Assembly: GCF_034048115.1 (NCBI RefSeq)
Contig: NZ_CP139145.1
Location: 2,542,001 to 2,606,000, forward strand
Source: Pseudarthrobacter sp. IC2-21
Lineage (GTDB): Bacteria > Actinomycetota > Actinomycetes > Actinomycetales > Micrococcaceae
Reading direction: 5' to 3'
Length of the DNA stretch: 64,000 nucleotides
Shown: positions 1 through 64,000 of the stretch, one piece after another
Layout of the letters: the number at the start of each line of letters is the position of its first letter
Position numbering within the stretch: the stretch's first letter is position 1
Translations under genes and position numbers: made by a program
The notes under the pieces: model-generated
Told to the model about the DNA's origin: nothing
What the model saw: the letters and a program-made list of their open reading frames with translations, nothing else
Databases searched by the model: none

Positions 1-47
1 AGCCTACAGTCTTGACCTGTTGCCCTTTGCTCGGGTCAGCCGTCCGG

Positions 48-842
48 TCAGGCGCCGGACCGTCCACGGAGGTAATCCAGCTGGGCAGCCACCGACATCT
101 CGGCGGCCCGCCTGACGGAAGGATCGACGTCGGCGTACACCGCGTCCGTCACCGCCGGCACGCTGGCGTCCGGGCCAAGTCCGGTGAGGGCTGCGCGGAT
201 CTGCGCGAGCCGTTCGAGCCGATGTGCCCGGTAGGCCCCGGTGACGGCCTCCAAGGAAGGGAGCACCGGCCCGTGCGCCGGCAGGACAGCAGCCCCGCCG
301 AGGGCTTCCAGCCGGTCCAAGGACGTAAGGTAATCGCCCAGTGCGCCGTCCGGGTAATCCAGCACGGTGGTCCCCCGGCCCAGGATGGTATCGCCAGTCA
401 GCACCGTGCCGTGTGGCCCGTCGCCGGGCAGGTGGAAGCACACCGAATCCGAGGTGTGCCCCGGCGTGGCCACCACCTGAAGGGAAATCCCGGCCGCCTC
501 GATGATCTCACCGTCCCGCAGAGGCTCGCCGCCGTGGCAGTACCGGGGATCCGCAGCCCGCACCGGGGCGCCGGTGAGTTCCCGCAGCCGCACGGACCCC
601 GCAGTGTGGTCTGCGTGGCGGTGCGTTACCAGGATCAGTTCAACGCCGCCCACAGCCGCCAGCCGCCTGAGGTGCCCTTCGTCCGCTGGCCCCGGGTCCA
701 CCACCACCGAAGCCCCGGCATCGGGCGCCGAGATCACGTAGGAATTGGTGCCGTCCAGGCTCATCGGTCCGGGGTTGGGCGCCAGGATGAACTGCGAAAA
801 GGCCGAGCTGCGCTGCAGGACGGGGCTGGAAGCTGAAGTCAC
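48..842 (-). CDS. MBL-fold metallo-hydrolase (LACTB2-like)
   Basis: 264-residue metallo-beta-lactamase-fold hydrolase. The zinc-binding HxHxDH signature is visible as THRHADHTAG, followed by the later motifs ATPGHTSDS, LTGDTILG and PAHGP, which supply the remaining metal ligands. The C-terminal part resembles the helical tail of LACTB2-type hydrolases. Substrate is unknown; the family acts on phosphodiester or ester bonds. The GTG start at 842 is chosen because an AAGGA lies 8 nt upstream and the longer reading frame has no family similarity. Divergent from the hypothetical gene at 993. Family assignment is secure; specific function is not. Confidence 0.85.
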   Translation of the reverse strand: MTSASSPVLQRSSAFSQFILAPNPGPMSLDGTNSYVISAPDAGASVVVDPGPADEGHLRRLAAVGGVELILVTHRHADHTAGSVRLRELTGAPVRAADPRYCHGGEPLRDGEIIEAAGISLQVVATPGHTSDSVCFHLPGDGPHGTVLTGDTILGRGTTVLDYPDGALGDYLTSLDRLEALGGAAVLPAHGPVLPSLEAVTGAYRAHRLERLAQIRAALTGLGPDASVPAVTDAVYADVDPSVRRAAEMSVAAQLDYLRGRSGA

Positions 843-992
843 TCTTCTATCCTTGCATCCGCCGGCTGCACGGACATCCGGCTGGACAGCTGCGCTGCCA
901 GTGCGGCGTTGCCGGAATAGAACACGGCACGCGCGGGGTTGACCACCAGTGACGACCACACGAACTCCAGCAGGAAGCCGGTACCACTCTCC

Positions 993-1592
993 ATGAGCGC
1001 CACCCCCACCACCCTTGCAGACCTCCTCGCCGAGGCAGACGCCGCCGGCCATGACCATGCCGCAACGGAGAAGAACAGCGGGCTCCAGCACATTCATAAC
1101 CACGCCACCGGCAGTATTGTCTGGTTCCCCACGTGGAAGAAGTTCCGCGACACCACGGATTGGAACCAGGCCGTGGACGTGGTCACGGCGGATTTCCGGT
1201 CAGGTTCGGCGCCGGTGGAAAAATGGGCCACCGCGTTCCTTGCCGGCGATCTGGCCATGCTCCTGGAGCGCGCCGCCGCGGCCAGCGACGCCAACACGTT
1301 CGTGGAGGAGAACCTCACGCTCCATCTGACCCGGACCTGGGCCGTGGCCGACGCCGTCGCGCAGGAAAACGGGATGGATCTGCCCAACGGCAGCATCACA
1401 CCCCCGGTCTTCGCCGGCTACCCCTACGACGTCTACGCCCAGGACGGCGGCGTTTTTGCCACCACGCTGTGGAACGACATCATTGACGCCCGGCGGAACC
1501 GGGCACTCACCGAGGAAGCCGCGCGCAAGGCCCTGAAGCCCGTCTCCCGCAAGGCCCTCAAGAACGCTGCCCGGAAGGCTGCCCGCCGCTGA
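993..1592 (+). CDS. hypothetical protein with basic Ala/Lys/Arg tail
   Basis: 199-residue protein that I do not recognise. It has no signal peptide or membrane segment. The body is acidic to neutral with several Trp/Phe residues (VWFPTWKKF, GYPYDVYAQDGG, TTLWNDIID). The last roughly 30 residues become strongly basic and repetitive (ARKALKPVSRKALKN, then AARKAARR), like nucleic-acid-binding tails of histone H1-like proteins. The ATG at 993 (MSATPTT) is preferred over one at 939, though neither has a strong ribosome binding site (AGGAAG sits 15 nt upstream of 993). Codon use and GC match the neighbours, so it is probably a real gene. Confidence 0.65.
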   Translation: MSATPTTLADLLAEADAAGHDHAATEKNSGLQHIHNHATGSIVWFPTWKKFRDTTDWNQAVDVVTADFRSGSAPVEKWATAFLAGDLAMLLERAAAASDANTFVEENLTLHLTRTWAVADAVAQENGMDLPNGSITPPVFAGYPYDVYAQDGGVFATTLWNDIIDARRNRALTEEAARKALKPVSRKALKNAARKAARR

Positions 1593-1626
1593 GGCGCGGA
1601 TACCTGACATCGGGCCCGTTAACGGG

Positions 1627-1684
1627 CGACGGCGGTTGGCTGGCACTGTGTGAAACTTTCCACAGTGCCAGCCAACCGCCGTCG
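1627..1684. repeat. perfect 24-bp inverted repeat (palindromic element)
   Basis: Arms at 1627-1650 and 1661-1684 are perfectly complementary over 24 bp around a 10-nt loop (tgaaactttc). The element sits exactly between the convergent ends of the hypothetical gene and ilvE, so it can end transcription from both sides. It lacks a long T tract, and the arm sequence differs from the CAACTAGGTAGC palindromes found later in the window. Either a bidirectional terminator or a dispersed palindromic repeat. Confidence 0.75.
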
Positions 1685-1705
1685 TTGTTTCCGACTGAGG
1701 CCCGC

Positions 1706-2818
1706 TTAGGCGAGGCGCGTCAGCCAGCCATGCCGGTCCGGCACAGTTCCGGTCTGGATACCGAGGAGCTGCTCACGGATGGCCATGGTGGTCTCCCCCG
1801 CCTTGGCGTCCTCCGAGCCGATGAACTCCGTGGCATCCTTCAGGACTCCGATGGGAGTAATCACGGCGGCGGTGCCGCACGCGAAGACCTCGGCGATCTC
1901 GCCGGATGCCACGCCGTCGCGCCACTCGGACAGGGTGATCTTGCGTTCGCTGACTTCGCGGCCCATGTCCTTGGCCACCTGAATCACCGAGGAGCGGGTG
2001 ACACCCTCGAGGATGGTTCCGGTGAGGGCGGGCGTGGCCAGGGAGCCGTCCTTCATGACGAAGAACACGTTCATGCCGCCGAGCTCTTCCACGGCGTCGT
2101 CATTGAAGTGGTCCAGGAACAGCACCTGCTTGCAGCCGTTGGCTTCCGCTTCCTGCTGGGCGATCAGGGACGCGGCGTAGTTGCCGCCGCACTTCGCAGC
2201 ACCGGTACCGCCGCGGCCTGCACGGGCGTATTCGCGGGAGATCCAGATGGACACCGGCTTGAGTTCGCCGCCGAAGTAGTTGCCTGCGGGCGAGGCGATG
2301 ACGCGGAAGGAAACCTCCCGGGCGGCCCGCACGCCAAGGAACGCCTCGGTGGCAATCATGAACGGGCGCAGGTAGAGCGCCTCGCCGTCCCCGGCCGGAA
2401 CCCAGTCCTTGTCAACAGCAACTAGTTCGCGGATGGCGCCCAGGAAATACTCAACGGGGAGTTCCGGGAGCGCCAGCCGGCGGGCTGATTTGTTCAGGCG
2501 TGCCGCGTTGGCCTCGGGCCGGAACGTCCAGACGGAACCATCGGCGTGGCGGTAGGCCTTCAGGCCCTCGAAAATCTCCTGGCCGTAGTGAAGCACCGCT
2601 GCCGACGGATCCAGGGAAATGGGGCCGTACGCCTCAATGCGCGGGTTGTGCCAGCCTCCGGCGCCTTCTTCATCAACCGAGTAATCCACCACGGCGGTGT
2701 GGTCGGTGAAGTAGTTGCCGAATCCCGGGTTCGCCAGGATGGCTGCACGCTCTTCAGCAGACTTCGGGGTTGCCGAAAGCTGCTGGCTAAATTCGACGCC
2801 ATGGGCAGTCTGAGTCAT
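1706..2818 (-). CDS. ilvE: branched-chain amino acid aminotransferase
   Basis: 370-residue PLP enzyme of fold type IV. It transfers the amino group between glutamate and the 2-oxo acids of Val, Leu and Ile, the last step of their synthesis. The PLP lysine is K209 in AAKCGGNYAAS. Other family landmarks are YGQEIFEGLKAYR near residue 78, YLRPFM near 149 and the glycine-rich LTGTILEGVTRSS. Length matches BCAT enzymes of actinobacteria. The ATG at 2818 is chosen over the longer frame because GGAGGA lies 3 nt upstream. It lies near leuB and the ilv cluster but is separated from leuB by a foreign-looking insert. Confidence 0.95.
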   Translation of the reverse strand: MTQTAHGVEFSQQLSATPKSAEERAAILANPGFGNYFTDHTAVVDYSVDEEGAGGWHNPRIEAYGPISLDPSAAVLHYGQEIFEGLKAYRHADGSVWTFRPEANAARLNKSARRLALPELPVEYFLGAIRELVAVDKDWVPAGDGEALYLRPFMIATEAFLGVRAAREVSFRVIASPAGNYFGGELKPVSIWISREYARAGRGGTGAAKCGGNYAASLIAQQEAEANGCKQVLFLDHFNDDAVEELGGMNVFFVMKDGSLATPALTGTILEGVTRSSVIQVAKDMGREVSERKITLSEWRDGVASGEIAEVFACGTAAVITPIGVLKDATEFIGSEDAKAGETTMAIREQLLGIQTGTVPDRHGWLTRLA

Positions 2819-3205
2819 GGTTCCTCCACGATCGGCCGCCCGTGAACGTGGTTCTGCACTGAACCGCAGGGGCAGCATTTGGTGATTCGAAACAAGCTTA
2901 CGCCCGTTGGCAGCACCCCCGGTGCCTGCCTACAGCAGACCGACAACTCCAAAGCGCAGACTGAACTGCGCCTACGCCAACCAATGCGGCCCGGTTCCCT
3001 CGACGACGGGTTGGCTAGCGACAATGGCCCGCAACCACAAGGGGGGTGTTGCTCCAGAGGAGGCAACCCATCGGCATGACATCCAGGAACGTCGGCGGCC
3101 CCACCCTCGTTGGGCTAACCTACGCCGGAGGAACACGAACACCTCGTCACCGAGAAATAAAGCGCCTGGCACAAACTGCTCGATTAGCTGTCCAAGATTT
3201 GGAGT
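2819..3205. other. non-coding, lower-GC intergenic stretch
   Basis: No credible gene, RNA or promoter recognised apart from the ilvE upstream region. Short open frames here lack ribosome binding sites and family-like composition. Base composition is lower in GC than the flanking core genes and continues into the fucosyltransferase-like gene, suggesting that this stretch came with the same insertion. Confidence 0.5.
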
Positions 3206-3219
3206 TTACCCCACTCCAA
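3199..3219 (-). terminator. possible hairpin spanning the stop codon of the 3206-4024 gene
   Basis: TTGGAGT (3199-3205) and ACTCCAA (3213-3219) form a 7-bp stem with a 7-nt loop. The TAA stop of the minus-strand gene lies in the loop. There is no U tract, so termination is only a possibility. Confidence 0.3.
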
Positions 3220-4024
3220 AACCGCTTTGCGACTCGTCCGATATCGACCCGGGCAATAACCGCCTGCTCGTCTCCAGAGGGATACGACGATCCGCGAGCT
3301 CCCATGCCATGTCAACGAAGGAAGACCAATACGGACCCAACAGACCTTGCGCTCCCGCGAGTAGGTACAAGTCAACGACCGAAGACTGGAGCGCGTCCCG
3401 ACTGTTATACGCTCCCTTATCTGACAGCGCAAAACAATTGGGCACTGCTGCAATAACACTATCCTGCACCTCAGCCACATCGCAGGAAACGAAGAACGCC
3501 TGACCCGGGGACCGTTCCTGAACTTCCCGCATCCGGCGTATGTACCACTCAACGGGCGATGCTTCCAATGTTTTCGCATGAGTCAGCCCTGGGTGCGCTC
3601 TGATCTGAACCCCAACGTAAGAATCCGGAACTTTCCGTTTCCACGCTTCAATCCGGGAGGCGATTTCCGGGATGGGTACGAGTTGCCGGAATCTGTCTTC
3701 CCATTTCGGCGAACCGTCCGGAAGCGGCAGCTCCTGTGCTGAGTGGATGTGCCACACATCTTCGTCTATTTTTTCGCGGAAATAGTCGGTCTTCTCATCC
3801 CCTCGGGGTACGGTGGGCCAAATTTCTTTGGAACGTTGCAAGTCAACGCAGCTTTCGGGGTACTCCCACAGGTCGGTCATGGCGCCGTTGAATGCCTCGC
3901 TAACCTGCCAAACGTACTCAAACTTCCTGCCGGAGTGACGAGCTAGCAGTTCCGCACTCAGTGTGAACCTGATACGGTTCCCGAGGCCCGCGTTGTGTAC
4001 GTTTACGGCCAGTACTGATCTCAA
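3206..4024 (-). CDS. fucosyltransferase-like glycosyltransferase
   Basis: 272-residue protein resembling the GDP-fucose-dependent fucosyltransferase superfamily (GT11/GT23/NodZ/O-FucT type). Three family-like motifs occur in order: NAGLGNRIRF (residues 11-20), VGVQIRAHP (137-145, the position of the HxRR-type nucleotide-sugar motif) and SSVVDLYLLAGAQGLLG then SSFVDMA (214-240, the D-L-x-L...G-x-SSF motif). No signal peptide. Starts at TTG 4024 with AGGGGG 5 nt upstream. GC and codon choice are lower than in neighbours, it stands alone between ilvE and leuB, and no other sugar gene is near, all pointing to horizontal acquisition. Acceptor and donor are unknown; GDP-fucose is inferred from family only. 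Confidence 0.6.
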   Translation of the reverse strand: MRSVLAVNVHNAGLGNRIRFTLSAELLARHSGRKFEYVWQVSEAFNGAMTDLWEYPESCVDLQRSKEIWPTVPRGDEKTDYFREKIDEDVWHIHSAQELPLPDGSPKWEDRFRQLVPIPEIASRIEAWKRKVPDSYVGVQIRAHPGLTHAKTLEASPVEWYIRRMREVQERSPGQAFFVSCDVAEVQDSVIAAVPNCFALSDKGAYNSRDALQSSVVDLYLLAGAQGLLGPYWSSFVDMAWELADRRIPLETSRRLLPGSISDESQSGFGVG

Positions 4025-4342
4025 TTTTCCCCCTGTTGTCGTGTCGGATAAGGCTAGCCCATTCGCCGCTCACGCTTGATCGGTCAGGCGTTGCCATCAG
4101 AAGAAGAGACCGGAGAAGGTCCAGAGAAGAGTCTTAGAACGGTGAGGTCGCAATTCCGTCGGACTCGTCTGGTCCATCTGGGCCCCTTGCGTGCCAGCCG
4201 ATGCTGCAGACCGTTCATTCTCGGGTCCACGATAGAGGGAATTGTTGATTTTACGCCGAATCTAGGGTAGCGCTGGCGAAGGGGACGGGCGCGTCCCGGA
4301 GCTTTGGCCCTGCCTGCGACGAAGGCAGGCGGAATTCCCTGC
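4025..4342. other. non-coding region between leuB and the fucosyltransferase-like gene
   Basis: No gene recognised. A 7-bp stem (CCTGCCT at 4309-4315, AGGCAGG at 4323-4329) lies just downstream of leuB and could end its transcript, but there is no U tract. GC falls leftward from about 4270 toward the inserted gene. Confidence 0.45.
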
Positions 4343-5392
4343 CTAAAGCGCTGCGGCGATGGCGTCACCCACGGCGCTGGTGCTGCGTGCGCCGCCGTCG
4401 CGATTTTCGACGTCGGCGATCACGGCCGCTTCAATCTTCCGCGCCGCCGCGGCGTAGCCAAGGTGGTCCAGCAGGAGCGCCGCCGACAGGATGGCCGCGG
4501 TGGGATCGGCCTTCTGCTGGCCGGCGATGTCCGGCGCTGACCCATGGACCGGTTCGAACATGGACGGGGCGGTGCGGTCCATGTTGATGTTGCCCGAGGC
4601 AGCCAGCCCGATGCCGCCGGTGATGGCTGCGGCCAGGTCGGTCAGGATGTCGCCGAAGAGGTTGTCCGTAACGATGACGTCAAAGCGGGACGGGTCGGTG
4701 ACCATGAAGATGGTGGCCGCATCGACGTGCAGATAGTCATGGGTGACCTCCGGGAATTCCTGCGCCACAGCTTCGACGGTGCGCTTCCACAGGTGGCCCG
4801 CGTAGACCAGCACATTGTGTTTGTGCACCAGGGTGACGTGCTTGCGTTCCCGGGCGCCGGCGCGGCGGAACGCGTCGCGGACCACGCGCTCCACGCCGTG
4901 TGCCGTGTTCAGGGAAACTTCGGTGGCGACCTCGTGCGGCGTGCCCGCGCGCAGGGTGCCGCCGTTGCCAACGTAAGGCCCTTCGGTGCCTTCGCGGACC
5001 ACGATGAAATCGATGACGCCCGGGTTGGCGAGGGGGCTGCCCACCGTTCCGTACAGGCGTGAGGGACGCAGGTTGACGTAGTGGTCCAGGCTGAAACGGA
5101 GCTTCAGGAGCATCTCGCGCTCGATAATGCCCGACGGAATCCTGGTATCGCCGGGGGCTGCGCCCACCGCGCCGAAGAGGATGGCATCCCGGGTACGCAG
5201 GTCGGCGAGGACCTCATCCGGGAGGGTCTCGCCGGTGGCCAGCCAGTGCTCGGCACCGAGCTTGTAGTGGGTCTGCTGGAGGTCCACACCCTCGGCGGCT
5301 AAGGCCTTCTCGAGGACCTTCAGCGCCTCAGCGATGACCTCGGGGCCAATGCCGTCACCGGGAATTACTGCGAGATTAATCGATGCGCTCAT
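4343..5392 (-). CDS. leuB: 3-isopropylmalate dehydrogenase
   Basis: 349-residue NAD-dependent decarboxylating dehydrogenase; it oxidises 3-isopropylmalate to 2-oxoisocaproate in leucine synthesis. N-terminal [26 protein letters not shown] (substrate arginines), [11 protein letters not shown], and VDAATIFMV with [15 protein letters not shown] (Mg-binding aspartates) are all present. The C-terminal [12 protein letters not shown] binds NAD. Length and motif order match actinobacterial LeuB. Start at ATG 5392. A promoter and an inverted repeat that recurs ahead of ilvD lie 10-56 nt upstream, so regulation with the other BCAA genes is likely. Confidence 0.97.
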
Positions 5393-5401
5393 ACTCCAAG
5401 A

Positions 5402-5429
5402 ATATTAAGTCAATCCGCATGCCGGACAA
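5402..5429 (-). promoter_or_regulatory. leuB promoter candidate
   Basis: Read on the minus strand: a -35-like TTGTCC (5424-5429), a 16-nt spacer and a -10-like TAATAT (5402-5407), ending 10 nt before the leuB ATG. The short distance implies a very short leader. Confidence 0.5.
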
Positions 5430-5433
5430 TCAG

Positions 5434-5448
5434 TCTCACTTACTGAGA
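5434..5448. promoter_or_regulatory. TCTCA-N5-TGAGA operator candidate upstream of leuB
   Basis: Perfect 5-bp inverted repeat TCTCA CTTAC TGAGA, immediately upstream of the leuB -35 element. The same arrangement (TGAGACT followed closely by TGTCC) occurs ahead of ilvD at 20286-20302. In Corynebacterium (LtbR) and Streptomyces (NdgR/AreB), IclR-family regulators control leu genes; assigning this site to such a protein is inference. Confidence 0.55.
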
Positions 5449-5468
5449 TGGAGCCTGTGGAGCGGGCG

Positions 5469-6239
5469 TCAGCGGGGCGGCACATTCGGATCCGGCGAGG
5501 CTACGACGACGACGTTGGTGCCCCAGGGATCCTCCGTGTAGCAGGAAATCAGCACCATCCGGTTGGGCTGAACCTGCCAGATGGGGCTGTCCTTAAGTCC
5601 GGACTTGCTGTACGTGGCGACAGAATCCACGCGGTAGGCCAGCTCGCCGGTGGCCGTGGTCACGGTGAATTGGTCACCCACGGCAGCTTTGGCACTCAGG
5701 TGGTTGAAGGGTGCGTCCCGGTCCACCCAGCTGTGCCCTGCCACGTAGGTGGTATTCGCTGAGCCCTCGCCGGGCACTCCATACGGAGTGAGCCAGTAAC
5801 CGTCCATTGTGGGCGGCGGCACGATGGTCTGGTTGGCCTGGTCCTGGCCGCTTGGTTCCAGCGGGTGGATCACCACATCGATGTTCGCGGCAGCGTAGAC
5901 CAGCCGCTGGGGCGGTGAGGCGGCGGGACCGGCAGGAGCTGCCGGTGCCGGGCTGGCGGCCGGTGTGGGGGTGGGTGCGGGGGTGGGGGCGGCCAGCGAC
6001 GGAGGCGCGGTCGCGGCCGGCCGGGTCACGGTCTCCGGCGCAGTTACCGGGCCGCCCGCCGGGGTAAGGAACGCAACGACGGCGTAAGCGAGGAACCCGC
6101 AGAGGATCACGAAGAGGATGCTTCGGGCGGTGAAAATTCTGGGCCGGGCGTGGCGGCCGCGCTGTGGCGGACCACTCATGTCCGCCGGACCAGTGGAGCC
6201 TGTCGGATCTTCCGGGAGCGGCTGACGGTCGCTGTCCAT
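5469..6239 (-). CDS. class F-like sortase
   Basis: 256-residue membrane-anchored transpeptidase expected to link surface proteins to the cell wall. Basic N-terminus, one membrane segment at about residues 40-58, a Pro/Ala/Thr-rich wall-spanning linker (65-112), then the sortase beta-barrel. Catalytic His is H169 in YVAGHSW and Cys is C233 in VLISCYTEDPWGTN. The catalytic Arg expected shortly after the Cys is not obvious: the stretch after C233 has no Arg. The ATG at 6239 is chosen over 6341 because GAGGGAAC lies just upstream. It follows the surface-protein gene 7214-6360 in the same direction, which is probably its substrate. Confidence 0.8.
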   Translation of the reverse strand: MDSDRQPLPEDPTGSTGPADMSGPPQRGRHARPRIFTARSILFVILCGFLAYAVVAFLTPAGGPVTAPETVTRPAATAPPSLAAPTPAPTPTPAASPAPAAPAGPAASPPQRLVYAAANIDVVIHPLEPSGQDQANQTIVPPPTMDGYWLTPYGVPGEGSANTTYVAGHSWVDRDAPFNHLSAKAAVGDQFTVTTATGELAYRVDSVATYSKSGLKDSPIWQVQPNRMVLISCYTEDPWGTNVVVVASPDPNVPPR

Positions 6240-6359
6240 GGTTCCCTCGAACGTCGGTGGAATCTGCCTGACTGGCGGCAGGCGCCGTGCCCTCTCGGCC
6301 ACGGCGCCTGCCACGGTGTTAACGAATGCCCTTGCGGGCATCAGATACGGGAAGCCAAC

Positions 6360-7214
6360 CTAACGGTCCCGGGAGACGCCACCGGTCAGCAGCACCTTGC
6401 GTGCAGCCACTCCCCCCGCGGCGAGCAGCATCACAATCACGCCAGCCATCCAGGGGGCAAGAACCGGGCCGGAGGGTGCGACCGCTGTCTGGACGTTAAA
6501 GCCGGCGTTGTTGGCCCTCACCACAGGAGCGGGCGGCGCAACGGCGCCGGTGGGAACCTGCGGGGTGACTACCGGCGGCACCACGGGGGTAACAACCGGC
6601 GGCGTCTCCGGGGTAACAACCGGGGGCTTCTCCGGAGTCACGACCGGCGGCTTCTCCGGAGTCACTACAGGCGGCTTTTCCTCCTGACACGTGCACGGAA
6701 CGCAGCCGTTTCCGTAGGTGTCCTGTCCTTCCTCGTCCCAGTTCATGCCCTTCCATTTGCTACCTGCCGGAATGATGTCGTCACCATGCTGGTAGTGGCC
6801 CTTCAAGGCCTCTAACGCGACCGTGATCTTCACATACGGATTGCTTTCCGACCCGGTGGCGTGGCAGATCGTGACCTTGTAATTGTGGTCGTTGTCCCCG
6901 TTGCCGTTGCCGTTTCCGTGGTCTGCGGGGACCTTGCAGCCGGCCTTGAGGATGCCGGCCTTGTCCATATTCCGGCCTCCCGGAAGCACCTTTCCGTCAT
7001 TGGCCGGAATGATGTCACCGCCGTGCTGGTTCATGTGGGTTTCGAGCGCATGCAGATCGATCGTCACGGCAACGTAGGGATTGCTGTCCGAACCGGTTGC
7101 ATGGCAGATAGTGATCTTGTGGTCAGTGTTTGCGTTGTCAGTTGCTACAGCCGGAGCGGTGGCACCGAGTAATGCGAGTCCGGTGACACCTAAGGCGGCA
7201 AGGATCCGTTTCAT
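6360..7214 (-). CDS. secreted repeat-domain surface protein, probable sortase substrate
   Basis: 284 residues with a Sec signal (MKRILAALG... to about residue 25). Two copies of a roughly 38-residue domain follow (about 33-70 and 113-149), each with ITICHATGS, SNPYV and a His/Asp pair ending in DIIP; function is unknown, although the domain type is common in bacterial exported proteins. Then come a CVPCTC motif, a KPPVVTPE repeat region, and a C-terminal hydrophobic segment (APWMAGVIVMLLAAGGVAA) with a positive tail. There is no LPxTG, so the sorting signal, if any, is non-canonical. The start at 7214 has GGAG upstream; the ATG at 7226 has none. Encoded ahead of the sortase gene, 120 bp apart. 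Confidence 0.7.
   Translation of the reverse strand: MKRILAALGVTGLALLGATAPAVATDNANTDHKITICHATGSDSNPYVAVTIDLHALETHMNQHGGDIIPANDGKVLPGGRNMDKAGILKAGCKVPADHGNGNGNGDNDHNYKVTICHATGSESNPYVKITVALEALKGHYQHGDDIIPAGSKWKGMNWDEEGQDTYGNGCVPCTCQEEKPPVVTPEKPPVVTPEKPPVVTPETPPVVTPVVPPVVTPQVPTGAVAPPAPVVRANNAGFNVQTAVAPSGPVLAPWMAGVIVMLLAAGGVAARKVLLTGGVSRDR
6553..6672. repeat. 24-bp tandem repeat encoding PPVVTP units
   Basis: About five 24-bp units begin at 6553, 6577, 6601, 6625 and 6649, with a partial one at 6673. The units at 6625 and 6649 are nearly identical (core ggcttctccggagtcac); outer ones are diverged. They encode the proline-rich wall-spanning stalk of the surface protein, and copy number may vary between strains. 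Confidence 0.75.
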
Positions 7215-7477
7215 TTCCGTCTCCATACATTGTCTGGTCCAAACTGATCAGACGGAGGGAAAAACGGCGCTCCGATGCGGGGGTGAAAAAGGCAAACAGA
7301 TTGCACCAGAGCGACGGTTCTCCCAGATGCGAATCATCAGTTTGCTAACTCGACAAGGCTATGCAGCGGCTTTGGGGGTGTCTCCAGTACTCGTTACCCG
7401 CATTCCGGGGCCCTGCCTACTGCTTTGGCGCAAACACTACTCAGGTCGGGCAGCAGTCCGGAGGGCCCGGAAACGGA

Positions 7478-9037
7478 CTACGCTTCGGCGGGTTCCTCAT
7501 ATTTAGGGAACACCGGCGAAGGCGCGGGCAGGGCCGTTCCCGCGGCGATCGGCGTGGACAGTGCCGCGAACTGGCGCGCTTCACCCTCAGGCTGGCCGAG
7601 GGTGTTCAGCAGCGCATCCATGGCGTTCGGCATCACCGGCTGCGCCAGGATGGACACAATCCGCAGCACTTCCAGGGTGACGTACAGGACGGTGTTCATG
7701 CGGCCGACGTCGGTCTTCCGCAGCACCCAGGGGGCCTGCTCCGCGAAGTAGGCGTTCGTGTCCCCCAGGACGGCCCAGATGGCCTCCAAAGCGCGGCTGA
7801 ACTCCTGCTTTTCGAAGGCTGCCCTGGCGGTTTCGAGAAGTCCGTTGGCCTGCGCGAGGATCGCGCTGTCTTCAGCGGAGAACGCTCCCGGCACCGGCAC
7901 CTTGCCCTCGCAGTTCTTCGCCACCATGGACAGCGAACGCTGCGCGAGGTTGCCGAAGTTGTTGGCCAGGTCCGAGTTCATCCGTCCCACAATGGCCTCG
8001 TGGTTGTAGCTGCCGTCGGCACCGAACGGGACCTCGCGGAGGAAGAAGAAGCGCACCTGGTCCAGGCCGTACTGGGCCACAAAGTCCGCGGGGGCCACCA
8101 CATTGCCCAGGGACTTGGACATCTTCACGCCGTTGTTGTGGAGGAAGCCATGGATCATGACCCGCTTGGGCAGCTCGATCCCTGCGCTCATCAGGAACGC
8201 GGGCCAGTAGATGGCATGGAACCGGGAAATGTCCTTGCCAATGATGTGCACGTCCGCCGGCCAGAACTTGCGGAACGACTCCGACTCCACATCGGGGTAG
8301 CCGACGCCGGTCAGGTAGTTGGTGAGTGCATCGACCCAGACGTACATCACGTGCTTGTCGTTGCCGGGCACCGGGACGCCCCAGTCAAAGGTGGTGCGGC
8401 TGATGGAGAGGTCTTCGAGACCGCGGCGGACGAAACTGATGACTTCGTTGAAGCGGGACTGCGGCGCGCCGAATTCAGGCCGGGCCTCGTAGAGGGCAAG
8501 AAGTTTGTCCTGGTAGGCGGATAGCCGGAAGAAGTAGCTCTCCTCAGCCGTCCACGTAACTTCGGTGTCCGTCTCCTTCGAGTAGCGCACGCCGTCGTCC
8601 TTCACCACGGTGTCATCTTCCACGTAGAACGCTTCGTCCCGCACCGAATACCAGCCCTCGTACTTGGACAGGTAGATGTCCCCGTTGGCTTCCATCTTCT
8701 TCCAGATGGCCTGCGATGCCGCGTAGTGGTCGGCGTCCGTGGTCCGGATGAAGCGGCTGTACGTGATGCCCAGGGCGGCGTGCGCAGCTTTGTATACCTC
8801 TGCGTTGCGGTCCACGAGTTCCTTGGGCGTGATGCCTTCCTTCTCGGCCGCCTGCGCAATCTTCATGCCGTGTTCGTCGGTACCCGTCAGGAACATCACC
8901 TCATGCCCGTCCAGCCGCTTGAAGCGTGCCATGGCGTCGGTGGCAATGTACTCGTAGGCGTGCCCGATGTGGGGCACGCCGTTCGGGTACGTGATGGCCG
9001 TGGTGATGTAGAACGGGGATTTCTCTGAAGCAGTCAC
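7478..9037 (-). CDS. metG: methionyl-tRNA synthetase
   Basis: 519-residue class I aminoacyl-tRNA synthetase that charges tRNA-Met. The HIGH motif is at residues 23-26 ([12 protein letters not shown]) and KMSKS at 305-309 ([12 protein letters not shown]). LTGTDEHG near residue 50 is the usual MetRS sequence. The connecting peptide ([13 protein letters not shown]) lacks the zinc-binding Cys pairs, and there is no C-terminal dimerisation domain, so it belongs to the short, zinc-free form. Start is GTG 9037; the ribosome binding site is weak. Transcribed toward the surface-protein gene; the 263 bp downstream hold nothing recognised. Confidence 0.96.
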
Positions 9038-9070
9038 GTGCGGACAGTACTTTCGGTGCGGAGGGGCAGG

Positions 9071-9826
9071 CTAGATGAGTTCAGTCAGCGTATCGCTCAG
9101 GCGGACCAGTTCGTGGTCGTGCGAAGCGACCAGGACCGCGATGCCGTCCGAGGTGGTGTCCTTGAGGATGCTGATGATGCGGTTGGCGGACGCCCTGTCG
9201 AGGCTGGCGGTGGGCTCATCCACCACCAGCACGCGGGTGCCCAGGATGAGGGCCCGTGCAATGGCCACGCGCTGGCGTTCACCGCCGGACAGCTGCGCCG
9301 GCCGGTGACGCATCCGGCGGCCGAGGCCAACCAGGTCCAGGAGGTCCTTGGCCATGTCGCGGCGCTGGTCCACCTCGCCGTCGGGCACTGCGGGCAGCAG
9401 GACGTTTTCGAGCGCGCTCATGCCGTCAATCAGGGCGCCACCCTGGTCCACGTAACCGATGAGGGCCCGACGGCGGTCCGCGATTTCGTCGTCGCCCATG
9501 CTTTCGAGCGAATCGCCTTCCCAGAAGACGCGTCCCGACGTCGGCAGTGTCAGTCCGGCACCAACGGTCAGGATGCTGGTCTTGCCCGAGCCGCTTCGGC
9601 CGGCCACACAGTGCATCTCACCGGCGTGCAGGGTGAGGTCGAAGCCCTCCACGACGCTGACGGCTTCCGCACCGCCCTTACCGCCGCCATAGCGGATGGT
9701 GATATCGCTCAGTTGGAGCGGGGTCTCGTGGTCCGCGGCCTTGACGATGGTGTTGGCACGGGTCTGCAGGGGCGTGTCAGCAGCGCCGGACCTCCGGCTC
9801 CGGTGAACATTCGTCTCGTTTGTCAT
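9071..9826 (-). CDS. ABC transporter ATP-binding protein
   Basis: 251-residue ATPase of the LolD/MacB type that energises the FtsX-like permease encoded just upstream. Walker A is GRSGSGKTS, the Q-loop is YVDQGG, the signature is LSGGERQR, Walker B is VLVVDEPTASLD and the switch His lies in VASHDHE. The ATG at 9826 overlaps the permease stop in an ATGA, indicating translational coupling. An N-terminal Arg/Thr-rich stretch of about 35 residues precedes the fold. Exported substrate is unknown. Confidence 0.9.
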   Translation of the reverse strand: MTNETNVHRSRRSGAADTPLQTRANTIVKAADHETPLQLSDITIRYGGGKGGAEAVSVVEGFDLTLHAGEMHCVAGRSGSGKTSILTVGAGLTLPTSGRVFWEGDSLESMGDDEIADRRRALIGYVDQGGALIDGMSALENVLLPAVPDGEVDQRRDMAKDLLDLVGLGRRMRHRPAQLSGGERQRVAIARALILGTRVLVVDEPTASLDRASANRIISILKDTTSDGIAVLVASHDHELVRLSDTLTELI

Positions 9827-12618
9827 TGGACCACTTTCGTTGCAATCGGTATCCAGCAAAGTACAGCCACAAGCCCGGCGACACCGGCCCACAGCGCGGC
9901 ATACGGGGCAAGAAGGAGCCCGATGCCCAGTGCGCCGAGGACACCCAGCGGCAGGGCCACGGTTCCCACCAGCGCGTTTTCGAAGAGGCGGACCTGCCGA
10001 AGCATGTCCGGGTTCCAGCCCATGGCCTCGAGGATCCCCAGGTACTGGCGTTTGGCGTTGAGCTCAAACCTTCCGGTCACCAGGGTCAGGATCAGGCCCA
10101 CCGCAACACCGGCAAGGGCCAGCAGCATGCTGGGCAGCGCCACGCTGGCGGCAGCCAGGCCGCTGAGGGCACTCGCCCCGGCGGCGCGGGGAATGTCGAT
10201 CAGCAGGGCCACCAGGCCACCCACCGCGGCGCCAAACACGCCGACGGCCACCGCAAGGGACAGGGTGTTGAACTTGTTGGTGCTCAGTTGGCGGTTGGCG
10301 AAGGTCAGCGGGGAATCCACCGGGATCAGCCGCTCGTCGTGCTGCGGTTCCTGGTCCACCTCGTCGCGGTGGCGCAGCTGCTGTGCCGCGAAGAAGGCGG
10401 CGGCCGCGTAGAGGGCCAGGACGGCCGCGGACACCACTGCCGTGGTCAGGCTCCAGCTCAGCAGGCTCAGGACGATGCCGGCGAGAGCGAGCAGTGCCGC
10501 GCCGACGCCGAATTCCTCCAGGACCCAGGTGCGGATCCGTCGCTGGGTCCAACCCATGGCGCGCAGGGTCCCTGCCTCGCGTTTGCGTTTCCGGATGTAG
10601 CTGACCGTGGAGGCACCCGTCAGGAGCGCTGCACCGCAAAGGGTCAGGAACAGCAGGGTGACGTTGGTGCCGGTCAGTGAGCCGGAGACGGCGTCCGCGG
10701 CGTTCTGCCGGACCCAGGACTGCTTGACGGTGCCCAGCGCGGACTCCTTGCCGGCGTCGTCCTTGGAGTAGCCGGGCACAAAGATGCTGGCGTCCTCGCG
10801 GGCCGAGCCGGCCACCACGGTGGCGTCCAGGCCCATGTCGCGGATTTCACCGGCGAGCTTTTCCACCTCGGGCTGGGCTTCTTTCCAGCTGCCGGGAGCC
10901 TTGGCCCGCACGCGGACGGCGTCGATCACGGCGGCGTTGTCCTTGTAGCCGCGGGCGGCAGCGAGGCCGTAGTAGTCCGTGATGGCACCGGCGGACTGGC
11001 TGGCGAGGCCGGTGGCGCTCAGCGAAGGCTTGAGGTCAGCCGCAGCCACAGCCTTTCCGCTGGCGTCCTTGGTGAGGGTAAGGGGGGTCGGATCGTAGCC
11101 GCCCAGGGGCAGCCTGTTGACGTCACCGGCGGCGGCCGCAACAGCGGCGGGGTCGAACGTCCCGTAAACCATGGCCAGCGGAGCCGCGAGTTTCTGACCG
11201 GTGGCAAGGTTCTCCCGGTAGGAGCGTTCGTCCACGGGTTCACGCTGGGTCTGGTCCACCGGCGCACCGCTGGCGCTCTTCTCCGGCAGGCGGTTCACCG
11301 TGACCCAGTCCCCCGGCGTGGCGGTTTTGCCGACGGCCCCGTTGGCAGCCTTCTCGCCATCGGTGTATTTCGGCGCGGCGGCAAAATCGGTACTCCACGT
11401 GGCCGGGGTGTAGAGGCCCTGGTTGAAGTTGCCCTGGGCGCCCAGCAGCGATGAATGGTCGGTGGAGCCGGGCCAGGACAGGGCGAACGGGTCCTTGGAA
11501 ACGAACGGCAGGTAATCCTTGTCCAGCGAACGTGTTGCGGTGCCCACGTCCTTGACTACCTTGCCGGCAGCGTCGATCTCCTCGATCTTGACGTTGTACT
11601 TCAGGTCAAGGGAGGTTCCGGAGCGCACAATCAGCGGGATGCCCTGGGAATCGGCGGTGAGCTGCCCGGTGCGCTTGGCCTGCTGGTATTGGGTCATGAG
11701 CGGCGCCCAGTACTTGAGCTTGACGCCCAGGAAGTCGGGGCCTTCTTCGAGCTCTTTCATGCTGATGCCGTTGGTGAAGAGGCTTTCGAAGTGCCGGCCG
11801 ATCGCTCCGGCGTTGCGGGCGTCAGCGGGCGGGGCCTTCTCCAGGGGTGCCAGGAAGTCGCCGGCGGAGCCCAGCAGTGCGCGTTCCGCGACGGGGTCGA
11901 CGGCGACGACGGACTCGGTCACCTCAGGTGAGAGCGGCAGCGACACCGACAGGTTAAAGAGGTTGTGTTCGGAACCGCCGGCAGGGGCGGCGAACTTGAT
12001 GCCCGTCTCGCCCGCGGGGGGTGCGATACGGACGCTGGTGCCGCCGACGGTTTTCTCTTCGACGAGCTTTGCCTTGCCCAGTGAGCCTTCGGCCGAGGAC
12101 TTGAACAGGACCTGTTCGGAGACGCCGTCGGAGCTCACCGCGCTGGCCGTGAGCCGGTACTTCTTGGGGGTGTCGCCCAGCACGGATTCAGCTGCGGGCC
12201 ATTTGGCCGGATCGGTGGCGCCGGCCGCCTGGTCTGCGGTGGCCGTGCCGGCCAGTCCGGCGTTGTAGCCGAGGAAGTCCATGGCATCGAGCCGGGGAGC
12301 TTCCAGGTTTTGGGTGACGCGTGAGACCAGGCTGATCGGCGCGGCCACTGACGTCCCGGTGAGCTTGCGGATCTGCGCCAGCTGGTCGAAGCTGACGCCT
12401 CCGCCGCCGTTGGCGATCTCCGGCTGCATCAGTGAGGATGACCCGGCTTTGGCCTGCACGAGAACGTCGTAGAGTCCGCGGGAGTTTTCATCCACCGTCC
12501 TCTTCAACGCGGCCTGCGACTGGCCTTGGACGAGGACCGACAAGCACATGGCTGCGATCAAGATGGCCGCGGTCAGCAGCAGCACTTTGCTTCTGATGAA
12601 CCTCTGGACGGCGTTCAT
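9823..12618 (-). CDS. FtsX-like ABC transporter permease
   Basis: 931-residue permease. The first membrane segment is near residues 10-30 (VLLLTAAILIAAMCLSV). A very large extracytoplasmic region (about 40-620) follows, then a membrane bundle of the FtsX type with two-fold internal similarity. TLRAMGWTQRRIRTWVLEEF and LGILEAMGWNPDMLRQVRLFENALVG are the two cytoplasmic coupling segments that contact the ATPase. The ATG at 12618 has GGGAG at good spacing. First gene of a two-gene export operon with the ATPase. The family exports lipids, peptides or drugs; no substrate can be read here. A nested hairpin lies upstream at 12706-12768. Confidence 0.85.
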   Translation of the reverse strand: MNAVQRFIRSKVLLLTAAILIAAMCLSVLVQGQSQAALKRTVDENSRGLYDVLVQAKAGSSSLMQPEIANGGGGVSFDQLAQIRKLTGTSVAAPISLVSRVTQNLEAPRLDAMDFLGYNAGLAGTATADQAAGATDPAKWPAAESVLGDTPKKYRLTASAVSSDGVSEQVLFKSSAEGSLGKAKLVEEKTVGGTSVRIAPPAGETGIKFAAPAGGSEHNLFNLSVSLPLSPEVTESVVAVDPVAERALLGSAGDFLAPLEKAPPADARNAGAIGRHFESLFTNGISMKELEEGPDFLGVKLKYWAPLMTQYQQAKRTGQLTADSQGIPLIVRSGTSLDLKYNVKIEEIDAAGKVVKDVGTATRSLDKDYLPFVSKDPFALSWPGSTDHSSLLGAQGNFNQGLYTPATWSTDFAAAPKYTDGEKAANGAVGKTATPGDWVTVNRLPEKSASGAPVDQTQREPVDERSYRENLATGQKLAAPLAMVYGTFDPAAVAAAAGDVNRLPLGGYDPTPLTLTKDASGKAVAAADLKPSLSATGLASQSAGAITDYYGLAAARGYKDNAAVIDAVRVRAKAPGSWKEAQPEVEKLAGEIRDMGLDATVVAGSAREDASIFVPGYSKDDAGKESALGTVKQSWVRQNAADAVSGSLTGTNVTLLFLTLCGAALLTGASTVSYIRKRKREAGTLRAMGWTQRRIRTWVLEEFGVGAALLALAGIVLSLLSWSLTTAVVSAAVLALYAAAAFFAAQQLRHRDEVDQEPQHDERLIPVDSPLTFANRQLSTNKFNTLSLAVAVGVFGAAVGGLVALLIDIPRAAGASALSGLAAASVALPSMLLALAGVAVGLILTLVTGRFELNAKRQYLGILEAMGWNPDMLRQVRLFENALVGTVALPLGVLGALGIGLLLAPYAALWAGVAGLVAVLCWIPIATKVVQ

Positions 12619-12705
12619 TGGGCTCCCTGAAACCTGGATTGCGTGCGCACACCACGGTCCGCGGGCGGCGGACATCATGGATTTTCTGCCGGGTGTGCAA
12701 AAAGT

Positions 12706-12768
12706 ATTGGCCGGTCTGCCGGCGCTGTCCTGAAAGAGGACCTAGCCATTGTAAGCAGACCGGCCAAT
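12706..12768. promoter_or_regulatory. nested inverted repeat between serA and the ABC operon
   Basis: The outer arms ATTGGCCGGTCTGC (12706-12719) and its complement (12755-12768) match over 14 bp. Inside is a second perfect stem, GTCCT (12727-12731) with AGGAC (12737-12741). It lies 53 bp downstream of serA and about 90 bp upstream of the permease start, so it may be the serA terminator, an operator for the exporter, or both. No U tract. Confidence 0.5.
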
Positions 12769-12821
12769 CATACGTGGCCGGGCTAAGCTCCGGTCACGCG
12801 TTGTTCACCTTCGTGATGCTC

Positions 12822-14411
12822 TTAGTCTTCGAGATCGACTTCGCGGACCATTTCGGCGCCGATGCCGGCCTTGATGGCATCCAGCACCTGCTGCGGGACG
12901 GACGAGTCGATGGTCAGCAGGGCGAGAACCTGGCCGCCTTCGTCCTGCCGGGCCACCTGCATGCCGGCGATGTTGATGTTGTTCATGCCCAGGATGTGGC
13001 CGATGGTTCCGATCACGCCGGGGCGGTCGGAGTAGGAGACCACCACGAGGTGCTCACTGATGGGGATCTCGATGTCGTAGCCGTTGATCCCAACGAGCTT
13101 CTGGACCTGCTTCGGACCGGTCAGCGTACCTGCGACCGAAATCTGGGTGCCGTCGCTGAGGGCTCCGCGAAGGGTCAGGACGTTGCGGTAGGACTCCGTG
13201 TCCGGGGTGGTGATCAGCCGGACATTGATGCCCCGCTGCTCGGCGATGACGGGCGCGTTGACGTACGACACCTGCTCGGTCACGACATCCGCGAAGATGC
13301 CCTTCAGTGCGGCAAGTTCCAGGACCTTGACGTCGAGGGAGGAGATTTCGCCCGCAACCTCCACGTCGAACTGGGTCAGTGAGGCGTGGGTCAGGGCGGT
13401 GAAGATCCGGCCGAGCTTTTCGATCAGCGGGATGCCGGGCCGGACGTCCGGGGCGATGACGCCGCCGGCGACGTTCACGGCGTCGGGCACCAGTTCACCG
13501 GCCAGGGCCAGGCGCACGGACTTGGCCACCGAGACGCCGGCCTTCTCCTGGGCTTCGTCGGTGGAGGCACCCAGGTGGGGCGTGACCACCACGTTGTCCA
13601 TTTCGAAGAACGGCAGGTCGGTGCTGGGTTCCTTGACGAAAACGTCGACGCCGGCGCCCGCGATCTCGCCGTCCTTCAGGGCAGCGTGAAGCGCTTCCTC
13701 GTCCACCAGTCCGCCGCGGGCGACGTTGATGACGTAGGCGGTCTTCTTCATCTTCTTGAACGCCTCAGCCCCCAGCATGCCCACCGTTTCGGGTGTTTTG
13801 GGCATGTGGATGGTGATGAAGTCCGACTGTGCCAGGAGCTCATCCAGGGTGACCAGCTGCACGCCCAGCTGGGCGGCACGGGCGGAAGTGATGTAGGGAT
13901 CGTAGGCGAGGATCTTGGTGTCAAAGCCCTTCAGCCGGGCCGCCACGAGGGCACCGATCCGGCCGAGGCCAATGATGCCGATTTTCTTCTCGTACAGCTC
14001 AATGCCGGTGTACTTGGACCGCTTCCACTCGCCCTCCTTGAGGGCGGCGCTGGCCTGCGGAATGTGGCGGGCAAGGCTCAGGATGTGGCCCACGGTCAGT
14101 TCGGCGGCGGAAACAATGTTCGAGGTGGGCGCGTTGACCACCATCACGCCGGCCTGGGTGGCGGCTTTGATGTCCACGTTGTCCAGGCCTACGCCTGCGC
14201 GGGCAATGACCTTGAGGTTCTTGGCCGCGGCAATGGCTTCGGCATCCACCTGGGTAGCGGAACGGACCAGGATCGCGTCCACATCCACGATGGCGGAAAG
14301 CAGCTGGGAGCGGTCCGAGCCGTCTGTCTGGCGGATCTCGAAGTCCGGGCCCAGGGCCTCGACGGTGGCGGGCGATAGTTCTTCGGCGAGCAGTACTACG
14401 GGTTTTGACAC
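12822..14411 (-). CDS. serA: D-3-phosphoglycerate dehydrogenase
   Basis: 529-residue long-form PGDH, the first committed enzyme of serine synthesis. Residues 1-310 hold the catalytic and NAD domains (GIIGLGRIGALVAARLKGFD nucleotide fold; ARGGLVDEEAL and HLGASTDEAQ active-site segments). An intervening regulatory domain (about 315-450) and a C-terminal ACT domain (LVVVSYSDRPGVIGTIGHIL onward) follow, the arrangement known from Mycobacterium in which serine inhibits. Start is GTG 14411 with AGAGGA upstream; the longer frame to 14480 is not supported. It is 125 bp downstream of ilvC on the same strand and could be read through from the ilv operon. Confidence 0.96.
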   Translation of the reverse strand: MSKPVVLLAEELSPATVEALGPDFEIRQTDGSDRSQLLSAIVDVDAILVRSATQVDAEAIAAAKNLKVIARAGVGLDNVDIKAATQAGVMVVNAPTSNIVSAAELTVGHILSLARHIPQASAALKEGEWKRSKYTGIELYEKKIGIIGLGRIGALVAARLKGFDTKILAYDPYITSARAAQLGVQLVTLDELLAQSDFITIHMPKTPETVGMLGAEAFKKMKKTAYVINVARGGLVDEEALHAALKDGEIAGAGVDVFVKEPSTDLPFFEMDNVVVTPHLGASTDEAQEKAGVSVAKSVRLALAGELVPDAVNVAGGVIAPDVRPGIPLIEKLGRIFTALTHASLTQFDVEVAGEISSLDVKVLELAALKGIFADVVTEQVSYVNAPVIAEQRGINVRLITTPDTESYRNVLTLRGALSDGTQISVAGTLTGPKQVQKLVGINGYDIEIPISEHLVVVSYSDRPGVIGTIGHILGMNNINIAGMQVARQDEGGQVLALLTIDSSVPQQVLDAIKAGIGAEMVREVDLED

Positions 14412-14536
14412 GGGTGATCCTCTGCGTTGCAGTCCTTGGGATGGAACAAGTCTAGGCGGACGGAAAGGCCGGGCCCACATTGTTAAGTGGACCCGGCCTC
14501 ACGATGGCAACCCTGCGGGGTGCCGGCAGAGCAGCC

Positions 14537-15667
<1,131 letters not shown>

Positions 15668-16180
15668 CTATGCGCTGCGCAAGGCCCTGTCACTCATGGA
15701 GCGGGATCCCCGTCCAACGGCCAGGGTGCCGGACTGCACAATTTCGCGGATGCCGAAAGGCTCAAGCACTGAAAGCAGCGCCGTGAGTTTTTCGGGGTGG
15801 CCTGTTGCTTCAATGACCACGGAGTCGGTGGAGACGTCAACCACTGAAGCACGGAACAGGTCTGCAGCCTGGGTCACCTGCAGACGAGTTGCGGCATCCG
15901 CACGTACCTTGACCAGGATGTGGTCACGCTGTACGGAAGATTCGGGGGTGAGCTCAACGATCTTGATCACGTTGACCAGTTTATTGAGCTGCTTGGTGAC
16001 CTGTTCAATCAGGTCACCATCGGCGTCGACGACGACGGTCATCCGGGACATGCCCTGAACTTCCGTCGGGCCCACGGCCAGGGAGTTGATGTTAAAGGCG
16101 CGGCGGGCGAACAGGCTCGCGACGCGCGTCAGGACACCGGGCTTGTCTTCAACCAGAACAGACAGTGTATGGCGGGTCAT
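15668..16180 (-). CDS. ilvN: acetolactate synthase small (regulatory) subunit
   Basis: 170-residue regulatory subunit that binds and activates IlvB and confers feedback inhibition by valine. The N-terminal ACT domain begins HTLSVLVEDKPGVLTRVASLF with GPTEVQGMSRMTVVV; the C-terminal domain contains FRASVVDVSTDSVVIEATG and ends IREIVQSGTLAVGRGSR, which is typical. ATG 16180 has GGAGGA upstream and lies 2 bp after the ilvB stop, so the two are translationally coupled. Confidence 0.97.
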   Translation of the reverse strand: MTRHTLSVLVEDKPGVLTRVASLFARRAFNINSLAVGPTEVQGMSRMTVVVDADGDLIEQVTKQLNKLVNVIKIVELTPESSVQRDHILVKVRADAATRLQVTQAADLFRASVVDVSTDSVVIEATGHPEKLTALLSVLEPFGIREIVQSGTLAVGRGSRSMSDRALRSA

Positions 16181-16182
16181 GC

Positions 16183-18090
16183 TCAGTCCTCCTCTTCCCA
16201 TTCCGGGGTCATATTGCGGGCAACCTGGATCTGGTCGTTACTCACTCCGGAGGGGACCATCGGCCACACCATCGAATCGGGGCTCACCACAAAGTCGATG
16301 ACCACGGGACGGTCATTGATTTCCAGTGCCTTCTGAATGGTTGCATCGATATCCTCGTCCCGTTCACAGCGGAATGAGGCGCAGCCGTAGGCGTCCGCCA
16401 GCTTGACGAAGTCCGGGATCCGGGCCGTCTCATGGCCGGTGTTGAGGTCCGTGTTCGAGTAGCGGCCCTCATAGAAGAGCGTCTGCCACTGACGGACCAT
16501 GCCCAGTGAGGAGTTGTTGATGATGGCAACCTTGATGGGGATCTTGTTGATGGCACAGGTGGCCAGTTCCTGGTTGGTCATCTGGAAGCAGCCGTCGCCG
16601 TCGATCGCCCAGACCACCCGGTCCGGCTCCCCCACCTTGGCGCCCATGGCAGCCGGTACGGCGTAACCCATAGTGCCTGCGCCGCCGGAGTTCAGCCAGG
16701 CGTGCGGGCGCTCGTACTTGATGAACTGGGCCGCCCACATCTGGTGCTGGCCCACACCGGCGACGTAAATCCCTTCCGGGCCGGTCAGCGCGCCGATGCG
16801 TTCGATGACGCGCTGGGGGGCCGTGAGTCCGTCATCCGGTTCGGTCCAGCCCAGCGGGTACGTTTCCTTGAGGTTGTTCAGGAAAGCCCACCAGGTGGTG
16901 AGGTCAGGGGTTCCTGCCGCTTCGAACTGGGAACGGAGGGCTTCGGTGAGTTCGGGGATGATTTCCTTGACCGAACCCACAATCGGAACGTCGGCCGCGC
17001 GGTTCTTCGAGATCTCCGCGGGATCGATGTCGGCGTGGATCACCTTGGCATGGGGCGCGAACGTCTTCAGCACACCGGTTACGCGGTCATCAAACCGTGC
17101 CCCGAGGGTGATGAGGAGGTCCGACTGCTGCAGGGCTGTCACGGCGGACACCGCGCCGTGCATGCCCGGCATGCCCACGTGCTGCGGATGGGAGTCCGGG
17201 AAGACGCCGCGGGCCATCAGCGTGGTGACAACCGGAGCGCCCGTCAGTTCAGCCAGGGCGCGGAGTTCTGCTGACGCGTGGGCCTTGACCACACCGCCGC
17301 CCACGTACAGGACCGGCTTGCTGGCAGCAGCAATCAGCTTGGCCGCTTCGCGGACCTGCTTGTTGTGCCCGCGGATGACCGGCCGGTAGCCCGGGAGGTC
17401 AATCTTCGGCGGCCAGGAGAATGTCATCTGGCCCTGCTGGGCATCCTTGGCCACGTCCACCAGCACCGGACCGGGACGTCCCGTGGAGGCCAGGTGGAAG
17501 GCTTCGGCCATGACGTGCGGGATGTCGTTGGGGTCGGTCACCAGGAACGAGTGCTTCGTGATCGGCATGGTGATGCCAACAATGTCGGCTTCCTGGAAGG
17601 CGTCGGTGCCGATCACACCGCTGGACACCTGGCCGGTGATGGCCACCAGCGGCACGGAGTCCATGTGGGCATCCATGATGGCGGTAACGAGGTTGGTGGC
17701 ACCGGGGCCGGAGGTGGCAATGCAAACCCCCACCCGCCCGGTGACCATGGCGTAGCCTTCCGCGGCGTGGCCGGCTCCCTGTTCGTGACGGACCAGAACG
17801 TGATTCATACTGGAGGCCATCAAGGGGTCATAGGTAGGCAGGATCGCGCCACCGGGCAAACCAAAAATATCGTCCACGCCGAGTTCTTCGAGCGAACGGA
17901 CAATAGCTTCTGAGCCGGTCATCACCGTTGGGGGTACAACGTTGTTCGGCCCAAGGACAGGAGAGACAGCAGCAAGGTCGGTGACGACGGCGGCGTGGTC
18001 AGCCGTTTTGTCGGCACGTTCCGGAGCCTTGGGGGCTCCAGCGGACTTGGTAGCCATCAGCGAGGGGCTGATCGGCGATCCTTTGCTCAT
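16183..18090 (-). CDS. ilvB: acetolactate synthase large (catalytic) subunit
   Basis: 635-residue ThDP enzyme condensing two pyruvates, or pyruvate with 2-oxobutyrate. The activating glutamate is E103 in [17 protein letters not shown]; the ThDP/Mg motif is [15 protein letters not shown] followed by [10 protein letters not shown] 55-residue N-terminal Ala/Pro/Ser-rich extension precedes [23 protein letters not shown] 18090 has AAGGAAG 6 nt upstream. First structural gene of ilvBNC, preceded by a leader peptide and an intrinsic terminator (see 18138-18273), which indicates control by transcription attenuation. Confidence 0.97.
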
Positions 18091-18137
18091 CGGACTCTTC
18101 CTTGTGGATCATTGTTTTTCTCGGAACTGCGGAAAAT

Positions 18138-18174
18138 AAAAAAACCCCTCAGCCTGGTGGCTCTTCGAGGGGTT
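18138..18174 (-). terminator. ilvB attenuator (intrinsic terminator)
   Basis: On the minus strand AACCCCTC (18174-18167) pairs with GAGGGGTT (18150-18143). The stem is extended by AGCC/GGCT across a 4-nt loop and followed by seven U residues (18144-18138). It lies 48 bp before the ilvB start codon and 28 bp after the leader-peptide stop: textbook spacing for an attenuator. Confidence 0.9.
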
Positions 18175-18201
18175 GCGCGTGACGGTACGTTACCAGTCGG
18201 G

Positions 18202-18273
18202 CTATGCTGCCACGCGCTTGGTAAGGACGACGGATACACCCAAACCGGCGCCGACGGTAACGGTTGCGATCAT
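18202..18273 (-). CDS. ilvB leader peptide (attenuation)
   Basis: A 23-codon open frame with AGAGGGAAAA upstream. It begins MIATVTVGAG and ends LTKRVAA; 9 of 23 residues are Val, Leu or Ile (six Val, two Leu, one Ile). It stops at TAG 28 bp before the attenuator terminator. Near its 3' end GCGCGTG (minus strand; plus 18211-18217) is perfectly complementary to CACGCGC (plus 18175-18181) just ahead of the terminator, so ribosome position on the Val-rich codons can change folding. An equivalent leader control is known for ilvBNC in Corynebacterium glutamicum. The peptide is too short for ordinary gene calling and probably has no function as a product. Confidence 0.85.
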   Translation of the reverse strand: MIATVTVGAGLGVSVVLTKRVAA

Positions 18274-18324
18274 GCAGTCAGTTTTCCCTCTGAGTGAGAT
18301 GCATGTCAACGGGGGTGGTACACA

Positions 18325-18339
18325 TCTCACCATATGGAC
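18325..18339. promoter_or_regulatory. degenerate TCTCA-N5-TGnnn site upstream of ilvB leader
   Basis: TCTCA CCATA TGGAC: one perfect half-site and a poorly conserved second half compared with the perfect sites at leuB and ilvD. A TTGACA (minus strand, plus 18304-18309) lies 15 bp downstream and may be the -35 of the ilvB promoter. Confidence 0.3.
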
Positions 18340-18366
18340 TTCATTGTCCACCAATTGGCCACGTCC

Positions 18367-18432
18367 CCCAACTAGGTAGCAGCAAGTGTCGTTTTGAGGG
18401 CCCAAAACGACACTTGCTGCTACCTAGTTGGG
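18367..18432. repeat. dispersed palindrome, copy 1 (CAACTAGGTAGC family)
   Basis: A perfect 30-bp inverted repeat (18367-18396 and 18403-18432) with a 6-nt loop. Outer ends are CCCAACTAGGTAGC; inner ends are GTCGTTTTG. Copy 2 at 38556-38623 has the same outer and inner segments but a different middle. It lies just downstream of ilvD and upstream of the ilvB promoter, where it could also stop ilvD transcription. Confidence 0.85.
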
Positions 18433-18468
18433 TCCACCCCGCAGCCAGGGGCGGGCCAGCGGAAGGTG

Positions 18469-20190
18469 CTAGCCGCAGTAGGCGCCGGTGGAGGCGCTGT
18501 GCACGAGCTTGGCGTACTTGGCGAGCACACCCTTGGTGTACCGGGCCGGGAGCGGCTCCCAGCCCACCCTGCGGGCCTCGAGTTCCGCCTCGTCCACCAG
18601 GAGGTCGAACGACCGTGCTGCGATGTCCACGCGGATGCGGTCACCGTCCTTGACAAAGGCGATGGGGCCGCCGTCGGCTGCTTCCGGCGCGACGTGCCCG
18701 ATGCAGAGGCCGGTGGTGCCGCCGGAGAAGCGGCCGTCGGTCAGCAGCAGGACGTCCTTGCCCAGCCCGGCGCCCTTGATGGCGCCGGTAATGGCGAGCA
18801 TTTCGCGCATGCCCGGACCGCCCTTGGGGCCTTCGTAGCGGATGACGACGACGTCGCCGGCCTGGATCTTGCCGTTGTCCAACGCGTCCAGCGCGCCCTG
18901 CTCACGTTCGAACACGCGGGCGGTGCCTTCGAAAACGTCGGCGTCGAAGCCGGCGCTCTTGACCACGGCGCCTTCGGGCGCCATGGAACCGTGCAGGATG
19001 GTGATGCCGCCGGTCTTGTGGATCGGGTTGTCCATGGCGCGCAGGATCTTGCCGTCGAGGTCCGGCGGGTTAATGGCTGCCAGGTTTTCGGCCACGGTCT
19101 TGCCGGTGACGGTGAGGCAGTCGCCGTGCAGGAGCCCGGCGTCGAGCAGTGCGCGCATGATGACGGGCACGCCGCCGATCTTGTCGACGTCGGTCATCAC
19201 GTAGCGGCCGAACGGCTTCAGGTCGCCCAGGTGGGGGATCTTGTCGCCGATGCGGTTGAAGTCCTCAAGGGTCAGCTCAACCTCGGCCTCACGGGCAATC
19301 GCGAGCAGGTGCAGGACCGCGTTGGTGGAGCCGCCAAAGGCCATGGTGACGGCAATGGCGTTCTCGAACGCCTCCTTGGTCAGGATGTCACGGGCCGTGA
19401 TGCCCAGGCGGAGCAGGTTAACAACCGCCTCGCCGGACTTTCGTGCAAATTCATCACGACGGCGGTCTGCCGAGGGCGGAGCGGCGGAGCCGGGCAGGGA
19501 CATGCCGAGGGCCTCACCGATGCAGGCCATGGTGTTGGCCGTGTACATGCCGCCGCAGGCGCCTTCACCCGGGCAGATGGCCTTTTCGATGCGGGTGAGG
19601 TCCTCCATGCTCATCTTGCCAGCGGCGCACGCGCCCACTGCTTCGAAGGCATCAATGAGGGTGACTTCCTTTTCGGAGCCGTCCTCGAGCTTGACCCAGC
19701 CGGGCATGATGGAGCCGGCGTAGAGGAAGACGCTGGCCAGGTCCAGGCGGGCGGCCGCCATCAGCATGCCGGGCAGGGACTTGTCGCAGCCGGCCAGCAG
19801 GACCGAGCCGTCGATCCGCTCTGCCTGCATGACGGTCTCAACGGAGTCGGCGATGACTTCGCGTGAGACCAGGGAGAAATGCATGCCTTCGTGGCCCATG
19901 GAGATGCCGTCGGAGACGGAGATGGTGCCGAACTGCATGGGGAACCCGCCGCCGGCATGGACGCCTTCCTTGGCGCCCTGCGCGAGGCGGTTAAGGGAGA
20001 GGTTGCAGGGGGTGATCTCGTTCCATGAACTGGCAACGCCGATCTGGGGCTTCGCGAAATCGTCATCGCCCATGCCTACGGCACGGAACATGCCACGCGC
20101 CGGGGCAGCGTGGATGCCGTCGGTGACCACCCGGCTGCGAGGTTTGATGTCGGGCTTGTTCTCAGTTTTTGCTGGGGCGTCGGCGCTCAT
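18469..20190 (-). CDS. ilvD: dihydroxy-acid dehydratase
   Basis: 573-residue Fe-S dehydratase producing the 2-oxo acid precursors of Val and Ile. Cluster-binding cysteines are C62 (EITPCNLSL), the Cys of [12 protein letters not shown] and the Cys of [24 protein letters not shown] and [14 protein letters not shown] near the C-terminus are family signatures. Start is ATG 20190, with only a weak ribosome binding site. It is transcribed separately from ilvBNC: about 100 bp upstream is an inverted repeat shared with leuB, and a large palindrome follows the stop. Confidence 0.97.
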
Positions 20191-20285
20191 GGCTCAAAGT
20201 CTATGACTCCCGCGCCAATGCGGAAGACCAAAATCCCCCGTTTTGGGCCGATTCCATGAATATTTCGACCATATTGTGGACAGTA

Positions 20286-20302
20286 GTCTCAGATATTGAG
20301 AC
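20286..20302. promoter_or_regulatory. GTCTCA-N5-TGAGAC operator candidate upstream of ilvD
   Basis: A perfect 6-bp inverted repeat, GTCTCA GATAT TGAGAC. Read toward ilvD it is followed by TGTCC 3 nt later, as at leuB (TGAGACT then TGTCC), so the operator and -35 region are conserved as a unit. An AT-rich -10-like stretch lies around 20257-20265. Confidence 0.6.
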
Positions 20303-20441
20303 GCGCGCATGCCTCCGCGTTCCCGGCGGGAGGCGGCGGGGAACGGCCGGGGGACGTGGACCGTCGCTGAACCGGCGTCCTCTCCTCGCAGCGACCTAGA
20401 CAGTCCTGTTCGCACCGACGTACCGTCAAGAAACGGCAACC

Positions 20442-21680
20442 ATGCCATCCGGACTGAAAGGCCCAGCTGTGGATATTGTCTTCTGGATCATTGTGATTGT
20501 GCTGATTGTCGGCATTGTGTGGTGGCTGCTGAACCGAAGCAACTCTTCGGATAAGGGCGGCACGGCTCAGGGCGGCGCGGCTCAGGGCGGCATGCCGGCC
20601 CGGCGGGCAGAGGGCGCCCTGTCCGGCGGAAGCGCTGCGGCCTCAGCGGAAGCTGCCGGCACCGCCGGCCTTCCCGGTGCCGCAGGTTTTGGCGCCCCTG
20701 CGGAACCCACGCCGCCCACCACGGCCGAGGAGGACCTGGTGCCGTCCGATACGTCCGGCCACCAGTCCGCCGGGACATCCGCCGTGGCATCGGAGTCCGC
20801 CGGCCAAAGAAACGTTGGTGGAGGGCGCGAGGCCAGCACTGCAAAGGACTCTGTGGCAGCAGAAAACCCGGAGTTCGGGGCCTCCGCGGCTGAGGCAGAT
20901 ATGCCGGTCGCCGAGGAACACCGCGAGGCTGAAGATTCAGCAACCGGCCAAGAGTCTTCCAGGCAGAGCGGGCCAATCGCCCCCGAGGCTGCCGCCGCCG
21001 GGCCGGGAGCCACAGGCCGCCAGGCCGAGGATGAGTGGGAAACGCAGTGGTCAGAAACCGGCGGCTCGGCCCACCCGGCGGCGACCGGCCTGAGTGGAGG
21101 CGCTGCCGGCGGTGCTGCCGCTGCCGCTGCAGCCGCCGGCTCCGCAGCCTCACCGCGGACTGAATCGGTGCCTGCCGAACCGGCTGCGTCACCGGAGTTA
21201 GCCCCGGAAACAACCGAAGGCACCCACTACGTCCACCACTCGGAGTACACAGACCCGCATGCCCCCACGCTTCCGGGAGCCGAGACTGCGGCGGCGGACG
21301 AGCTGACGAGCGATCTGCCGGCCGGCCCCGCGGGCCATGATTCAGCCACCATGCTCGGGCAGGCGGCGCCGGGCAACGAACCCGGAACGCACAGGGCATC
21401 TCCTGCGGGCCACGAGCCCGCCGCGGAACTTGCCGCCGAACCTGCCGCCGAACCAATCGGCCACCTCGCGGCGGAGCAGCCCTACGGCGCCGGCTCCGCC
21501 TCGCCGGGCCCTGACGGCAGGGGACCTGCAGACTACGCGGTCAAGGGTGACGCCCGCGCGATGGTCTACTACGAGGAAGGGCACCCCGACTATGAGCAGA
21601 CCACGGCAGATGTCTGGTTCGAGTCCGAGGCCCATGCAGAGGCTGCGGGGTTCCGGCCGCCCCGGCGGACGCGCCTCTGA
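20442..21680 (+). CDS. membrane-anchored Ala-rich protein with C-terminal sunset-like domain
   Basis: 412 residues. One N-terminal membrane segment (VFWIIVIVLIVGIVWWLL, about 12-30), then some 300 residues of low-complexity Ala/Gly/Pro/Glu sequence, and a compact C-terminal domain of about 45 residues: ADYAVKGDARAMVYYEEG then ADVWFESEAHAEAAGFRPP. This C-terminal pattern matches the small domain found at the end of several actinobacterial membrane proteins. Function is unknown. A GTG at 20469 (VDIVFW) with AAAGG upstream may be the true start. Overlaps the next gene by 47 bp. Confidence 0.7.
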   Translation: MPSGLKGPAVDIVFWIIVIVLIVGIVWWLLNRSNSSDKGGTAQGGAAQGGMPARRAEGALSGGSAAASAEAAGTAGLPGAAGFGAPAEPTPPTTAEEDLVPSDTSGHQSAGTSAVASESAGQRNVGGGREASTAKDSVAAENPEFGASAAEADMPVAEEHREAEDSATGQESSRQSGPIAPEAAAAGPGATGRQAEDEWETQWSETGGSAHPAATGLSGGAAGGAAAAAAAAGSAASPRTESVPAEPAASPELAPETTEGTHYVHHSEYTDPHAPTLPGAETAAADELTSDLPAGPAGHDSATMLGQAAPGNEPGTHRASPAGHEPAAELAAEPAAEPIGHLAAEQPYGAGSASPGPDGRGPADYAVKGDARAMVYYEEGHPDYEQTTADVWFESEAHAEAAGFRPPRRTRL

Positions 21681-22830
21681 CCACGCCGCAGGACGGGGGC
21701 GGACAGCCCGGACCGCCGGGTTCCGTTCCGGCGCGATGGCGCTGTGCGCCGCACTGCTGCTGTCCGGATGCACCGGGAACGGAAACGGCACCCCGACAGG
21801 CGGCAGTAAGCCCACCGGCACGGCCTCCGCGTCGGCGGGCGGCCAGGGCGGCCACGCCACGGGCGCTGCTGCCGCCCCGGCGGTCCTCAAACGCCTCGAC
21901 CTGCAGCTCGAGATTCCCTGGGCCGCCGTATTCCTGCCGAACGGCACGGCCGTCATTTCTGAGCGTGAAACTGCGCTGCTCAAGGCCGTAAAGGACGACC
22001 ACGCCACCACCATCGGCCGGGTCCCGGGAGTCAGCCCTGCCGGCGAAGGTGGACTCCTCGGCCTTGCCCTCCCCCCCGCCTTTGCCTCCGACGGCTACCT
22101 GTACCTCTACTACACCTCGCCGCAGGACAACCGGATCGCCAGGACCAAACTGACAGAAAAACCCGGCGGGTCGTTGGCCTTTGGTGATCCGGAGATTGTT
22201 TTCACCGGCATCCCCAAAGCAACAACCCACAACGGCGGCAGAATCCGGTTCGGCCCCGACGGGTACTTGTATGTTGGCACGGGTGATTCGCAGCGCCGGG
22301 AGCAGCCCCAGGACCCCAACGCGCTCGGCGGCAAGATCCTCAGGATCACCACGGACGGCAAGCCCGCCCCCGGCAACCCGTTCGGCAACGCGGTATACAG
22401 CCTCGGGCACCGGAACGTCCAGGGACTGGCCTGGGACAGCGAAGGGCGGCTGTGGGCCAGCGAATTCGGCCCCGACGTCAATGACGAGCTGAACCTCATC
22501 CTGCCTGGCGGGAATTACGGGTGGCCGGCCGTGACCGGTGCGCCGCATCGCAAGGAGTACCTGGATGCCAAGGTCGTCTGGCCTTCGACGGCGGATTCTT
22601 CACCCAGCGGGCTGGAAATCGCCGGCTCCACCGCATATCTGGGCGCCCTCCGCGGACAGCGGCTGTGGACCGTTGCCCTGAGCGGTGAGGATGCGGGCGC
22701 ACCTGTGTCCCATTTCACAGGGGAGTATGGCCGGATCCGGGATGTCATCCGGACCCCCGAGGGCGGATTTTGGCTGCTCAGCAACAACCAAAACCCTGAT
22801 TTTGTGCTGGTTCTGGCGCCGCCGGCCTGA
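21634..22830 (+). CDS. PQQ-dependent sugar dehydrogenase-type lipoprotein
   Basis: About 398 residues. A long basic N-region is followed by a lipobox (LLLSGC), so the protein is lipid-anchored outside the membrane. The rest is the six-bladed propeller of soluble glucose/aldose sugar dehydrogenases: EGGLLGLALPP, HNGGRIRFGPDGYLYVGTGD (catalytic His region), GHRNVQGLAWD and SEFGPDVNDELN. The family oxidises aldoses with PQQ; the substrate here is not readable. The ATG at 21634 is the only in-frame start well before the signal peptide; a shorter start at 21736 (MALCAALLL) is possible. Overlaps the preceding gene, implying coupled translation. Confidence 0.8.
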   Translation: MQRLRGSGRPGGRASDHAAGRGRTARTAGFRSGAMALCAALLLSGCTGNGNGTPTGGSKPTGTASASAGGQGGHATGAAAAPAVLKRLDLQLEIPWAAVFLPNGTAVISERETALLKAVKDDHATTIGRVPGVSPAGEGGLLGLALPPAFASDGYLYLYYTSPQDNRIARTKLTEKPGGSLAFGDPEIVFTGIPKATTHNGGRIRFGPDGYLYVGTGDSQRREQPQDPNALGGKILRITTDGKPAPGNPFGNAVYSLGHRNVQGLAWDSEGRLWASEFGPDVNDELNLILPGGNYGWPAVTGAPHRKEYLDAKVVWPSTADSSPSGLEIAGSTAYLGALRGQRLWTVALSGEDAGAPVSHFTGEYGRIRDVIRTPEGGFWLLSNNQNPDFVLVLAPPA

Positions 22831-22855
22831 CATCCCCACACCGCGCTCCGTCGAT

Positions 22856-22884
22856 TTCACATGCACCGGAAGTTCGTGTAGAGT
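22856..22884 (+). promoter_or_regulatory. tRNA-Lys promoter candidate
   Basis: TTCACA (22856-22861), a 17-nt spacer, then TAGAGT (22879-22884), about 62 nt upstream of the mature tRNA. Confidence 0.55.
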
Positions 22885-22945
22885 TTCATGTCGTTGCGGA
22901 GATCAACCGGGAAAGAAAAAGCCACGGAGATCACCGCAAAGAGAT

Positions 22946-23021
22946 GCACCTCTAGCTCAATTGGCAGAGCAATTGACTCTTAATCAATGGGTTCCGGGTT
23001 CAAGTCCCGGGGGGTGCACCA
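22946..23021 (+). tRNA. tRNA-Lys (anticodon CTT)
   Basis: Acceptor stem GCACCTC/GGGGTGC, D arm with AGCTCAATTGGCAGAGC, anticodon stem ATTGA/TCAAT enclosing loop CTCTTAA (anticodon CTT at 22979-22981), T arm with GGTTCAAGTCCC, and an encoded CCA at 23019-23021. All stems pair. Confidence 0.97.
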
Positions 23022-23023
23022 CG

Positions 23024-23065
23024 GAAACCCCGTCTTCATGGCCACAAGCCAGAAGGCGGGGTTTC
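23024..23065 (+). terminator. tRNA-Lys terminator
   Basis: GAAACCCCG (23024-23032) pairs perfectly with CGGGGTTTC (23057-23065). The interior can pair further (CTTC/GAAG and TGGC/GCCA). A short T run (GCTTT) follows. Confidence 0.75.
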
Positions 23066-23141
23066 GCTTTGCCCGAAAGTTCCTCCCGCCGATACCGCAC
23101 ACTGGTCCCCGCTCGAACGCTGGTCTGAAACTGAGCTCCTG

Positions 23142-23881
23142 CTAGACGTTCATCTGTGCCCGGCGGTGCCGCAGCTCCCGGATAGCGCGGTTCAAGGGTG
23201 ACCCGGTGATGGGCATACATGGGGCTACCACCCAGCCGCCGCGCCGACCCTCCAGCACCGCCGCGTTCTTGGCGTGCAGGTCACCGTTTCCCGTCAGCCA
23301 GGCGAAGTGGAACTGCAGGTAGAGATTCCTGCTGGCCACGGCCCGGGCCTTGCATAGGCCGGCCAACGCCAGCACGCCCGTTCCGGTCAGTGACGACGCT
23401 GTGCCTGGCGACAGGTATCTTGAGCGCCTTCGCCGCCGTGAGGTGCGCCGCTTCATTAATGACCAGGTGAGCATGCCGCGGCGGGTCCAGCTTAAGCAGG
23501 TAGCGGCGGTTGGCCAGGGCAAGCGGAGTGGTCAGCATGGAGGCGCTTGCTTTGGCCTGGAACGTCGGCACCGACTGCCAGTAGCAGGCTGAGCTCGTCG
23601 CCCAGGCTGGTCTTCACAGCGTTCTTCGGCACGGTGAGCCGGTGCCCCTCGGGCAGGAGCCCTGAGAAGAAGGCAGGCAGCGCCCCGCTGCCCGTTTCCA
23701 CAGGCTCGGCGGCGAGGGGCAGGGTGGTGCTGACGGGAGGGCCGCTCGAAACGAGGTAGTCGGTGGCGTAGGAGAAGGCAACACTCCCCTGCTCAGTCCT
23801 CTCCAGGTGGCCGGCCAGCCTGCCGGCCTTGTAGACGTTGGCGCTGCGCACAAATTTAAGGCGGCGCAAATCCTCAGTCAT
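23142..23881 (-). pseudogene. decayed HipA-family kinase (type II toxin)
   Basis: Remains of a HipA toxin kinase in three pieces. Piece 1 (from ATG 23881) carries the N-terminal domain, including KAGRLAGHLER, SVAFSYATDYL and LPAFFSGLLPEGHRL. After GADVP the frame is lost, with about 60 residues missing. Piece 2 in another frame reads SASMLTTPLALANRRYLLKL and HLVINEAAHLTAAKA, matching the middle of HipA. Piece 3, in yet another frame, has FAWLTGNGDLHAKNAAVL, the HipA catalytic-loop motif, and ends at 23142. Intact HipA is about 400 residues; only some 240 codons remain, with two frame breaks and deletions, so the toxin is inactive. Confidence 0.8.
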
Positions 23882-23930
23882 CGGTGACCCTGAGATGCAG
23901 GCCCACCGCGTTGGCCGCCGCGGTAACCAA
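23874..23930 (-). pseudogene. possible remnant of HipB antitoxin C-terminus
   Basis: Immediately upstream of, and overlapping, the hipA remnant start (stop TGA at 23874-23876) is an 18-codon open stretch reading VTAAANAVGLHLRV, in the style of a HipB C-terminus. It is preceded by an in-frame TAG at 23931-23933. The overlap geometry is the usual hipB-hipA coupling. Too short to be certain. Confidence 0.35.
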
Positions 23931-23984
23931 CTATGAGGAGGCAACGCTCAACCCGCAAGATAATTCAGAAACGAGGTGCGGGCT

Positions 23985-24449
23985 CTAACCTAGCGGGGCG
24001 CCGTCCACGAGGGCACGGGCAGCCGGTGAGGAGAACTGGCTGGCAAGTTCGCGGACAACAGCCTGGAGTTCGCGCCGAAGAAGATCAGGATCGATAGTGG
24101 CCGCGGCCAGCACCGACCGCTCCATCTCGACGGCGGCAACCGCCGCCTCCCGGCCGCTGTCCGTCAGGGACACAACCTGGCTGCGCCGGTCCGAAGTGCT
24201 GCGCACGCGTGCAATGTGGCCGTGCGCCTCCAGGCGCGTGAGCGTCTTTCCCATGGTCTGCGCCTGTACCCGGACGAACTGGGCGAGCTGGGCCTGCGTC
24301 ATGGGCCCTTGGGCTGCGAGCACTTCAATGGCAATGACGCCGGCATGCGTCAGTCCGATGGCGCCGAGCTTCTCGTTCCACGAGTGCTCCACAAGGCGCG
24401 CCGCAGTGGATAATAAGCGCCCAGTGGGCCAGCGATCCATGTCAGGCAT
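23985..24449 (-). CDS. MarR-family transcriptional regulator
   Basis: 154-residue winged-helix repressor or activator. It has an N-terminal dimerisation helix, GPMTQAQLAQFVRVQAQTMG as the recognition helix-turn-helix, KTLTRLEAHGHIARV leading into the wing, and RSTSDRRSQVVSLTDSGREA, the MarR wing signature. Divergent from the bcp peroxiredoxin gene across an 86-bp gap, which makes bcp a plausible target. No cysteine near the usual redox-sensing N-terminal position is present, so the inducer cannot be guessed. An ATG 9 bp inside (MDRW) is an alternative start. Confidence 0.88.
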   Translation of the reverse strand: MPDMDRWPTGRLLSTAARLVEHSWNEKLGAIGLTHAGVIAIEVLAAQGPMTQAQLAQFVRVQAQTMGKTLTRLEAHGHIARVRSTSDRRSQVVSLTDSGREAAVAAVEMERSVLAAATIDPDLLRRELQAVVRELASQFSSPAARALVDGAPLG

Positions 24450-24535
24450 ACCTGCAAGTATAGCTAAGCCTGGTTACCATCGATTCCGGACGCTTACTAG
24501 GGTGGAATGTCCCGCCCGTAACAAGGAGATCAACA

Positions 24536-25009
24536 TTGGCTGAAAGACTCATAACCGGTGCCATGGCGCCTGACTTCACGCTTAAGGATTCGTCGGGTCA
24601 GGACGTCAGCCTGGCGTCGGGCCGTGGCGCAAACACCATCGTCTACTTCTACCCGGCGGCCGCTACCCCCGGCTGTACTAAAGAGGCATGCGACTTCCGC
24701 GACAATCTGGCCTCCTTCACCGCGGCCGGGTACCGCGTCCTGGGCGTCTCCCCCGACCCAGTGGAAAAGCTCGCCGCGTTTGCCGCCAAGGAAGAACTGA
24801 GTTTTCCGCTGCTGTCAGACCAGGACCATGCTGTGGCCGAGGCCTACGGGGCATGGGGTGAAAAGAAGAACTACGGCCGGACCTACGAGGGACTGATCCG
24901 CTCCACGATTGTGGTTGATCCGGACGGCAAGGTGGCACTGGCGCAATACAACGTGCGGGCCACCGGGCACGTGGCCAAACTGCGCCGCGACCTCAACCTC
25001 GACGCGTAG
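24536..25009 (+). CDS. bcp: thioredoxin-dependent peroxiredoxin, Bcp/PrxQ type
   Basis: 157-residue peroxidase reducing H2O2 and organic hydroperoxides in the cytoplasm using thioredoxin. The peroxidatic Cys is C47 and the resolving Cys C52 in ATPGCTKEACDF, the atypical two-Cys Bcp pattern. APDFTLKDSSGQDVSL at the N-terminus and GRTYEGLIRSTIVVDPDG toward the C-terminus are conserved. Translation starts at TTG 24536, supported by AAGGAG 7 nt upstream and by the family N-terminus; the first ATG would remove the first strand. Divergent from the MarR gene, which may regulate it. Confidence 0.93.
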   Translation: MAERLITGAMAPDFTLKDSSGQDVSLASGRGANTIVYFYPAAATPGCTKEACDFRDNLASFTAAGYRVLGVSPDPVEKLAAFAAKEELSFPLLSDQDHAVAEAYGAWGEKKNYGRTYEGLIRSTIVVDPDGKVALAQYNVRATGHVAKLRRDLNLDA

Positions 25010-25157
25010 GGGGAGACCTTCCGCCACGACGCCGCGGCACCCGGACTGACAGAACGGGCACCCGGCCGAGGCTACAATGGAAGCTGGCATCCGCCGTCGT
25101 GCGTTTTGCTACCGGTCCAGCACGCTGGCCGGAGCGGGACACAACGTCGGCTGCCAC

Positions 25158-25239
25158 GCGCGAGTGGTGAAATTGGCAGACACGCAGGATTTAGGTTCCT
25201 GTGCCTTCGGGCGTGGGGGTTCAAGTCCCCCCTTGCGCA
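25158..25239 (+). tRNA. tRNA-Leu (anticodon TAG)
   Basis: Class II tRNA with a long variable arm. Acceptor GCGCGAG/CTTGCGC, anticodon stem CAGGA/TCCTG around TTTAGGT (anticodon TAG at 25192-25194), variable stem around GCCTTCGGGC, and T arm with GGTTCAAGTCC. No CCA is encoded. A TACAAT (25073-25078) about 80 nt upstream may be its -10. Confidence 0.96.
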
Positions 25240-25249
25240 CACAGACACA

Positions 25250-25275
25250 GTTCCCGGGCCCCACGGCCCGGGAAC
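25250..25275 (+). terminator. tRNA-Leu terminator
   Basis: A perfect 11-bp GC-rich stem, GTTCCCGGGCC (25250-25260) with GGCCCGGGAAC (25265-25275), 4-nt loop, then TTTGCATTT. Confidence 0.8.
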
Positions 25276-25481
25276 TTTGCATTTAAGCTCATGACCGCCA
25301 AAAGCTGCCCCGCTCAGAGAAGTCTTTTCCGATCCACCCATCCATTCCGGAACTCCGTCCGAATACCCCGTGAGACACCAGCCAAGGGCAGGTGCCCGAC
25401 AGTCGGAACAGGTCACGCGGCAGGCGACATGCCTGCGGCAGGCAAGAAATCGGCAGAAACCAAATATCAAGGAGAACCGAA

Positions 25482-26174
25482 ATGCAGTCACTTAAGCGCA
25501 CAACCTTCACCGTCGCAGGCGTTGCAGCTGCAGCCCTGCTGAGCCTTACCGCCTGCGGAGGCTCAAGCACCACGGCATCGAGCTCCACCGCCCCGTCCGC
25601 TGCCCCGTCGACGTCCAGCATGGCTCCGTCCAGCATGGCACCGTCACCGTCGAAGTCGGCCAGCGCCGCCGCCATGGATCCGGCCGCCAACCTGGTGGGC
25701 CCGGGCTGCGCCGGCTACGCGGAGAAGGTCCCCACCGGCGCAGGCTCAGTTGCCGGCATGGCCCTTGACCCGGTAGCCGTCGCCGCCTCGAACAACCCCA
25801 TCCTGACCACGCTCACGGCTGCCGTCTCCGGCAAGCTCAACCCCAAAGTCAACCTGGTGGACACGCTCAACGGCGGCGAGTTCACGGTCTTCGCACCGGT
25901 GGATGACGCCTTCGCCAAGATTGACCCGGCAACCATCGAGACCCTCAAGACCGACGACGCCCTGCTGAGCAAGATCCTGACCTACCACGTGGTCCCGGGC
26001 CAGATCACCCCTGACAAGATCGCGGGCACCCACGCCACGGTCCAGGGCGGTTCTGTCACCGTGACCGGCAGCGGGAATGCGCTCCAGGTGGACGGCGCCA
26101 ACGTCATCTGCGGCGGCGTCAAGACCAAGAACGCCACCGTCTACCTGATTGATTCGGTGCTGATGCCCAAGTAG
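25482..26174 (+). CDS. fasciclin-domain lipoprotein
   Basis: 230 residues. The signal peptide ends in the lipobox SLTAC (Cys near residue 24). A Ser/Ala/Pro-rich linker follows, then one fasciclin (FAS1) domain from about residue 95: [27 protein letters not shown] and [10 protein letters not shown] are the FAS1 H1/H2 landmarks. It resembles secreted MPT70-type proteins and is expected to act as a surface adhesion or matrix protein; the ligand is unknown. ATG 25482 is chosen for the AAGGAGAA upstream; the longer frame is not signal-like. It lies behind tRNA-Leu and is followed by its own hairpin. Confidence 0.9.
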
Positions 26175-26194
26175 CCCGCATCACGGCGGCAACA

Positions 26195-26230
26195 GGCGGC
26201 GGTCCGATCCGGGAGGAACGGGCCGCCGCC
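26195..26230 (+). terminator. hairpin downstream of fasciclin gene
   Basis: GGCGGCGGTCC (26195-26205) pairs with GGGCCGCCGCC (26220-26230) over 11 positions with one G-U pair. Only two T residues follow, so the terminator role is moderately supported. Confidence 0.5.
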
Positions 26231-26361
26231 TTGCCGGCGGTATTGGGCCGCCGTGCGGGCGTTAAGGGGGCTCCCGGGAGCATCAAGCCACGTCAATTAG
26301 ACTGTGTCCCTGGCCCGCACTTGGCGGCGCCGGCCAGAAACAGCCCAGAGGTGATAGACGA

Positions 26362-28035
26362 GTGCCCAGCAGTACATCGCGGCGGACGGTCCTCAAGACC
26401 AGCGCCGTTTTTATGGCGTTAGGCCTGACGGCCTGTACCGGCACCCCCTCGCCGTCGCCGTCGTCCACGTCGCCTGATGCCTCCGCCCCGGCTGCGGAAC
26501 CCACCGAAACATTCACGTTCGGCACGGCGTCCCAGCCCTTGGGACTGGACCCGGCGCTCTCAAGCGATGTGGAAAGCTACCGGATCACCAGGCAGATCAT
26601 GGAGGGCCTGGTGGGAGTTGACCAGACCACCGGCAAGCCCACCCCGTTGCTGGCCACCGAATGGACCGACTCAAACGGAGGCCGCAGCTACACGTTCAAG
26701 CTCCGCACGGATGTTTTGTTCCAGGACGGCACCCCGTTCAATGCCGATGCTGTGTGCCAGAACTTCAACCGCTGGTTCGCCTTTTCCCCGGAACTGCGTG
26801 CCAAGGCGCCGGGCATTACTTTCAAGAGCGTCTTCAAGGCGCATTCGGACGAAGCAGCCCTCTCCATTTTCAAGAGCTGCACCGCCGAGGCCCCGGACAC
26901 CGTCCGGATCGACCTTACCCAGCCGTTCACGGCGTTCCTCCAAGCCCTGACGCTGCCGGCGTTCGCCATCGCCTCCCCCGCAGCCCTGGCCTTAGGCACA
27001 GCGGACGTGCTCAACCAGACCAGGCACAGCAACCCCGTTTCGGCCTTCGCCACCAATCCCGTAGGGACCGGGCCGTACAGCCTGGCAGCCTGGGACGACA
27101 CCAGCGTCCGCCTGGTCAGCCACAAGGGCTACTGGGGTGAACGCGGGCAGATCGCCACCATCAATTTTGTGACCTACGACCACCCGCAGACCCGGCTTCA
27201 GGCCCTGCTGGACGGCAAAATTGACGGGTACGACGCCGTCACGGTGGGGAACTTTGATCAGCTCGTCAAACGGGGCATGCAGATTGTCCAGCGCGACCCG
27301 TTCTCGGTGATGTACCTGGGCATGAACCAGGAAGTCCCGATCCTGCAAAACCTGAAGATCCGCCAGGCGGTTGAACTGGCGATCGACAAAGACACGCTGA
27401 TCCGCAAGTTCTTTATCGACAACACGGCCAAGGCCACCCAGTTTGTCCCGCCCAAGATCAGCGGCTTCAATAACGAAGCCCCGGAACTGGGCCACGACCC
27501 CGTCAAGGCAAAGGCCTACCTCGCCGAAGCCGGCTACGCCGGGGAAGAGCTCCGGTTCTACTACCCGCTGAACGCCACCCGTCCTTACCTTCCCACCCCG
27601 GAGAAGATCTACGCGGAACTCAGCAGGCAGCTGACCGCCGTCGGGTTTAACATCAAGCCGGTTCCGGTGGACTGGGCGGACGGATACCTCCAGAAGGTCC
27701 AGTCGCCGGGCGACCACGCGCTTCACCTGCTCGGCTGGAACGGCTCCTATTCGGACGCCGAAAACTTCGTAGGCCCGCTGTTCGGTGAGAAGAACGGTGA
27801 GTTCGGCTACCACGACCCGCAGGTCTTCTCCAAGATCAACCGGGCCCGAGGGCTGCCCGCCGGCAAGGAGCGGGACGAGCAATATCACACCATCAATGCC
27901 CAAATCGCGGCCACCGTCCCGGCCGTTCCCATCGCCTTCCCCATTTCCGCCCTGGCCCTCTCGGACCGCGTCAGCAGCTACCCGGCATCGCCCGTACTAA
28001 GTGAAGTTTTCACGAAGGTGCAGCTAAAGCCTTGA
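26362..28035 (+). CDS. ABC transporter substrate-binding lipoprotein (family 5)
   Basis: 557-residue extracytoplasmic binding protein of the oligopeptide/dipeptide/nickel (SBP family 5) type. The N-terminus has a twin-arginine-like SRRTVLKTS and a lipobox GLTAC with C25, so it may be a Tat-exported lipoprotein. [15 protein letters not shown] [34 protein letters not shown] and [10 protein letters not shown] are standard family motifs. GTG 26362 has GAGGTGAT upstream. No permease or ATPase genes adjoin, so it is an orphan that must share a transporter or act otherwise. Confidence 0.88.
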
Positions 28036-28114
28036 CGGCCGGGCCCAATTTCAGTATGCGGGCCGGGCAGGGATATTCTGTGACAGCCAGAGCCGCTGCT
28101 ATCGGAGACTGATT

Positions 28115-29617
28115 GTGACCTTCATATCAAAGACCCAACATGCCGACGTCGTACTGATTGGCGGCGGCATCATGAGCGCCACCCTCGGGGCGTTCATCAA
28201 GCAGCTCGAGCCGAACTGGACCATCTCCCTGTTTGAGCGTCTGGACCAGCCGGGCTTGGAAAGCTCCGACCCCTGGAACAACGCCGGGACCGGCCACGCC
28301 GCACTGTGCGAGCTTAACTACTCCCCCGCGGCCAAGGACGGCTCGGTGAATCCCGCCAAGGCGCTGCTGATCAACGAACAGTTCCAGCTCTCCCGCCAGT
28401 TCTGGTCCCACTTGGTGCAGGAACGGCTGATCGGCTCTCCCAAGGGCTTCATCAACACGGTCCCGCACATGAGTTTTGTGATCGGCGAGAACAACACCAA
28501 GTTCCTCAAGACCCGGTACGAGGCGCTCAAGCCCCACACGCTGTTCCGGAGCATGGAGTATTCCGAGGACCACGCCCAGATCGCCAAATGGGCTCCGCTG
28601 ATCGTCAAGGGCCGCGACCCCAAGCAGCAGATCGCCGCCACCCGGGCCGCTGAGGGCACGGACGTGGACTTCGGCGCGCTGACCCGCGAGCTGACCACCT
28701 ACCTGGGCAACAACGGCGTCGAGGTCAACTACGGCCACGAGGTCACCGGCATTACCAAAGCGTCCGACGGCGGCTGGGACCTTGCGCTGAAATACCCCGC
28801 TTCCGGCGAGCATGGGAAGATCCATGCCAAGTTTGTGTTCGTCGGCGCGGGCGGCGGCGCACTGCACCTGCTGCAGGCCTCCGGAATTCCGGAGAGCAAG
28901 GGGTACGGCGGATTCCCCGTGTCCGGCCAGTTCTTCCGCTGCACCGACGAGAAGCTCGCCGCCCAGCACAGCGCCAAGGTTTACGGCCAGGCCTCCGTGG
29001 GCGCCCCGCCCATGTCCGTGCCGCACCTGGACACACGCTACGTCAACGGCAAGCGTTCACTCCTGTTCGGCCCGTACGCCGGCTTCTCCACGAACTTCCT
29101 GAAGAACGGCTCCTACCTGGACCTGCCGCTGTCCATCCGCCCCAGCAACATCATTCCGATGCTTGCCGTGGCCAAGGACAACATGGACCTCACGGCGTAC
29201 CTCATTAAAGAGGTGGCCAAGCGCCATGGCGACAAGGTGGAGGCGCTGCGCGAGTACTACCCCGAGGCCAAGGACGGCGACTGGGAACTGATCACCGCCG
29301 GCCAGCGTGTACAGATCATCAAGAAGGATCCGAAGAAGGGCGGCGTGCTGCAGTTCGGCACTGAAGTGATCGCCGGCCGCGATGGCTCGATCGGAGCGCT
29401 CCTGGGTGCGTCACCCGGAGCGTCCACTGCCGTGCCCATCATGATCGAACTGCTGCAGAAAGCCTTCCCGAAGAGCTTCAAGGGCTGGCAGGGCAAGCTG
29501 AAGGACATGATGCCCGGCTACGGCGTGCAGCTTGACGAGCACCCGGACCTGGCAGCCGAGCTCGAAGCGGCAACAGCGAAGGCTCTGCAGTTGGAAAGCG
29601 TTCCCGCGCACCCCTGA
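28115..29617 (+). CDS. mqo: malate:quinone oxidoreductase
   Basis: 500-residue FAD enzyme at the membrane face. It oxidises malate to oxaloacetate and passes electrons to menaquinone, replacing or backing up malate dehydrogenase in the TCA cycle. The FAD-binding [14 protein letters not shown] is at the N-terminus, then [38 protein letters not shown] and the C-terminal [15 protein letters not shown], all Mqo signatures. Start is GTG 28115 with GGAGA 7 nt upstream. It stands alone between the binding protein and the RND pump. Confidence 0.96.
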
Positions 29618-29682
29618 CGCATCGCCGGCCTGGCGGGCAGGTCCGGTCCCAGCAGTTCGTCAATCCCACAGGAGACCAAGCG

Positions 29683-32600
29683 ATGTTCCGGCTGGCACAA
29701 CTTTCCCTGGCAAACCGGGCACTGATCGCGCTGATCACCGTGTTCGCATCGGTGTTCGGCGTGATCACCATGTCATCGCTGAAACAGGAACTCATCCCTT
29801 CCATCGAGTTTCCGCAGATCACGGTTCTGACGCCCATGCCCGGCGCGTCCCCGGAAGTGGTAGACAAGCAGGTCAGCGCGCCGCTGGAGACCGCTTTGAA
29901 CGGTGTGGAGGGTCTGGAGTCAACCTCCTCCACCTCGCGCAACGGCTCATCCCAGATCACTTTGGTCTTCACGTACGGGACAAATCTTGACCGGGCCCGG
30001 AACCAGATCGACCGTGCCATTTCCAACGCCAAGCGTTCCCTGCCGGCGGATGTGCAGCCGCAGGCTTTCGCGGGCAGCATCAGCGACTTCCCCATCGTGT
30101 TCCTGGCCGTGTCCTCGGACAAGCCGCTGAGCGAGCTGAACTCCGATCTCCAGCGGCTCTCCGTTCCCCGGCTGCAGAAAATCGACGGCGTCCGGGGCGC
30201 CGACGTGACGGGCGGCGCCACCCAGCACATCGAGGTCCTGCCGCGGCCCGAGGCGATGGCGGCCAGCGGCGCCACCATGGAATCAATCCGAAACGCGCTG
30301 AGCAACAACGGATCGCTGATCCCGGCCGGCACCATCGAGGAACAGGGCAAAACCCTGTCCCTCCAGATCGGCAGCCCGGTGGACTCCCTGGACGCCATCA
30401 AGGCGCTGCCCCTCGGCGGTGCCAAAAACGGCGCCACCATCGGCACGGTCGCGGACGTCAGCCTCAAGGACAATGAGCGCACGTCCATTACCCGCACCAA
30501 CGGCCAGGAAACCCTCGCGGTTTCGGTCACCAAGAAGCCTGAAGGCGACACCGTGGGGATCTCCCACGCCGTGAACGATTCGCTGGCCGGGCTTGAGGCT
30601 GAACTGGGATCCAACGCCAAGTTCACCCCCGTCTTCGACCAGGCCCCGTTCATCGAAAAGTCCATCAAGGACCTCACCACCGAAGGCCTGCTCGGGCTGG
30701 GCTTCGCGGTGGCGGTCATCCTGGTGTTCCTGATGTCCACACGCTCCACCCTGGTGACAGCGGTATCCATTCCCCTGTCGCTTCTGGTGACCTTCATCGG
30801 CCTCTCGGCGACGGGCTATTCGCTGAATATTCTGACTTTGGGCGGCCTCACCATCGCGATCGGCCGTGTGGTGGATGACTCCATCGTGGTGATCGAGAAC
30901 ATCAAGCGCCACCTCAGCTACGGCGAGGAGAAAGTGGCCGCGATCCTCACCGCGATCCGCGAAGTGGCCGGCGCCATTACCGCCTCCACCCTGACCACCG
31001 TGGCCGTCTTCCTGCCGATCGCTTTTGTGGGCGAACTCGCCGGCGAACTGTTCCGGCCCTTCGCGCTGACAGTCACCATGGCGCTGCTGGCATCGCTGCT
31101 GGTCTCGCTGACGATCGTCCCGGTCCTGGCCTACTGGTTCCTGAAGAGCCCGGCTGTTGCCGCGCCCGGGTCCGCTGCCGCCCGTGAGGCTGCGGCCGCG
31201 GCCCGGGCCAAGGCACACGAGTCGGAAGAGAGGAGCCCGCTCCAGCGCGCATACCTGCCAATTCTGGGCAAGACCCAGAAACATCCCGTGTGGACTCTCG
31301 TGGCGGCCCTCCTGGTGCTCGGCGGGACGGGGGCGATGACCCCGCTCCTGGCCACCAACCTCCTCGGCGATTCCGGCCAGAACAGCATGACGGTCCGGCA
31401 GGTGATGCCGGCGGGAACAAGCCTGGCCGAAACCAGCTCCGCTGCGGTAAGGGTTGAGGAAGTCCTTCGCGGCATCGACGGCGTCAAGAACGTCCAGGTC
31501 ACATCCGGCAATGCCCAGGCAGGCTTCGCCGCGCTCACCTCCTCCGGCTCCTCCAACTCCACGTTCACCGTGGTGACCGACGAGAAAGTGAACCAGGCAA
31601 AGCTCCAGGCCACGGTACGCACCAAACTGGCCGACGTGGCCGGAGCCGGAAAAGTCACCGTCGGCTCCCAGCAAGGTGGCTTCGGCACATCCTCCACGGT
31701 GGACATCACCATCAAGGCCGCTACCTCCGCGGACCTCCGCACCGCCAGCGACGCCGTGGTGGAAGCCATGAACGGTGTCCCGGAGACCAGCGAAGTGAGC
31801 ACCAACCTGGCAGCCAGCCAGCCGGTGGTCCAGGTCAAGGTGGACCGCGCCAAAACGGTGGCCGCGGGCCTTAACGAGCAGCAGGTGGCCGGCGTCCTGG
31901 CCGCCACCATCAGCCCTGTCCCGGCCGGCACGGTACGGATCGACACCAACGACTTCCCCGTCCAGATCGGCAAGGGCACCCGGTTCACCAGCATCGACGC
32001 GGTGCGCAGCATCCCCCTGCCGGCGGCAGCCGGCCCCGTGACGCTGGGCAGCATCGCCAGCGTGGAGCAGGTGGACGTGCCCGTCTCCATCACCTCAAGC
32101 AACGGCCAGCGGACCGCGAAAGTCTCCGTCACGCCGTCGGGCTCCAACCTTGGCGCGGTGAACGCGGAGGTGCAGAAGCGCCTCGCGGCGGTCAGCCTGC
32201 CCGCCGGTGTGACGGCGGAGCTCGGCGGCGCCACCACGCAGCAGGCCGAATCGTTCCGGCAGCTGGGCCTGGCGCTGCTCGCGGCCATCGCCATCGTGTA
32301 CGTCATCATGGTGGCCACCTTCAAGTCCCTGGTCCAGCCGCTGATCCTGCTGGTCTCGGTTCCCTTTGCCGCCACCGGAGCCGTTGCGCTGCTGCTGGCC
32401 ACCGGTGTCCCGCTGGGCCTGCCCTCGCTGATCGGCATGCTGATGCTGGTGGGAATCGTCGTCACCAATGCGATCGTGCTCATCGACCTCATCAACCAGT
32501 ACCGGAAGCCACGGAACGGCCTGCCCGGAATGACGGTGGCGGACGCCATCACGCACGGCGCGCGGCAGCGCCTCCGCCCCATCCTGATGACCGCCCTCGC

Positions 32601-32904
32601 CACCGTGTTCGCGTTGACGCCGATGGCCCTGGGACTCACCGGGGGCGGCGGTTTCATCTCCCAGCCCCTGGCGGTGGTGGTCATTGGCGGACTGGTCTCC
32701 TCCACTGCACTGACCCTGGTCCTGGTGCCGGTTCTGTACCGTCTGGTGGAGGGCCGGCGGGAACGCAAATCGCTGCTGCGCGCCATGCAGGAGCGCCCTG
32801 AGTTTGCGGCGCCGGACGACGTCGATGCGGAATTCAGCGACTGGACCACCGGCATGACCCCCAAGGTCAGCGGCCGCCGCGCCGCCGCGGGGAACCCCGA
32901 ATAA
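29683..32904 (+). CDS. RND-family (AcrB-like, HAE1) efflux transporter
   Basis: 1073-residue proton-driven exporter in the cytoplasmic membrane. The first membrane helix is at residues 10-30, and a large extracytoplasmic loop follows (to about 335). Helices 2-7 include LNILTLGGLTIAIGRVVDDSIVVIENI, which carries the paired aspartates of proton relay. A second loop and helices 8-12 (ILVSVPFAATGAVALLLATG, LIGMLMLVGIVVTNAIVLIDLI) complete the fold. ATG 29683 has AGGAGA upstream. Resembles SwrC/YerP pumps of monoderm bacteria. No adaptor protein or outer-membrane factor gene is adjacent. Substrate unknown. Confidence 0.92.
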   Translation: MFRLAQLSLANRALIALITVFASVFGVITMSSLKQELIPSIEFPQITVLTPMPGASPEVVDKQVSAPLETALNGVEGLESTSSTSRNGSSQITLVFTYGTNLDRARNQIDRAISNAKRSLPADVQPQAFAGSISDFPIVFLAVSSDKPLSELNSDLQRLSVPRLQKIDGVRGADVTGGATQHIEVLPRPEAMAASGATMESIRNALSNNGSLIPAGTIEEQGKTLSLQIGSPVDSLDAIKALPLGGAKNGATIGTVADVSLKDNERTSITRTNGQETLAVSVTKKPEGDTVGISHAVNDSLAGLEAELGSNAKFTPVFDQAPFIEKSIKDLTTEGLLGLGFAVAVILVFLMSTRSTLVTAVSIPLSLLVTFIGLSATGYSLNILTLGGLTIAIGRVVDDSIVVIENIKRHLSYGEEKVAAILTAIREVAGAITASTLTTVAVFLPIAFVGELAGELFRPFALTVTMALLASLLVSLTIVPVLAYWFLKSPAVAAPGSAAAREAAAAARAKAHESEERSPLQRAYLPILGKTQKHPVWTLVAALLVLGGTGAMTPLLATNLLGDSGQNSMTVRQVMPAGTSLAETSSAAVRVEEVLRGIDGVKNVQVTSGNAQAGFAALTSSGSSNSTFTVVTDEKVNQAKLQATVRTKLADVAGAGKVTVGSQQGGFGTSSTVDITIKAATSADLRTASDAVVEAMNGVPETSEVSTNLAASQPVVQVKVDRAKTVAAGLNEQQVAGVLAATISPVPAGTVRIDTNDFPVQIGKGTRFTSIDAVRSIPLPAAAGPVTLGSIASVEQVDVPVSITSSNGQRTAKVSVTPSGSNLGAVNAEVQKRLAAVSLPAGVTAELGGATTQQAESFRQLGLALLAAIAIVYVIMVATFKSLVQPLILLVSVPFAATGAVALLLATGVPLGLPSLIGMLMLVGIVVTNAIVLIDLINQYRKPRNGLPGMTVADAITHGARQRLRPILMTALATVFALTPMALGLTGGGGFISQPLAVVVIGGLVSSTALTLVLVPVLYRLVEGRRERKSLLRAMQERPEFAAPDDVDAEFSDWTTGMTPKVSGRRAAAGNPE

Positions 32905-32946
32905 AAAGGGAATATTCCGTTCCGTGCTGCGTTATACCTGTCGATA

Positions 32947-32976
32947 CATGCAAACGCATGAAAATCAGGGTATAGT
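32947..32976 (+). promoter_or_regulatory. promoter with overlapping palindromic operator, LLM-marR operon
   Basis: TATAGT (32971-32976) is a good -10. Exactly where the -35 should lie is the inverted repeat CATGC AAAC GCATG (32947-32960). A larger imperfect repeat (TATACCTG before, CAGGGTATA after) surrounds it. A MarR dimer bound here would block RNA polymerase. A separate GGAATATTCC palindrome is at 32909-32918. Confidence 0.55.
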
Positions 32977-33016
32977 GGAAGCAACCCCAGAGAAGTCCAG
33001 GAACGGAAGGCCAATC

Positions 33017-34126
33017 ATGCAAATCGGCGTATTCAGCGTCAGTGACATCACCACTGACCCCACAACCGGCCGGACGCCCACGGAGAACGACCGCATCAAG
33101 GCGTCCGTGGCGATCGCCAAGAAGGTCGAAGAAATCGGCATGGATGTCTACGCCATCGGCGAGCACCACAACCGCCCGTTCTTCTCCTCCTCGCCCACCA
33201 CCACACTGGCGTACATCGCCGCGCAGACTGAGCGGATCACCCTTTCGACGGCCACCACGCTGATCACCACCAACGATCCGGTCAAGATCGCCGAAGACTT
33301 TGCCATGCTGCAGCACCTGGCCGACGGCCGCGTGGACCTGGTGCTGGGCCGCGGCAACACCGCCCCCGTCTACCCGTGGTTCGGCAAGAACATCCAGGAC
33401 GGCGTGGAACTGGCCATCGAGAACTACAGCCTGCTGCGCCGGCTCTGGGATGAGGACACCGTCAACTGGTCCGGTAAGTTCCGCACCCCGCTGCAGAACT
33501 TCACCTCCACCCCGCGTCCCCTCGACGGCGTCGCGCCTTTCGTCTGGCACGGCTCCATCCGCACGCCGCAGATCGCCGAAGTGGCCGCCTATTACGGCGA
33601 CGGCTTCTTCGCGAACAACATCTTCTGGCCCAAGGAGCACTACCAGCAGCTGATCGGCCTCTACCGTGAGCGCTACGAGCACTACGGCCACGGCAAGGCC
33701 GATCAGGCAATCGTGGGCCTCGGCGGCCAGTTCTTCATGCGCAAGAACTCCCAGGACGCCGTCAAGGAATTCCGCCCCTACTTCGACAACGCCCCCGTCT
33801 ACGGCCACGGCCCCTCGATGGAAGACTTCACCTCACAGACCCCCCTCACCGTGGGCAGCCCGCAGGAGGTCATCGAAAAGACCCTGTCGTTCCGCGAGTA
33901 CTTCGGCGACTACCAGCGCCAGCTCTTCCTGATCGACCACGCAGGCCTGCCGCTGAAGACCGTGCTGGAGCAGCTGGACCTGTTCGGCGAGGAAGTCCTG
34001 CCGGTGCTGCGCAGGGAATACGCCGAGAAGACGCCGGCCCACGTTCCGGAACCGCCCACCCACGCCGGCCGCGTTGCTGCACTCATGGCATCCCGGGCCA
34101 GCGAAACAGCACCCTCGGAGGCGTGA
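33017..34126 (+). CDS. LLM-class flavin-dependent oxidoreductase
   Basis: 369-residue luciferase-like (alpha/beta barrel, FMN/F420-type) monooxygenase or reductase. IGVFSVSDIT, YAIGEHHNRPFFSSSP, TTLITTNDPVKIAEDFAMLQHLADGRVDLVLGRGN and FVWHGSIRTPQIAEVAAYYGDGFF are the characteristic sheet and phosphate-binding segments. ATG 33017 has GGAAGG upstream; the frame from 32924 runs through the promoter and is rejected. The stop overlaps the start of a MarR gene by one base, so the two form one operon. Substrate unknown; possibly an organic compound sensed by the MarR protein. Confidence 0.9.
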   Translation: MQIGVFSVSDITTDPTTGRTPTENDRIKASVAIAKKVEEIGMDVYAIGEHHNRPFFSSSPTTTLAYIAAQTERITLSTATTLITTNDPVKIAEDFAMLQHLADGRVDLVLGRGNTAPVYPWFGKNIQDGVELAIENYSLLRRLWDEDTVNWSGKFRTPLQNFTSTPRPLDGVAPFVWHGSIRTPQIAEVAAYYGDGFFANNIFWPKEHYQQLIGLYRERYEHYGHGKADQAIVGLGGQFFMRKNSQDAVKEFRPYFDNAPVYGHGPSMEDFTSQTPLTVGSPQEVIEKTLSFREYFGDYQRQLFLIDHAGLPLKTVLEQLDLFGEEVLPVLRREYAEKTPAHVPEPPTHAGRVAALMASRASETAPSEA

Positions 34127-34596
34127 TGGCTGCCGAAGGGAAGGAAGCTCCGAGCCGCCTCGCCGCGGAAACCTGGGAGTCCCTGTTCCGGGCACAGGTT
34201 GCGGTGATGCGCCGGCTCCAGGCCGGAAAAGCGTTCCGCGATGTGGCCATCAACGAGTACGACGTCCTGTTCACGCTCTCCCGGTGCCCCTCCGGGTGGC
34301 TACGCCTCAATGAGCTTAACCACCATGTCCTGCTGAGCCAGTCAAGCCTCAGCAGGCTGGTGGAGCGGCTGGAAAAGCGCGGCCTTGTGGACCGGATGCC
34401 CGCACCCGACGACGGCCGGGGCGTGCTGCTCAAGCTCACGGAGGAGGGGGCGGCCCTGCAGAAGGAGATCGGCCGCGAACACGTGCGGGACATCTCCGAC
34501 CTGGTGGGACCCGCCCTGACGGCGGCGGAGCAGAAAGAGCTTCAGCGGCTGACGGACAAGCTCCGCCAATCCGTGGCAGCCAAACCCGTCAAGTGA
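34126..34596 (+). CDS. MarR-family regulator of the LLM operon
   Basis: 156-residue MarR protein. INEYDVLFTLSRCPSGWLRL leads to LNHHVLLSQSSLSRLVERLEKRGLV (recognition helix), and MPAPDDGRGVLLKLTEEGAAL is the wing. A TGATG overlap joins it to the oxidoreductase gene and CGGAGG precedes it. Autoregulation through the palindrome at 32947-32960 is likely from the arrangement. Its position after, rather than divergent from, the target gene is less common. Confidence 0.9.
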   Translation: MAAEGKEAPSRLAAETWESLFRAQVAVMRRLQAGKAFRDVAINEYDVLFTLSRCPSGWLRLNELNHHVLLSQSSLSRLVERLEKRGLVDRMPAPDDGRGVLLKLTEEGAALQKEIGREHVRDISDLVGPALTAAEQKELQRLTDKLRQSVAAKPVK

Positions 34597-34619
34597 GCCG
34601 CCGCGGTTTGGGGAACGCG

Positions 34620-35426
34620 TTAGCCCAGGACCAGCAGCCTGGCCGGATCCTCAACGGGCAGTTGGCCGTTGACCACCGCGGTGACGCGGAGCTCGTTCAG
34701 GGTCAGCCGGCCGCCCACGGTGGACAGGAATGCCGTGTCCGAGGAGTCGCGGCCTGCCGTGATCCGCAGCATCGACTCCCGCGGGGCCAGCCCCGTGGGG
34801 TCGATGACATGCCAGGCGCCATTGATGTGGCCCTCTGCCACGGCATGAAAATCCATCGGCGCCAGGCCTGGCGCGTACACGGCCGCGAGCCGTGCCGGGA
34901 TGTCCTTCGAACGGAGCAGCGCGATCGCCAGGTGCGCGAAGTCGCGGCACACCCCCCGGCGGTGCAGGAGCGTTTCCACGGCGCCGTCGGTCCCCCGGGA
35001 CGAACCACTGATGTACCTCAATTCTCCGTAGACCCAGTTCCGGACGGACTGAAGCAGTTCCTCCCCGTGCAGGCCGCCGAATTCCGCGTAGGCGGTGGGC
35101 AGGAGCCGGTCGGACTCCGCATAGCGGCTCGGCCGGACATACCGGATGAGCTCCGCCAGGGTTGACTCTTCCGGCTCCGCCCTGCCCGCCACCGTCGCCG
35201 AGTAGTCAACCGTCACTTCGGCCGGGTCGGCAAACTCCATGTAGTGCAGGCGTCCGCCGTGATAGTCGGCCAGTTCGTGGAACGGGACCGCAGACCCGCC
35301 GGCCGTGACCGTGAGCGATTCGTCAAACGAGGTGTAGCCGGGGTTCCTGGCTACGGCAATGGCCAGAGCCACCTTGGTGTCAGCCACGGTCTTAAAAACC
35401 ATGCGTGCGGCAACGGTGCGTTCCAT
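34620..35426 (-). CDS. transglutaminase-like cysteine protease
   Basis: 268 residues. An N-terminal beta domain resembles the bacterial transglutaminase N-domain. The transglutaminase-like core follows with the triad C160 (RRGVCRDFAHLAIALLR), H194 (MDFHAVAEG) and D209 (HVIDPTGLAPR). No signal peptide, so it is cytoplasmic, as usual for this subfamily; the reaction is probably peptide or amide hydrolysis, with no known substrate. ATG 35426 has GGAG 4 nt upstream. Convergent with the MarR gene, 23 bp apart. Confidence 0.87.
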   Translation of the reverse strand: MERTVAARMVFKTVADTKVALAIAVARNPGYTSFDESLTVTAGGSAVPFHELADYHGGRLHYMEFADPAEVTVDYSATVAGRAEPEESTLAELIRYVRPSRYAESDRLLPTAYAEFGGLHGEELLQSVRNWVYGELRYISGSSRGTDGAVETLLHRRGVCRDFAHLAIALLRSKDIPARLAAVYAPGLAPMDFHAVAEGHINGAWHVIDPTGLAPRESMLRITAGRDSSDTAFLSTVGGRLTLNELRVTAVVNGQLPVEDPARLLVLG

Positions 35427-35496
35427 GTATCTCCGGGGTATGAGGTAGGTGCAGAACAGCCGCTCCGGCCCGGCGGTGATGGCGCCGGCGGCGGGG

Positions 35497-36324
35497 CTAG
35501 TTTTTGATCTCCAGAGACATTAGCATCCGCTGCACGTTCGCGAAGTCCGTCCCCTCGTTGACGTACTTGGCGGCCTGGTCAAGGGTGTCAAAGGCCTTGG
35601 CGGGAGCCACCTTTTCATCGGGGGCAAAGGGTTTCAGGGCTATCACGTCACCGAACGAATAGTCCCCTTTGCCCGCCGTGCCGCGGACCACGTTGCGCAG
35701 TTCGCAGGCCTGACCGTCCGCCCCGCCCACGATGTTGGTGATGCCGTACGAGCCGAAGTACCGGTAGCCCTGGATCACGCGGTACACGGCGTGCGGCGCG
35801 ATGGTGCCTTCGCCGGTAAGGCCGGGCAGGGCCACCGGCACGCTGCTGATGACCACATAGGGTTTCTTCCCGCTGTCCGGGCACAAAACCTCCGACGGCG
35901 GCAGTCCGGTCCGCAGGGCCGCCATGAAGGTGCCGTCCTGTTTTTTCACCTCGATTTTCAGCGCGCCGGGAAGGGTCCCGTCCTCGGGGGTGACGGACTG
36001 GGCGATCCATTCTTCGGGCAGGTCAAAACTGACGGTCCGGCCGGGGTCGGTAAAGGTCTTCCACGCGCTTGCCGTGGCGGCCGGGCCAGGCGTCGCGGTG
36101 GGCGAACCGCTCCCGGCGACCGGCCTCGACGCCGATGGAGTGCCCTGCGTTCCCGTACTGCCCTGAGTGCCCGGGTTGCCCGGGGCGGCCCCGGAGGACG
36201 TGCCCGGCTGCGCCGTCCACGCCGGGCTGCTGCCGCCGCCGGGGGCACTGCATCCGGCAGCCAGGGTCCCGGCCATCAGTAACGCCGCCGCCCGAAATCC
36301 CCAGAATGTCGCCCTGCTCCTCAT
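35497..36324 (-). CDS. lipoprotein of unknown function
   Basis: 275 residues. Signal peptide with lipobox LAAGC (C25), a Gly/Ser/Thr/Pro-rich linker (26-85), then a compact domain starting WKTFTDPGRTVSFDLPEEWIAQ, a pattern common in actinobacterial lipoproteins that resemble PsbP/LpqN-like folds. A Cys pair (EVLCPDSG and QACELRN) may form a disulfide. I do not recognise a specific function. Probably anchored on the outer face of the membrane. The ribosome binding site is weak (GGCGGG). Confidence 0.75.
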   Translation of the reverse strand: MRSRATFWGFRAAALLMAGTLAAGCSAPGGGSSPAWTAQPGTSSGAAPGNPGTQGSTGTQGTPSASRPVAGSGSPTATPGPAATASAWKTFTDPGRTVSFDLPEEWIAQSVTPEDGTLPGALKIEVKKQDGTFMAALRTGLPPSEVLCPDSGKKPYVVISSVPVALPGLTGEGTIAPHAVYRVIQGYRYFGSYGITNIVGGADGQACELRNVVRGTAGKGDYSFGDVIALKPFAPDEKVAPAKAFDTLDQAAKYVNEGTDFANVQRMLMSLEIKN

Positions 36325-36420
36325 CCCGCCAGCCTATCGGCAGGTAAAAGCGGACCGGAGAACAGGAGCCTCGTGTCGCCGTCGGCCCCTCCCCCCAGCC
36401 AAAGGGCTAGGGTGGGGAGC

Positions 36421-37083
36421 ATGAGGGATGAGCATTACGGCACAGATGAAGCGGGCCAGGCGGAGATCTCTGCCCTCGACATAGCGGATTGGCGGCTCCG
36501 GACGTTCGCCCTGTACGAGACCGTGCGCAGAATCGCCGCCGATGACCCCGCCGAGGCCCATTCGCTGTGGCGCCATGAACGCGACCGCATGTTCGGGACG
36601 CACCCGGCGTCCGCCCTCACACCTGAGGCCAAGGAACAGTTTTCCGGCCTGAAGACGGCCGATTACGATCCTGTGTACCGCTTCTATGTGCCGCTGACTC
36701 CGGAAGGGGCCGGGCGGGAGATGACCGCCGAGACCACCACCGACGGTGTGATCCGGTTTATCCGGCTGGGCACCTTTGACCTTCCCGAGCTGGGCCAGCT
36801 CGGAGTGTGGAAGCTCCATGGGTACGGCGGCGGCATCTTCGTGCCGTTCCGGGACGCCACTGCCGGCCAGCCCGGCGGCACCTACGGCGCCGGAAGATAC
36901 CTGCTGGATACCATCAAGGGCGCCTTCCATGGCGTGCACGGTTCCGGGCCCGGCGCAGAGTTCGTCCTGGACTTCAACTTCGCCTATAACCCGTCATGCG
37001 CGTACAACGATGCCTGGGCCTGCCCGCTGCCCGGCCCGTCCAACCGCCTTGCCGTGGAGATCCCGGTGGGCGAACTGTACTGA
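36421..37083 (+). CDS. DUF1684 domain protein
   Basis: 220 residues matching the DUF1684 family: ADWRLRTFALYETVR, a central VWKLHGYGGGIFVPFRD, GTYGAGRYLLDTIKG and the C-terminal LDFNFAYNPSCAYNDAWACPLPGPSNRL, which holds three Cys residues. No export signal. Family function is unknown. The start at 36421 is chosen because GGGGAG lies just upstream. Divergent from the lipoprotein gene. Confidence 0.85.
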   Translation: MRDEHYGTDEAGQAEISALDIADWRLRTFALYETVRRIAADDPAEAHSLWRHERDRMFGTHPASALTPEAKEQFSGLKTADYDPVYRFYVPLTPEGAGREMTAETTTDGVIRFIRLGTFDLPELGQLGVWKLHGYGGGIFVPFRDATAGQPGGTYGAGRYLLDTIKGAFHGVHGSGPGAEFVLDFNFAYNPSCAYNDAWACPLPGPSNRLAVEIPVGELY

Positions 37084-37188
37084 ACCGCCGGCCGGGCAGT
37101 TTCCTGCCGGACAGCCGCCTGCCGGAGAGCCGCGCACCCGCGGGTAGGGCCGCCGTCGGACGTTTCACAGAGGACGTAGGATGTCTGC

Positions 37189-38037
37189 ATGACTTCCAGC
37201 ACCTTCCGCCGCCTTGCCCGCGTCCGCCCGCTCTCCCCCGCCACAGCAGTGGAACATTTCTTTGTGGCCAACGATGCCCGCGATTTCGATTCGCCGGCGG
37301 GCCGGTCCTGGACCGTGGTGGAATCCCCCTTCCCGGCATCCCCGGCAAACGCCGGCAGCCCGGCGCGGCCCGGCTGGGAGACCGGCACTGCAGTGGACCA
37401 GGACTCCTTCACCTTCCTGGCGCCGTCCGTCCCTGCCAACGTGCTGGGCATGGCGCACAACACGGGCCAGGCCGGGCGTGACCTTCCGCCACAGGCCTTC
37501 CACAAGGCCGCCACCAGCGTCATCGGTCCGGGCGAGGCCATTGAACTGGGCTCCGCCGTCGGTTACGTGGACCCGGAGGCCGAACTGACCGTGGTCATGG
37601 GCCGAACCGTTCGCGGGCTGACGCTGGAAACCGCCCGAAGCGCCGTCCTGGGCTTCACCATAGGCAACGATGTCTCCGCACGGGACCTGCAGAAGTCGGA
37701 CGAACTGTGGATCAGCGCCAAGAGCCAGGACACTTTCACCCCCGTTGGCCCGTGGATTGTCACCGGACTCGACGACACGGACCTCGCCATCGGCATTGTC
37801 CACAACGGCACGGAACTCAAGCCGGCCAGCAGTGCCGACCTCGGCTGGAACGTGGACGAAATCCTGGTCTACCTCAGCTCGTTCATGACCCTGCATGCAG
37901 GAGATCTGGTCCTCACCGGCTTCCCCGCGGAATGTGCGCGGATCCAGCCGGGCGACACCGTGGTGTGCCGGGTGGAGGGCATCGGCGAACTCGCCAACCC
38001 CGTCAAAGCTGCGTCCTGGGAGGAAGCACGGGCCTGA
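37189..38037 (+). CDS. fumarylacetoacetate hydrolase family protein
   Basis: 282-residue FAH-fold enzyme with an N-terminal domain of about 75 residues. Core motifs: VLGMAHNTG, the metal-binding YVDPEAELTVVMGR, VLGFTIGNDVSARDLQK (the family signature), PVGPWIVTG and LVLTGFPAECARIQPGD. It cleaves or decarboxylates C-C bonds in 2,4-diketo acids, usually in aromatic or sugar-acid breakdown, but no pathway genes adjoin. ATG 37189 has AGGA 8 nt upstream. Confidence 0.87.
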   Translation: MTSSTFRRLARVRPLSPATAVEHFFVANDARDFDSPAGRSWTVVESPFPASPANAGSPARPGWETGTAVDQDSFTFLAPSVPANVLGMAHNTGQAGRDLPPQAFHKAATSVIGPGEAIELGSAVGYVDPEAELTVVMGRTVRGLTLETARSAVLGFTIGNDVSARDLQKSDELWISAKSQDTFTPVGPWIVTGLDDTDLAIGIVHNGTELKPASSADLGWNVDEILVYLSSFMTLHAGDLVLTGFPAECARIQPGDTVVCRVEGIGELANPVKAASWEEARA

Positions 38038-38054
38038 TGTGTCAGGCTTGACCC

Positions 38055-38546
38055 ATGGAATCCCCTGCTGCGCCTGTCGCCCAGCTGACGCAGCAGCCCA
38101 CCCGCCGGGCGCCGGCCACCAGGCACTACCCCGGAATCTTCAGGTTCCCGGCCGTGCGGCAGCTCATCCGCTTCACCGGTGTGGGCGTCATCTGCACTGC
38201 ATCCTCGCTGGCGCTTTATGCGCTGTTGCGGCAGTGGATTGACCCCCAGCTCGCCAACGCGGCCGCACTGATCGTGACATCGGTCATGAACACGGCTCTG
38301 AACCGCCGCCTGACTTTCAAGATCACGTCCAGCCGGAAGCGGGCGCAGGACCACCTGAACGGGCTGATCCTCATTGCCATCGCGCTGGTCATCACCGGAG
38401 GAAGCCTGGGGGTCCTGCATGCGGTGCATCCGGGGGCCACGGTCGGCGACGAACTCTGGACCACCACCCTGTCCGGCTTTGTTGCCACGGCCGTGCGGTT
38501 CACCCTGCTGCGGCACTGGATCTTCCGCCGCGCCCGCCACATCTGA
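38055..38546 (+). CDS. GtrA-family membrane protein
   Basis: 163 residues with four predicted membrane segments (VGVICTASSLALYALL, ANAALIVTSVMNTALN, ILIAIALVITGGSLGVL and a C-terminal one) and a basic cytoplasmic end. RFTGVGV, NRRLTF and the C-terminal FTLLRHWIFRR are GtrA signatures. GtrA proteins are thought to help flip lipid-linked sugars across the membrane for wall polysaccharide. It starts 17 bp after the FAH gene and may be co-transcribed. A dispersed palindrome follows its stop. Confidence 0.9.
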   Translation: MESPAAPVAQLTQQPTRRAPATRHYPGIFRFPAVRQLIRFTGVGVICTASSLALYALLRQWIDPQLANAAALIVTSVMNTALNRRLTFKITSSRKRAQDHLNGLILIAIALVITGGSLGVLHAVHPGATVGDELWTTTLSGFVATAVRFTLLRHWIFRRARHI

Positions 38547-38555
38547 CCCTCCTTC

Positions 38556-38623
38556 TCCCAACTAGGTAGCGCGAACTGTCGTTTTGAGGGGTCAAAACGA
38601 CTGTTGGCGCTACCTAGTTGGGA
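38556..38623. repeat. dispersed palindrome, copy 2 (CAACTAGGTAGC family)
   Basis: Arms 38556-38587 and 38592-38623 around a GGGG loop. The arms match except at two positions in the middle. The outer TCCCAACTAGGTAGC and inner GTCGTTTTGA match copy 1 at 18367-18432. It lies between the convergent gtrA and cysteine desulfurase genes, like a bidirectional terminator. Confidence 0.85.
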
Positions 38624-38633
38624 AGGCGGGAGA

Positions 38634-39791
38634 TTAACGGCGGCCGAGGGTCCGGACGCTTCCGACGGCGGCACCCACGGCTTCGGCGGCGGCTGCCAGT
38701 TCCTCGGCGGTCACCGAGGCCGTGAAGCTGAACCGCACCGCCGTCTGCGCCACCTCCGGCTCGTAGCCCATTGCGATCAGGACCGGTGAAGGCGCGTCCG
38801 AACCCGCCGCACACGCTGAGCCGCTGGAACACACCACGCCCTGCCGCTCCAGTTCCAACAGCACCGATTCGCCGCTGGTCCCAGGGAAACAGAACGAGGC
38901 CACCGACGGCAACCGCTCCGTGGGGTGCCCGGTGAGGACAGCTCCGGGAACGGAGCCGAGGACATCCCGGATGAAAACGTCCCGTAACGCCGTCACGTCT
39001 TGTGCCGTTTGCAGCTGGGTGGACTGTGCCAGGGTCAGCGCTGTGGCCAGGCCAACGGCACCGGCCACGTTCTCCGTCCCGGACCGCCGGCCGCGTTCCT
39101 GGCCGCCGCCGTGGAGCAGCGGCTCGATCCGGTTCCGGCCGCGGACGTACAGGACACCGCAGCCTTTGGGTGCCCCCAGTTTGTGGCCGGAAATGCTGAG
39201 GGCGTCCACACCGAGCGCCTTGACATCCAAGGGCAGCCACCCGGCGGCCTGGACGGCGTCGGTGTGGAAGGGAATGCCCTGGGCGCGCGCCAGGTCAGCC
39301 AGTTCCGCAACCGGCTGGATGGTGCCTACCTCGTTGTTGGCGTACATGATGCTGACCAGCGCAGTCTCCGGCCGGAGCACGGCGGCGAGCGCCCGGGGCG
39401 TCACCCGCCCGGTGCCGTCCACCGGAACCACGTCCACGGTGAAGCCGTGGAACCGTTCCAGGTACCGCGCCGACTCCTCCACGGCGGGATGTTCGACGGC
39501 GCTGATCGCCACCCGGTTGAGCGTGGAATCCGCAGCCTGCCGGGCGAGTGCGATCCCCTTGACGGCCAGGTTGTCCGCTTCCGTGCCGCCGGAGGTGAAG
39601 GTGACCTCGCCGGGGCGGCAGCCGAGCACCCTGGCCACCGCAGCGCGGGCGTCCGCGAGCGCCGTGGCCGCGGCCTCGCCCAGGGTGTGGTGGCTTGAAG
39701 GATTGCCGAACTCGCCGCTCAGGTACGGCCACATGGCGTCCAGTACCTCACGGCGGAGGGGTGTGGTGGCGGCGGCGTCGAGGAAGATCAT
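38634..39791 (-). CDS. cysteine desulfurase (NifS/IscS-like)
   Basis: 385-residue PLP enzyme that takes sulfur from cysteine and passes it to Fe-S assembly. The PLP lysine is K204 in SISGHKLGAPKG; the persulfide Cys is C327 in CSSGSACAAG; N-terminal IFLDAAATTPLR and TSGGTEADNLA are conserved. ATG 39791, 7 bp after nadC, is preferred to an in-frame TTG at 39818 inside nadC. Last gene of nrtR-nadABC; it probably serves the Fe-S cluster of NadA, as known for NifS-like proteins in nad operons of other bacteria. Confidence 0.93.
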   Translation of the reverse strand: MIFLDAAATTPLRREVLDAMWPYLSGEFGNPSSHHTLGEAAATALADARAAVARVLGCRPGEVTFTSGGTEADNLAVKGIALARQAADSTLNRVAISAVEHPAVEESARYLERFHGFTVDVVPVDGTGRVTPRALAAVLRPETALVSIMYANNEVGTIQPVAELADLARAQGIPFHTDAVQAAGWLPLDVKALGVDALSISGHKLGAPKGCGVLYVRGRNRIEPLLHGGGQERGRRSGTENVAGAVGLATALTLAQSTQLQTAQDVTALRDVFIRDVLGSVPGAVLTGHPTERLPSVASFCFPGTSGESVLLELERQGVVCSSGSACAAGSDAPSPVLIAMGYEPEVAQTAVRFSFTASVTAEELAAAAEAVGAAVGSVRTLGRR

Positions 39792-39798
39792 GGCCGGG

Positions 39799-40671
39799 TC
39801 AGCCGGCCCTAAGTTCAACGTCCAGGCCGAGGTCCAGGGCGGCGACGCTGTGGGTCAGGCCGCCGATGGAGATGACGTCCACACCCGCGCCGGCTATCTC
39901 CGCGACGGTTCCCAGGTTCACGTTGCCGCTGGCCTCCACGATGGCTCTCCCGTCCACCTGCTTCACTCCGGCCCGGAGTTCGTCGATGGTGAAGTTGTCC
40001 AGCATGATGGTGTCCACCCCGGCGGCCAGCACCGGTTCGATCTGCTCGGCGCTGTCCACCTCCACCTCAAAGTGCGTGGTGTGCCCCAGCTGGGCTTTGG
40101 CCGCGGCCAGCAGGCCGGTCAGCTTGGCAGGGTCTCCCCCGGTCATGACAGCGAGGTGGTTGTCCTTGGCGAGGACTGCGTCGGAGAGGCTGTAGCGGTG
40201 GTTCGCTCCCCCGCCGCAGCGCACGGCATACCGTTCCAGGACGCGCAGTCCGGGGGTGGTCTTGCGGGTGTCCGTGATCCGCGCCTTGGTTCCGCCCACA
40301 CGTTCCACGAACTCGGCCGTCTTGGTGGCGATGGCGCTCATGCGCTGGACCAGGTTGAGCGCGACGCGTTCGGCGAGGAGGACGGAGCGGGCGCTGCCGG
40401 TGACGCGCGCCAGGTGCGTGCCGGCGTCGAACGCTTCACCGTCCGCGAGCAGCAGCTCCACGTCCGTGTCCGGGTCAACCAGCTGCATGGCGTCGCGGAA
40501 CACGGTTCCGCCGCTGAACACGCCGGGGACCCGGGCGTTGAGGACGGCGGTGGCGCGGGCCTCGGCCGGGATCAGCAGCTGGGAGGTGATGTCGCCACTG
40601 GGCGCGTCCTCGGCAAACGCCCGTTCCAGGATGTCCCGGACGGGTGCTGCGGGGAGGGTCAGGCTGGTCAT
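39799..40671 (-). CDS. nadC: quinolinate phosphoribosyltransferase (nicotinate-nucleotide pyrophosphorylase)
   Basis: 290-residue type II phosphoribosyltransferase that makes nicotinate mononucleotide from quinolinate and PRPP. Conserved features are EDAPSGDITSQLL, the arginine-rich ITDTRKTTPGLRVLERYAVRCGGGANHRYSL and the barrel strands MLDNFTIDEL, VEASGNVNL and DVISIGGLTHS. Its start overlaps the nadB stop by 4 bp (ATGA). Central member of the nad operon. Confidence 0.97.
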   Translation of the reverse strand: MTSLTLPAAPVRDILERAFAEDAPSGDITSQLLIPAEARATAVLNARVPGVFSGGTVFRDAMQLVDPDTDVELLLADGEAFDAGTHLARVTGSARSVLLAERVALNLVQRMSAIATKTAEFVERVGGTKARITDTRKTTPGLRVLERYAVRCGGGANHRYSLSDAVLAKDNHLAVMTGGDPAKLTGLLAAAKAQLGHTTHFEVEVDSAEQIEPVLAAGVDTIMLDNFTIDELRAGVKQVDGRAIVEASGNVNLGTVAEIAGAGVDVISIGGLTHSVAALDLGLDVELRAG

Positions 40672-42503
40672 TGGACGAGGCTCGCTTTCCGGCTCATGGT
40701 GTAACGCTGGTCAAAAGGTTCGACGGCGGCCTCTGCTGTCCCGCTGTCCCGGCGGTAATGTGCGCCGAGGGACCCCCGCCGCTCCCGCGCCGCGTGCACC
40801 AACAGCTGGGCGGCCAACAAAAGATTGGCATCCTCATGCTCCCGGGCATCGAGCGAGTCGGGTGCCTGCAAAGGAACAACATCGGCAGCCCAGGCCCCCA
40901 GCACAGCCGACGCCTCCCGCAACAACGCCCCGTCCCGGATCACCCCGGCATGGGCAGTCATCAGCCGCCGGAGGTCTCCACGAGAAAACTCCCCGGCCGC
41001 AAACGACGTCTCAACCGGCCCAGGTGCCGGAACAGTCTCAAACCGCCAAGGACCCGACGCTGACGCGTCATTGAACATCACCGGCAGTTCCGGAAGTTTC
41101 GGAGGCGCCGTTGTTGTCTGGGCTTCCCCCGCAACGTCGCCGGACAGCGGTGCGGAAGCGTGCGTCAAGGGGAGGCCGCCCGCGGCCGAGACAGCACGCG
41201 GAGCATCGGTGTCCCGCGGCGGTAGGTCACTGAGGAACCCTTCAACCGCCCGGCGCCCAAAGACAAGTCCCTCAAGCAAAGAGTTGCTGGCCAACCTATT
41301 AGCGCCCTGAACCCCGGTGCAGGCAACTTCGCCCGCAGCCAGCAGCCCGGGTACCGAGGTCCGGCCGTGGAGGTCGGTGACCACTCCGCCCATCCAGTAG
41401 TGGGCGGCCGGTGCCACGGGCACGGGCTCGCGGGTCCAGTCGATGCCGGCCTCGCGCGTCCGGGCACTGAGGGTGGGGAAGCGCCTCGCGAGGAAGCCTT
41501 CGCCGCGCCGGGCCTCGATGGCGCGCGCGTCGAGGAACACGTGGCCGTTGGGGTCGCCGAGTGCGGCGAGGTGCAGGGCGATGCTGCGGGAGACTACGTC
41601 CCGCGGGGCGAGTTCGGCGTCGGGGTGGTACGCGGGCATAAACCGTTCGCCGTTGGCGTCGACCAGGATGGCGCCTTCGCCGCGGACGGCTTCGGAGATC
41701 AGGAGGGGGTCGCTGGTGGTTCCTGCTCCGTGGCTGTCCGTTCCGCCGACGGCGGGCGGGACCATGCATGTGGGGTGGAACTGAAAGAACTCCAGGTCTG
41801 CCACGGCGGCCCCGGCACGCCAGGCAAGCGCCAGTCCGTCGGCGGTGGCCACGGCGGGATTGGTGGTCTGGGCGAACAGCCGGCCCGCTCCGCCGGTGGC
41901 CAGGAGGACGGCGTCGCCATGGACTGCCAGTTCCTTCCCGTCATGGAGGAAGTTGACTCCCCGCACACGGCCCGCCCCCTGCAGCAGCGACGTCACCTGC
42001 GCGCCCCCGATGACCTGGATTCTCCCCGCGGTCCCGGCCGCCAGGACGGAGCGGATCAGCGCCCGGGCCACGCGCGCCCCGGTGGCGTCACCGCCGGCGT
42101 GCAGGATGCGCGGCGCGGAATGGGCCGCTTCGAGGCCCAGCGCGGGGTCGCCGTCGTCGTCCAGGTCAAAAAGCACGCCGAAGCGCTGCAGCCCGGCAAT
42201 GTCGAAGCGGGCCTCGGTGCAGAGTACGCGGACGGCCGCTTCATTGCAGTGGCCGGACCCGGCCTTGAGCGTGTCCGCGATGTGCGCGGCCACGGTATCC
42301 CCGGGCGCCGGCTCGTCCAGGACGGCGGAGATGCCGCCCTGGGCGTAAAAGGTGTTGCTGTCCGCGAGCGCCGCCTTGGTCAGGAGCACCACTTCCGCGC
42401 CGGCCTCTGCGGCAAGCAGCGCGGCGTACAGTCCGGCGATGCCGCTCCCCACGACGATCAGCCGCCGGGGGCGCGGCCGCGGGGTCTGCTTCTCTGCTGT
42501 CAT
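40668..42503 (-). CDS. nadB: L-aspartate oxidase
   Basis: 611-residue FAD enzyme oxidising aspartate to iminoaspartate, the first step of de novo NAD synthesis. FAD-binding VVGSGIAGLYAALLAAEAG, SNTFYAQGGISAVLD, LATGGAGRLFAQTTNPAVATADG, FQFHPTC and the arginine-containing GEVACTGVQGANRLASNSLLEGLVFGRR place it in the succinate dehydrogenase/aspartate oxidase flavoprotein family. It is longer than E. coli NadB (about 540) because of a variable segment around residues 450-490. Start ATG 42503; weak ribosome binding site, 35 bp after nadA. Confidence 0.96.
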   Translation of the reverse strand: MTAEKQTPRPRPRRLIVVGSGIAGLYAALLAAEAGAEVVLLTKAALADSNTFYAQGGISAVLDEPAPGDTVAAHIADTLKAGSGHCNEAAVRVLCTEARFDIAGLQRFGVLFDLDDDGDPALGLEAAHSAPRILHAGGDATGARVARALIRSVLAAGTAGRIQVIGGAQVTSLLQGAGRVRGVNFLHDGKELAVHGDAVLLATGGAGRLFAQTTNPAVATADGLALAWRAGAAVADLEFFQFHPTCMVPPAVGGTDSHGAGTTSDPLLISEAVRGEGAILVDANGERFMPAYHPDAELAPRDVVSRSIALHLAALGDPNGHVFLDARAIEARRGEGFLARRFPTLSARTREAGIDWTREPVPVAPAAHYWMGGVVTDLHGRTSVPGLLAAGEVACTGVQGANRLASNSLLEGLVFGRRAVEGFLSDLPPRDTDAPRAVSAAGGLPLTHASAPLSGDVAGEAQTTTAPPKLPELPVMFNDASASGPWRFETVPAPGPVETSFAAGEFSRGDLRRLMTAHAGVIRDGALLREASAVLGAWAADVVPLQAPDSLDAREHEDANLLLAAQLLVHAARERRGSLGAHYRRDSGTAEAAVEPFDQRYTMSRKASLVQ

Positions 42504-42538
42504 GGCAGGCTCGATTCGGTTTCCGGTGATGCGGCGGA

Positions 42539-43894
42539 CTACAGGGGGCGGGCGGCGAGCATACGCTCGAGCGCAATTTTGGCGTTGTTCTGGACGGCAT
42601 CGTCAACGGTGATGCGGTTGACGATTCGCCCTTCCACGAACTCCTCCAGCACCCAGGCGAGGTAGCCCGGGTGGATCCGGTACATCGTGGAGCAGGGGCA
42701 GATGACGGGGTCCAGGCAGAAAATGGTGTGCTGCGGATATTCGGCGGCGAGGCGGTTGACCATGTTGATCTCCGTGCCGACAGCGAACGTGGTGGGTTCG
42801 GTGGCCGCGGCGATGGCCTTCTTAATGAAGTCGGTGGAACCGGCCGAATCGGCGGCGTCCACCACCTCCATGGGGCACTCGGGGTGCACAATCACGTTCA
42901 CGCCCGGGAACTCTGCGCGTGCCTTCTCGATCTGGCCCACGTTGAAGCGCTTGTGGACCGAGCAGAAGCCGTGCCACAGGATGACGCGGGAGTTCAGCAG
43001 GGCCTGTTCGTCGTTGCCGCCGAGTTCCTTGCGCGGGTTCCACATGGGCATCTGCTCCAGCGGCACGCCCATGGCCTTGGCCGTGTTGCGGCCCAGGTGC
43101 TGGTCAGGGAAGAACAGGACCCGCTGACCCCGTTCGAAGGCCCATTCCAAAACCAGCTTCGCGTTGGAGGAGGTGCAGACGATCCCGCCGTTGCGGCCGC
43201 AGAAAGCCTTCAGGGCTGCGGAGGAATTCATGTAGGTGACCGGAATGACCGGAACCCGCCCTTCGGCGTCGGCCTCGGTACCGAAGATCTCCTCCAGCTG
43301 TTCCCAGCACTCCTCCACAGAGTCCGTGTCCGCCATGTCCGCCATGGAACACCCGGCGGCGAGGTTGGGGAGGATGACGGCCTGCTCCGGCGTGGAAAGG
43401 ATGTCCGCAGTCTCGGCCATGAAGTGCACGCCGCAGAAGATGATGGCCTCCGCGTCGGGCCTGGTGAGCGCGGCGTTCGCGAGCTGGAAGGAGTCACCCA
43501 CGAAGTCTGCGTATTGGATGACCTCGTCGCGCTGGTAGAAGTGGCCCAGGACCACTGCACGGTCGCCGAGCTTTTCCTTGGCGGCGCGAATGCGGACGTC
43601 AAGCTCGGCGTCACTGGCCAGTTTGTACTCCTCCGGCAGTTGGCCCTGCCGGGGGGTTGCGGCGGGGGCAACGTCCGCGCTGGAGGCACCGGGGCCGTAG
43701 GCCGGAGCACCGGCGAGCGCCTCGGCAAGGTCGTATTCCCATGGGCCCTTGGCCAAGGCAGGGCTGCAGGTAGCCGTGGCTGTACCTGTGCCTATGCCTG
43801 TGCCTGCGCCTGCGGCGGTGCGGCGGGCGGCACCTGCTGCGGCGTCGGCCTGCTCGCGCGTGATCAGCTGGATGGCTGTGTTGACGCTGCTCAT
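42539..43894 (-). CDS. nadA: quinolinate synthase
   Basis: 451-residue [4Fe-4S] enzyme condensing iminoaspartate and dihydroxyacetone phosphate to quinolinate. Cluster cysteines are C154 (IIFCGVHFMAETADIL), C240 (GGIVCTSSNAK) and one of C399/C401 (ICPCSTMYRIHPG). VLGHFYQRDEVIQ and GDSFQLAN are the substrate loops. An N-terminal extension of about 85 residues holds a low-complexity Gly/Thr/Ala stretch (29-42) encoded by hexanucleotide repeats. ATG 43894 has ACAGGAG upstream and overlaps the nrtR stop (ATGA). Confidence 0.97.
   Translation of the reverse strand: MSSVNTAIQLITREQADAAAGAARRTAAGAGTGIGTGTATATCSPALAKGPWEYDLAEALAGAPAYGPGASSADVAPAATPRQGQLPEEYKLASDAELDVRIRAAKEKLGDRAVVLGHFYQRDEVIQYADFVGDSFQLANAALTRPDAEAIIFCGVHFMAETADILSTPEQAVILPNLAAGCSMADMADTDSVEECWEQLEEIFGTEADAEGRVPVIPVTYMNSSAALKAFCGRNGGIVCTSSNAKLVLEWAFERGQRVLFFPDQHLGRNTAKAMGVPLEQMPMWNPRKELGGNDEQALLNSRVILWHGFCSVHKRFNVGQIEKARAEFPGVNVIVHPECPMEVVDAADSAGSTDFIKKAIAAATEPTTFAVGTEINMVNRLAAEYPQHTIFCLDPVICPCSTMYRIHPGYLAWVLEEFVEGRIVNRITVDDAVQNNAKIALERMLAARPL
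43779..43814. repeat. hexanucleotide repeat in nadA
   Basis: Six consecutive 6-bp units of the form cctgtg, cctatg or cctgcg, encoding alternating Gly/Thr/Ala/Ile in the NadA N-terminal extension. Unit changes keep the frame. Confidence 0.7.
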
Positions 43895-44601
43895 GGTGTG
43901 CTCCTGTTATCGGGGTCGAGGCCGGGGCGGCCGGTGAAGCGGTAGAGGCGTGGCGGCCGGTGTTTGCCGCCCTGGAGGTATTCGCCGGTCTCTTCGATCT
44001 CCGGCGTGGATTTGAGCTGGCGGCGGAAATTCGCCGGGTCCAGCCGGGTGTCGAGGACGGCTTCGTAAACTTCGCGGACCTGGGCAAGGGTGAAGTATTC
44101 GCCCAGGAAGTGGTAGGCCACCGAGCCGTAGGCCAGCTTGTTCCGCAGCCGCCGGAGCGCGTAGTCCACAATGGCGTTGTGGTCGAAAGCGAGCTCGCCT
44201 ACCTTGTCCGCGCGGAACCACTTCACGTTCTCCGATTCGTCGGCGAGGGCCGCTTCGGTGGGCTGCACCAAGGCCCAGTAGACGATCGACACCACGCGCT
44301 GAGAAGGCGAACGGTGCAGGCCGCCGAATGCGTACAGCTGCTCCACGTAGCTCGGGGCCAGGCCAGTGGTCTCCTGCAGGTTCCGCGACGCCGCATCCTG
44401 GAGCGATTCGTTGTGCGCCAGGGGTCCGCCGGGGAGGGCCCACAGACCCTTGTACGGCTCACGGATCCGGCGGACCAGCGGAATCCACAGCGTGGGCCGG
44501 CCCGAGGACTCGCTCGGGCGCAGGGCGAAGATGACGGTGGAGATGGCAAGCAGCGGGGCCGCCGTGGCACGTTCGGAGACGTTGGCCGAACTCAGGTACA
44601 T
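43891..44601 (-). CDS. nrtR: Nudix-type transcriptional regulator of NAD synthesis
   Basis: 236 residues. An N-terminal Nudix-like domain contains LWALPGGPLAHNESLQDAASRNLQETTGL in the Nudix-box position, but with changes from GX5EX7REUXEEXGU (Pro-Leu after GG; Asn and Gln replacing acidic residues), so hydrolysis is probably lost. The C-terminal winged helix (YHFLGEYFTLAQVREVYEAVLD, then PANFRRQL) binds DNA. NrtR proteins repress nad genes and release when ADP-ribose binds. It heads the nadABC-nifS operon, and a candidate operator lies at 44658-44670. Confidence 0.9.
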   Translation of the reverse strand: MYLSSANVSERATAAPLLAISTVIFALRPSESSGRPTLWIPLVRRIREPYKGLWALPGGPLAHNESLQDAASRNLQETTGLAPSYVEQLYAFGGLHRSPSQRVVSIVYWALVQPTEAALADESENVKWFRADKVGELAFDHNAIVDYALRRLRNKLAYGSVAYHFLGEYFTLAQVREVYEAVLDTRLDPANFRRQLKSTPEIEETGEYLQGGKHRPPRLYRFTGRPGLDPDNRSTP

Positions 44602-44657
44602 ACCGGCTCACCCTCCGTCTCCTGCGCATCAGGCCGGGCGGCCCGTGATCGAGTTAA

Positions 44658-44670
44658 AGTCATTTTGACT
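44658..44670. promoter_or_regulatory. NrtR operator candidate
   Basis: Perfect inverted repeat AGTCA TTT TGACT, 57 bp upstream of nrtR and about 120 bp before the divergent permease gene. The symmetry and position fit an autoregulatory NrtR site; assignment is inferred. Confidence 0.65.
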
Positions 44671-44791
44671 AGAACTGATTTTACGACCACTTTCCGCTGA
44701 TTCCAAATGTTTCGCCGGACCGCGGGCCAAGGGGGTAAGTTCAAGAGGTCCCTTTTTGAGGGGACCCCTATCCCCAAGAAGGTTTACACGC

Positions 44792-46171
44792 ATGACATCG
44801 AAGTCCACAGCAGCGCGGCCGGTATCCCACCTCGGTCACTCGATGAAACCCCGGCAGCTCACCATGATGGGCCTCGGCAGCGCCATCGGCGCCGGGCTGT
44901 TCCTGGGATCCGGGGCCGGCGTCCATGCGGCCGGACCCGCCGTGCTGGTGTCCTATCTGGTGGCTGGAACCCTGATCATCCTGGTCATGTGGGCCCTGGG
45001 CGAGATGGCGGCGGCAAACCCCAGCAGCGGGGCGTTTTCCGTCTACGCCGAAAAGGCCCTGGGCAAAACGGCCGGCGCCACCGTCGGCTGGCTGTGGTGG
45101 CTCCAGCTGGTGGTGGTCATCGCCGCCGAGGCCCTCGGTGCGGCAGGGCTGCTCTTTACCGTCTGGCCTGTCATCCCGGTCTGGGCCCTGGCACTGATCT
45201 TTATGGTGGTCTTCACCGCCATCAACCTCACGGGAGTCCGGAACTTCGGCGAATTCGAGTTCTGGTTCGCCATCCTCAAAGTGCTCGCCATCGTCCTGTT
45301 CCTCGCCGTCGGGGCAGCGCTCCTGCTGGGCATCCTCCCCGACGTCGCGTCACCGGGACTGGCAAACATCACCTCCGACTTTGCCCCTGCCGGGCTGGGC
45401 GGCATCGCGACGGCGCTGTTCGTCGTGATCTTCGCCTTCGGCGGAACCGAAATCGTGGCCGTCGCGGCCGCGGAAACCGAAGATCCGGAGCACAGTGTGG
45501 GCCGGGCGGTGCGGACCGTCCTGTGGCGCATCCTCATCTTCTACATCGGCTCCGTCTTTGTTATTGCGGCCGTCCTTCCGGTCACCTCAAGCGGGCTGGC
45601 ATCCCCCTTCGCGGGCGTGCTGGACGCCGCCCGGATCCCCGGCGCGGGCACGGCAATCACCCTGGTGGCCGTCGTCGCGCTTCTCTCCGCACTGAACGCG
45701 AACCTCTACGGCGCCTCCCGCATGGTGTACTCGCTTGCGGAGCGCGGCGAGGCGCCCGGCTTCCTGGCCCGCCTCAACGGCACCAGCGTGCCGGTGATTG
45801 CGGTGGGCGTGTCGGTGGCCTTCGGCTTCTTCGCCACAGTCCTGGAGCTGCTGTTCCCGGACCGGATCCTGCCGGCCCTCTTCCAGCTTGTCGGATCCAC
45901 CTGCCTGGTGGTCTGGGGCACGGCCCTGGTCTCACAGCTGATTCTGCGGCGCCGGGCCGACCGGGACGGGACCCGGCTGCCCCTGCGCATGAAGGGCTTC
46001 CCGGGCCTGACAGTGCTTGGTCTGGTATTGCTCGCGGTGATCTTCGCCGTCGGGTTCAGCGCCGAAAGCAGCCGGATCCAACTGCTGAGCACCTTCGCCC
46101 TGGTCACCTGCCTCGCCGCCGCCTGCTGGGTGGGTGCCCGGGTTGCCGCCCGCGCCCGCCGGCCCGAGTAG
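44792..46171 (+). CDS. APC-superfamily amino acid permease
   Basis: 459 residues with about 12 membrane segments. The N-terminal MKPRQLTMMGLGSAIGAGLFLGSG is the amino-acid transporter signature; ALGEMAAANPSSGAFSVYA and FAFGGTEIVAVAAAETEDPE follow as in GABA/aromatic/proline-type permeases (LysP/AroP/GabP group). Substrate is not readable beyond amino acid, taken up with protons. ATG 44792 is selected (AAGAAGG about 10 nt upstream). Divergent from nrtR, sharing the region with the candidate NrtR site. Confidence 0.92.
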   Translation: MTSKSTAARPVSHLGHSMKPRQLTMMGLGSAIGAGLFLGSGAGVHAAGPAVLVSYLVAGTLIILVMWALGEMAAANPSSGAFSVYAEKALGKTAGATVGWLWWLQLVVVIAAEALGAAGLLFTVWPVIPVWALALIFMVVFTAINLTGVRNFGEFEFWFAILKVLAIVLFLAVGAALLLGILPDVASPGLANITSDFAPAGLGGIATALFVVIFAFGGTEIVAVAAAETEDPEHSVGRAVRTVLWRILIFYIGSVFVIAAVLPVTSSGLASPFAGVLDAARIPGAGTAITLVAVVALLSALNANLYGASRMVYSLAERGEAPGFLARLNGTSVPVIAVGVSVAFGFFATVLELLFPDRILPALFQLVGSTCLVVWGTALVSQLILRRRADRDGTRLPLRMKGFPGLTVLGLVLLAVIFAVGFSAESSRIQLLSTFALVTCLAAACWVGARVAARARRPE

Positions 46172-46300
46172 GTTGGGCGGGCGCTGACCGCGGAAATCCG
46201 CTGTTGAAGAGCACGTTCCGCAGGCAGGTAAAGTGGTGCGAGGATGACGCACCGAAGCGCCGGGTCAGCCTGAGCGCCGTATTTGACGAGGACTGACATT

Positions 46301-47128
46301 ATGAGCGGCAGGCACACCGGCGAAATGCATTCGCACACCGTGGAGGGCACCGACCCCCAGCTTTACGTTGAGGTGCATGATCCGGACGCCGATGCCGGGC
46401 TCCGGCCCGTCCTGCTGCTCCACGGGTTTTCTTCCTCCAGCAAGCTGAACTGGGAGGACACCGGCTGGATCGCGGCCTTCCGGGACGCCGGCCGGCGCGT
46501 GATTACCGTGGATCTGCCGGGCCATGGCCGCAGCGGCGCCCCGGAGGACCTGGATTCCTACTCGCCGAGCCGGATCCGCGCGGACCTGCTGCAGATAGTG
46601 TTCGACGCCGGTGTGCGGCCCGTGCACGAAGGTGACCCCGCCAGCGGGGTTGACGTGGTGGGCTATTCGCTGGGCTCGCGGCTGGCCTGGGAATTTGGCG
46701 CCACGCAGCCGGAACTGGTTCATCGGATGGTCCTGGGCGGACCGAACATCGCCGATCCCCTGGCCTCGTTCGACCTGATTGCGGCGCAGCGCTACCTGGC
46801 CGACGGCACGCCCATCGCGGACGAATCCACAGCCGGGCTGCTGAAGATGGCCATGCTCCTGCCCAGCAACAACATTTTCGCGTTACTTTCCCTGGTGGAG
46901 GCCATCAAGGCTGAACCCTTCGACCCGGCCGAAGCCGTGCCCCACATGCCCATGCTCCTGGTGGCCGGCGACAAGGACGAGCGGGCCGCCACCATGGCCC
47001 AGCTTGCCGAACTCGGCCTCCGGGCGGGCGCCATGACCGAACAGCTGGTGCTGCCCGGCCGGAACCACACCAACGCCATTACCAGCCGGGTCTTCAAACA
47101 GGGAGCCATCTCCTTCCTGGGGGTCTGA
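46301..47128 (+). CDS. alpha/beta-fold hydrolase
   Basis: 275 residues. Oxyanion motif LLLHGFSSSSKLNW, nucleophile serine in VVGYSLGSRLAWE, acid in VAGDKDERAA and His in PGRNHTNAI complete the triad. Similar to esterases and C-C hydrolases, with no sign of a specific substrate. ATG 46301 has GAGG 9 nt upstream. The gene ends inside an 18-bp tandem duplication that copies its stop codon. Confidence 0.88.
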   Translation: MSGRHTGEMHSHTVEGTDPQLYVEVHDPDADAGLRPVLLLHGFSSSSKLNWEDTGWIAAFRDAGRRVITVDLPGHGRSGAPEDLDSYSPSRIRADLLQIVFDAGVRPVHEGDPASGVDVVGYSLGSRLAWEFGATQPELVHRMVLGGPNIADPLASFDLIAAQRYLADGTPIADESTAGLLKMAMLLPSNNIFALLSLVEAIKAEPFDPAEAVPHMPMLLVAGDKDERAATMAQLAELGLRAGAMTEQLVLPGRNHTNAITSRVFKQGAISFLGV

Positions 47129-47149
47129 ACGTTCCTGGGGGTCTGAACG
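47114..47149. repeat. 18-bp tandem duplication across a stop codon
   Basis: Two perfect 18-bp copies (ttcctgggggtctgaacg) at 47114-47131 and 47132-47149, followed by a partial third copy (ttcttggggtatga). The first copy contains the TGA of the hydrolase. Confidence 0.85.
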
Positions 47150-47218
47150 TTCTTGGGGTATGACCGCCTGACGGGTGTTACTTAGCTCCCGCATAGGTTG
47201 CCCTGTTTGGATCGGCAC

Positions 47219-48097
47219 ATGCACGATCCACACAAGCTGCGCCCCCGCGGCGCCCCGGCTGCCAGGCGCCGCTCCCTGCTCCTGGCCGTCGCCGCGTTCC
47301 TCGCCGTTGCCCTGATCGCCGGCGTCTACACCCTGGCACATGCGGTGCCGTCGCCGGGCCGGGCAATGCGGGCTTCGGTCGGAGCTGATGCCGGGGCAGG
47401 TGCCGGCGTCATTGACGCCAGCCTCGGCAGCGCCATCGAAACCATCATCGCCGCTAACAGGCAGTACCAGGTTGGGGTGGCGCTGATGGATACCGCTGGC
47501 GGCCAGCTGCATCAGTACGGCGTGGAGGAACCGTTCGAGGCAGCGAGTACGGCCAAGGTCCTGACCGCTGCGGCGTACTACCGTCTGGTCGAGGATGGCT
47601 CGGCCTCGCCTGACGATGAACTGGGCGCCTACACCTCGGGATTCCAGCTCCGGTCCATGATCCAGGACAGCAATAATGATTCCTGGAGCCTGCTCATGCA
47701 GGCCGTGGGGCTGGCCGGGCTTTCAGCCTATGCGGCCTCCCTCGATATCGCGTACGACCCTGAAGTAAACACGCTCTCCACCGCGGACATGGCCCACCTT
47801 CTGGCGGAACTCTCCGAAGGCCGGCTCCTCAACGCCGAACACATGGAACAGCTGTTGTCCTACATGCAGGACACCAACGATGAGGACCTCATTCCGGCAG
47901 CCGTCCCGTCCGGTGTGACCGTGTTCCATAAGTACGGGCTCCTCGACGGCGAACTTCACGATGCCGCCATCCTCTCAACATCCGCAGCGAGCTTCGTGCT
48001 GGTGATTTACACCAAAGGCGGGGGCTTGGATGACGTTCCCCAACGGACGGCACTGATCCACGACATCACCACGGCCGTGACCGCCGCCCTCTTCTGA
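47219..48097 (+). CDS. beta-lactamase/DD-peptidase-like serine hydrolase
   Basis: 292 residues with an N-terminal basic stretch and one membrane/signal segment (SLLLAVAAFLAVALIAGVY). The domain resembles class A beta-lactamases: EAASTAKVLTA gives the SxxK motif, QDSNNDSWSLL is at the SDN position, and HKYGLLDG replaces the usual K-T/S-G. Extracytoplasmic. The KYG change and lack of a clear omega-loop Glu make true beta-lactamase activity uncertain; a peptidoglycan or esterase role is possible. Start ATG 47219; weak ribosome binding site. Confidence 0.8.
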   Translation: MHDPHKLRPRGAPAARRRSLLLAVAAFLAVALIAGVYTLAHAVPSPGRAMRASVGADAGAGAGVIDASLGSAIETIIAANRQYQVGVALMDTAGGQLHQYGVEEPFEAASTAKVLTAAAYYRLVEDGSASPDDELGAYTSGFQLRSMIQDSNNDSWSLLMQAVGLAGLSAYAASLDIAYDPEVNTLSTADMAHLLAELSEGRLLNAEHMEQLLSYMQDTNDEDLIPAAVPSGVTVFHKYGLLDGELHDAAILSTSAASFVLVIYTKGGGLDDVPQRTALIHDITTAVTAALF

Positions 48098-48183
48098 GTC
48101 CGGACCAACGCGGGACAGCCGTTCCCGCCGCGGCCGCAGAAGGTACGCTGGAAGCGGGGGCTAAAACAGCCGAAGAGGGGCCA

Positions 48184-48831
48184 ATGAACACGCGTTTTGA
48201 AGACCGCACCGATGCCGGTGAGCGGCTGGCGTCGGTGCTGACGCAATTCCGCGAACGCCCCGATGCCATAGTGCTGGGACTCGCCCGTGGCGGCATTCCG
48301 GTGGCGGCCGCAGCCGCCAAGGCCCTGTATCTTCCCCTGGGTGCCGTCCTGGTCAGGAAGCTCGGGATTCCGGGCCACGATGAAACTGCGTTCGGTGCCC
48401 TGGCGTGGTCCGGGGGGCGCATCGTGCGGCTGCTCAACCGTCACCTGATTGACCAGGTCCTTGAGCACGGCGTCCGCCAGGAGTGGCTGGATGAGGTGGA
48501 GGCCCGTGAGCGTGCCGAGCTCCTCCGCCGGGCGGAAACATATCCGGCGATCAGCCACGATCTCACCGGCAAGACAGTCCTCCTGGTCGACGACGGGCTG
48601 GCCACCGGGGCCACGATGCGCGCGGCCGTGGAAGCGGTCCGGTCCTCCGGCGCAGGAACTGTAGTGGCCGCAGCCCCCGTCGGATCAGTGGAGGCCTACA
48701 CCGCCGTGTCCCAGGTTTGCGATGCGGTTTTTTGCCTGCACCTGCCGGGTAAATTCCGCGCCGTGGGAAGCTTCTACCGGCATTTTGAGCAATTGACCGA
48801 TGAGGATGCCATCAGTTTCCTGCGTACCTAG
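48184..48831 (+). CDS. phosphoribosyltransferase-family protein
   Basis: 215 residues of the type I phosphoribosyltransferase fold. The PRPP-binding loop is VLLVDDGLATGATMRAA; IVLGLARGGIPVAAAAAKAL at the N-terminus supplies the pyrophosphate loop. Belongs to the stand-alone group annotated as predicted phosphoribosyltransferases, whose base substrate is unknown. Its stop overlaps the convergent MFS gene by 4 bp. Confidence 0.88.
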   Translation: MNTRFEDRTDAGERLASVLTQFRERPDAIVLGLARGGIPVAAAAAKALYLPLGAVLVRKLGIPGHDETAFGALAWSGGRIVRLLNRHLIDQVLEHGVRQEWLDEVEARERAELLRRAETYPAISHDLTGKTVLLVDDGLATGATMRAAVEAVRSSGAGTVVAAAPVGSVEAYTAVSQVCDAVFCLHLPGKFRAVGSFYRHFEQLTDEDAISFLRT

Positions 48832-50213
48832 TCCCGCGCCTCTCGGGGCCGATGGCTCCGCAGCAGGGCGGCAGTTGCCACGCCGAGCACCAAAAGGCAG
48901 GCCGCGGCAACAACCGGCACCACAAATGCAGCGGTATAGCCCTGCGTCTGGGCGAGCTGTCCGGCGAGGAACGCTCCCAGCGCCGTGCCCGCCACGATCC
49001 CGCTGGCCAGCGCGGTCATTACCGTTCCGAGTCGCTCAGCCGGGCCAACCATGCCGCCGATGGTGAACACGGAAACCATGACGGGCCCCACCGGCAGGCC
49101 AAGGACCAGCAGCACCGCCACCATGCCGCCCAGCGAGTCCGGCACCACCAGCAACAGCGCGAGGCCCGCCATCAGTGCTGCGCTGACCACCCAGCGGGCT
49201 ACGGGTTTGAAGCTCCGGGGCCAGTAGGCAACCGACAGGGCAGCAGCGGCCGAGCTCAACCCCATGACGGCATAGAGCAGCCCGGCAAGCTCGGACGTGG
49301 CGAAACTGGCGGAAAAAGAACTGAGGGCCGTCTGGGTGGACCCGAAAAAGGTGCCCATGGCCACCATGGCCAGGACGGGCAGGGCCACGGCAGCCGGAAT
49401 CCTCGCTGCGCGGGCGCCGCCGCCCCGTTTCAACGGCACCGCCTTCTGGGTGGGGTGCACGGCAAACGCGGGAACCAGGGTAAGGGTCATCACCACGGCC
49501 AGGGCGAGGGGCAGCCATGGGGCAACCAGGCTGGCGAGGATGCCCACCAGCGCCGGGCCGAGGACAAACGTCAGCTCATCGGCCGTGCCCTCGTAGGACA
49601 ACGCAGTGTCCAGGTCGCGGCCATTGTCTTTGCCGTTGTTGCGGGAGGTTAGCGCAATCCAGCGGACGCGGGCCAGCGGGCCGACCTGCGGACACGTTGC
49701 CCCCGCGAGGAAGGCCGCCACAACCTGCGCGGCGGGAAGGGCCCCTTCGGCCGCCAGCCAGGCCGCACCGAGCAGGCCCAGGACGGCCAAGGCGTTGAGC
49801 ACTGCGGCCACCAGGAGGACCGGCCGCTGCCCGTGACGGTCTGCCAGGGCACCGAAAGCCGGAGCGCCCAGGGCAGCGCCGATCCCCACGGCACCGGCTG
49901 CCAGGCCACCGGCAGCATAGGAGCCGCTGGCGGAGGTGACCAGGGTGAGCGTGCCCACTGTGAGCATGGCGAGAGGCAGCCGGGCAAACAGGCCGAGCGG
50001 GATGAAACTGCGGCCGGCGAGGTGCGGCAGCCTGGCGAAGCGGCCGGCGGGCGGTGCGGCCAAACCGGCGGCGGGAGCCAGGGCAGCAGGGGCGGCCGGA
50101 ACGGTAGGGGCCGGATTAGTGGCGCTACCGCAGGCCGCCGGAGAACTCGATGCAGTTGGCGACGCGGGTGCTTCCGCTGAAGCTGACAGGGAAGACAGAG
50201 GTGTTGGGTTCAA
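48828..50213 (-). CDS. MFS transporter
   Basis: Up to 461 residues with 12 membrane segments beginning about residue 70 (FIPLGLFARLPLAMLTVGTLTLV). GALADRHGQRPVLL between helices 2 and 3 is the MFS loop signature. Probably an exporter; substrate unknown. The start is unclear: the frame opens at TTG 50213 with a 70-residue Ala/Pro/Ser-rich N-terminus, but the only strong ribosome binding site (GGGAGGAGGG) serves an ATG at 50241 in another frame. Either an upstream ORF controls it or a frameshift separates the true start. Confidence 0.85.
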   Translation of the reverse strand: MNPTPLSSLSASAEAPASPTASSSPAACGSATNPAPTVPAAPAALAPAAGLAAPPAGRFARLPHLAGRSFIPLGLFARLPLAMLTVGTLTLVTSASGSYAAGGLAAGAVGIGAALGAPAFGALADRHGQRPVLLVAAVLNALAVLGLLGAAWLAAEGALPAAQVVAAFLAGATCPQVGPLARVRWIALTSRNNGKDNGRDLDTALSYEGTADELTFVLGPALVGILASLVAPWLPLALAVVMTLTLVPAFAVHPTQKAVPLKRGGGARAARIPAAVALPVLAMVAMGTFFGSTQTALSSFSASFATSELAGLLYAVMGLSSAAAALSVAYWPRSFKPVARWVVSAALMAGLALLLVVPDSLGGMVAVLLVLGLPVGPVMVSVFTIGGMVGPAERLGTVMTALASGIVAGTALGAFLAGQLAQTQGYTAAFVVPVVAAACLLVLGVATAALLRSHRPREARD

Positions 50214-50241
50214 GATTCCGGGCTCGTTCAGTCATGCGCAT
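50125..50241 (-). CDS. small upstream ORF overlapping the MFS gene
   Basis: 38 codons starting ATG 50241 (a second ATG is at 50235) with an excellent GGGAGGAGGG ribosome binding site 3 nt upstream. It begins MRMTERARNLEPNTSV, ends CIEFSGGLR, and stops at TAG 50125. It runs out of frame across the first 30 codons of the MFS reading frame. Could be a translation-coupling leader, a small protein, or the true MFS N-terminus split by a frameshift. Confidence 0.4.
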   Translation of the reverse strand: MRMTERARNLEPNTSVFPVSFSGSTRVANCIEFSGGLR

Positions 50242-50292
50242 CGTCCCTCCTCCCGATGCACGCAACCCGGTAACCATCCGATTATATCCGGA

Positions 50293-53200
50293 TCACACCA
50301 GCACTTCGGCGGCATCGGAGATCCGGAGCGTGGAGCCGTTCCTTCCCTTCAGGACCTGGAGCTGCGTCCCGATGCGCTGCTTCATCTCCCCCACATGGCT
50401 GACGAGGCCCACCACGCGTCCGCCGTCGCGAAGGCCTTCCAGCGCATCCATGACCTGTTCCAGCGACTGCTCATCCAGGCTTCCGAAGCCTTCATCGACA
50501 AAGAGCGTGTCGATCTGAATGCCGCCGGATTCCTGCTGGACGACATCCGCCAGACCCAGGGCGAGGGAAAGTGAGGCCATGAAGGATTCACCGCCGGAGA
50601 GTGTGGCAGTGTCGCGGCGGTGCCCGGTCCACTGGTCAACCACTTCCAGACCCAGCCCCGACTTTGCGCCGCGGGCGGCCCTGGCATCGGAATGCTGGAG
50701 CAGGTAACGGCCGTCGCTCATGGCCACGAGGCGTTCCGAGGCCGCCAGCGCCACCTGTTCCAGCCTTGCCGCAAGGACGTAACTGTTGAGGCTCATACGG
50801 TAGGTGTTCTCGCCTCGGCCGGCGGCGGTCTCGGCGAGCGCCGTAAGCAGCCGGGCCTGTTCCCTCGGCTCCCGTGCCGAGTCTGCGAGCTGCCGGTACT
50901 CGCTGCCGATCGTGGCCAGCGACTCGACGCAGCGTGCTGCCATCGCGGCGGCAAGGTCGGCGTCGCGGGCTGCCTGGCTGGCCTGGGCAGCCGCGGCCTT
51001 GAACCCGGCCAGCAGTTCATCGTTGACTGCCGGGCCGGCAGCCGCTTCCTGCACGGCCAGCACCAGCTCCTCGGACGCGAACAGTTCGGCAATCCGTGCC
51101 TGTTCGTCGTAGCCCGCCCGGACCTCGGCCTGCAACGCCGCTGCCTCAGCGGCTGCCAGCAATTGCGCCCTGGCTTCTTCGGCTGTGCCGAAACCGGCAT
51201 CGGGCAATGCCCGTTCCAGTTCGAGGTGAGCTTCCTCGGCGCGGGCTTTTGCCTTCTCCAGCTGGTTCCGCGCCTCCTCGGCTTTCTCAAGCGTGGCTGC
51301 CGCCTCCTGCAGTGACCGCAGCCGGCGCGCCAGGCTGGGATGGCTGCCCCGGAGGCCGGAGAGGGCCTGGTCCAGGGACGCCAGATTCTCCGCCACCTCC
51401 ACCGCCGCAGTGGTCGCCTGGGCAAGTTCGGCCGCAGCGGCGTGCCTGGCGTCCTCCGCCGCGGCAATGCGGGCGTCCACCGCCTCCATCCGCTGCCGGA
51501 GCTCTGTCACTTGATTCACGGCATGCCGGGACTGGTCAGCGGCCTGCCGGGCCGCCGCCACAGCCGCAGCGGCCTCGCTCTCGGGGGTGTCCCCGCCCTG
51601 GCCGGCCAGCACGGCCACCAGCTGGTTTGCGTCGCCCAGCGCCGTCCGGTCCGCTGCCAGCTTAGCCTCAGCCTCCTCGTTCGTGTGCTGCGCGGCCTCT
51701 TCAGCCTGGCTGAGCCCCAGTGCCGAGGCTGCTGCTTTTGCGGGTGCCGGATGCTCCTCGCTGCCGCAGACAGGGCAGGGCTGACCTTCCGCCAGCTGGG
51801 CCGCGAGTTCGGCGGCAGCGTTCGCAAGCCTTTCCTCACGGAGGTCCAGCCAGCGGGCCTTCGTTTCCAGTTGGAACTCCCGGGATGCCGAGTGGCGCTG
51901 AGCGGCAAGAGCCTGCGCCTTGACGGCCGCTTGATGCCTCCCGACGATGTCCAGCAGCTCTTCGGCAGCCGCTGCTTCCTTCGCGTGCAGCACTGCGGCG
52001 GAGGCCAAAACTTCCAAGGGCTGCAGTCCGGCCGCCAGCTCGGACTGCTCTGCGCGCAGGTTTCCAAGGAGCTCGCCCAGCTCAGCGTCGGTACGGCTGA
52101 GCTGCTGCTGCTGCGTGTCCAGGGACGTTCGCCTGGCGGCCAGCGAATGGAGGCGTTCCTCGTCGGGCAAACGCGCCTCAACCACTGCCAACAGTGACCG
52201 GATCCGGTTGAGCTCGCCCGCCACGTCGAGGGCCGCAGCGCCGTCCGCAACACCGTCCGCATCCATGGCACTGAGGTCGAGCTGACCCAGTTCAGGGTCC
52301 TCGTCCGCGGCCAGCCGCAGGAGCGTGATGGCAGCTTCCAGAGCCCCCGCGGCATGCCGGACCTGGGTTTCACGGGACCTGACAGCCTGCAGCTGCCCGG
52401 TGAGCACCTCGGCACCGCGATGCCGCTCGAGCCTCGCGGCCTTCATTTCGAGGCCGGGCAGCTCCCCCTCGACAGCGGCCTTCCTTTCCCTGGCTGCGGC
52501 GAGCCGGCGCTGGCGATCGTGCCGGGCTGTCTCCGTTTCGAGCCGGGCTGCCGCGAGTTCACTTGCTGCTGCCGCTGCCTCGGCGGCTGCAGTTAGCCCT
52601 GCGGCGCGACGGGCAACCGCCGCTTGGAGCCAGCCGATCCGGGCGCCGGGCTCCTCCGGAGCGGTCTCCTCCGGAGCGGGCTCTTCCGGAGCGGTCTCTC
52701 CGCCCCGCGGCTCCGGGGCTACGTGGGCGGCCGCCGCAGTTTCGGTGACCGAACCACCGGCCAGTGACGAAGCTTCGCTCTCCGCCCGGGATGCGAGCAA
52801 CTCAAGGTCCCCGTTGAGCTTCGCGACATCGTTCCGCGCGGCCAGCGCCCGGGCACTCAGTTCCTGCTCCAGCGCTTCGAACCGCTGGGTCCCAAAAAGC
52901 TTTTGCAGCAGTTCAAGGCGATCACTCGCCTTGGACCTGAGGAAGGCGGCGAAGTCGCCTTGGGGCAGCATGACCACCCTGGTGAACTGCTCCCGGTCCA
53001 TGCCCAACAGTGCCGTGATCTCGGCACCGGCTTCGTCATTACGCCCGGACCTGTCCGTCCACGCCCCGCCGATCCGTTCCCGCAACAATGTTTTGGCCTG
53101 CTGGGTAGTGAAGCCGTTCTTGCCGCGGGTGCTCGGTTTGTCCCATGCAGGTGACCTGGTCACTTCAAAAAGCCGCCCCTGCGCGGAAAACTCGCACGTG

Positions 53201-53436
53201 ACCGCGGGCTCCAGTGAAGGCTCGGCATGGTCACTGCGGAGCCTTTTAGCGTCCTGGCGGGCGCCCGGAACTGATCCGTACAGCGCAAAGCAGACCGCGT
53301 CCAGGACGCTGGTCTTGCCGGCCCCGGTGGGTCCGTTGAGCAGGAACAGGCCGTGGGCGCTGAGCCTGTCAAAATCGATTTCCTCGGTGCCGGCAAACGG
53401 GCCGAACGCGGCGATGGAAAGGCGGTGAATCCTCAC
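50293..53436 (-). CDS. sbcC: exonuclease SbcCD subunit C (SMC-like ATPase)
   Basis: 1047-residue DNA-repair ATPase of the Rad50/SbcC type. The N-terminal Walker A is GPTGAGKTSVLDAV. Long Ala/Glu-rich coiled coils run to a zinc hook with CPVC at residues 554-557, then back to the C-terminal signature LSGGESFMASLSLALGLAD and Walker B TLFVDEGFGSLD. With SbcD it cleaves hairpins and protein-blocked DNA ends. The start overlaps the sbcD stop by 4 bp (ATGA). Confidence 0.95.
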   Translation of the reverse strand: MRIHRLSIAAFGPFAGTEEIDFDRLSAHGLFLLNGPTGAGKTSVLDAVCFALYGSVPGARQDAKRLRSDHAEPSLEPAVTCEFSAQGRLFEVTRSPAWDKPSTRGKNGFTTQQAKTLLRERIGGAWTDRSGRNDEAGAEITALLGMDREQFTRVVMLPQGDFAAFLRSKASDRLELLQKLFGTQRFEALEQELSARALAARNDVAKLNGDLELLASRAESEASSLAGGSVTETAAAAHVAPEPRGGETAPEEPAPEETAPEEPGARIGWLQAAVARRAAGLTAAAEAAAAASELAAARLETETARHDRQRRLAAARERKAAVEGELPGLEMKAARLERHRGAEVLTGQLQAVRSRETQVRHAAGALEAAITLLRLAADEDPELGQLDLSAMDADGVADGAAALDVAGELNRIRSLLAVVEARLPDEERLHSLAARRTSLDTQQQQLSRTDAELGELLGNLRAEQSELAAGLQPLEVLASAAVLHAKEAAAAEELLDIVGRHQAAVKAQALAAQRHSASREFQLETKARWLDLREERLANAAAELAAQLAEGQPCPVCGSEEHPAPAKAAASALGLSQAEEAAQHTNEEAEAKLAADRTALGDANQLVAVLAGQGGDTPESEAAAAVAAARQAADQSRHAVNQVTELRQRMEAVDARIAAAEDARHAAAAELAQATTAAVEVAENLASLDQALSGLRGSHPSLARRLRSLQEAAATLEKAEEARNQLEKAKARAEEAHLELERALPDAGFGTAEEARAQLLAAAEAAALQAEVRAGYDEQARIAELFASEELVLAVQEAAAGPAVNDELLAGFKAAAAQASQAARDADLAAAMAARCVESLATIGSEYRQLADSAREPREQARLLTALAETAAGRGENTYRMSLNSYVLAARLEQVALAASERLVAMSDGRYLLQHSDARAARGAKSGLGLEVVDQWTGHRRDTATLSGGESFMASLSLALGLADVVQQESGGIQIDTLFVDEGFGSLDEQSLEQVMDALEGLRDGGRVVGLVSHVGEMKQRIGTQLQVLKGRNGSTLRISDAAEVLV

Positions 53437-54611
53437 AGCGATGCCTCCCGGAGCCGCACATTGTCCAGCGCCGCCGTGAGCGCCAACTGCTCGGCCTCAT
53501 CGGCGTCACGGCCGCGGACGTGGTCCAGGAAGCCGCAGCAGACGGCGAGGTCGTCCCGGGCCTCGGCAAGCCGGGTGCTGTAGTTTGCCGACGCCCTGGC
53601 GGTGCCGCCCTGCGGATCAAAACCCAGGACCAGGGTGTCCGGAAAGCGTGCCCGCAACCGCTCCATGGCCTGCCCGGGACGCTGCGCGTCGGTCAGCGTA
53701 ATCTGGCAGTAAGCGTCCTCGGCCCAGGTGTGATCCCCGGACTCAAGAAGTTCGGCGATGCCGCCGCGCAGGACAGCCAGCTTCCGCGGGGCCTCCCACG
53801 ACAGTTCCGCGATGCCGGTGACGCCCTCCGGGCCGACGTCGATAATCCAGCTTCCCTTGACATGGTTGGCCTCGGAGAACGAATAGGCCAGGGGCGAACC
53901 CGAATACCTGACTGTTGGGGACAAGGTCTGGCGTCCGTGCAGGTGGCCCAAAGCCGTGTAACTGAAGTCATCGAACAGATCCAGCGGGACCGCGCCCACT
54001 CCCCCGATGCTGAGGTCCCGCTCGCTGTCCGAGCTGATACCGCCGCTGGCGAACGTATGGGCGAGGACCACCGAGTGGACCGGTCCCTGTGCGCTGCGCC
54101 GGGCGAGGTCCGCCCGGATTCGGTCCGTAGCGGCGCGCGTGACAGCAAAATGGCTGGCCGGCTCGGCACCGAGCTGATCCGCAACGAGCCGCGGCTCCAG
54201 CCACGGAATGCCGTAAAAGGCCAGAACGGCGCCCTGAGCCTCACCGTCCGGTTCCAAAGGCAGGATCAGGGGCTGGTCCAGGTCAGCCAGCCTGGTCCGC
54301 AGATGCACGCCGCCGCGTTCAAGCAGGCGGGAGGCGAAACCCAGCCGGATGGCGGAGTCGTGGTTGCCGCTGGTCAGGACCACAGTGGCGCCGGCCCCGC
54401 TCAGCCGGACCAGGGCGTCATCCAGCAGGCCCACAACGTCCACGCCGGGCAGTGCGCGGTCATAGACATCACCGGCGATCAGGACAACGTCAATCCCCTG
54501 CGCCGAGACAGCTGTGACGAGCTGATCGACGAATGCCCGCTGGGCGTCCAGCATTCCGACGCCGTGGAAGGACCGGCCCAAATGCCAGTCCGATGTGTGC
54601 AATAACCGCAT
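53433..54611 (-). CDS. sbcD: exonuclease SbcCD subunit D (Mre11-like nuclease)
   Basis: 392-residue Mn-dependent nuclease. Phosphoesterase motifs in order: TSDWHLGRSFHG, IAGDVYDRALP, TSGNHDSAIRLG, VLAHTFASG and LGHLHGRQ, all five metal-binding blocks. A C-terminal capping domain follows. Starts at ATG 54611 (AGGA close upstream) and is coupled to sbcC. The large palindromes in this window are natural substrates of the complex in principle. Confidence 0.96.
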   Translation of the reverse strand: MRLLHTSDWHLGRSFHGVGMLDAQRAFVDQLVTAVSAQGIDVVLIAGDVYDRALPGVDVVGLLDDALVRLSGAGATVVLTSGNHDSAIRLGFASRLLERGGVHLRTRLADLDQPLILPLEPDGEAQGAVLAFYGIPWLEPRLVADQLGAEPASHFAVTRAATDRIRADLARRSAQGPVHSVVLAHTFASGGISSDSERDLSIGGVGAVPLDLFDDFSYTALGHLHGRQTLSPTVRYSGSPLAYSFSEANHVKGSWIIDVGPEGVTGIAELSWEAPRKLAVLRGGIAELLESGDHTWAEDAYCQITLTDAQRPGQAMERLRARFPDTLVLGFDPQGGTARASANYSTRLAEARDDLAVCCGFLDHVRGRDADEAEQLALTAALDNVRLREASL

Positions 54612-54703
54612 ATTCCTACGCTATCGGCTGCCACCGACAGTTTTGGCAACCGCCGCAGCAGACTGTCTCTGAGGGCTCCGCTGACGGGTCCGCGCCAGAG
54701 CTC

Positions 54704-55654
54704 CTAGCCGCGCTTTCCGTCGAAGAATTCCTGGGCCTCGTCCCGGCGGGCCCGGCTCTGCGCGGGGGCGGCAACAGGACCCTCGGCGTCGGAGAATTCA
54801 AGGTCGCGGGCCTCGGCGTCGGAAGCGTCAGCATCGTCAGGACCGGCAGCATCAAGGGCGTCGCTGTCGGCCACCGCAGCGGCCGGAGCATCCCCTGCGG
54901 CGAAACCGCGGAAAACCAGGCCGGCGATCCCGGCACCCACAAGCGGCGCAACCCAGAACAGCCACAGCTGCTCAAGGGACCAGCTGGAGCTGAACACTGC
55001 GGAGGCGGTGGCCCGGGCCGGATTGAAGGGGGCGTTGCCCACGGACAGGCCAAGCTGCAGCAACACCGCAAAGGCCAGGCCCACGGCAACGGCTGCGGCC
55101 GGTTTGTTGAGGTTATTGCGGGCCGTCGTGCCCAGGAACACGGCCACCAGGATGGCCGCTCCGAGTACTTCGAGCAGGAGGACGGCGGCCATGGGCGCCT
55201 GGATGATCGAGTGCTCACCAAAGCCGGCAGTCACGGTGTCGAACGCGGTCCTGCTGTCCTGGATGCCCGGCAAGGTACGAAGGATGCCAAACAGCGCCAG
55301 GGCGCCCAGCATCGCCCCCACCAGCTGGGCAGCGATGTACGCTGCCGCGTCGACGGGGCGGATCCGCCCCGCGACGGCGTGACCCACCGTCACGGCCGGG
55401 TTGAAATGGCCGCCTGAGACGTACCCAAAGGCGAGCATGGCCGCCGTCACGGCGAGGCCGGCTGCGAGCGCTGCGGGCAGCGGGCTGGACTGCGGAATGG
55501 AGAACAGCGGCACGCCCAGGCCGGCCACCACGATGAAGAGGCTGCCGAAAGCTTCCGCGGACAGCCTGGCCACCAGCCCGGGCCGGGCATCGGCACTGTT
55601 GCCTGCTGCCGGCCCGGAGGCGGAATCATGGTGGACGGGAACAGGCGTGGTCAT
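54704..55654 (-). CDS. MIP-family aquaporin/glycerol channel
   Basis: 316 residues with six membrane segments and two half-helices carrying NPA boxes: GGHFNPAVTVG and NAPFNPARAT. The C-terminal tail of about 70 residues is acidic, ending in a charged segment (RARRDEAQEFFDGKRG). The asparagine-proline-alanine pair plus the Arg after the second NPA support a water channel; residues for glycerol specificity are not decisive. Start ATG 55654; the upstream frame to 55744 is not supported. Divergent from the ADP-ribosylglycohydrolase gene. Confidence 0.92.
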   Translation of the reverse strand: MTTPVPVHHDSASGPAAGNSADARPGLVARLSAEAFGSLFIVVAGLGVPLFSIPQSSPLPAALAAGLAVTAAMLAFGYVSGGHFNPAVTVGHAVAGRIRPVDAAAYIAAQLVGAMLGALALFGILRTLPGIQDSRTAFDTVTAGFGEHSIIQAPMAAVLLLEVLGAAILVAVFLGTTARNNLNKPAAAVAVGLAFAVLLQLGLSVGNAPFNPARATASAVFSSSWSLEQLWLFWVAPLVGAGIAGLVFRGFAAGDAPAAAVADSDALDAAGPDDADASDAEARDLEFSDAEGPVAAPAQSRARRDEAQEFFDGKRG

Positions 55655-55834
55655 GGCGTGGAGTCCTAATCGTTGGGGGCGTCGGTTCGCGGCGAAGTCT
55701 CGCTGCCGCGGGGAGTTACCGCCTCGGCCTCTGTATTGTGCCAAGGATTTCTGGGCATTGGCTGAGTCTGAGCTTAGTGGATGGACCGCCGGCGCCGGGG
55801 GCGTTCAGCTGACAGGGCACGGTAAATTGCTTCC

Positions 55835-56914
55835 ATGAGCATTGATCCGGGCGCCGGCGCGCCCTCGCTGAAGTCCCGCATCCACGGCTGCCTGCTGGGC
55901 GGTGCACTGGGAGACTCGCTGGGTTACGCCGTGGAGTTTGACTCCATCGAAGCGATCCGCGGCCGCTTCGGCCCCGCCGGCGTGACGGATCTTGCCATGC
56001 TCCGCGGCGGAAGCCATTTTTCGGATGACACCCAAATGACGCTGTACACGGTGGACGGCCTGGTGGAAGCACTGGAGTGGGCCAACGACGGCGTGGGGGC
56101 CGATGTCAACGCCTGCCTGTGGCTGGCGTACCTGCGGTGGCTGGATACCCAGGACGTGCCGGTGCCCTCGTCCGCGCCGATGCAGCCGAAGCGCTGGATC
56201 GACGGCAACGAGGTCCTCCGGCACCGCCGTGCGCCCGGCAACGCCTGCATCAGCGGGCTGTCCGGCGGCGAGATGGGAACGGTGTGCCGGCCTGTGAACC
56301 CGGACTCGAAGGGCTGCGGTACCGTGATGCGCTCAGCGCCCTTCGGCCTGATTCCGCACATAACGCCCGACGCCGTCTATAAGCTGAGTGCCGATGCCGC
56401 CTCCCTGACCCACGGCCATCCGTCCGCGCGGCAGAGTGCCGGGAGTTTCAGCCTCCTCATCCACCGCCTCGTGTCCGGGGAGAGCCTGCAGGGTGCCGCG
56501 GCAGCGGTGCTGGCGGAGGCCCGCGGCGTGAAGGATGTGGCCGCCGAACTTCCGGAGCGCCTCGAAGCGGCCATCCGGTGGGCGGAATCCGGGGTGCTCA
56601 CGCCCGAGGAACTGGTGCGGGAACTGGGCGAGGGCTGGGTCGCGGAGGAAGCGTTCGCCGTCGGGCTTTATGCGGTCCTGGCCACCGCGCCCGCCGGAAG
56701 CTCCGCGGCACAGCCCGCGGACCATTTCCGGGCGGCCATCTCACTGGCAGTGAACCACAGCGGGGACAGCGATTCCACCGGTTCCATTGCCGGCAACATC
56801 CTCGGCGCCTATTACGGTGAGGCGGCCCTGCCCGGGGAATGGCTCGAAGCGCTTGAGGCACCTGAGGTCATCCGCGGCATGGCCGATCTGCTGGTGGGGG
56901 TCACGACCGCCTGA
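55835..56914 (+). CDS. ADP-ribosylglycohydrolase family protein
   Basis: 359 residues of the DraG/ARH fold. GCLLGGALGDSLGYAVEF at the N-terminus, metal site FSDDTQMTL, GTVMRSAPFGL, THGHPSA and the C-terminal metal site VNHSGDSDSTGSIAGNILGA are all intact, so removal of ADP-ribose from proteins or small molecules is likely. No partner ADP-ribosyltransferase is adjacent. Its 3' end overlaps the convergent DUF4395 gene by 14 bp. Confidence 0.92.
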   Translation: MSIDPGAGAPSLKSRIHGCLLGGALGDSLGYAVEFDSIEAIRGRFGPAGVTDLAMLRGGSHFSDDTQMTLYTVDGLVEALEWANDGVGADVNACLWLAYLRWLDTQDVPVPSSAPMQPKRWIDGNEVLRHRRAPGNACISGLSGGEMGTVCRPVNPDSKGCGTVMRSAPFGLIPHITPDAVYKLSADAASLTHGHPSARQSAGSFSLLIHRLVSGESLQGAAAAVLAEARGVKDVAAELPERLEAAIRWAESGVLTPEELVRELGEGWVAEEAFAVGLYAVLATAPAGSSAAQPADHFRAAISLAVNHSGDSDSTGSIAGNILGAYYGEAALPGEWLEALEAPEVIRGMADLLVGVTTA

Positions 56915-57419
56915 GCGCCAGGTTATTGCAGGCCTCGCAAACATCTTCCGGGATCAGGCCGCGGCGCTGCAGGAAGCCGAAGATCACACAGCCCAGGCAA
57001 AAGCCGGCGAAAGCCTCAAGGGAGGCAGCCGCGATCAGCACCGCCAGCACAATCCAGGCGGCGGGGGCGGCGCCGGCGGCGAACAGGATCAGCGCCGCAG
57101 TGGACACCGCAGTGCCGATGCCCTGCGCAAAACGCTTGGGTGGCCCGGGCACCAGGCGGGCCCGGCCCAGCCGCGGCGCGAGGACCTTCACGGACAGCAG
57201 GGCCAGCGGCGAAAAACGCGGGCCGAAGAGCACCCTCAGCCAGAACCCGGCAGCGACCAGGACGAGCCCCCAGCCGGAACCCGTCAGCAACGTGACACCG
57301 GCGAGGAACACCACCAGGCCTGCGGTAGTCCGGGCCGCGTACTCATTGACGGGATTGGGGAAGGCAAACACGGCGGACCAGTTGATACCGCGTCGTGAAC
57401 CGCTCATCAGTTTGCTCAT
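56901..57419 (-). CDS. DUF4395 membrane protein
   Basis: 172 residues with four hydrophobic segments. NPVNEYAARTTAGLVVFLAG near the N-terminus, FGPRFSPLALLSVKVLAPRLG, GPPKRFAQGIG and the C-terminal FAGFCLGCVIFGFL are DUF4395 landmarks; the GFCLGC cysteine pair suggests a redox or metal role. The family is often near thioredoxin or sulfurtransferase genes, but not here. Function unknown. Confidence 0.85.
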   Translation of the reverse strand: MSKLMSGSRRGINWSAVFAFPNPVNEYAARTTAGLVVFLAGVTLLTGSGWGLVLVAAGFWLRVLFGPRFSPLALLSVKVLAPRLGRARLVPGPPKRFAQGIGTAVSTAALILFAAGAAPAAWIVLAVLIAAASLEAFAGFCLGCVIFGFLQRRGLIPEDVCEACNNLALRRS

Positions 57420-57503
57420 CCTGCAAGGCTAGAATCCGGCAGGACGGCTGGAAAGATTTGTTGCGCCGCATGAACAGGGCGGGTGTCTTGAGACGGCGCG
57501 CCT

Positions 57504-58523
57504 TTAGACGGCCGCAGCGCCGGCGTAGCCGCCCACCATCTGCAGGAACTCCCCTTCCGAGAGCACCTCGATGGGCTGGCCCCGGTCATGCAGCTCCAGG
57601 ACCCGCCGCGCCTTGCCCGTGAGCCGACCGGACCTCAGGTCCGAGGCCACAAACCCGTCGCCCACCACCAGCACGGTTGTGCGTGCGGTCACGCGGCTTT
57701 CCGGCCGGGCACCCAGCTCGGCCGAACGCACTTTGGCTTCCGGCCGGGCCATGGCCAGCTGGCCCGTGAAGACCACCGTCTGGCCATACAGCGGGTGGGA
57801 CGGCTCGGCGGCGGCGTTGGGGAGGGGGTTGGCTCCCTCTTCCGGCCAGCCCGCCATAAAGGGACGCACAGCCGCACCAGCGCCGCCCGCGGCGGCCGAG
57901 AGGGCGGCGAGGCTGGCTTTGGACAGGAGGTCCCTGGCCGGGTCGAAGGCGTCCTGGCGCGGCACTTCCAAGCCCAGTGAGAGGTACAGTTCGGCAATGC
58001 TGTTGGCGTTGTTCCGGGCAGCGATGTCGATCAGGATGCCGGCGCACGCACGGGCATCCTCGGCGGCATCGTGGTGGTTGACCAGCGGCACGCCGGCTTC
58101 CTCGGCCGCGAACGGCAGGGAATTGGACACCAGGGAATAACAGCGCCGGGACAGCATCACCGTGCACACATAGTCGTAGGCGGGTCCGGGCAGGCCCGAG
58201 ACTTCGAGCCCGGACCGGATCACGCCAAGGTCGAAGGCGGCGTTGTGGGCCGCCAGAACATCGCCGCCAATGAAGGCGCCAATCTCGGGGAACAATTCGC
58301 CGAAGCGGGGCAGCCCGGCAACGTCCTCGGAGCGGATGCCGTGGATGCGGACATTGTGGTATTCAAAGTGGTCGTGGTTGGCCGGTGGCCGCATCAGCCA
58401 GGACGCCTCGTCCACAACACGGCCGCCACGTACCTTCGTCAGCCCCACCGCGCACGGCGAACCCCGGAAGCCGTTCGCAGTTTCGAAGTCGATCGCCGTA
58501 AAGTCCAGTCCCACGGCCCACAC
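57504..58523 (-). CDS. DEDD-type 3'-5' exonuclease with C-terminal BRCT domain
   Basis: 339 residues. The exonuclease domain (1-170) shows FTAIDFETAN (Asp, Glu), LAAHNAAFDLGVIRSGL (Asp) and HHDAAEDARACA (His, Asp), the DEDDh set of DNA polymerase III epsilon. A linker of about 60 residues follows, then a BRCT domain beginning HPLYGQTVVFTGQLAMARPEA, as in NAD-dependent ligase. A repair or proofreading role is likely. GTG 58523 is preferred over the 58637 start because the family fold begins directly after it. Confidence 0.88.
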   Translation of the reverse strand: MWAVGLDFTAIDFETANGFRGSPCAVGLTKVRGGRVVDEASWLMRPPANHDHFEYHNVRIHGIRSEDVAGLPRFGELFPEIGAFIGGDVLAAHNAAFDLGVIRSGLEVSGLPGPAYDYVCTVMLSRRCYSLVSNSLPFAAEEAGVPLVNHHDAAEDARACAGILIDIAARNNANSIAELYLSLGLEVPRQDAFDPARDLLSKASLAALSAAAGGAGAAVRPFMAGWPEEGANPLPNAAAEPSHPLYGQTVVFTGQLAMARPEAKVRSAELGARPESRVTARTTVLVVGDGFVASDLRSGRLTGKARRVLELHDRGQPIEVLSEGEFLQMVGGYAGAAAV

Positions 58524-58625
58524 TTTACCGCCGGACCGGGCCGTTCCCGTGTCACCGGGCGGCCCTGTCGCGGATATCACGTGGCTGCCGGGAGCGCCGT
58601 CACCCCTGTCAAGTACCCTAGGGAG

Positions 58626-59411
58626 GTGAACTTTCATGCAATCACCGACCTTGCCGTGCCCATGCTGGGCGGCGCAGGACCCATCCAGCCGCAGCTGGCT
58701 TCATTCCTGCCCGACTGGCTGAACCCCGACGTCTTCCTGCGGGACTCCCCGCTCGGACCGTGGGTCGTCCTGGTGGTCTGCGCCATAGTCTTCTCCGAAA
58801 CCGGCCTGCTGGTGGGCTTCTTTCTGCCCGGCGACTCCATGCTGTTCACCGCCGGCCTGCTCGTGGCCACCGGCGCCATCAACTTCAACCTGTGGGCCAT
58901 GTGCGGGCTGATTATCGTTGCGGCCATCCTGGGCAACCAGACGGGTTACCTCATCGGGTCCAAGGCCGGGCCCGCGATCTTCAACAAGCCCGACTCCAGG
59001 CTGTTCAAACGCGAGAACGTGGAGAGCGCCCATGCGTTCTTCGAAAAGCACGGCGGCAAAGCGCTGATCCTGGCCCGCTTCGTCCCCATCATCCGGACCT
59101 TCGTTCCTGTCATCGTGGGCGTGGCCCAGATGGATAAGCGCAAGTTCTTCCTCTACAACGTCATCGGGGCGGTGCTGTGGGGCGGTGGCGTCACGCTGCT
59201 GGGCGCGTGGCTGGGCCAGTTCAGCTGGGTCGGCAACAACATCGACATCATCTTCATTGCCATCGTGCTCGTCTCCGTGATCCCGATCGGCATCGAGGTT
59301 CTCCGGGGCATGTCGGCGAAGCGCCAGGCAGCCCACTTCGGCACGGACGCCGTGGACGAATTCATCGAGGAGCACGAACCCCAGGAGGAGCGCAAGACCA
59401 ACCTGGACTAG
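58626..59411 (+). CDS. DedA-family membrane protein
   Basis: 261 residues. DedA hallmarks: IVFSETGLLVGFFLPGDSMLFTAGLL, GNQTGYLIGSKAGPAIFN, FFEKHGGKALILARFVPIIRTFVPVIVGVAQM (the conserved F-x-R-x3-R/proline motif) and YNVIGAVLWGGG. The superfamily flips undecaprenyl phosphate or other polyprenyl lipids and affects envelope integrity. The start is uncertain: GTG 58626 lies inside a GGGAGG sequence, and a later ATG at 58662 is possible. Confidence 0.88.
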   Translation: MNFHAITDLAVPMLGGAGPIQPQLASFLPDWLNPDVFLRDSPLGPWVVLVVCAIVFSETGLLVGFFLPGDSMLFTAGLLVATGAINFNLWAMCGLIIVAAILGNQTGYLIGSKAGPAIFNKPDSRLFKRENVESAHAFFEKHGGKALILARFVPIIRTFVPVIVGVAQMDKRKFFLYNVIGAVLWGGGVTLLGAWLGQFSWVGNNIDIIFIAIVLVSVIPIGIEVLRGMSAKRQAAHFGTDAVDEFIEEHEPQEERKTNLD

Positions 59412-59447
59412 GCCCGGGCACAATCTGCGTACAAGCTCCGCGGGATA

Positions 59448-59481
59448 ACGAAGGGAGCCACACTTGTGTGGCTCCCTTCGT
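59448..59481. terminator. bidirectional hairpin between dedA and rdgB
   Basis: A perfect 16-bp stem (59448-59463 with 59466-59481, arm ACGAAGGGAGCCACAC) between convergent genes. Only two bases separate the arms, so the tip would open. No long T tract on either side. Confidence 0.7.
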
Positions 59482-59508
59482 CGTCCCGCGCGGGGAGCGG
59501 CCGGCCCG

Positions 59509-60210
59509 CTACTGCCGCGCCAGGGCCTCAACGATAGCCGGCAGGAGCGCCCGGAAGGCCTTGCCCCGGTGGCTGATGGCGTTTTTCTCTTCCGGCAGGA
59601 GCTCGGCGCAGCTGCGGTCCTCGCCAACGGGCTGCAGCACGGGGTCGTAACCGAAGCCGCCCTCGCCCCGTGGTTCGCGCAGCAGGAAACCCTCCAGCTG
59701 GCCGTACTCCACCACTTCCTGGCCGGCGCCGTCCGGGGACGGAACAGCCAGCGCGGCTGCGCAGACGAACGCCGCACCGCGGTGCGTGTCCGGCACGTCC
59801 GAAAGCTGGTCCAACAGGAGCCGAAGGTTGGCCGCATCGTCGCCGTGCCGCCCGGCCCACCGTGCCGAAAAAATTCCCGGTGCCCCGCCCAGGACATCCA
59901 CGGCCAGGCCGGAATCGTCGGCAATGGCCACCAGCCCGGTGGCCGCCGCTACGGCCCTGGCCTTCAGGAGGGAATTTTCGGCGAACGTCACGCCGGTTTC
60001 GGCGACGTCCGGGGCACCGGCAGCGGCGGCGTCCACCACCTGGGTGTCGACGTCGAGCCCTGGCACCTGCCCGCGCAGGAGCTCGCGGAGCTCCCGGAGT
60101 TTGCCCTTGTTGTGGGTAGCAAGCACCAGCCGCGGCACCATGCCTTCGGGCACCGATCCGTCAGGCCCTGTCTGCTCCGGAAGGGAGCCGCCGGGGGCCG
60201 CCACGCTCAC
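59509..60210 (-). CDS. rdgB: dITP/XTP pyrophosphatase (HAM1)
   Basis: 233 residues; hydrolyses non-canonical purine triphosphates to keep them out of [60 protein letters not shown] and [12 protein letters not shown] are the full HAM1 motif set, ending with [12 protein letters not shown] 23-residue variable N-terminus precedes the fold. GTG 60210 overlaps the rph stop as GTGA, so the pair is co-translated. Confidence 0.95.
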
Positions 60211-60965
60211 AGGGAGTCCGCGAGGGTTTCGCGCTGGATCGCCGCCAGTTGGGTGGTGCCCAGCAGGGCGAGGTCCAGCAGCTGGTTGAGTTCGTCGCGG
60301 TCGAAAGGCGCTCCCTCGGCGGTGCCCTGGACCTCGACGAACTTCCCGGACCCGGTGACCACCACGTTCATGTCCGTTTCGGCGCGGACGTCCTCAACGT
60401 AGGGCAGGTCCAGCATGGGCACGCCATCGATGATGCCCACGGAGACGGCCGCGATGGTGTCCACGAGGGGCTGGGCGTTTTTGGCGATGAGCTTGTTGTC
60501 GCGGGCGAAGCGGATGGCGTCGGCCAGGGCCACGTAGGCGCCGGTGATGGCCGCGGTTCGGGTTCCGCCGTCGGCCTGGAGAACGTCACAGTCCAGCACG
60601 ATGGTGTTTTCGCCCAGGGCCTTGGTGTCGATGATGGACCGCAGCGACCGGCCGATGAGGCGGGAGATTTCGTGGGTCCGGCCGCCGATCTTGCCCTTGA
60701 CCGACTCGCGGTCCGAACGGGTGTTGGTGGCCCTCGGCAGCATCGCGTACTCGGCCGTCACCCAGCCGCGGCCTTCGCCCTTGAGCCAGCGGGGCACGCC
60801 TGCCGTCAGCGAAGCCGTGCACAGGACCCGGGTGTTGCCGAACTCGATGAGGGCCGATCCCTCGGCCTGCTTGGACCATCCGCGGGTGATGCTGATGGGG
60901 CGGAGCTGGTCGGGGGCGCGGCCATCGGCGCGCACTACGGGCACTGCAGTTGCTTCAGAAGTCAT
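60207..60965 (-). CDS. rph: ribonuclease PH
   Basis: 252-residue phosphorolytic 3'-5' exoribonuclease that trims tRNA 3' ends. [80 protein letters not shown] and MDLPY-like [35 protein letters not shown] are diagnostic. Start ATG 60965. Upstream partner of rdgB, the arrangement usual in actinobacteria. Confidence 0.97.
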
Positions 60966-61023
60966 GCCTTTAGCTTATCGACTCGCAGCAGAACCACCGG
61001 CCCCCCGGCCACCGCACAGAACC

Positions 61024-61821
61024 TCAGATCGTGTAGTGCACCCCGGCCACAGCCACTGCCACGTGCTGTCCGAATACTTCCTTCGCTTCGGCCATGACCG
61101 TGCTGGGTGAAGTCCACACCGGAATGTGCGTGAGCAGGAGCCTGCGTGCCCCGGCAGCGGCGGCTGCTTCACCCGCGCGTTTGCCGGTCAGGTGAACGTC
61201 CTTGATGGCGTCGTCGCGGCCTTCTTCAAAGGCGGCTTCGCACAGGAACAGGTCCGCGTCCTTGGCGGCCTCCTCCAGGCCGGTGCAGGAGTCGGTGTCC
61301 CCCGAATACGTCAGGACGCGGCTGACCAGGTTGCCTTCCTTATCCGGTTCGGTGACGTCCACGCGGAGCGCATAGGCCTCCTCCACCGGATGGTTGACTC
61401 CGAACGGCGTTACCGTGAAGGGACCCACCGTGACGGGCCCGCGTTCAGTCCAGTTGGTGAAGTCGAATTCCTCGTGCATGCCCGGGTCCAGTTCTAGCCC
61501 GTAGGCGGTGGCCATCCTGTCCGCCGTGGCAGCGGGACCCCACACGGGGATCCGCCCGCGGCCCCAGCCGCCGGGCTTCCAGCGGACGGCCACGTGCAGT
61601 CCGCAAAGGTCCATGCAGTGGTCCGGGTGCAGGTGGGTGAGGAAAATCGCATCGATGTCCTCCAGGTCGGTGTAGCGCTGGATGGCGCCGAGGGCTCCAC
61701 TGCCCAGATCCATCACGATCTTCCAGGTCCGCTCACCGTCATGGGCGGTCAGGAGGTAGCACGACGCCGGCGAACCGGGGCCGGGAAAGGATCCCGTGCA
61801 GCCCACGATGGTCAGTTTCAC
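61024..61821 (-). CDS. MBL-fold metallo-hydrolase (RNase Z-like)
   Basis: 265 residues. [22 protein letters not shown] at the N-terminus, zinc motif [13 protein letters not shown], the later metal ligands in SGDTDSC and LLTHIPVW, and [15 protein letters not shown] are typical of the cyclic-nucleotide phosphodiesterase/RNase Z-like branch found between murI and rph in actinobacteria. Start overlaps the murI stop by 4 bp (ATGA). Substrate not known. Confidence 0.9.
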
Positions 61822-62846
61822 TGCGCAGGACCTCCGGCCCGCAGCCCGCCGACGAAGTTGGACACCCGCTGCCCCGCGCCGCCGAAGCGGGTACCGGCCT
61901 GCTGGGCGGCCTCGATCATCTCCGGGGTGATGCGGGCCAGGCTGCCAGTGGGGTATTGGGCGGCAACATGGTCCACGTGCTTGACGGAGAGGACCTCCGG
62001 GCCCAGGAATCTGCGGGCCAGGGTTTCGAACTGGGCTGCGTCGCCGGTGGCGATGAAGTGATGTTCCGGCGGGGCGGCGGTGGTTCGCTGCAGGTTGTGG
62101 TTGGCGAGCGCCCGGTACACGTCCTTGGCCGTCTCCTCTGCGCTGGACACCAGGGTCACGGCATCGCCCATCACAAAGGAAATCACGCCGGTCAGGAGCG
62201 GGTAGTGCGTGCAGCCGAGGACCACGGTGTCAACGCCGGCGGCCTTCAGCGGCGCGAGGTATTCTTCGGCCACGGCAAGGAGTTCGGGACCGGTGGTGAT
62301 GCCGGCCTCCACGTAGCTGACAAACGCGGGGCAGGCCACGGAGGTGATGGCAAGGTCCGGCGCAGCGGCGAAGGTGTCCTCGTAGGCTCGGGAACCTACC
62401 GTGGCGGAGGTTCCGATCACGCCGACGCGGCCGCTGCGGGTGGCGGCTACCGCCCGCCGCACCGCGGGCTGGATCACTTCGATGACGGGGATGCCGTACT
62501 TGGCGGTGTACCGCTCGCGGGCGTCCCTGAGGACGGCGGCCGACGCCGAGTTGCAGGCGATGGTGAGCAGCTTGACGCCGGAGTCCACCAGTTCGTCCAT
62601 CACACCCAGGGCGTTCGCGCGGACTTCGGCGATGGGCAGCGGCCCGTATGGCCCGTTGGCCGTGTCCCCCACATAGAGGATGGACTCGTTGGGAAGCTGG
62701 TCTATGATGGCCCGCGCCACCGTCAGCCCCCCGACGCCCGAATCAAAGATGCCAAGGGGGCGGGATCCCATCAGGCTGGCGCTGTTGCTGGCTGCGGACT
62801 CGCGTGCTGCTGCGTCGGACGGATCCATGCTCGAGGGTGTTGTCAT
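61818..62846 (-). CDS. murI: glutamate racemase
   Basis: 342 residues by the chosen start; makes D-glutamate for peptidoglycan. [18 protein letters not shown], the catalytic Cys motifs [10 protein letters not shown] and [10 protein letters not shown], and [10 protein letters not shown] are conserved. Family proteins are about 270-290 residues; here a 45-residue N-terminal Ser/Ala-rich stretch precedes the fold, and the true start may be an internal ATG at 62828 or 62771, since none of the three has a clear ribosome binding site. Coupled to the following MBL gene. Confidence 0.93.
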
Positions 62847-62965
62847 GATTATTCGAGGATAGGTCTTCCCTGCGGCCGCAGCCATCACATTGTGGCGGCG
62901 CACTCATGTCGAATATGTCACAGTGCAGCCGCGCCGGCCGGATGCGCAGACGGCACCAGTGCAGG

Positions 62966-63532
62966 TCAGGCGCGCGAATCCAATGACTGGAGCATGGCCT
63001 GGACCAGAGACTCCTGGAGCCAGGTTGTGAAGTTGTAGACGAGGGCGAGATAGCTTTCCACGTCTTCCGCCTGCGACCAGTCCTGCATCAGGTGCACGTG
63101 CTCCGCGTCTTCCTCGTCCCTGATGTCCAGGCGCTCCGCCAGCACCAGGCGGACATCGTTGAGCGCCATGGACCAGTGCCTGGCGCCGTCTGCGCCAAGC
63201 ACGATTTCGTCCTTGTCCAGGTCGAGGGCGGCAGCCCGCAGAGCGCCGATCTTCGTTTCCCGCAGCGAGCGCTCGGTGAGTTGGCGGAACTCCAGGGACG
63301 CGCCGTCGTCGTCCTTCATGACGTTGGGCAGGAGCCGCTTGACCGCACGGTCCGTGGGTTCCTGGACGTCCATGTCCAGGCCGATCAGGGCCGCCAGCGG
63401 ATCCTGGCTGGTGTGCTCGGCCGGCTCGAGCATGGAGATGACGTCGTCGATCAGGCTGCGCAGCAGCTCCCGCTCTGCGGGCTCCAGGAATCCGGTGATG
63501 CCTTTGAGTCCGTATTTGAATGCCTTAGCCAC
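62966..63532 (-). CDS. DUF2017 family protein
   Basis: 188 residues, all-helical in appearance. FLEPAERELLRSLIDDVISML, RLLPNVMKDD and MALNDVRLVLAERLDIRDEED are DUF2017 features. The gene regularly follows clpS in actinobacteria; function is unknown. GTG 63532 overlaps the clpS end by 8 bp. Confidence 0.9.
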   Translation of the reverse strand: MAKAFKYGLKGITGFLEPAERELLRSLIDDVISMLEPAEHTSQDPLAALIGLDMDVQEPTDRAVKRLLPNVMKDDDGASLEFRQLTERSLRETKIGALRAAALDLDKDEIVLGADGARHWSMALNDVRLVLAERLDIRDEEDAEHVHLMQDWSQAEDVESYLALVYNFTTWLQESLVQAMLQSLDSRA

Positions 63533-63917
63533 GTTTCCCCTTGCCCTGCCCGGATCCGCCCGATTTCCCCGGATTTTTGGAGTTTCCGCCGTTGCCGCCG
63601 GTGGCCTTCTCTACAGTGGCCCACAGCCCGAAGCCGTGCATTGCCACGGCATGGCGTTCCACCTGCTCCTTGCTGCCATGGGCCACAATGGAGCGGCCTT
63701 TCTTGTGGACCTCCATCATGAGCTTGTTGGCCTTGGTCTCGGAGTAGCCGAAGTAACTCTGAAAGACGTAGCTGACGTAGCTCATCAGGTTGACGGGATC
63801 ATTCCAGATCACCAGGTTCCAGGGGATGTCCGGCGCGGTCAGGGAGTCTGTGGACGACTCTGTACCGGTCCGGGTGCCCTCCCGTGTAACGGGGCCGGGC
63901 GCAACGCTTAAGCTCAT
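63525..63917 (-). CDS. clpS: ATP-dependent Clp protease adaptor ClpS
   Basis: 130 residues. It delivers N-degron substrates to ClpAP/ClpCP. The core has PWNLVIWNDPVNLMSYVSYVF (the N-D-x-V/T-N motif), KANKLMMEVHKKGRSIVAHGSKEQVERHAVAMH and GLWATVEK. A 30-residue disordered N-terminus and an unusual Gly/Lys/Ser-rich C-terminal tail of about 25 residues flank it. Heads a unit with DUF2017. Confidence 0.95.
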   Translation of the reverse strand: MSLSVAPGPVTREGTRTGTESSTDSLTAPDIPWNLVIWNDPVNLMSYVSYVFQSYFGYSETKANKLMMEVHKKGRSIVAHGSKEQVERHAVAMHGFGLWATVEKATGGNGGNSKNPGKSGGSGQGKGKRG

Positions 63918-64000
63918 CTGTCCATTCTATGGGGAGCATGGGCCCACGCCGGCGAGGGGCCCATGGCGAAGCGAAGCAAGACGTGGGAGCCGGTGGGGAC
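63918..64000. other. window edge, unassigned
   Basis: Upstream region of clpS. An open plus-strand frame from ATG 63939 runs to the window end, and another ATG at 63962 follows GAGGGG, but too little is present to name a gene. Confidence 0.3.

Follow-up and report, generated by a model that had tools for sequence, protein, structure and literature searches.

The analysed stretch of DNA (the window, 64,000 nucleotides of Pseudarthrobacter sp. IC2-21) carries genes named by family searches as LeuB, IlvD, IlvB, IlvN, IlvC, IlvE, and SerA. Three of them are central here, and all lie on the minus strand: leuB (3-isopropylmalate dehydrogenase, 4343-5392), ilvD (dihydroxy-acid dehydratase, 18469-20190), and ilvB (acetolactate synthase large subunit, 16183-18090), which is upstream of ilvN and ilvC.

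Inverted repeats ahead of leuB, ilvD, and ilvB

A first-pass annotation of this DNA had reported perfect TCTCA-N5-TGAGA inverted repeats ahead of leuB and ilvD, and both were found. The leuB palindrome, TCTCACTTACTGAGA, occupies positions 5434-5448 on the minus strand (-56 to -42 from the leuB ATG). The ilvD palindrome, TCTCAGATATTGAGA, occupies 20287-20301 on the minus strand (-111 to -97 from the ilvD ATG), with an extended form, GTCTCA...TGAGAC, at 20286-20302. These are designated putative operator sites A. Reading toward the gene, TGAGACT is followed by TGTCC after 3 nt at leuB and 2 nt at ilvD, as had been noted, but TGTCC had been taken for the -35 element of a shared promoter layout and is instead the first half of a second 15-bp inverted repeat. 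This second repeat, putative site B, is GTCCGGCATGCGGAT at leuB (GTCCG-N5-CGGAT, 5413-5427, minus strand, -35 to -21 from the ATG), where it includes the supposed -35, and GTCCACAATATGGTC at ilvD (GTCCA-N5-TGGTC, 20267-20281, minus strand, -91 to -77 from the ATG). Sites A and B are 21 bp apart, centre to centre, at leuB and 20 bp apart at ilvD.

Candidate promoter elements were selected by eye. At leuB, the candidate -10 is TAATAT (5402-5407, minus strand), and its position would place the transcript start at or beside the ATG, giving a nearly leaderless transcript. At ilvD, the candidate -10, TAGACT (20198-20203, minus strand), lies directly before the ATG and recurs in relatives, so that a transcript from it would be leaderless. 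By eye, TAGACT appears to be the ilvD promoter in these relatives; it stands seven bases ahead of the ATG, and the putative operators are a further 64-98 bp upstream. Beside ilvD, an ORF at 20442-21680 (plus strand) lacks a Pfam match and carries a 'sunset' domain (NF051437) at its C-terminus.

The region ahead of ilvB contains three sites at 21-bp steps, and perhaps a fourth, all on the minus strand. Putative site 1 is GGCCA-N5-TGGAC (18346-18360). Putative site 2 (18325-18339) had been described as a degenerate copy of the leuB and ilvD palindrome, and its sequence, TCTCACCATATGGAC, proved to be a hybrid with one GTCCA half and one TGAGA half. Putative site 3, CCACC-N5-TGACA (18304-18318), whose end is the -35 TTGACA, is poor here and reads TGTCG-N5-TGACA in some relatives. 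The possible fourth site, TCTCA-N5-AGGGA (18285-18299), is weak and lies 40 bp from site 2, over the -10 region. Two further features were observed near this array. A long near-perfect inverted repeat around GTCGTTTTGAGGGCCCAAAACGACAC (18367-18432) adjoins the array between ilvD and ilvB; its core is found in the same place in one related genome (G015) and at two other loci of this genome (L356 and L359), and it is possibly a repeated terminator element. The ilvB leader encodes a 23-residue peptide, MIATVTVGAGLGVSVVLTKRVAA (18202-18273, minus strand), followed by a terminator-like hairpin with a T-run (18138-18173, minus strand), and is probably an attenuator. By a script criterion, a short peptide with an I/L/V run of at least three residues precedes ilvB in 28 of 29 genomes, and the whole leader folds only mildly better than shuffles (z -1.66). 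An Rfam search at gathering scores gave two tRNAs only.

Genome-wide frequency and tandem spacing

The 4.27-Mb genome has just four perfect copies of TCTCA-N5-TGAGA: two are those of leuB and ilvD, one lies in the leuC/iclR intergenic region, and one is in the interior of a 794-aa ORF. When one mismatch was allowed, 30 places were found, compared with 11 for a reversed control pattern. The perfect copy in the leuC/iclR promoter supports the earlier suggestion that branched-chain amino acid genes share one operator. The genome scan proposed as a check of this suggestion returned the iclR gene adjoining leuC, whereas leuA and ilvE gave no convincing match.

Sites were scored against the half-sites TCTCA, taken from the window, and GTCCA, taken from the ChIP paper cited below, with a maximum of 10. 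Because the half-sites are partly derived from the window, this score is not blind for leuB and ilvD; the spacing, the conservation, and ilvB are less affected. With a score sum of at least 17, the only pairs in the window were those of leuB, ilvB, and ilvD at 20/21 bp and one pair at 40 bp, and 20 shuffled windows contained no such pair. When the cut-off was relaxed to a sum of 16 with at least 6 for each site, the window had five pairs at 20/21 bp and up to four at single other spacings. None of the 26 one-mismatch TCTCA sites was accompanied at 20/21 bp by a site scoring 7 or higher, and all except L015, L164, and L169 lay within mechanically defined ORFs of at least 100 aa. The best scores at ilvC (8 of 10) and at ilvE, ilvN, and serA (7 each) were not convincing. 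No site pair was found at leuA in the 14 loci examined of 27. A lone GTCTG-N5-TGGAC was observed about 233 bp upstream of leuA (L389, G000:C1:2140497-2142194, minus strand) in 9 of 11 genus loci.

Measured between centres, the tandem sites are 21 bp apart at three promoters (leuB, ilvB, and iclR/leuC) and 20 bp apart at ilvD. In offset profiles across genomes, the best second-site offset was +21 for leuB, +20 for ilvD, -21 for ilvB, and +21 for iclR. Sequences entered these profiles if their best site scored at least 8 of 10, which admitted 52 of 57 for leuB, 25 of 43 for ilvD, 28 of 29 for ilvB, and 104 of 109 for iclR; a second leuB-like gene of genome G036 (L280) was included here and excluded from the pair-conservation counts given below. 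After removal of similar sequences (42, 25, 18, and 47 kept, respectively), the best offset was reached in 0 of 500 shuffles for each of the four promoters, a result whose significance is overstated because the sequences are related; the shuffles ignore relatedness and keep neighbour frequencies only approximately. The 21-bp pair pattern was found at 52 places over 18 genomes, compared with 11 for the control, and among same-genus genomes it matched iclR/leuC in 13 of 13 and leuB in 9 of 13. In this genome alone it gave four places (leuB, iclR/leuC, and two inside ORFs) against three for the control.

Single-site patterns built on GTCCA were rejected as genome-wide predictors. GTCCA-N5-TGGAC occurred at 487 places (control, 464) and the hybrid GTCCA-N5-TGAGA at 98 (control, 98), neither being enriched. 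Thirty of these 98 places were examined, including all five perfect ones; among the perfect ones, only ilvB had a second site of score 7 or more at 20/21 bp, and two one-mismatch places (L363 and L370) had a partner scoring exactly 7. TGAGA-N5/6-GTCCR occurred at 20 places (control, 12), with a TCTCA half only at leuB and ilvD.

The iclR gene beside leuC and conservation of the pairs

The iclR gene lies 10 kb to the left of the window, divergent from leuC, with the perfect palindrome between them. The first-pass annotation had named an IclR-type orthologue of LtbR/NdgR as the likely regulator, and the position of this gene next to leuC and the perfect palindrome in its own promoter agree with that proposal. 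Two IclR domains were identified above cut-off in its product, the helix-turn-helix (PF09339) and the C-terminal domain (PF01614); the NCBIfam models that matched were all far below their cut-offs, so that no model names it. Several Arthrobacter and Pseudarthrobacter genomes encode proteins with 97% identity to it, and it is 72.8-75.1% identical to six Streptomyces and Kitasatospora proteins among the matches listed (S. coelicolor was not one of these), which have the same divergent leuC. A match to the regulator was present in all 29 genomes searched, and leuC was divergent to iclR in 108 of 109 loci, this genome included. The exceptional genome, G021, has no LeuB or IlvD match, and its iclR operator is absent (best match, four mismatches); it is a natural negative control.

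In the iclR promoter, the palindrome is perfect and 30 bp before the ATG in 19 of 19 same-genus genomes. Of the 80 named iclR loci considered, the best 80 of 585, 63 carry the palindrome at exactly -30, perfect in 45 of them and with one mismatch in 18; 11 of the other 17 have a copy with zero or one mismatch elsewhere within 130 bp of the predicted start. At three Rothia loci the palindrome has at best two to five mismatches. By eye, the promoter block is approximately TTGCRTCTCA-N5-YGAGACGNCARTATC, in which the operator occupies the space between a likely -35 and -10, with the ATG directly after them.

The conservation of pairs at 20/21 bp differed among the four promoters. For leuB, pairs were present in 15 of 19 genus members, in 20 of 28 named genomes (absent from 8), and in 1 of 9 order members of other families (absent from 8). 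For ilvD, they were present in 15 of 19 genus members, 1 of 7 order members of other families, and none of 17 named genomes, and were thus absent from 23 of 24 sequences outside the same-genus set; the 17 are those of 28 named genomes with a close IlvD, the other 11 having only distant dehydratases. The named-locus search covered 28 of 30 loci. Pairs at ilvB were present in 19 of 19 genus members and 6 of 10 order members of other families. Pairs at iclR were present in 19 of 19 genus members, 7 of 10 order members, and 72 of 80 named loci (the best 80 of 585), but the conservation of the second iclR site has a separate cause, since that site shares bases with the likely -10 and the start codon. 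Shuffled controls gave means of 0-0.10 sequences per set, and pairs at other spacings were found in 0-3 sequences per set, with the exception of 15/16 bp in 8 of the 80 named iclR loci. The expectation that the sites at leuB and ilvD are conserved in relatives was borne out within the genus. The leuB and iclR pairs persist into Streptomyces, and the ilvD pairs are nearly genus-bound.

These distributions bear on two alternatives. Chance palindromes would suffice for the window taken alone, since 27 of 100 shuffles of the 64 kb contained at least two matches when up to one mismatch was allowed; the genome-wide distribution, the genus-wide and wider conservation, and the fixed spacing leave this explanation with almost no probability. 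It is also unlikely that TCTCA-N5-TGAGA alone is the operator and the downstream GTCC-type sequence is the -35 region of a promoter. The overlap of leuB site B with the expected -35 position and the lack of genome-wide enrichment of GTCCA-N5-TGGAC are consistent with such an arrangement, but in most genus members site B at leuB and ilvD retains its two half-sites as well as the 20/21-bp distance, and the ilvD copy lies a long way from the recurrent TAGACT -10. Moreover, several Streptomyces have at leuB an upstream GTCCA-N5-TGGAC-like site, of the class printed for NdgR ChIP-seq peaks in the excerpts considered below, followed by TGTCA-N5-TGGGA, a -10-like hexamer, and the ATG.

Comparison with NdgR and LtbR and proposed control

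Excerpts of the ChIP-seq report on NdgR of Streptomyces coelicolor (PMC4340878) list ilvB, ilvD, leuB, and ndgR-leuC among its direct targets and give a 15-bp 5-5-5 motif. The system described here resembles NdgR in this motif and in the position of the regulator gene next to leuC (leuCD for NdgR), and 15-bp 5-5-5 inverted-repeat sites are present at leuB, ilvB, ilvD, and leuC, as for NdgR/LtbR. One printed NdgR site, GTCCGCCATGCGGAC, assigned to S. coelicolor leuB by gene-number order, is two letters from leuB site B. LtbR of Corynebacterium glutamicum, cited in the same report as an orthologue of NdgR, is likewise an IclR-type regulator tied to leucine biosynthesis; the title of the cited paper calls it a repressor, acting on tryptophan genes too. 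In the excerpts, the printed NdgR motif is GTCCA/TGGAC-like with one site per peak, whereas here TCTCA-N5-TGAGA dominates and the sites are paired. The motif printed for the S. coelicolor peak assigned to ndgR-leuC had no counterpart with up to two mismatches at 12 loci (L240-L251) of Streptomyces, Kitasatospora, Cellulomonas, and others. In their survey of the IclR family, Suvorova and Gelfand (2021, PMC8222616) describe tandem palindromes with centres 18-22 nt apart in 94 orthologous groups, which fits tetramers, and the distances of 20 or 21 bp found here fall in that range. The NdgR/LtbR consensus given there is KTYCRSMWYSYGRRM. Compared by eye, the GTCC-type half-sites fit its KTYCR, whereas TCTCA breaks position 2, where T is expected.

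A pair was also observed away from the leucine genes in a related genome (L431, G004:C11:71400-73900, positions 1216-1251): GTCCA-N5-TGAGA, N6, and TCTCA-N5-TGACC, at 21 bp, lie directly ahead of a rhodanese-domain gene and are followed by TTTAGACT and the ATG. Since a thiosulfate sulfurtransferase gene is listed among the S. coelicolor NdgR targets in the excerpts of PMC4340878, the rhodanese gene may be a further target.

The presence of two half-site words, of which GTCCA and not TCTCA fits the left half of the published NdgR/LtbR consensus, would also be accommodated by two regulators, the IclR protein recognising the TCTCA sites and a different factor the GTCCA sites. We consider this quite unlikely, as ilvB and several promoters of leuB and ilvD have hybrid sites combining GTCCA with TGAGA, and the leading site is of the GTCCA type at leuB of Streptomyces but of the TCTCA or hybrid type in the genus of the window, the spacing being unchanged. 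From the sites, their spacing, their conservation, and the gene neighbourhood, all directly observed, we infer with a probability of about 0.88 that the palindromes are paired operator sites of the IclR-family NdgR/LtbR orthologue encoded divergently from leuC.

In the proposed mechanism, each 15-bp site (half-site, five free bases, half-site) would bind one dimer of this protein, and two sites at a 20-21-bp distance, which share one face of the helix, would bind a pair of dimers, presumably as a tetramer. The half-sites would be TCTCA, GTCCA, or close variants, and could be mixed within one site. The array covers the candidate -35 or the -35/-10 spacer at leuB, iclR, and ilvB, and repression when leucine or the pathway signal is ample is therefore judged likeliest at these promoters, including autorepression of iclR. 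The ilvD pair is situated 77-111 bp before the ATG, a position at which the protein would more plausibly activate transcription or control a second promoter. The signal is presumably leucine or an intermediate. The position of the sites is no proof of repression: NdgR is described as an activator in S. coelicolor in the excerpts of PMC10331944, and other Streptomyces have a similar arrangement at leuB. A broader scheme, to which we give somewhat less than even odds, is that one IclR regulator reads TCTCA and GTCCA freely mixed in two to four tandem sites with a 20-21-bp period, that the composition and number of sites tune each promoter, and that the published single-site motifs caught one of the two words.

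For this family the literature already describes the regulon and neighbourhood, the site architecture, and the tandem spacing (PMC4340878 and PMC8222616), and none of the papers searched joined Arthrobacter, IclR, and leucine biosynthesis. The novel elements are the present instance, the arrays found at four promoters, and a half-site, TCTCA, that differs from the published consensus by one letter. Altogether, the leucine/valine circuit proposed here is a well-supported and expected extension of the control circuit of Streptomyces and Corynebacterium to Arthrobacter and relatives, with operators proposed to the base. The putative operators occur as fixed-spacing arrays, which make it possible to test directly if two half-site words are recognised by a single IclR protein, and they suggest that the Streptomyces motif may describe just part of each operator.
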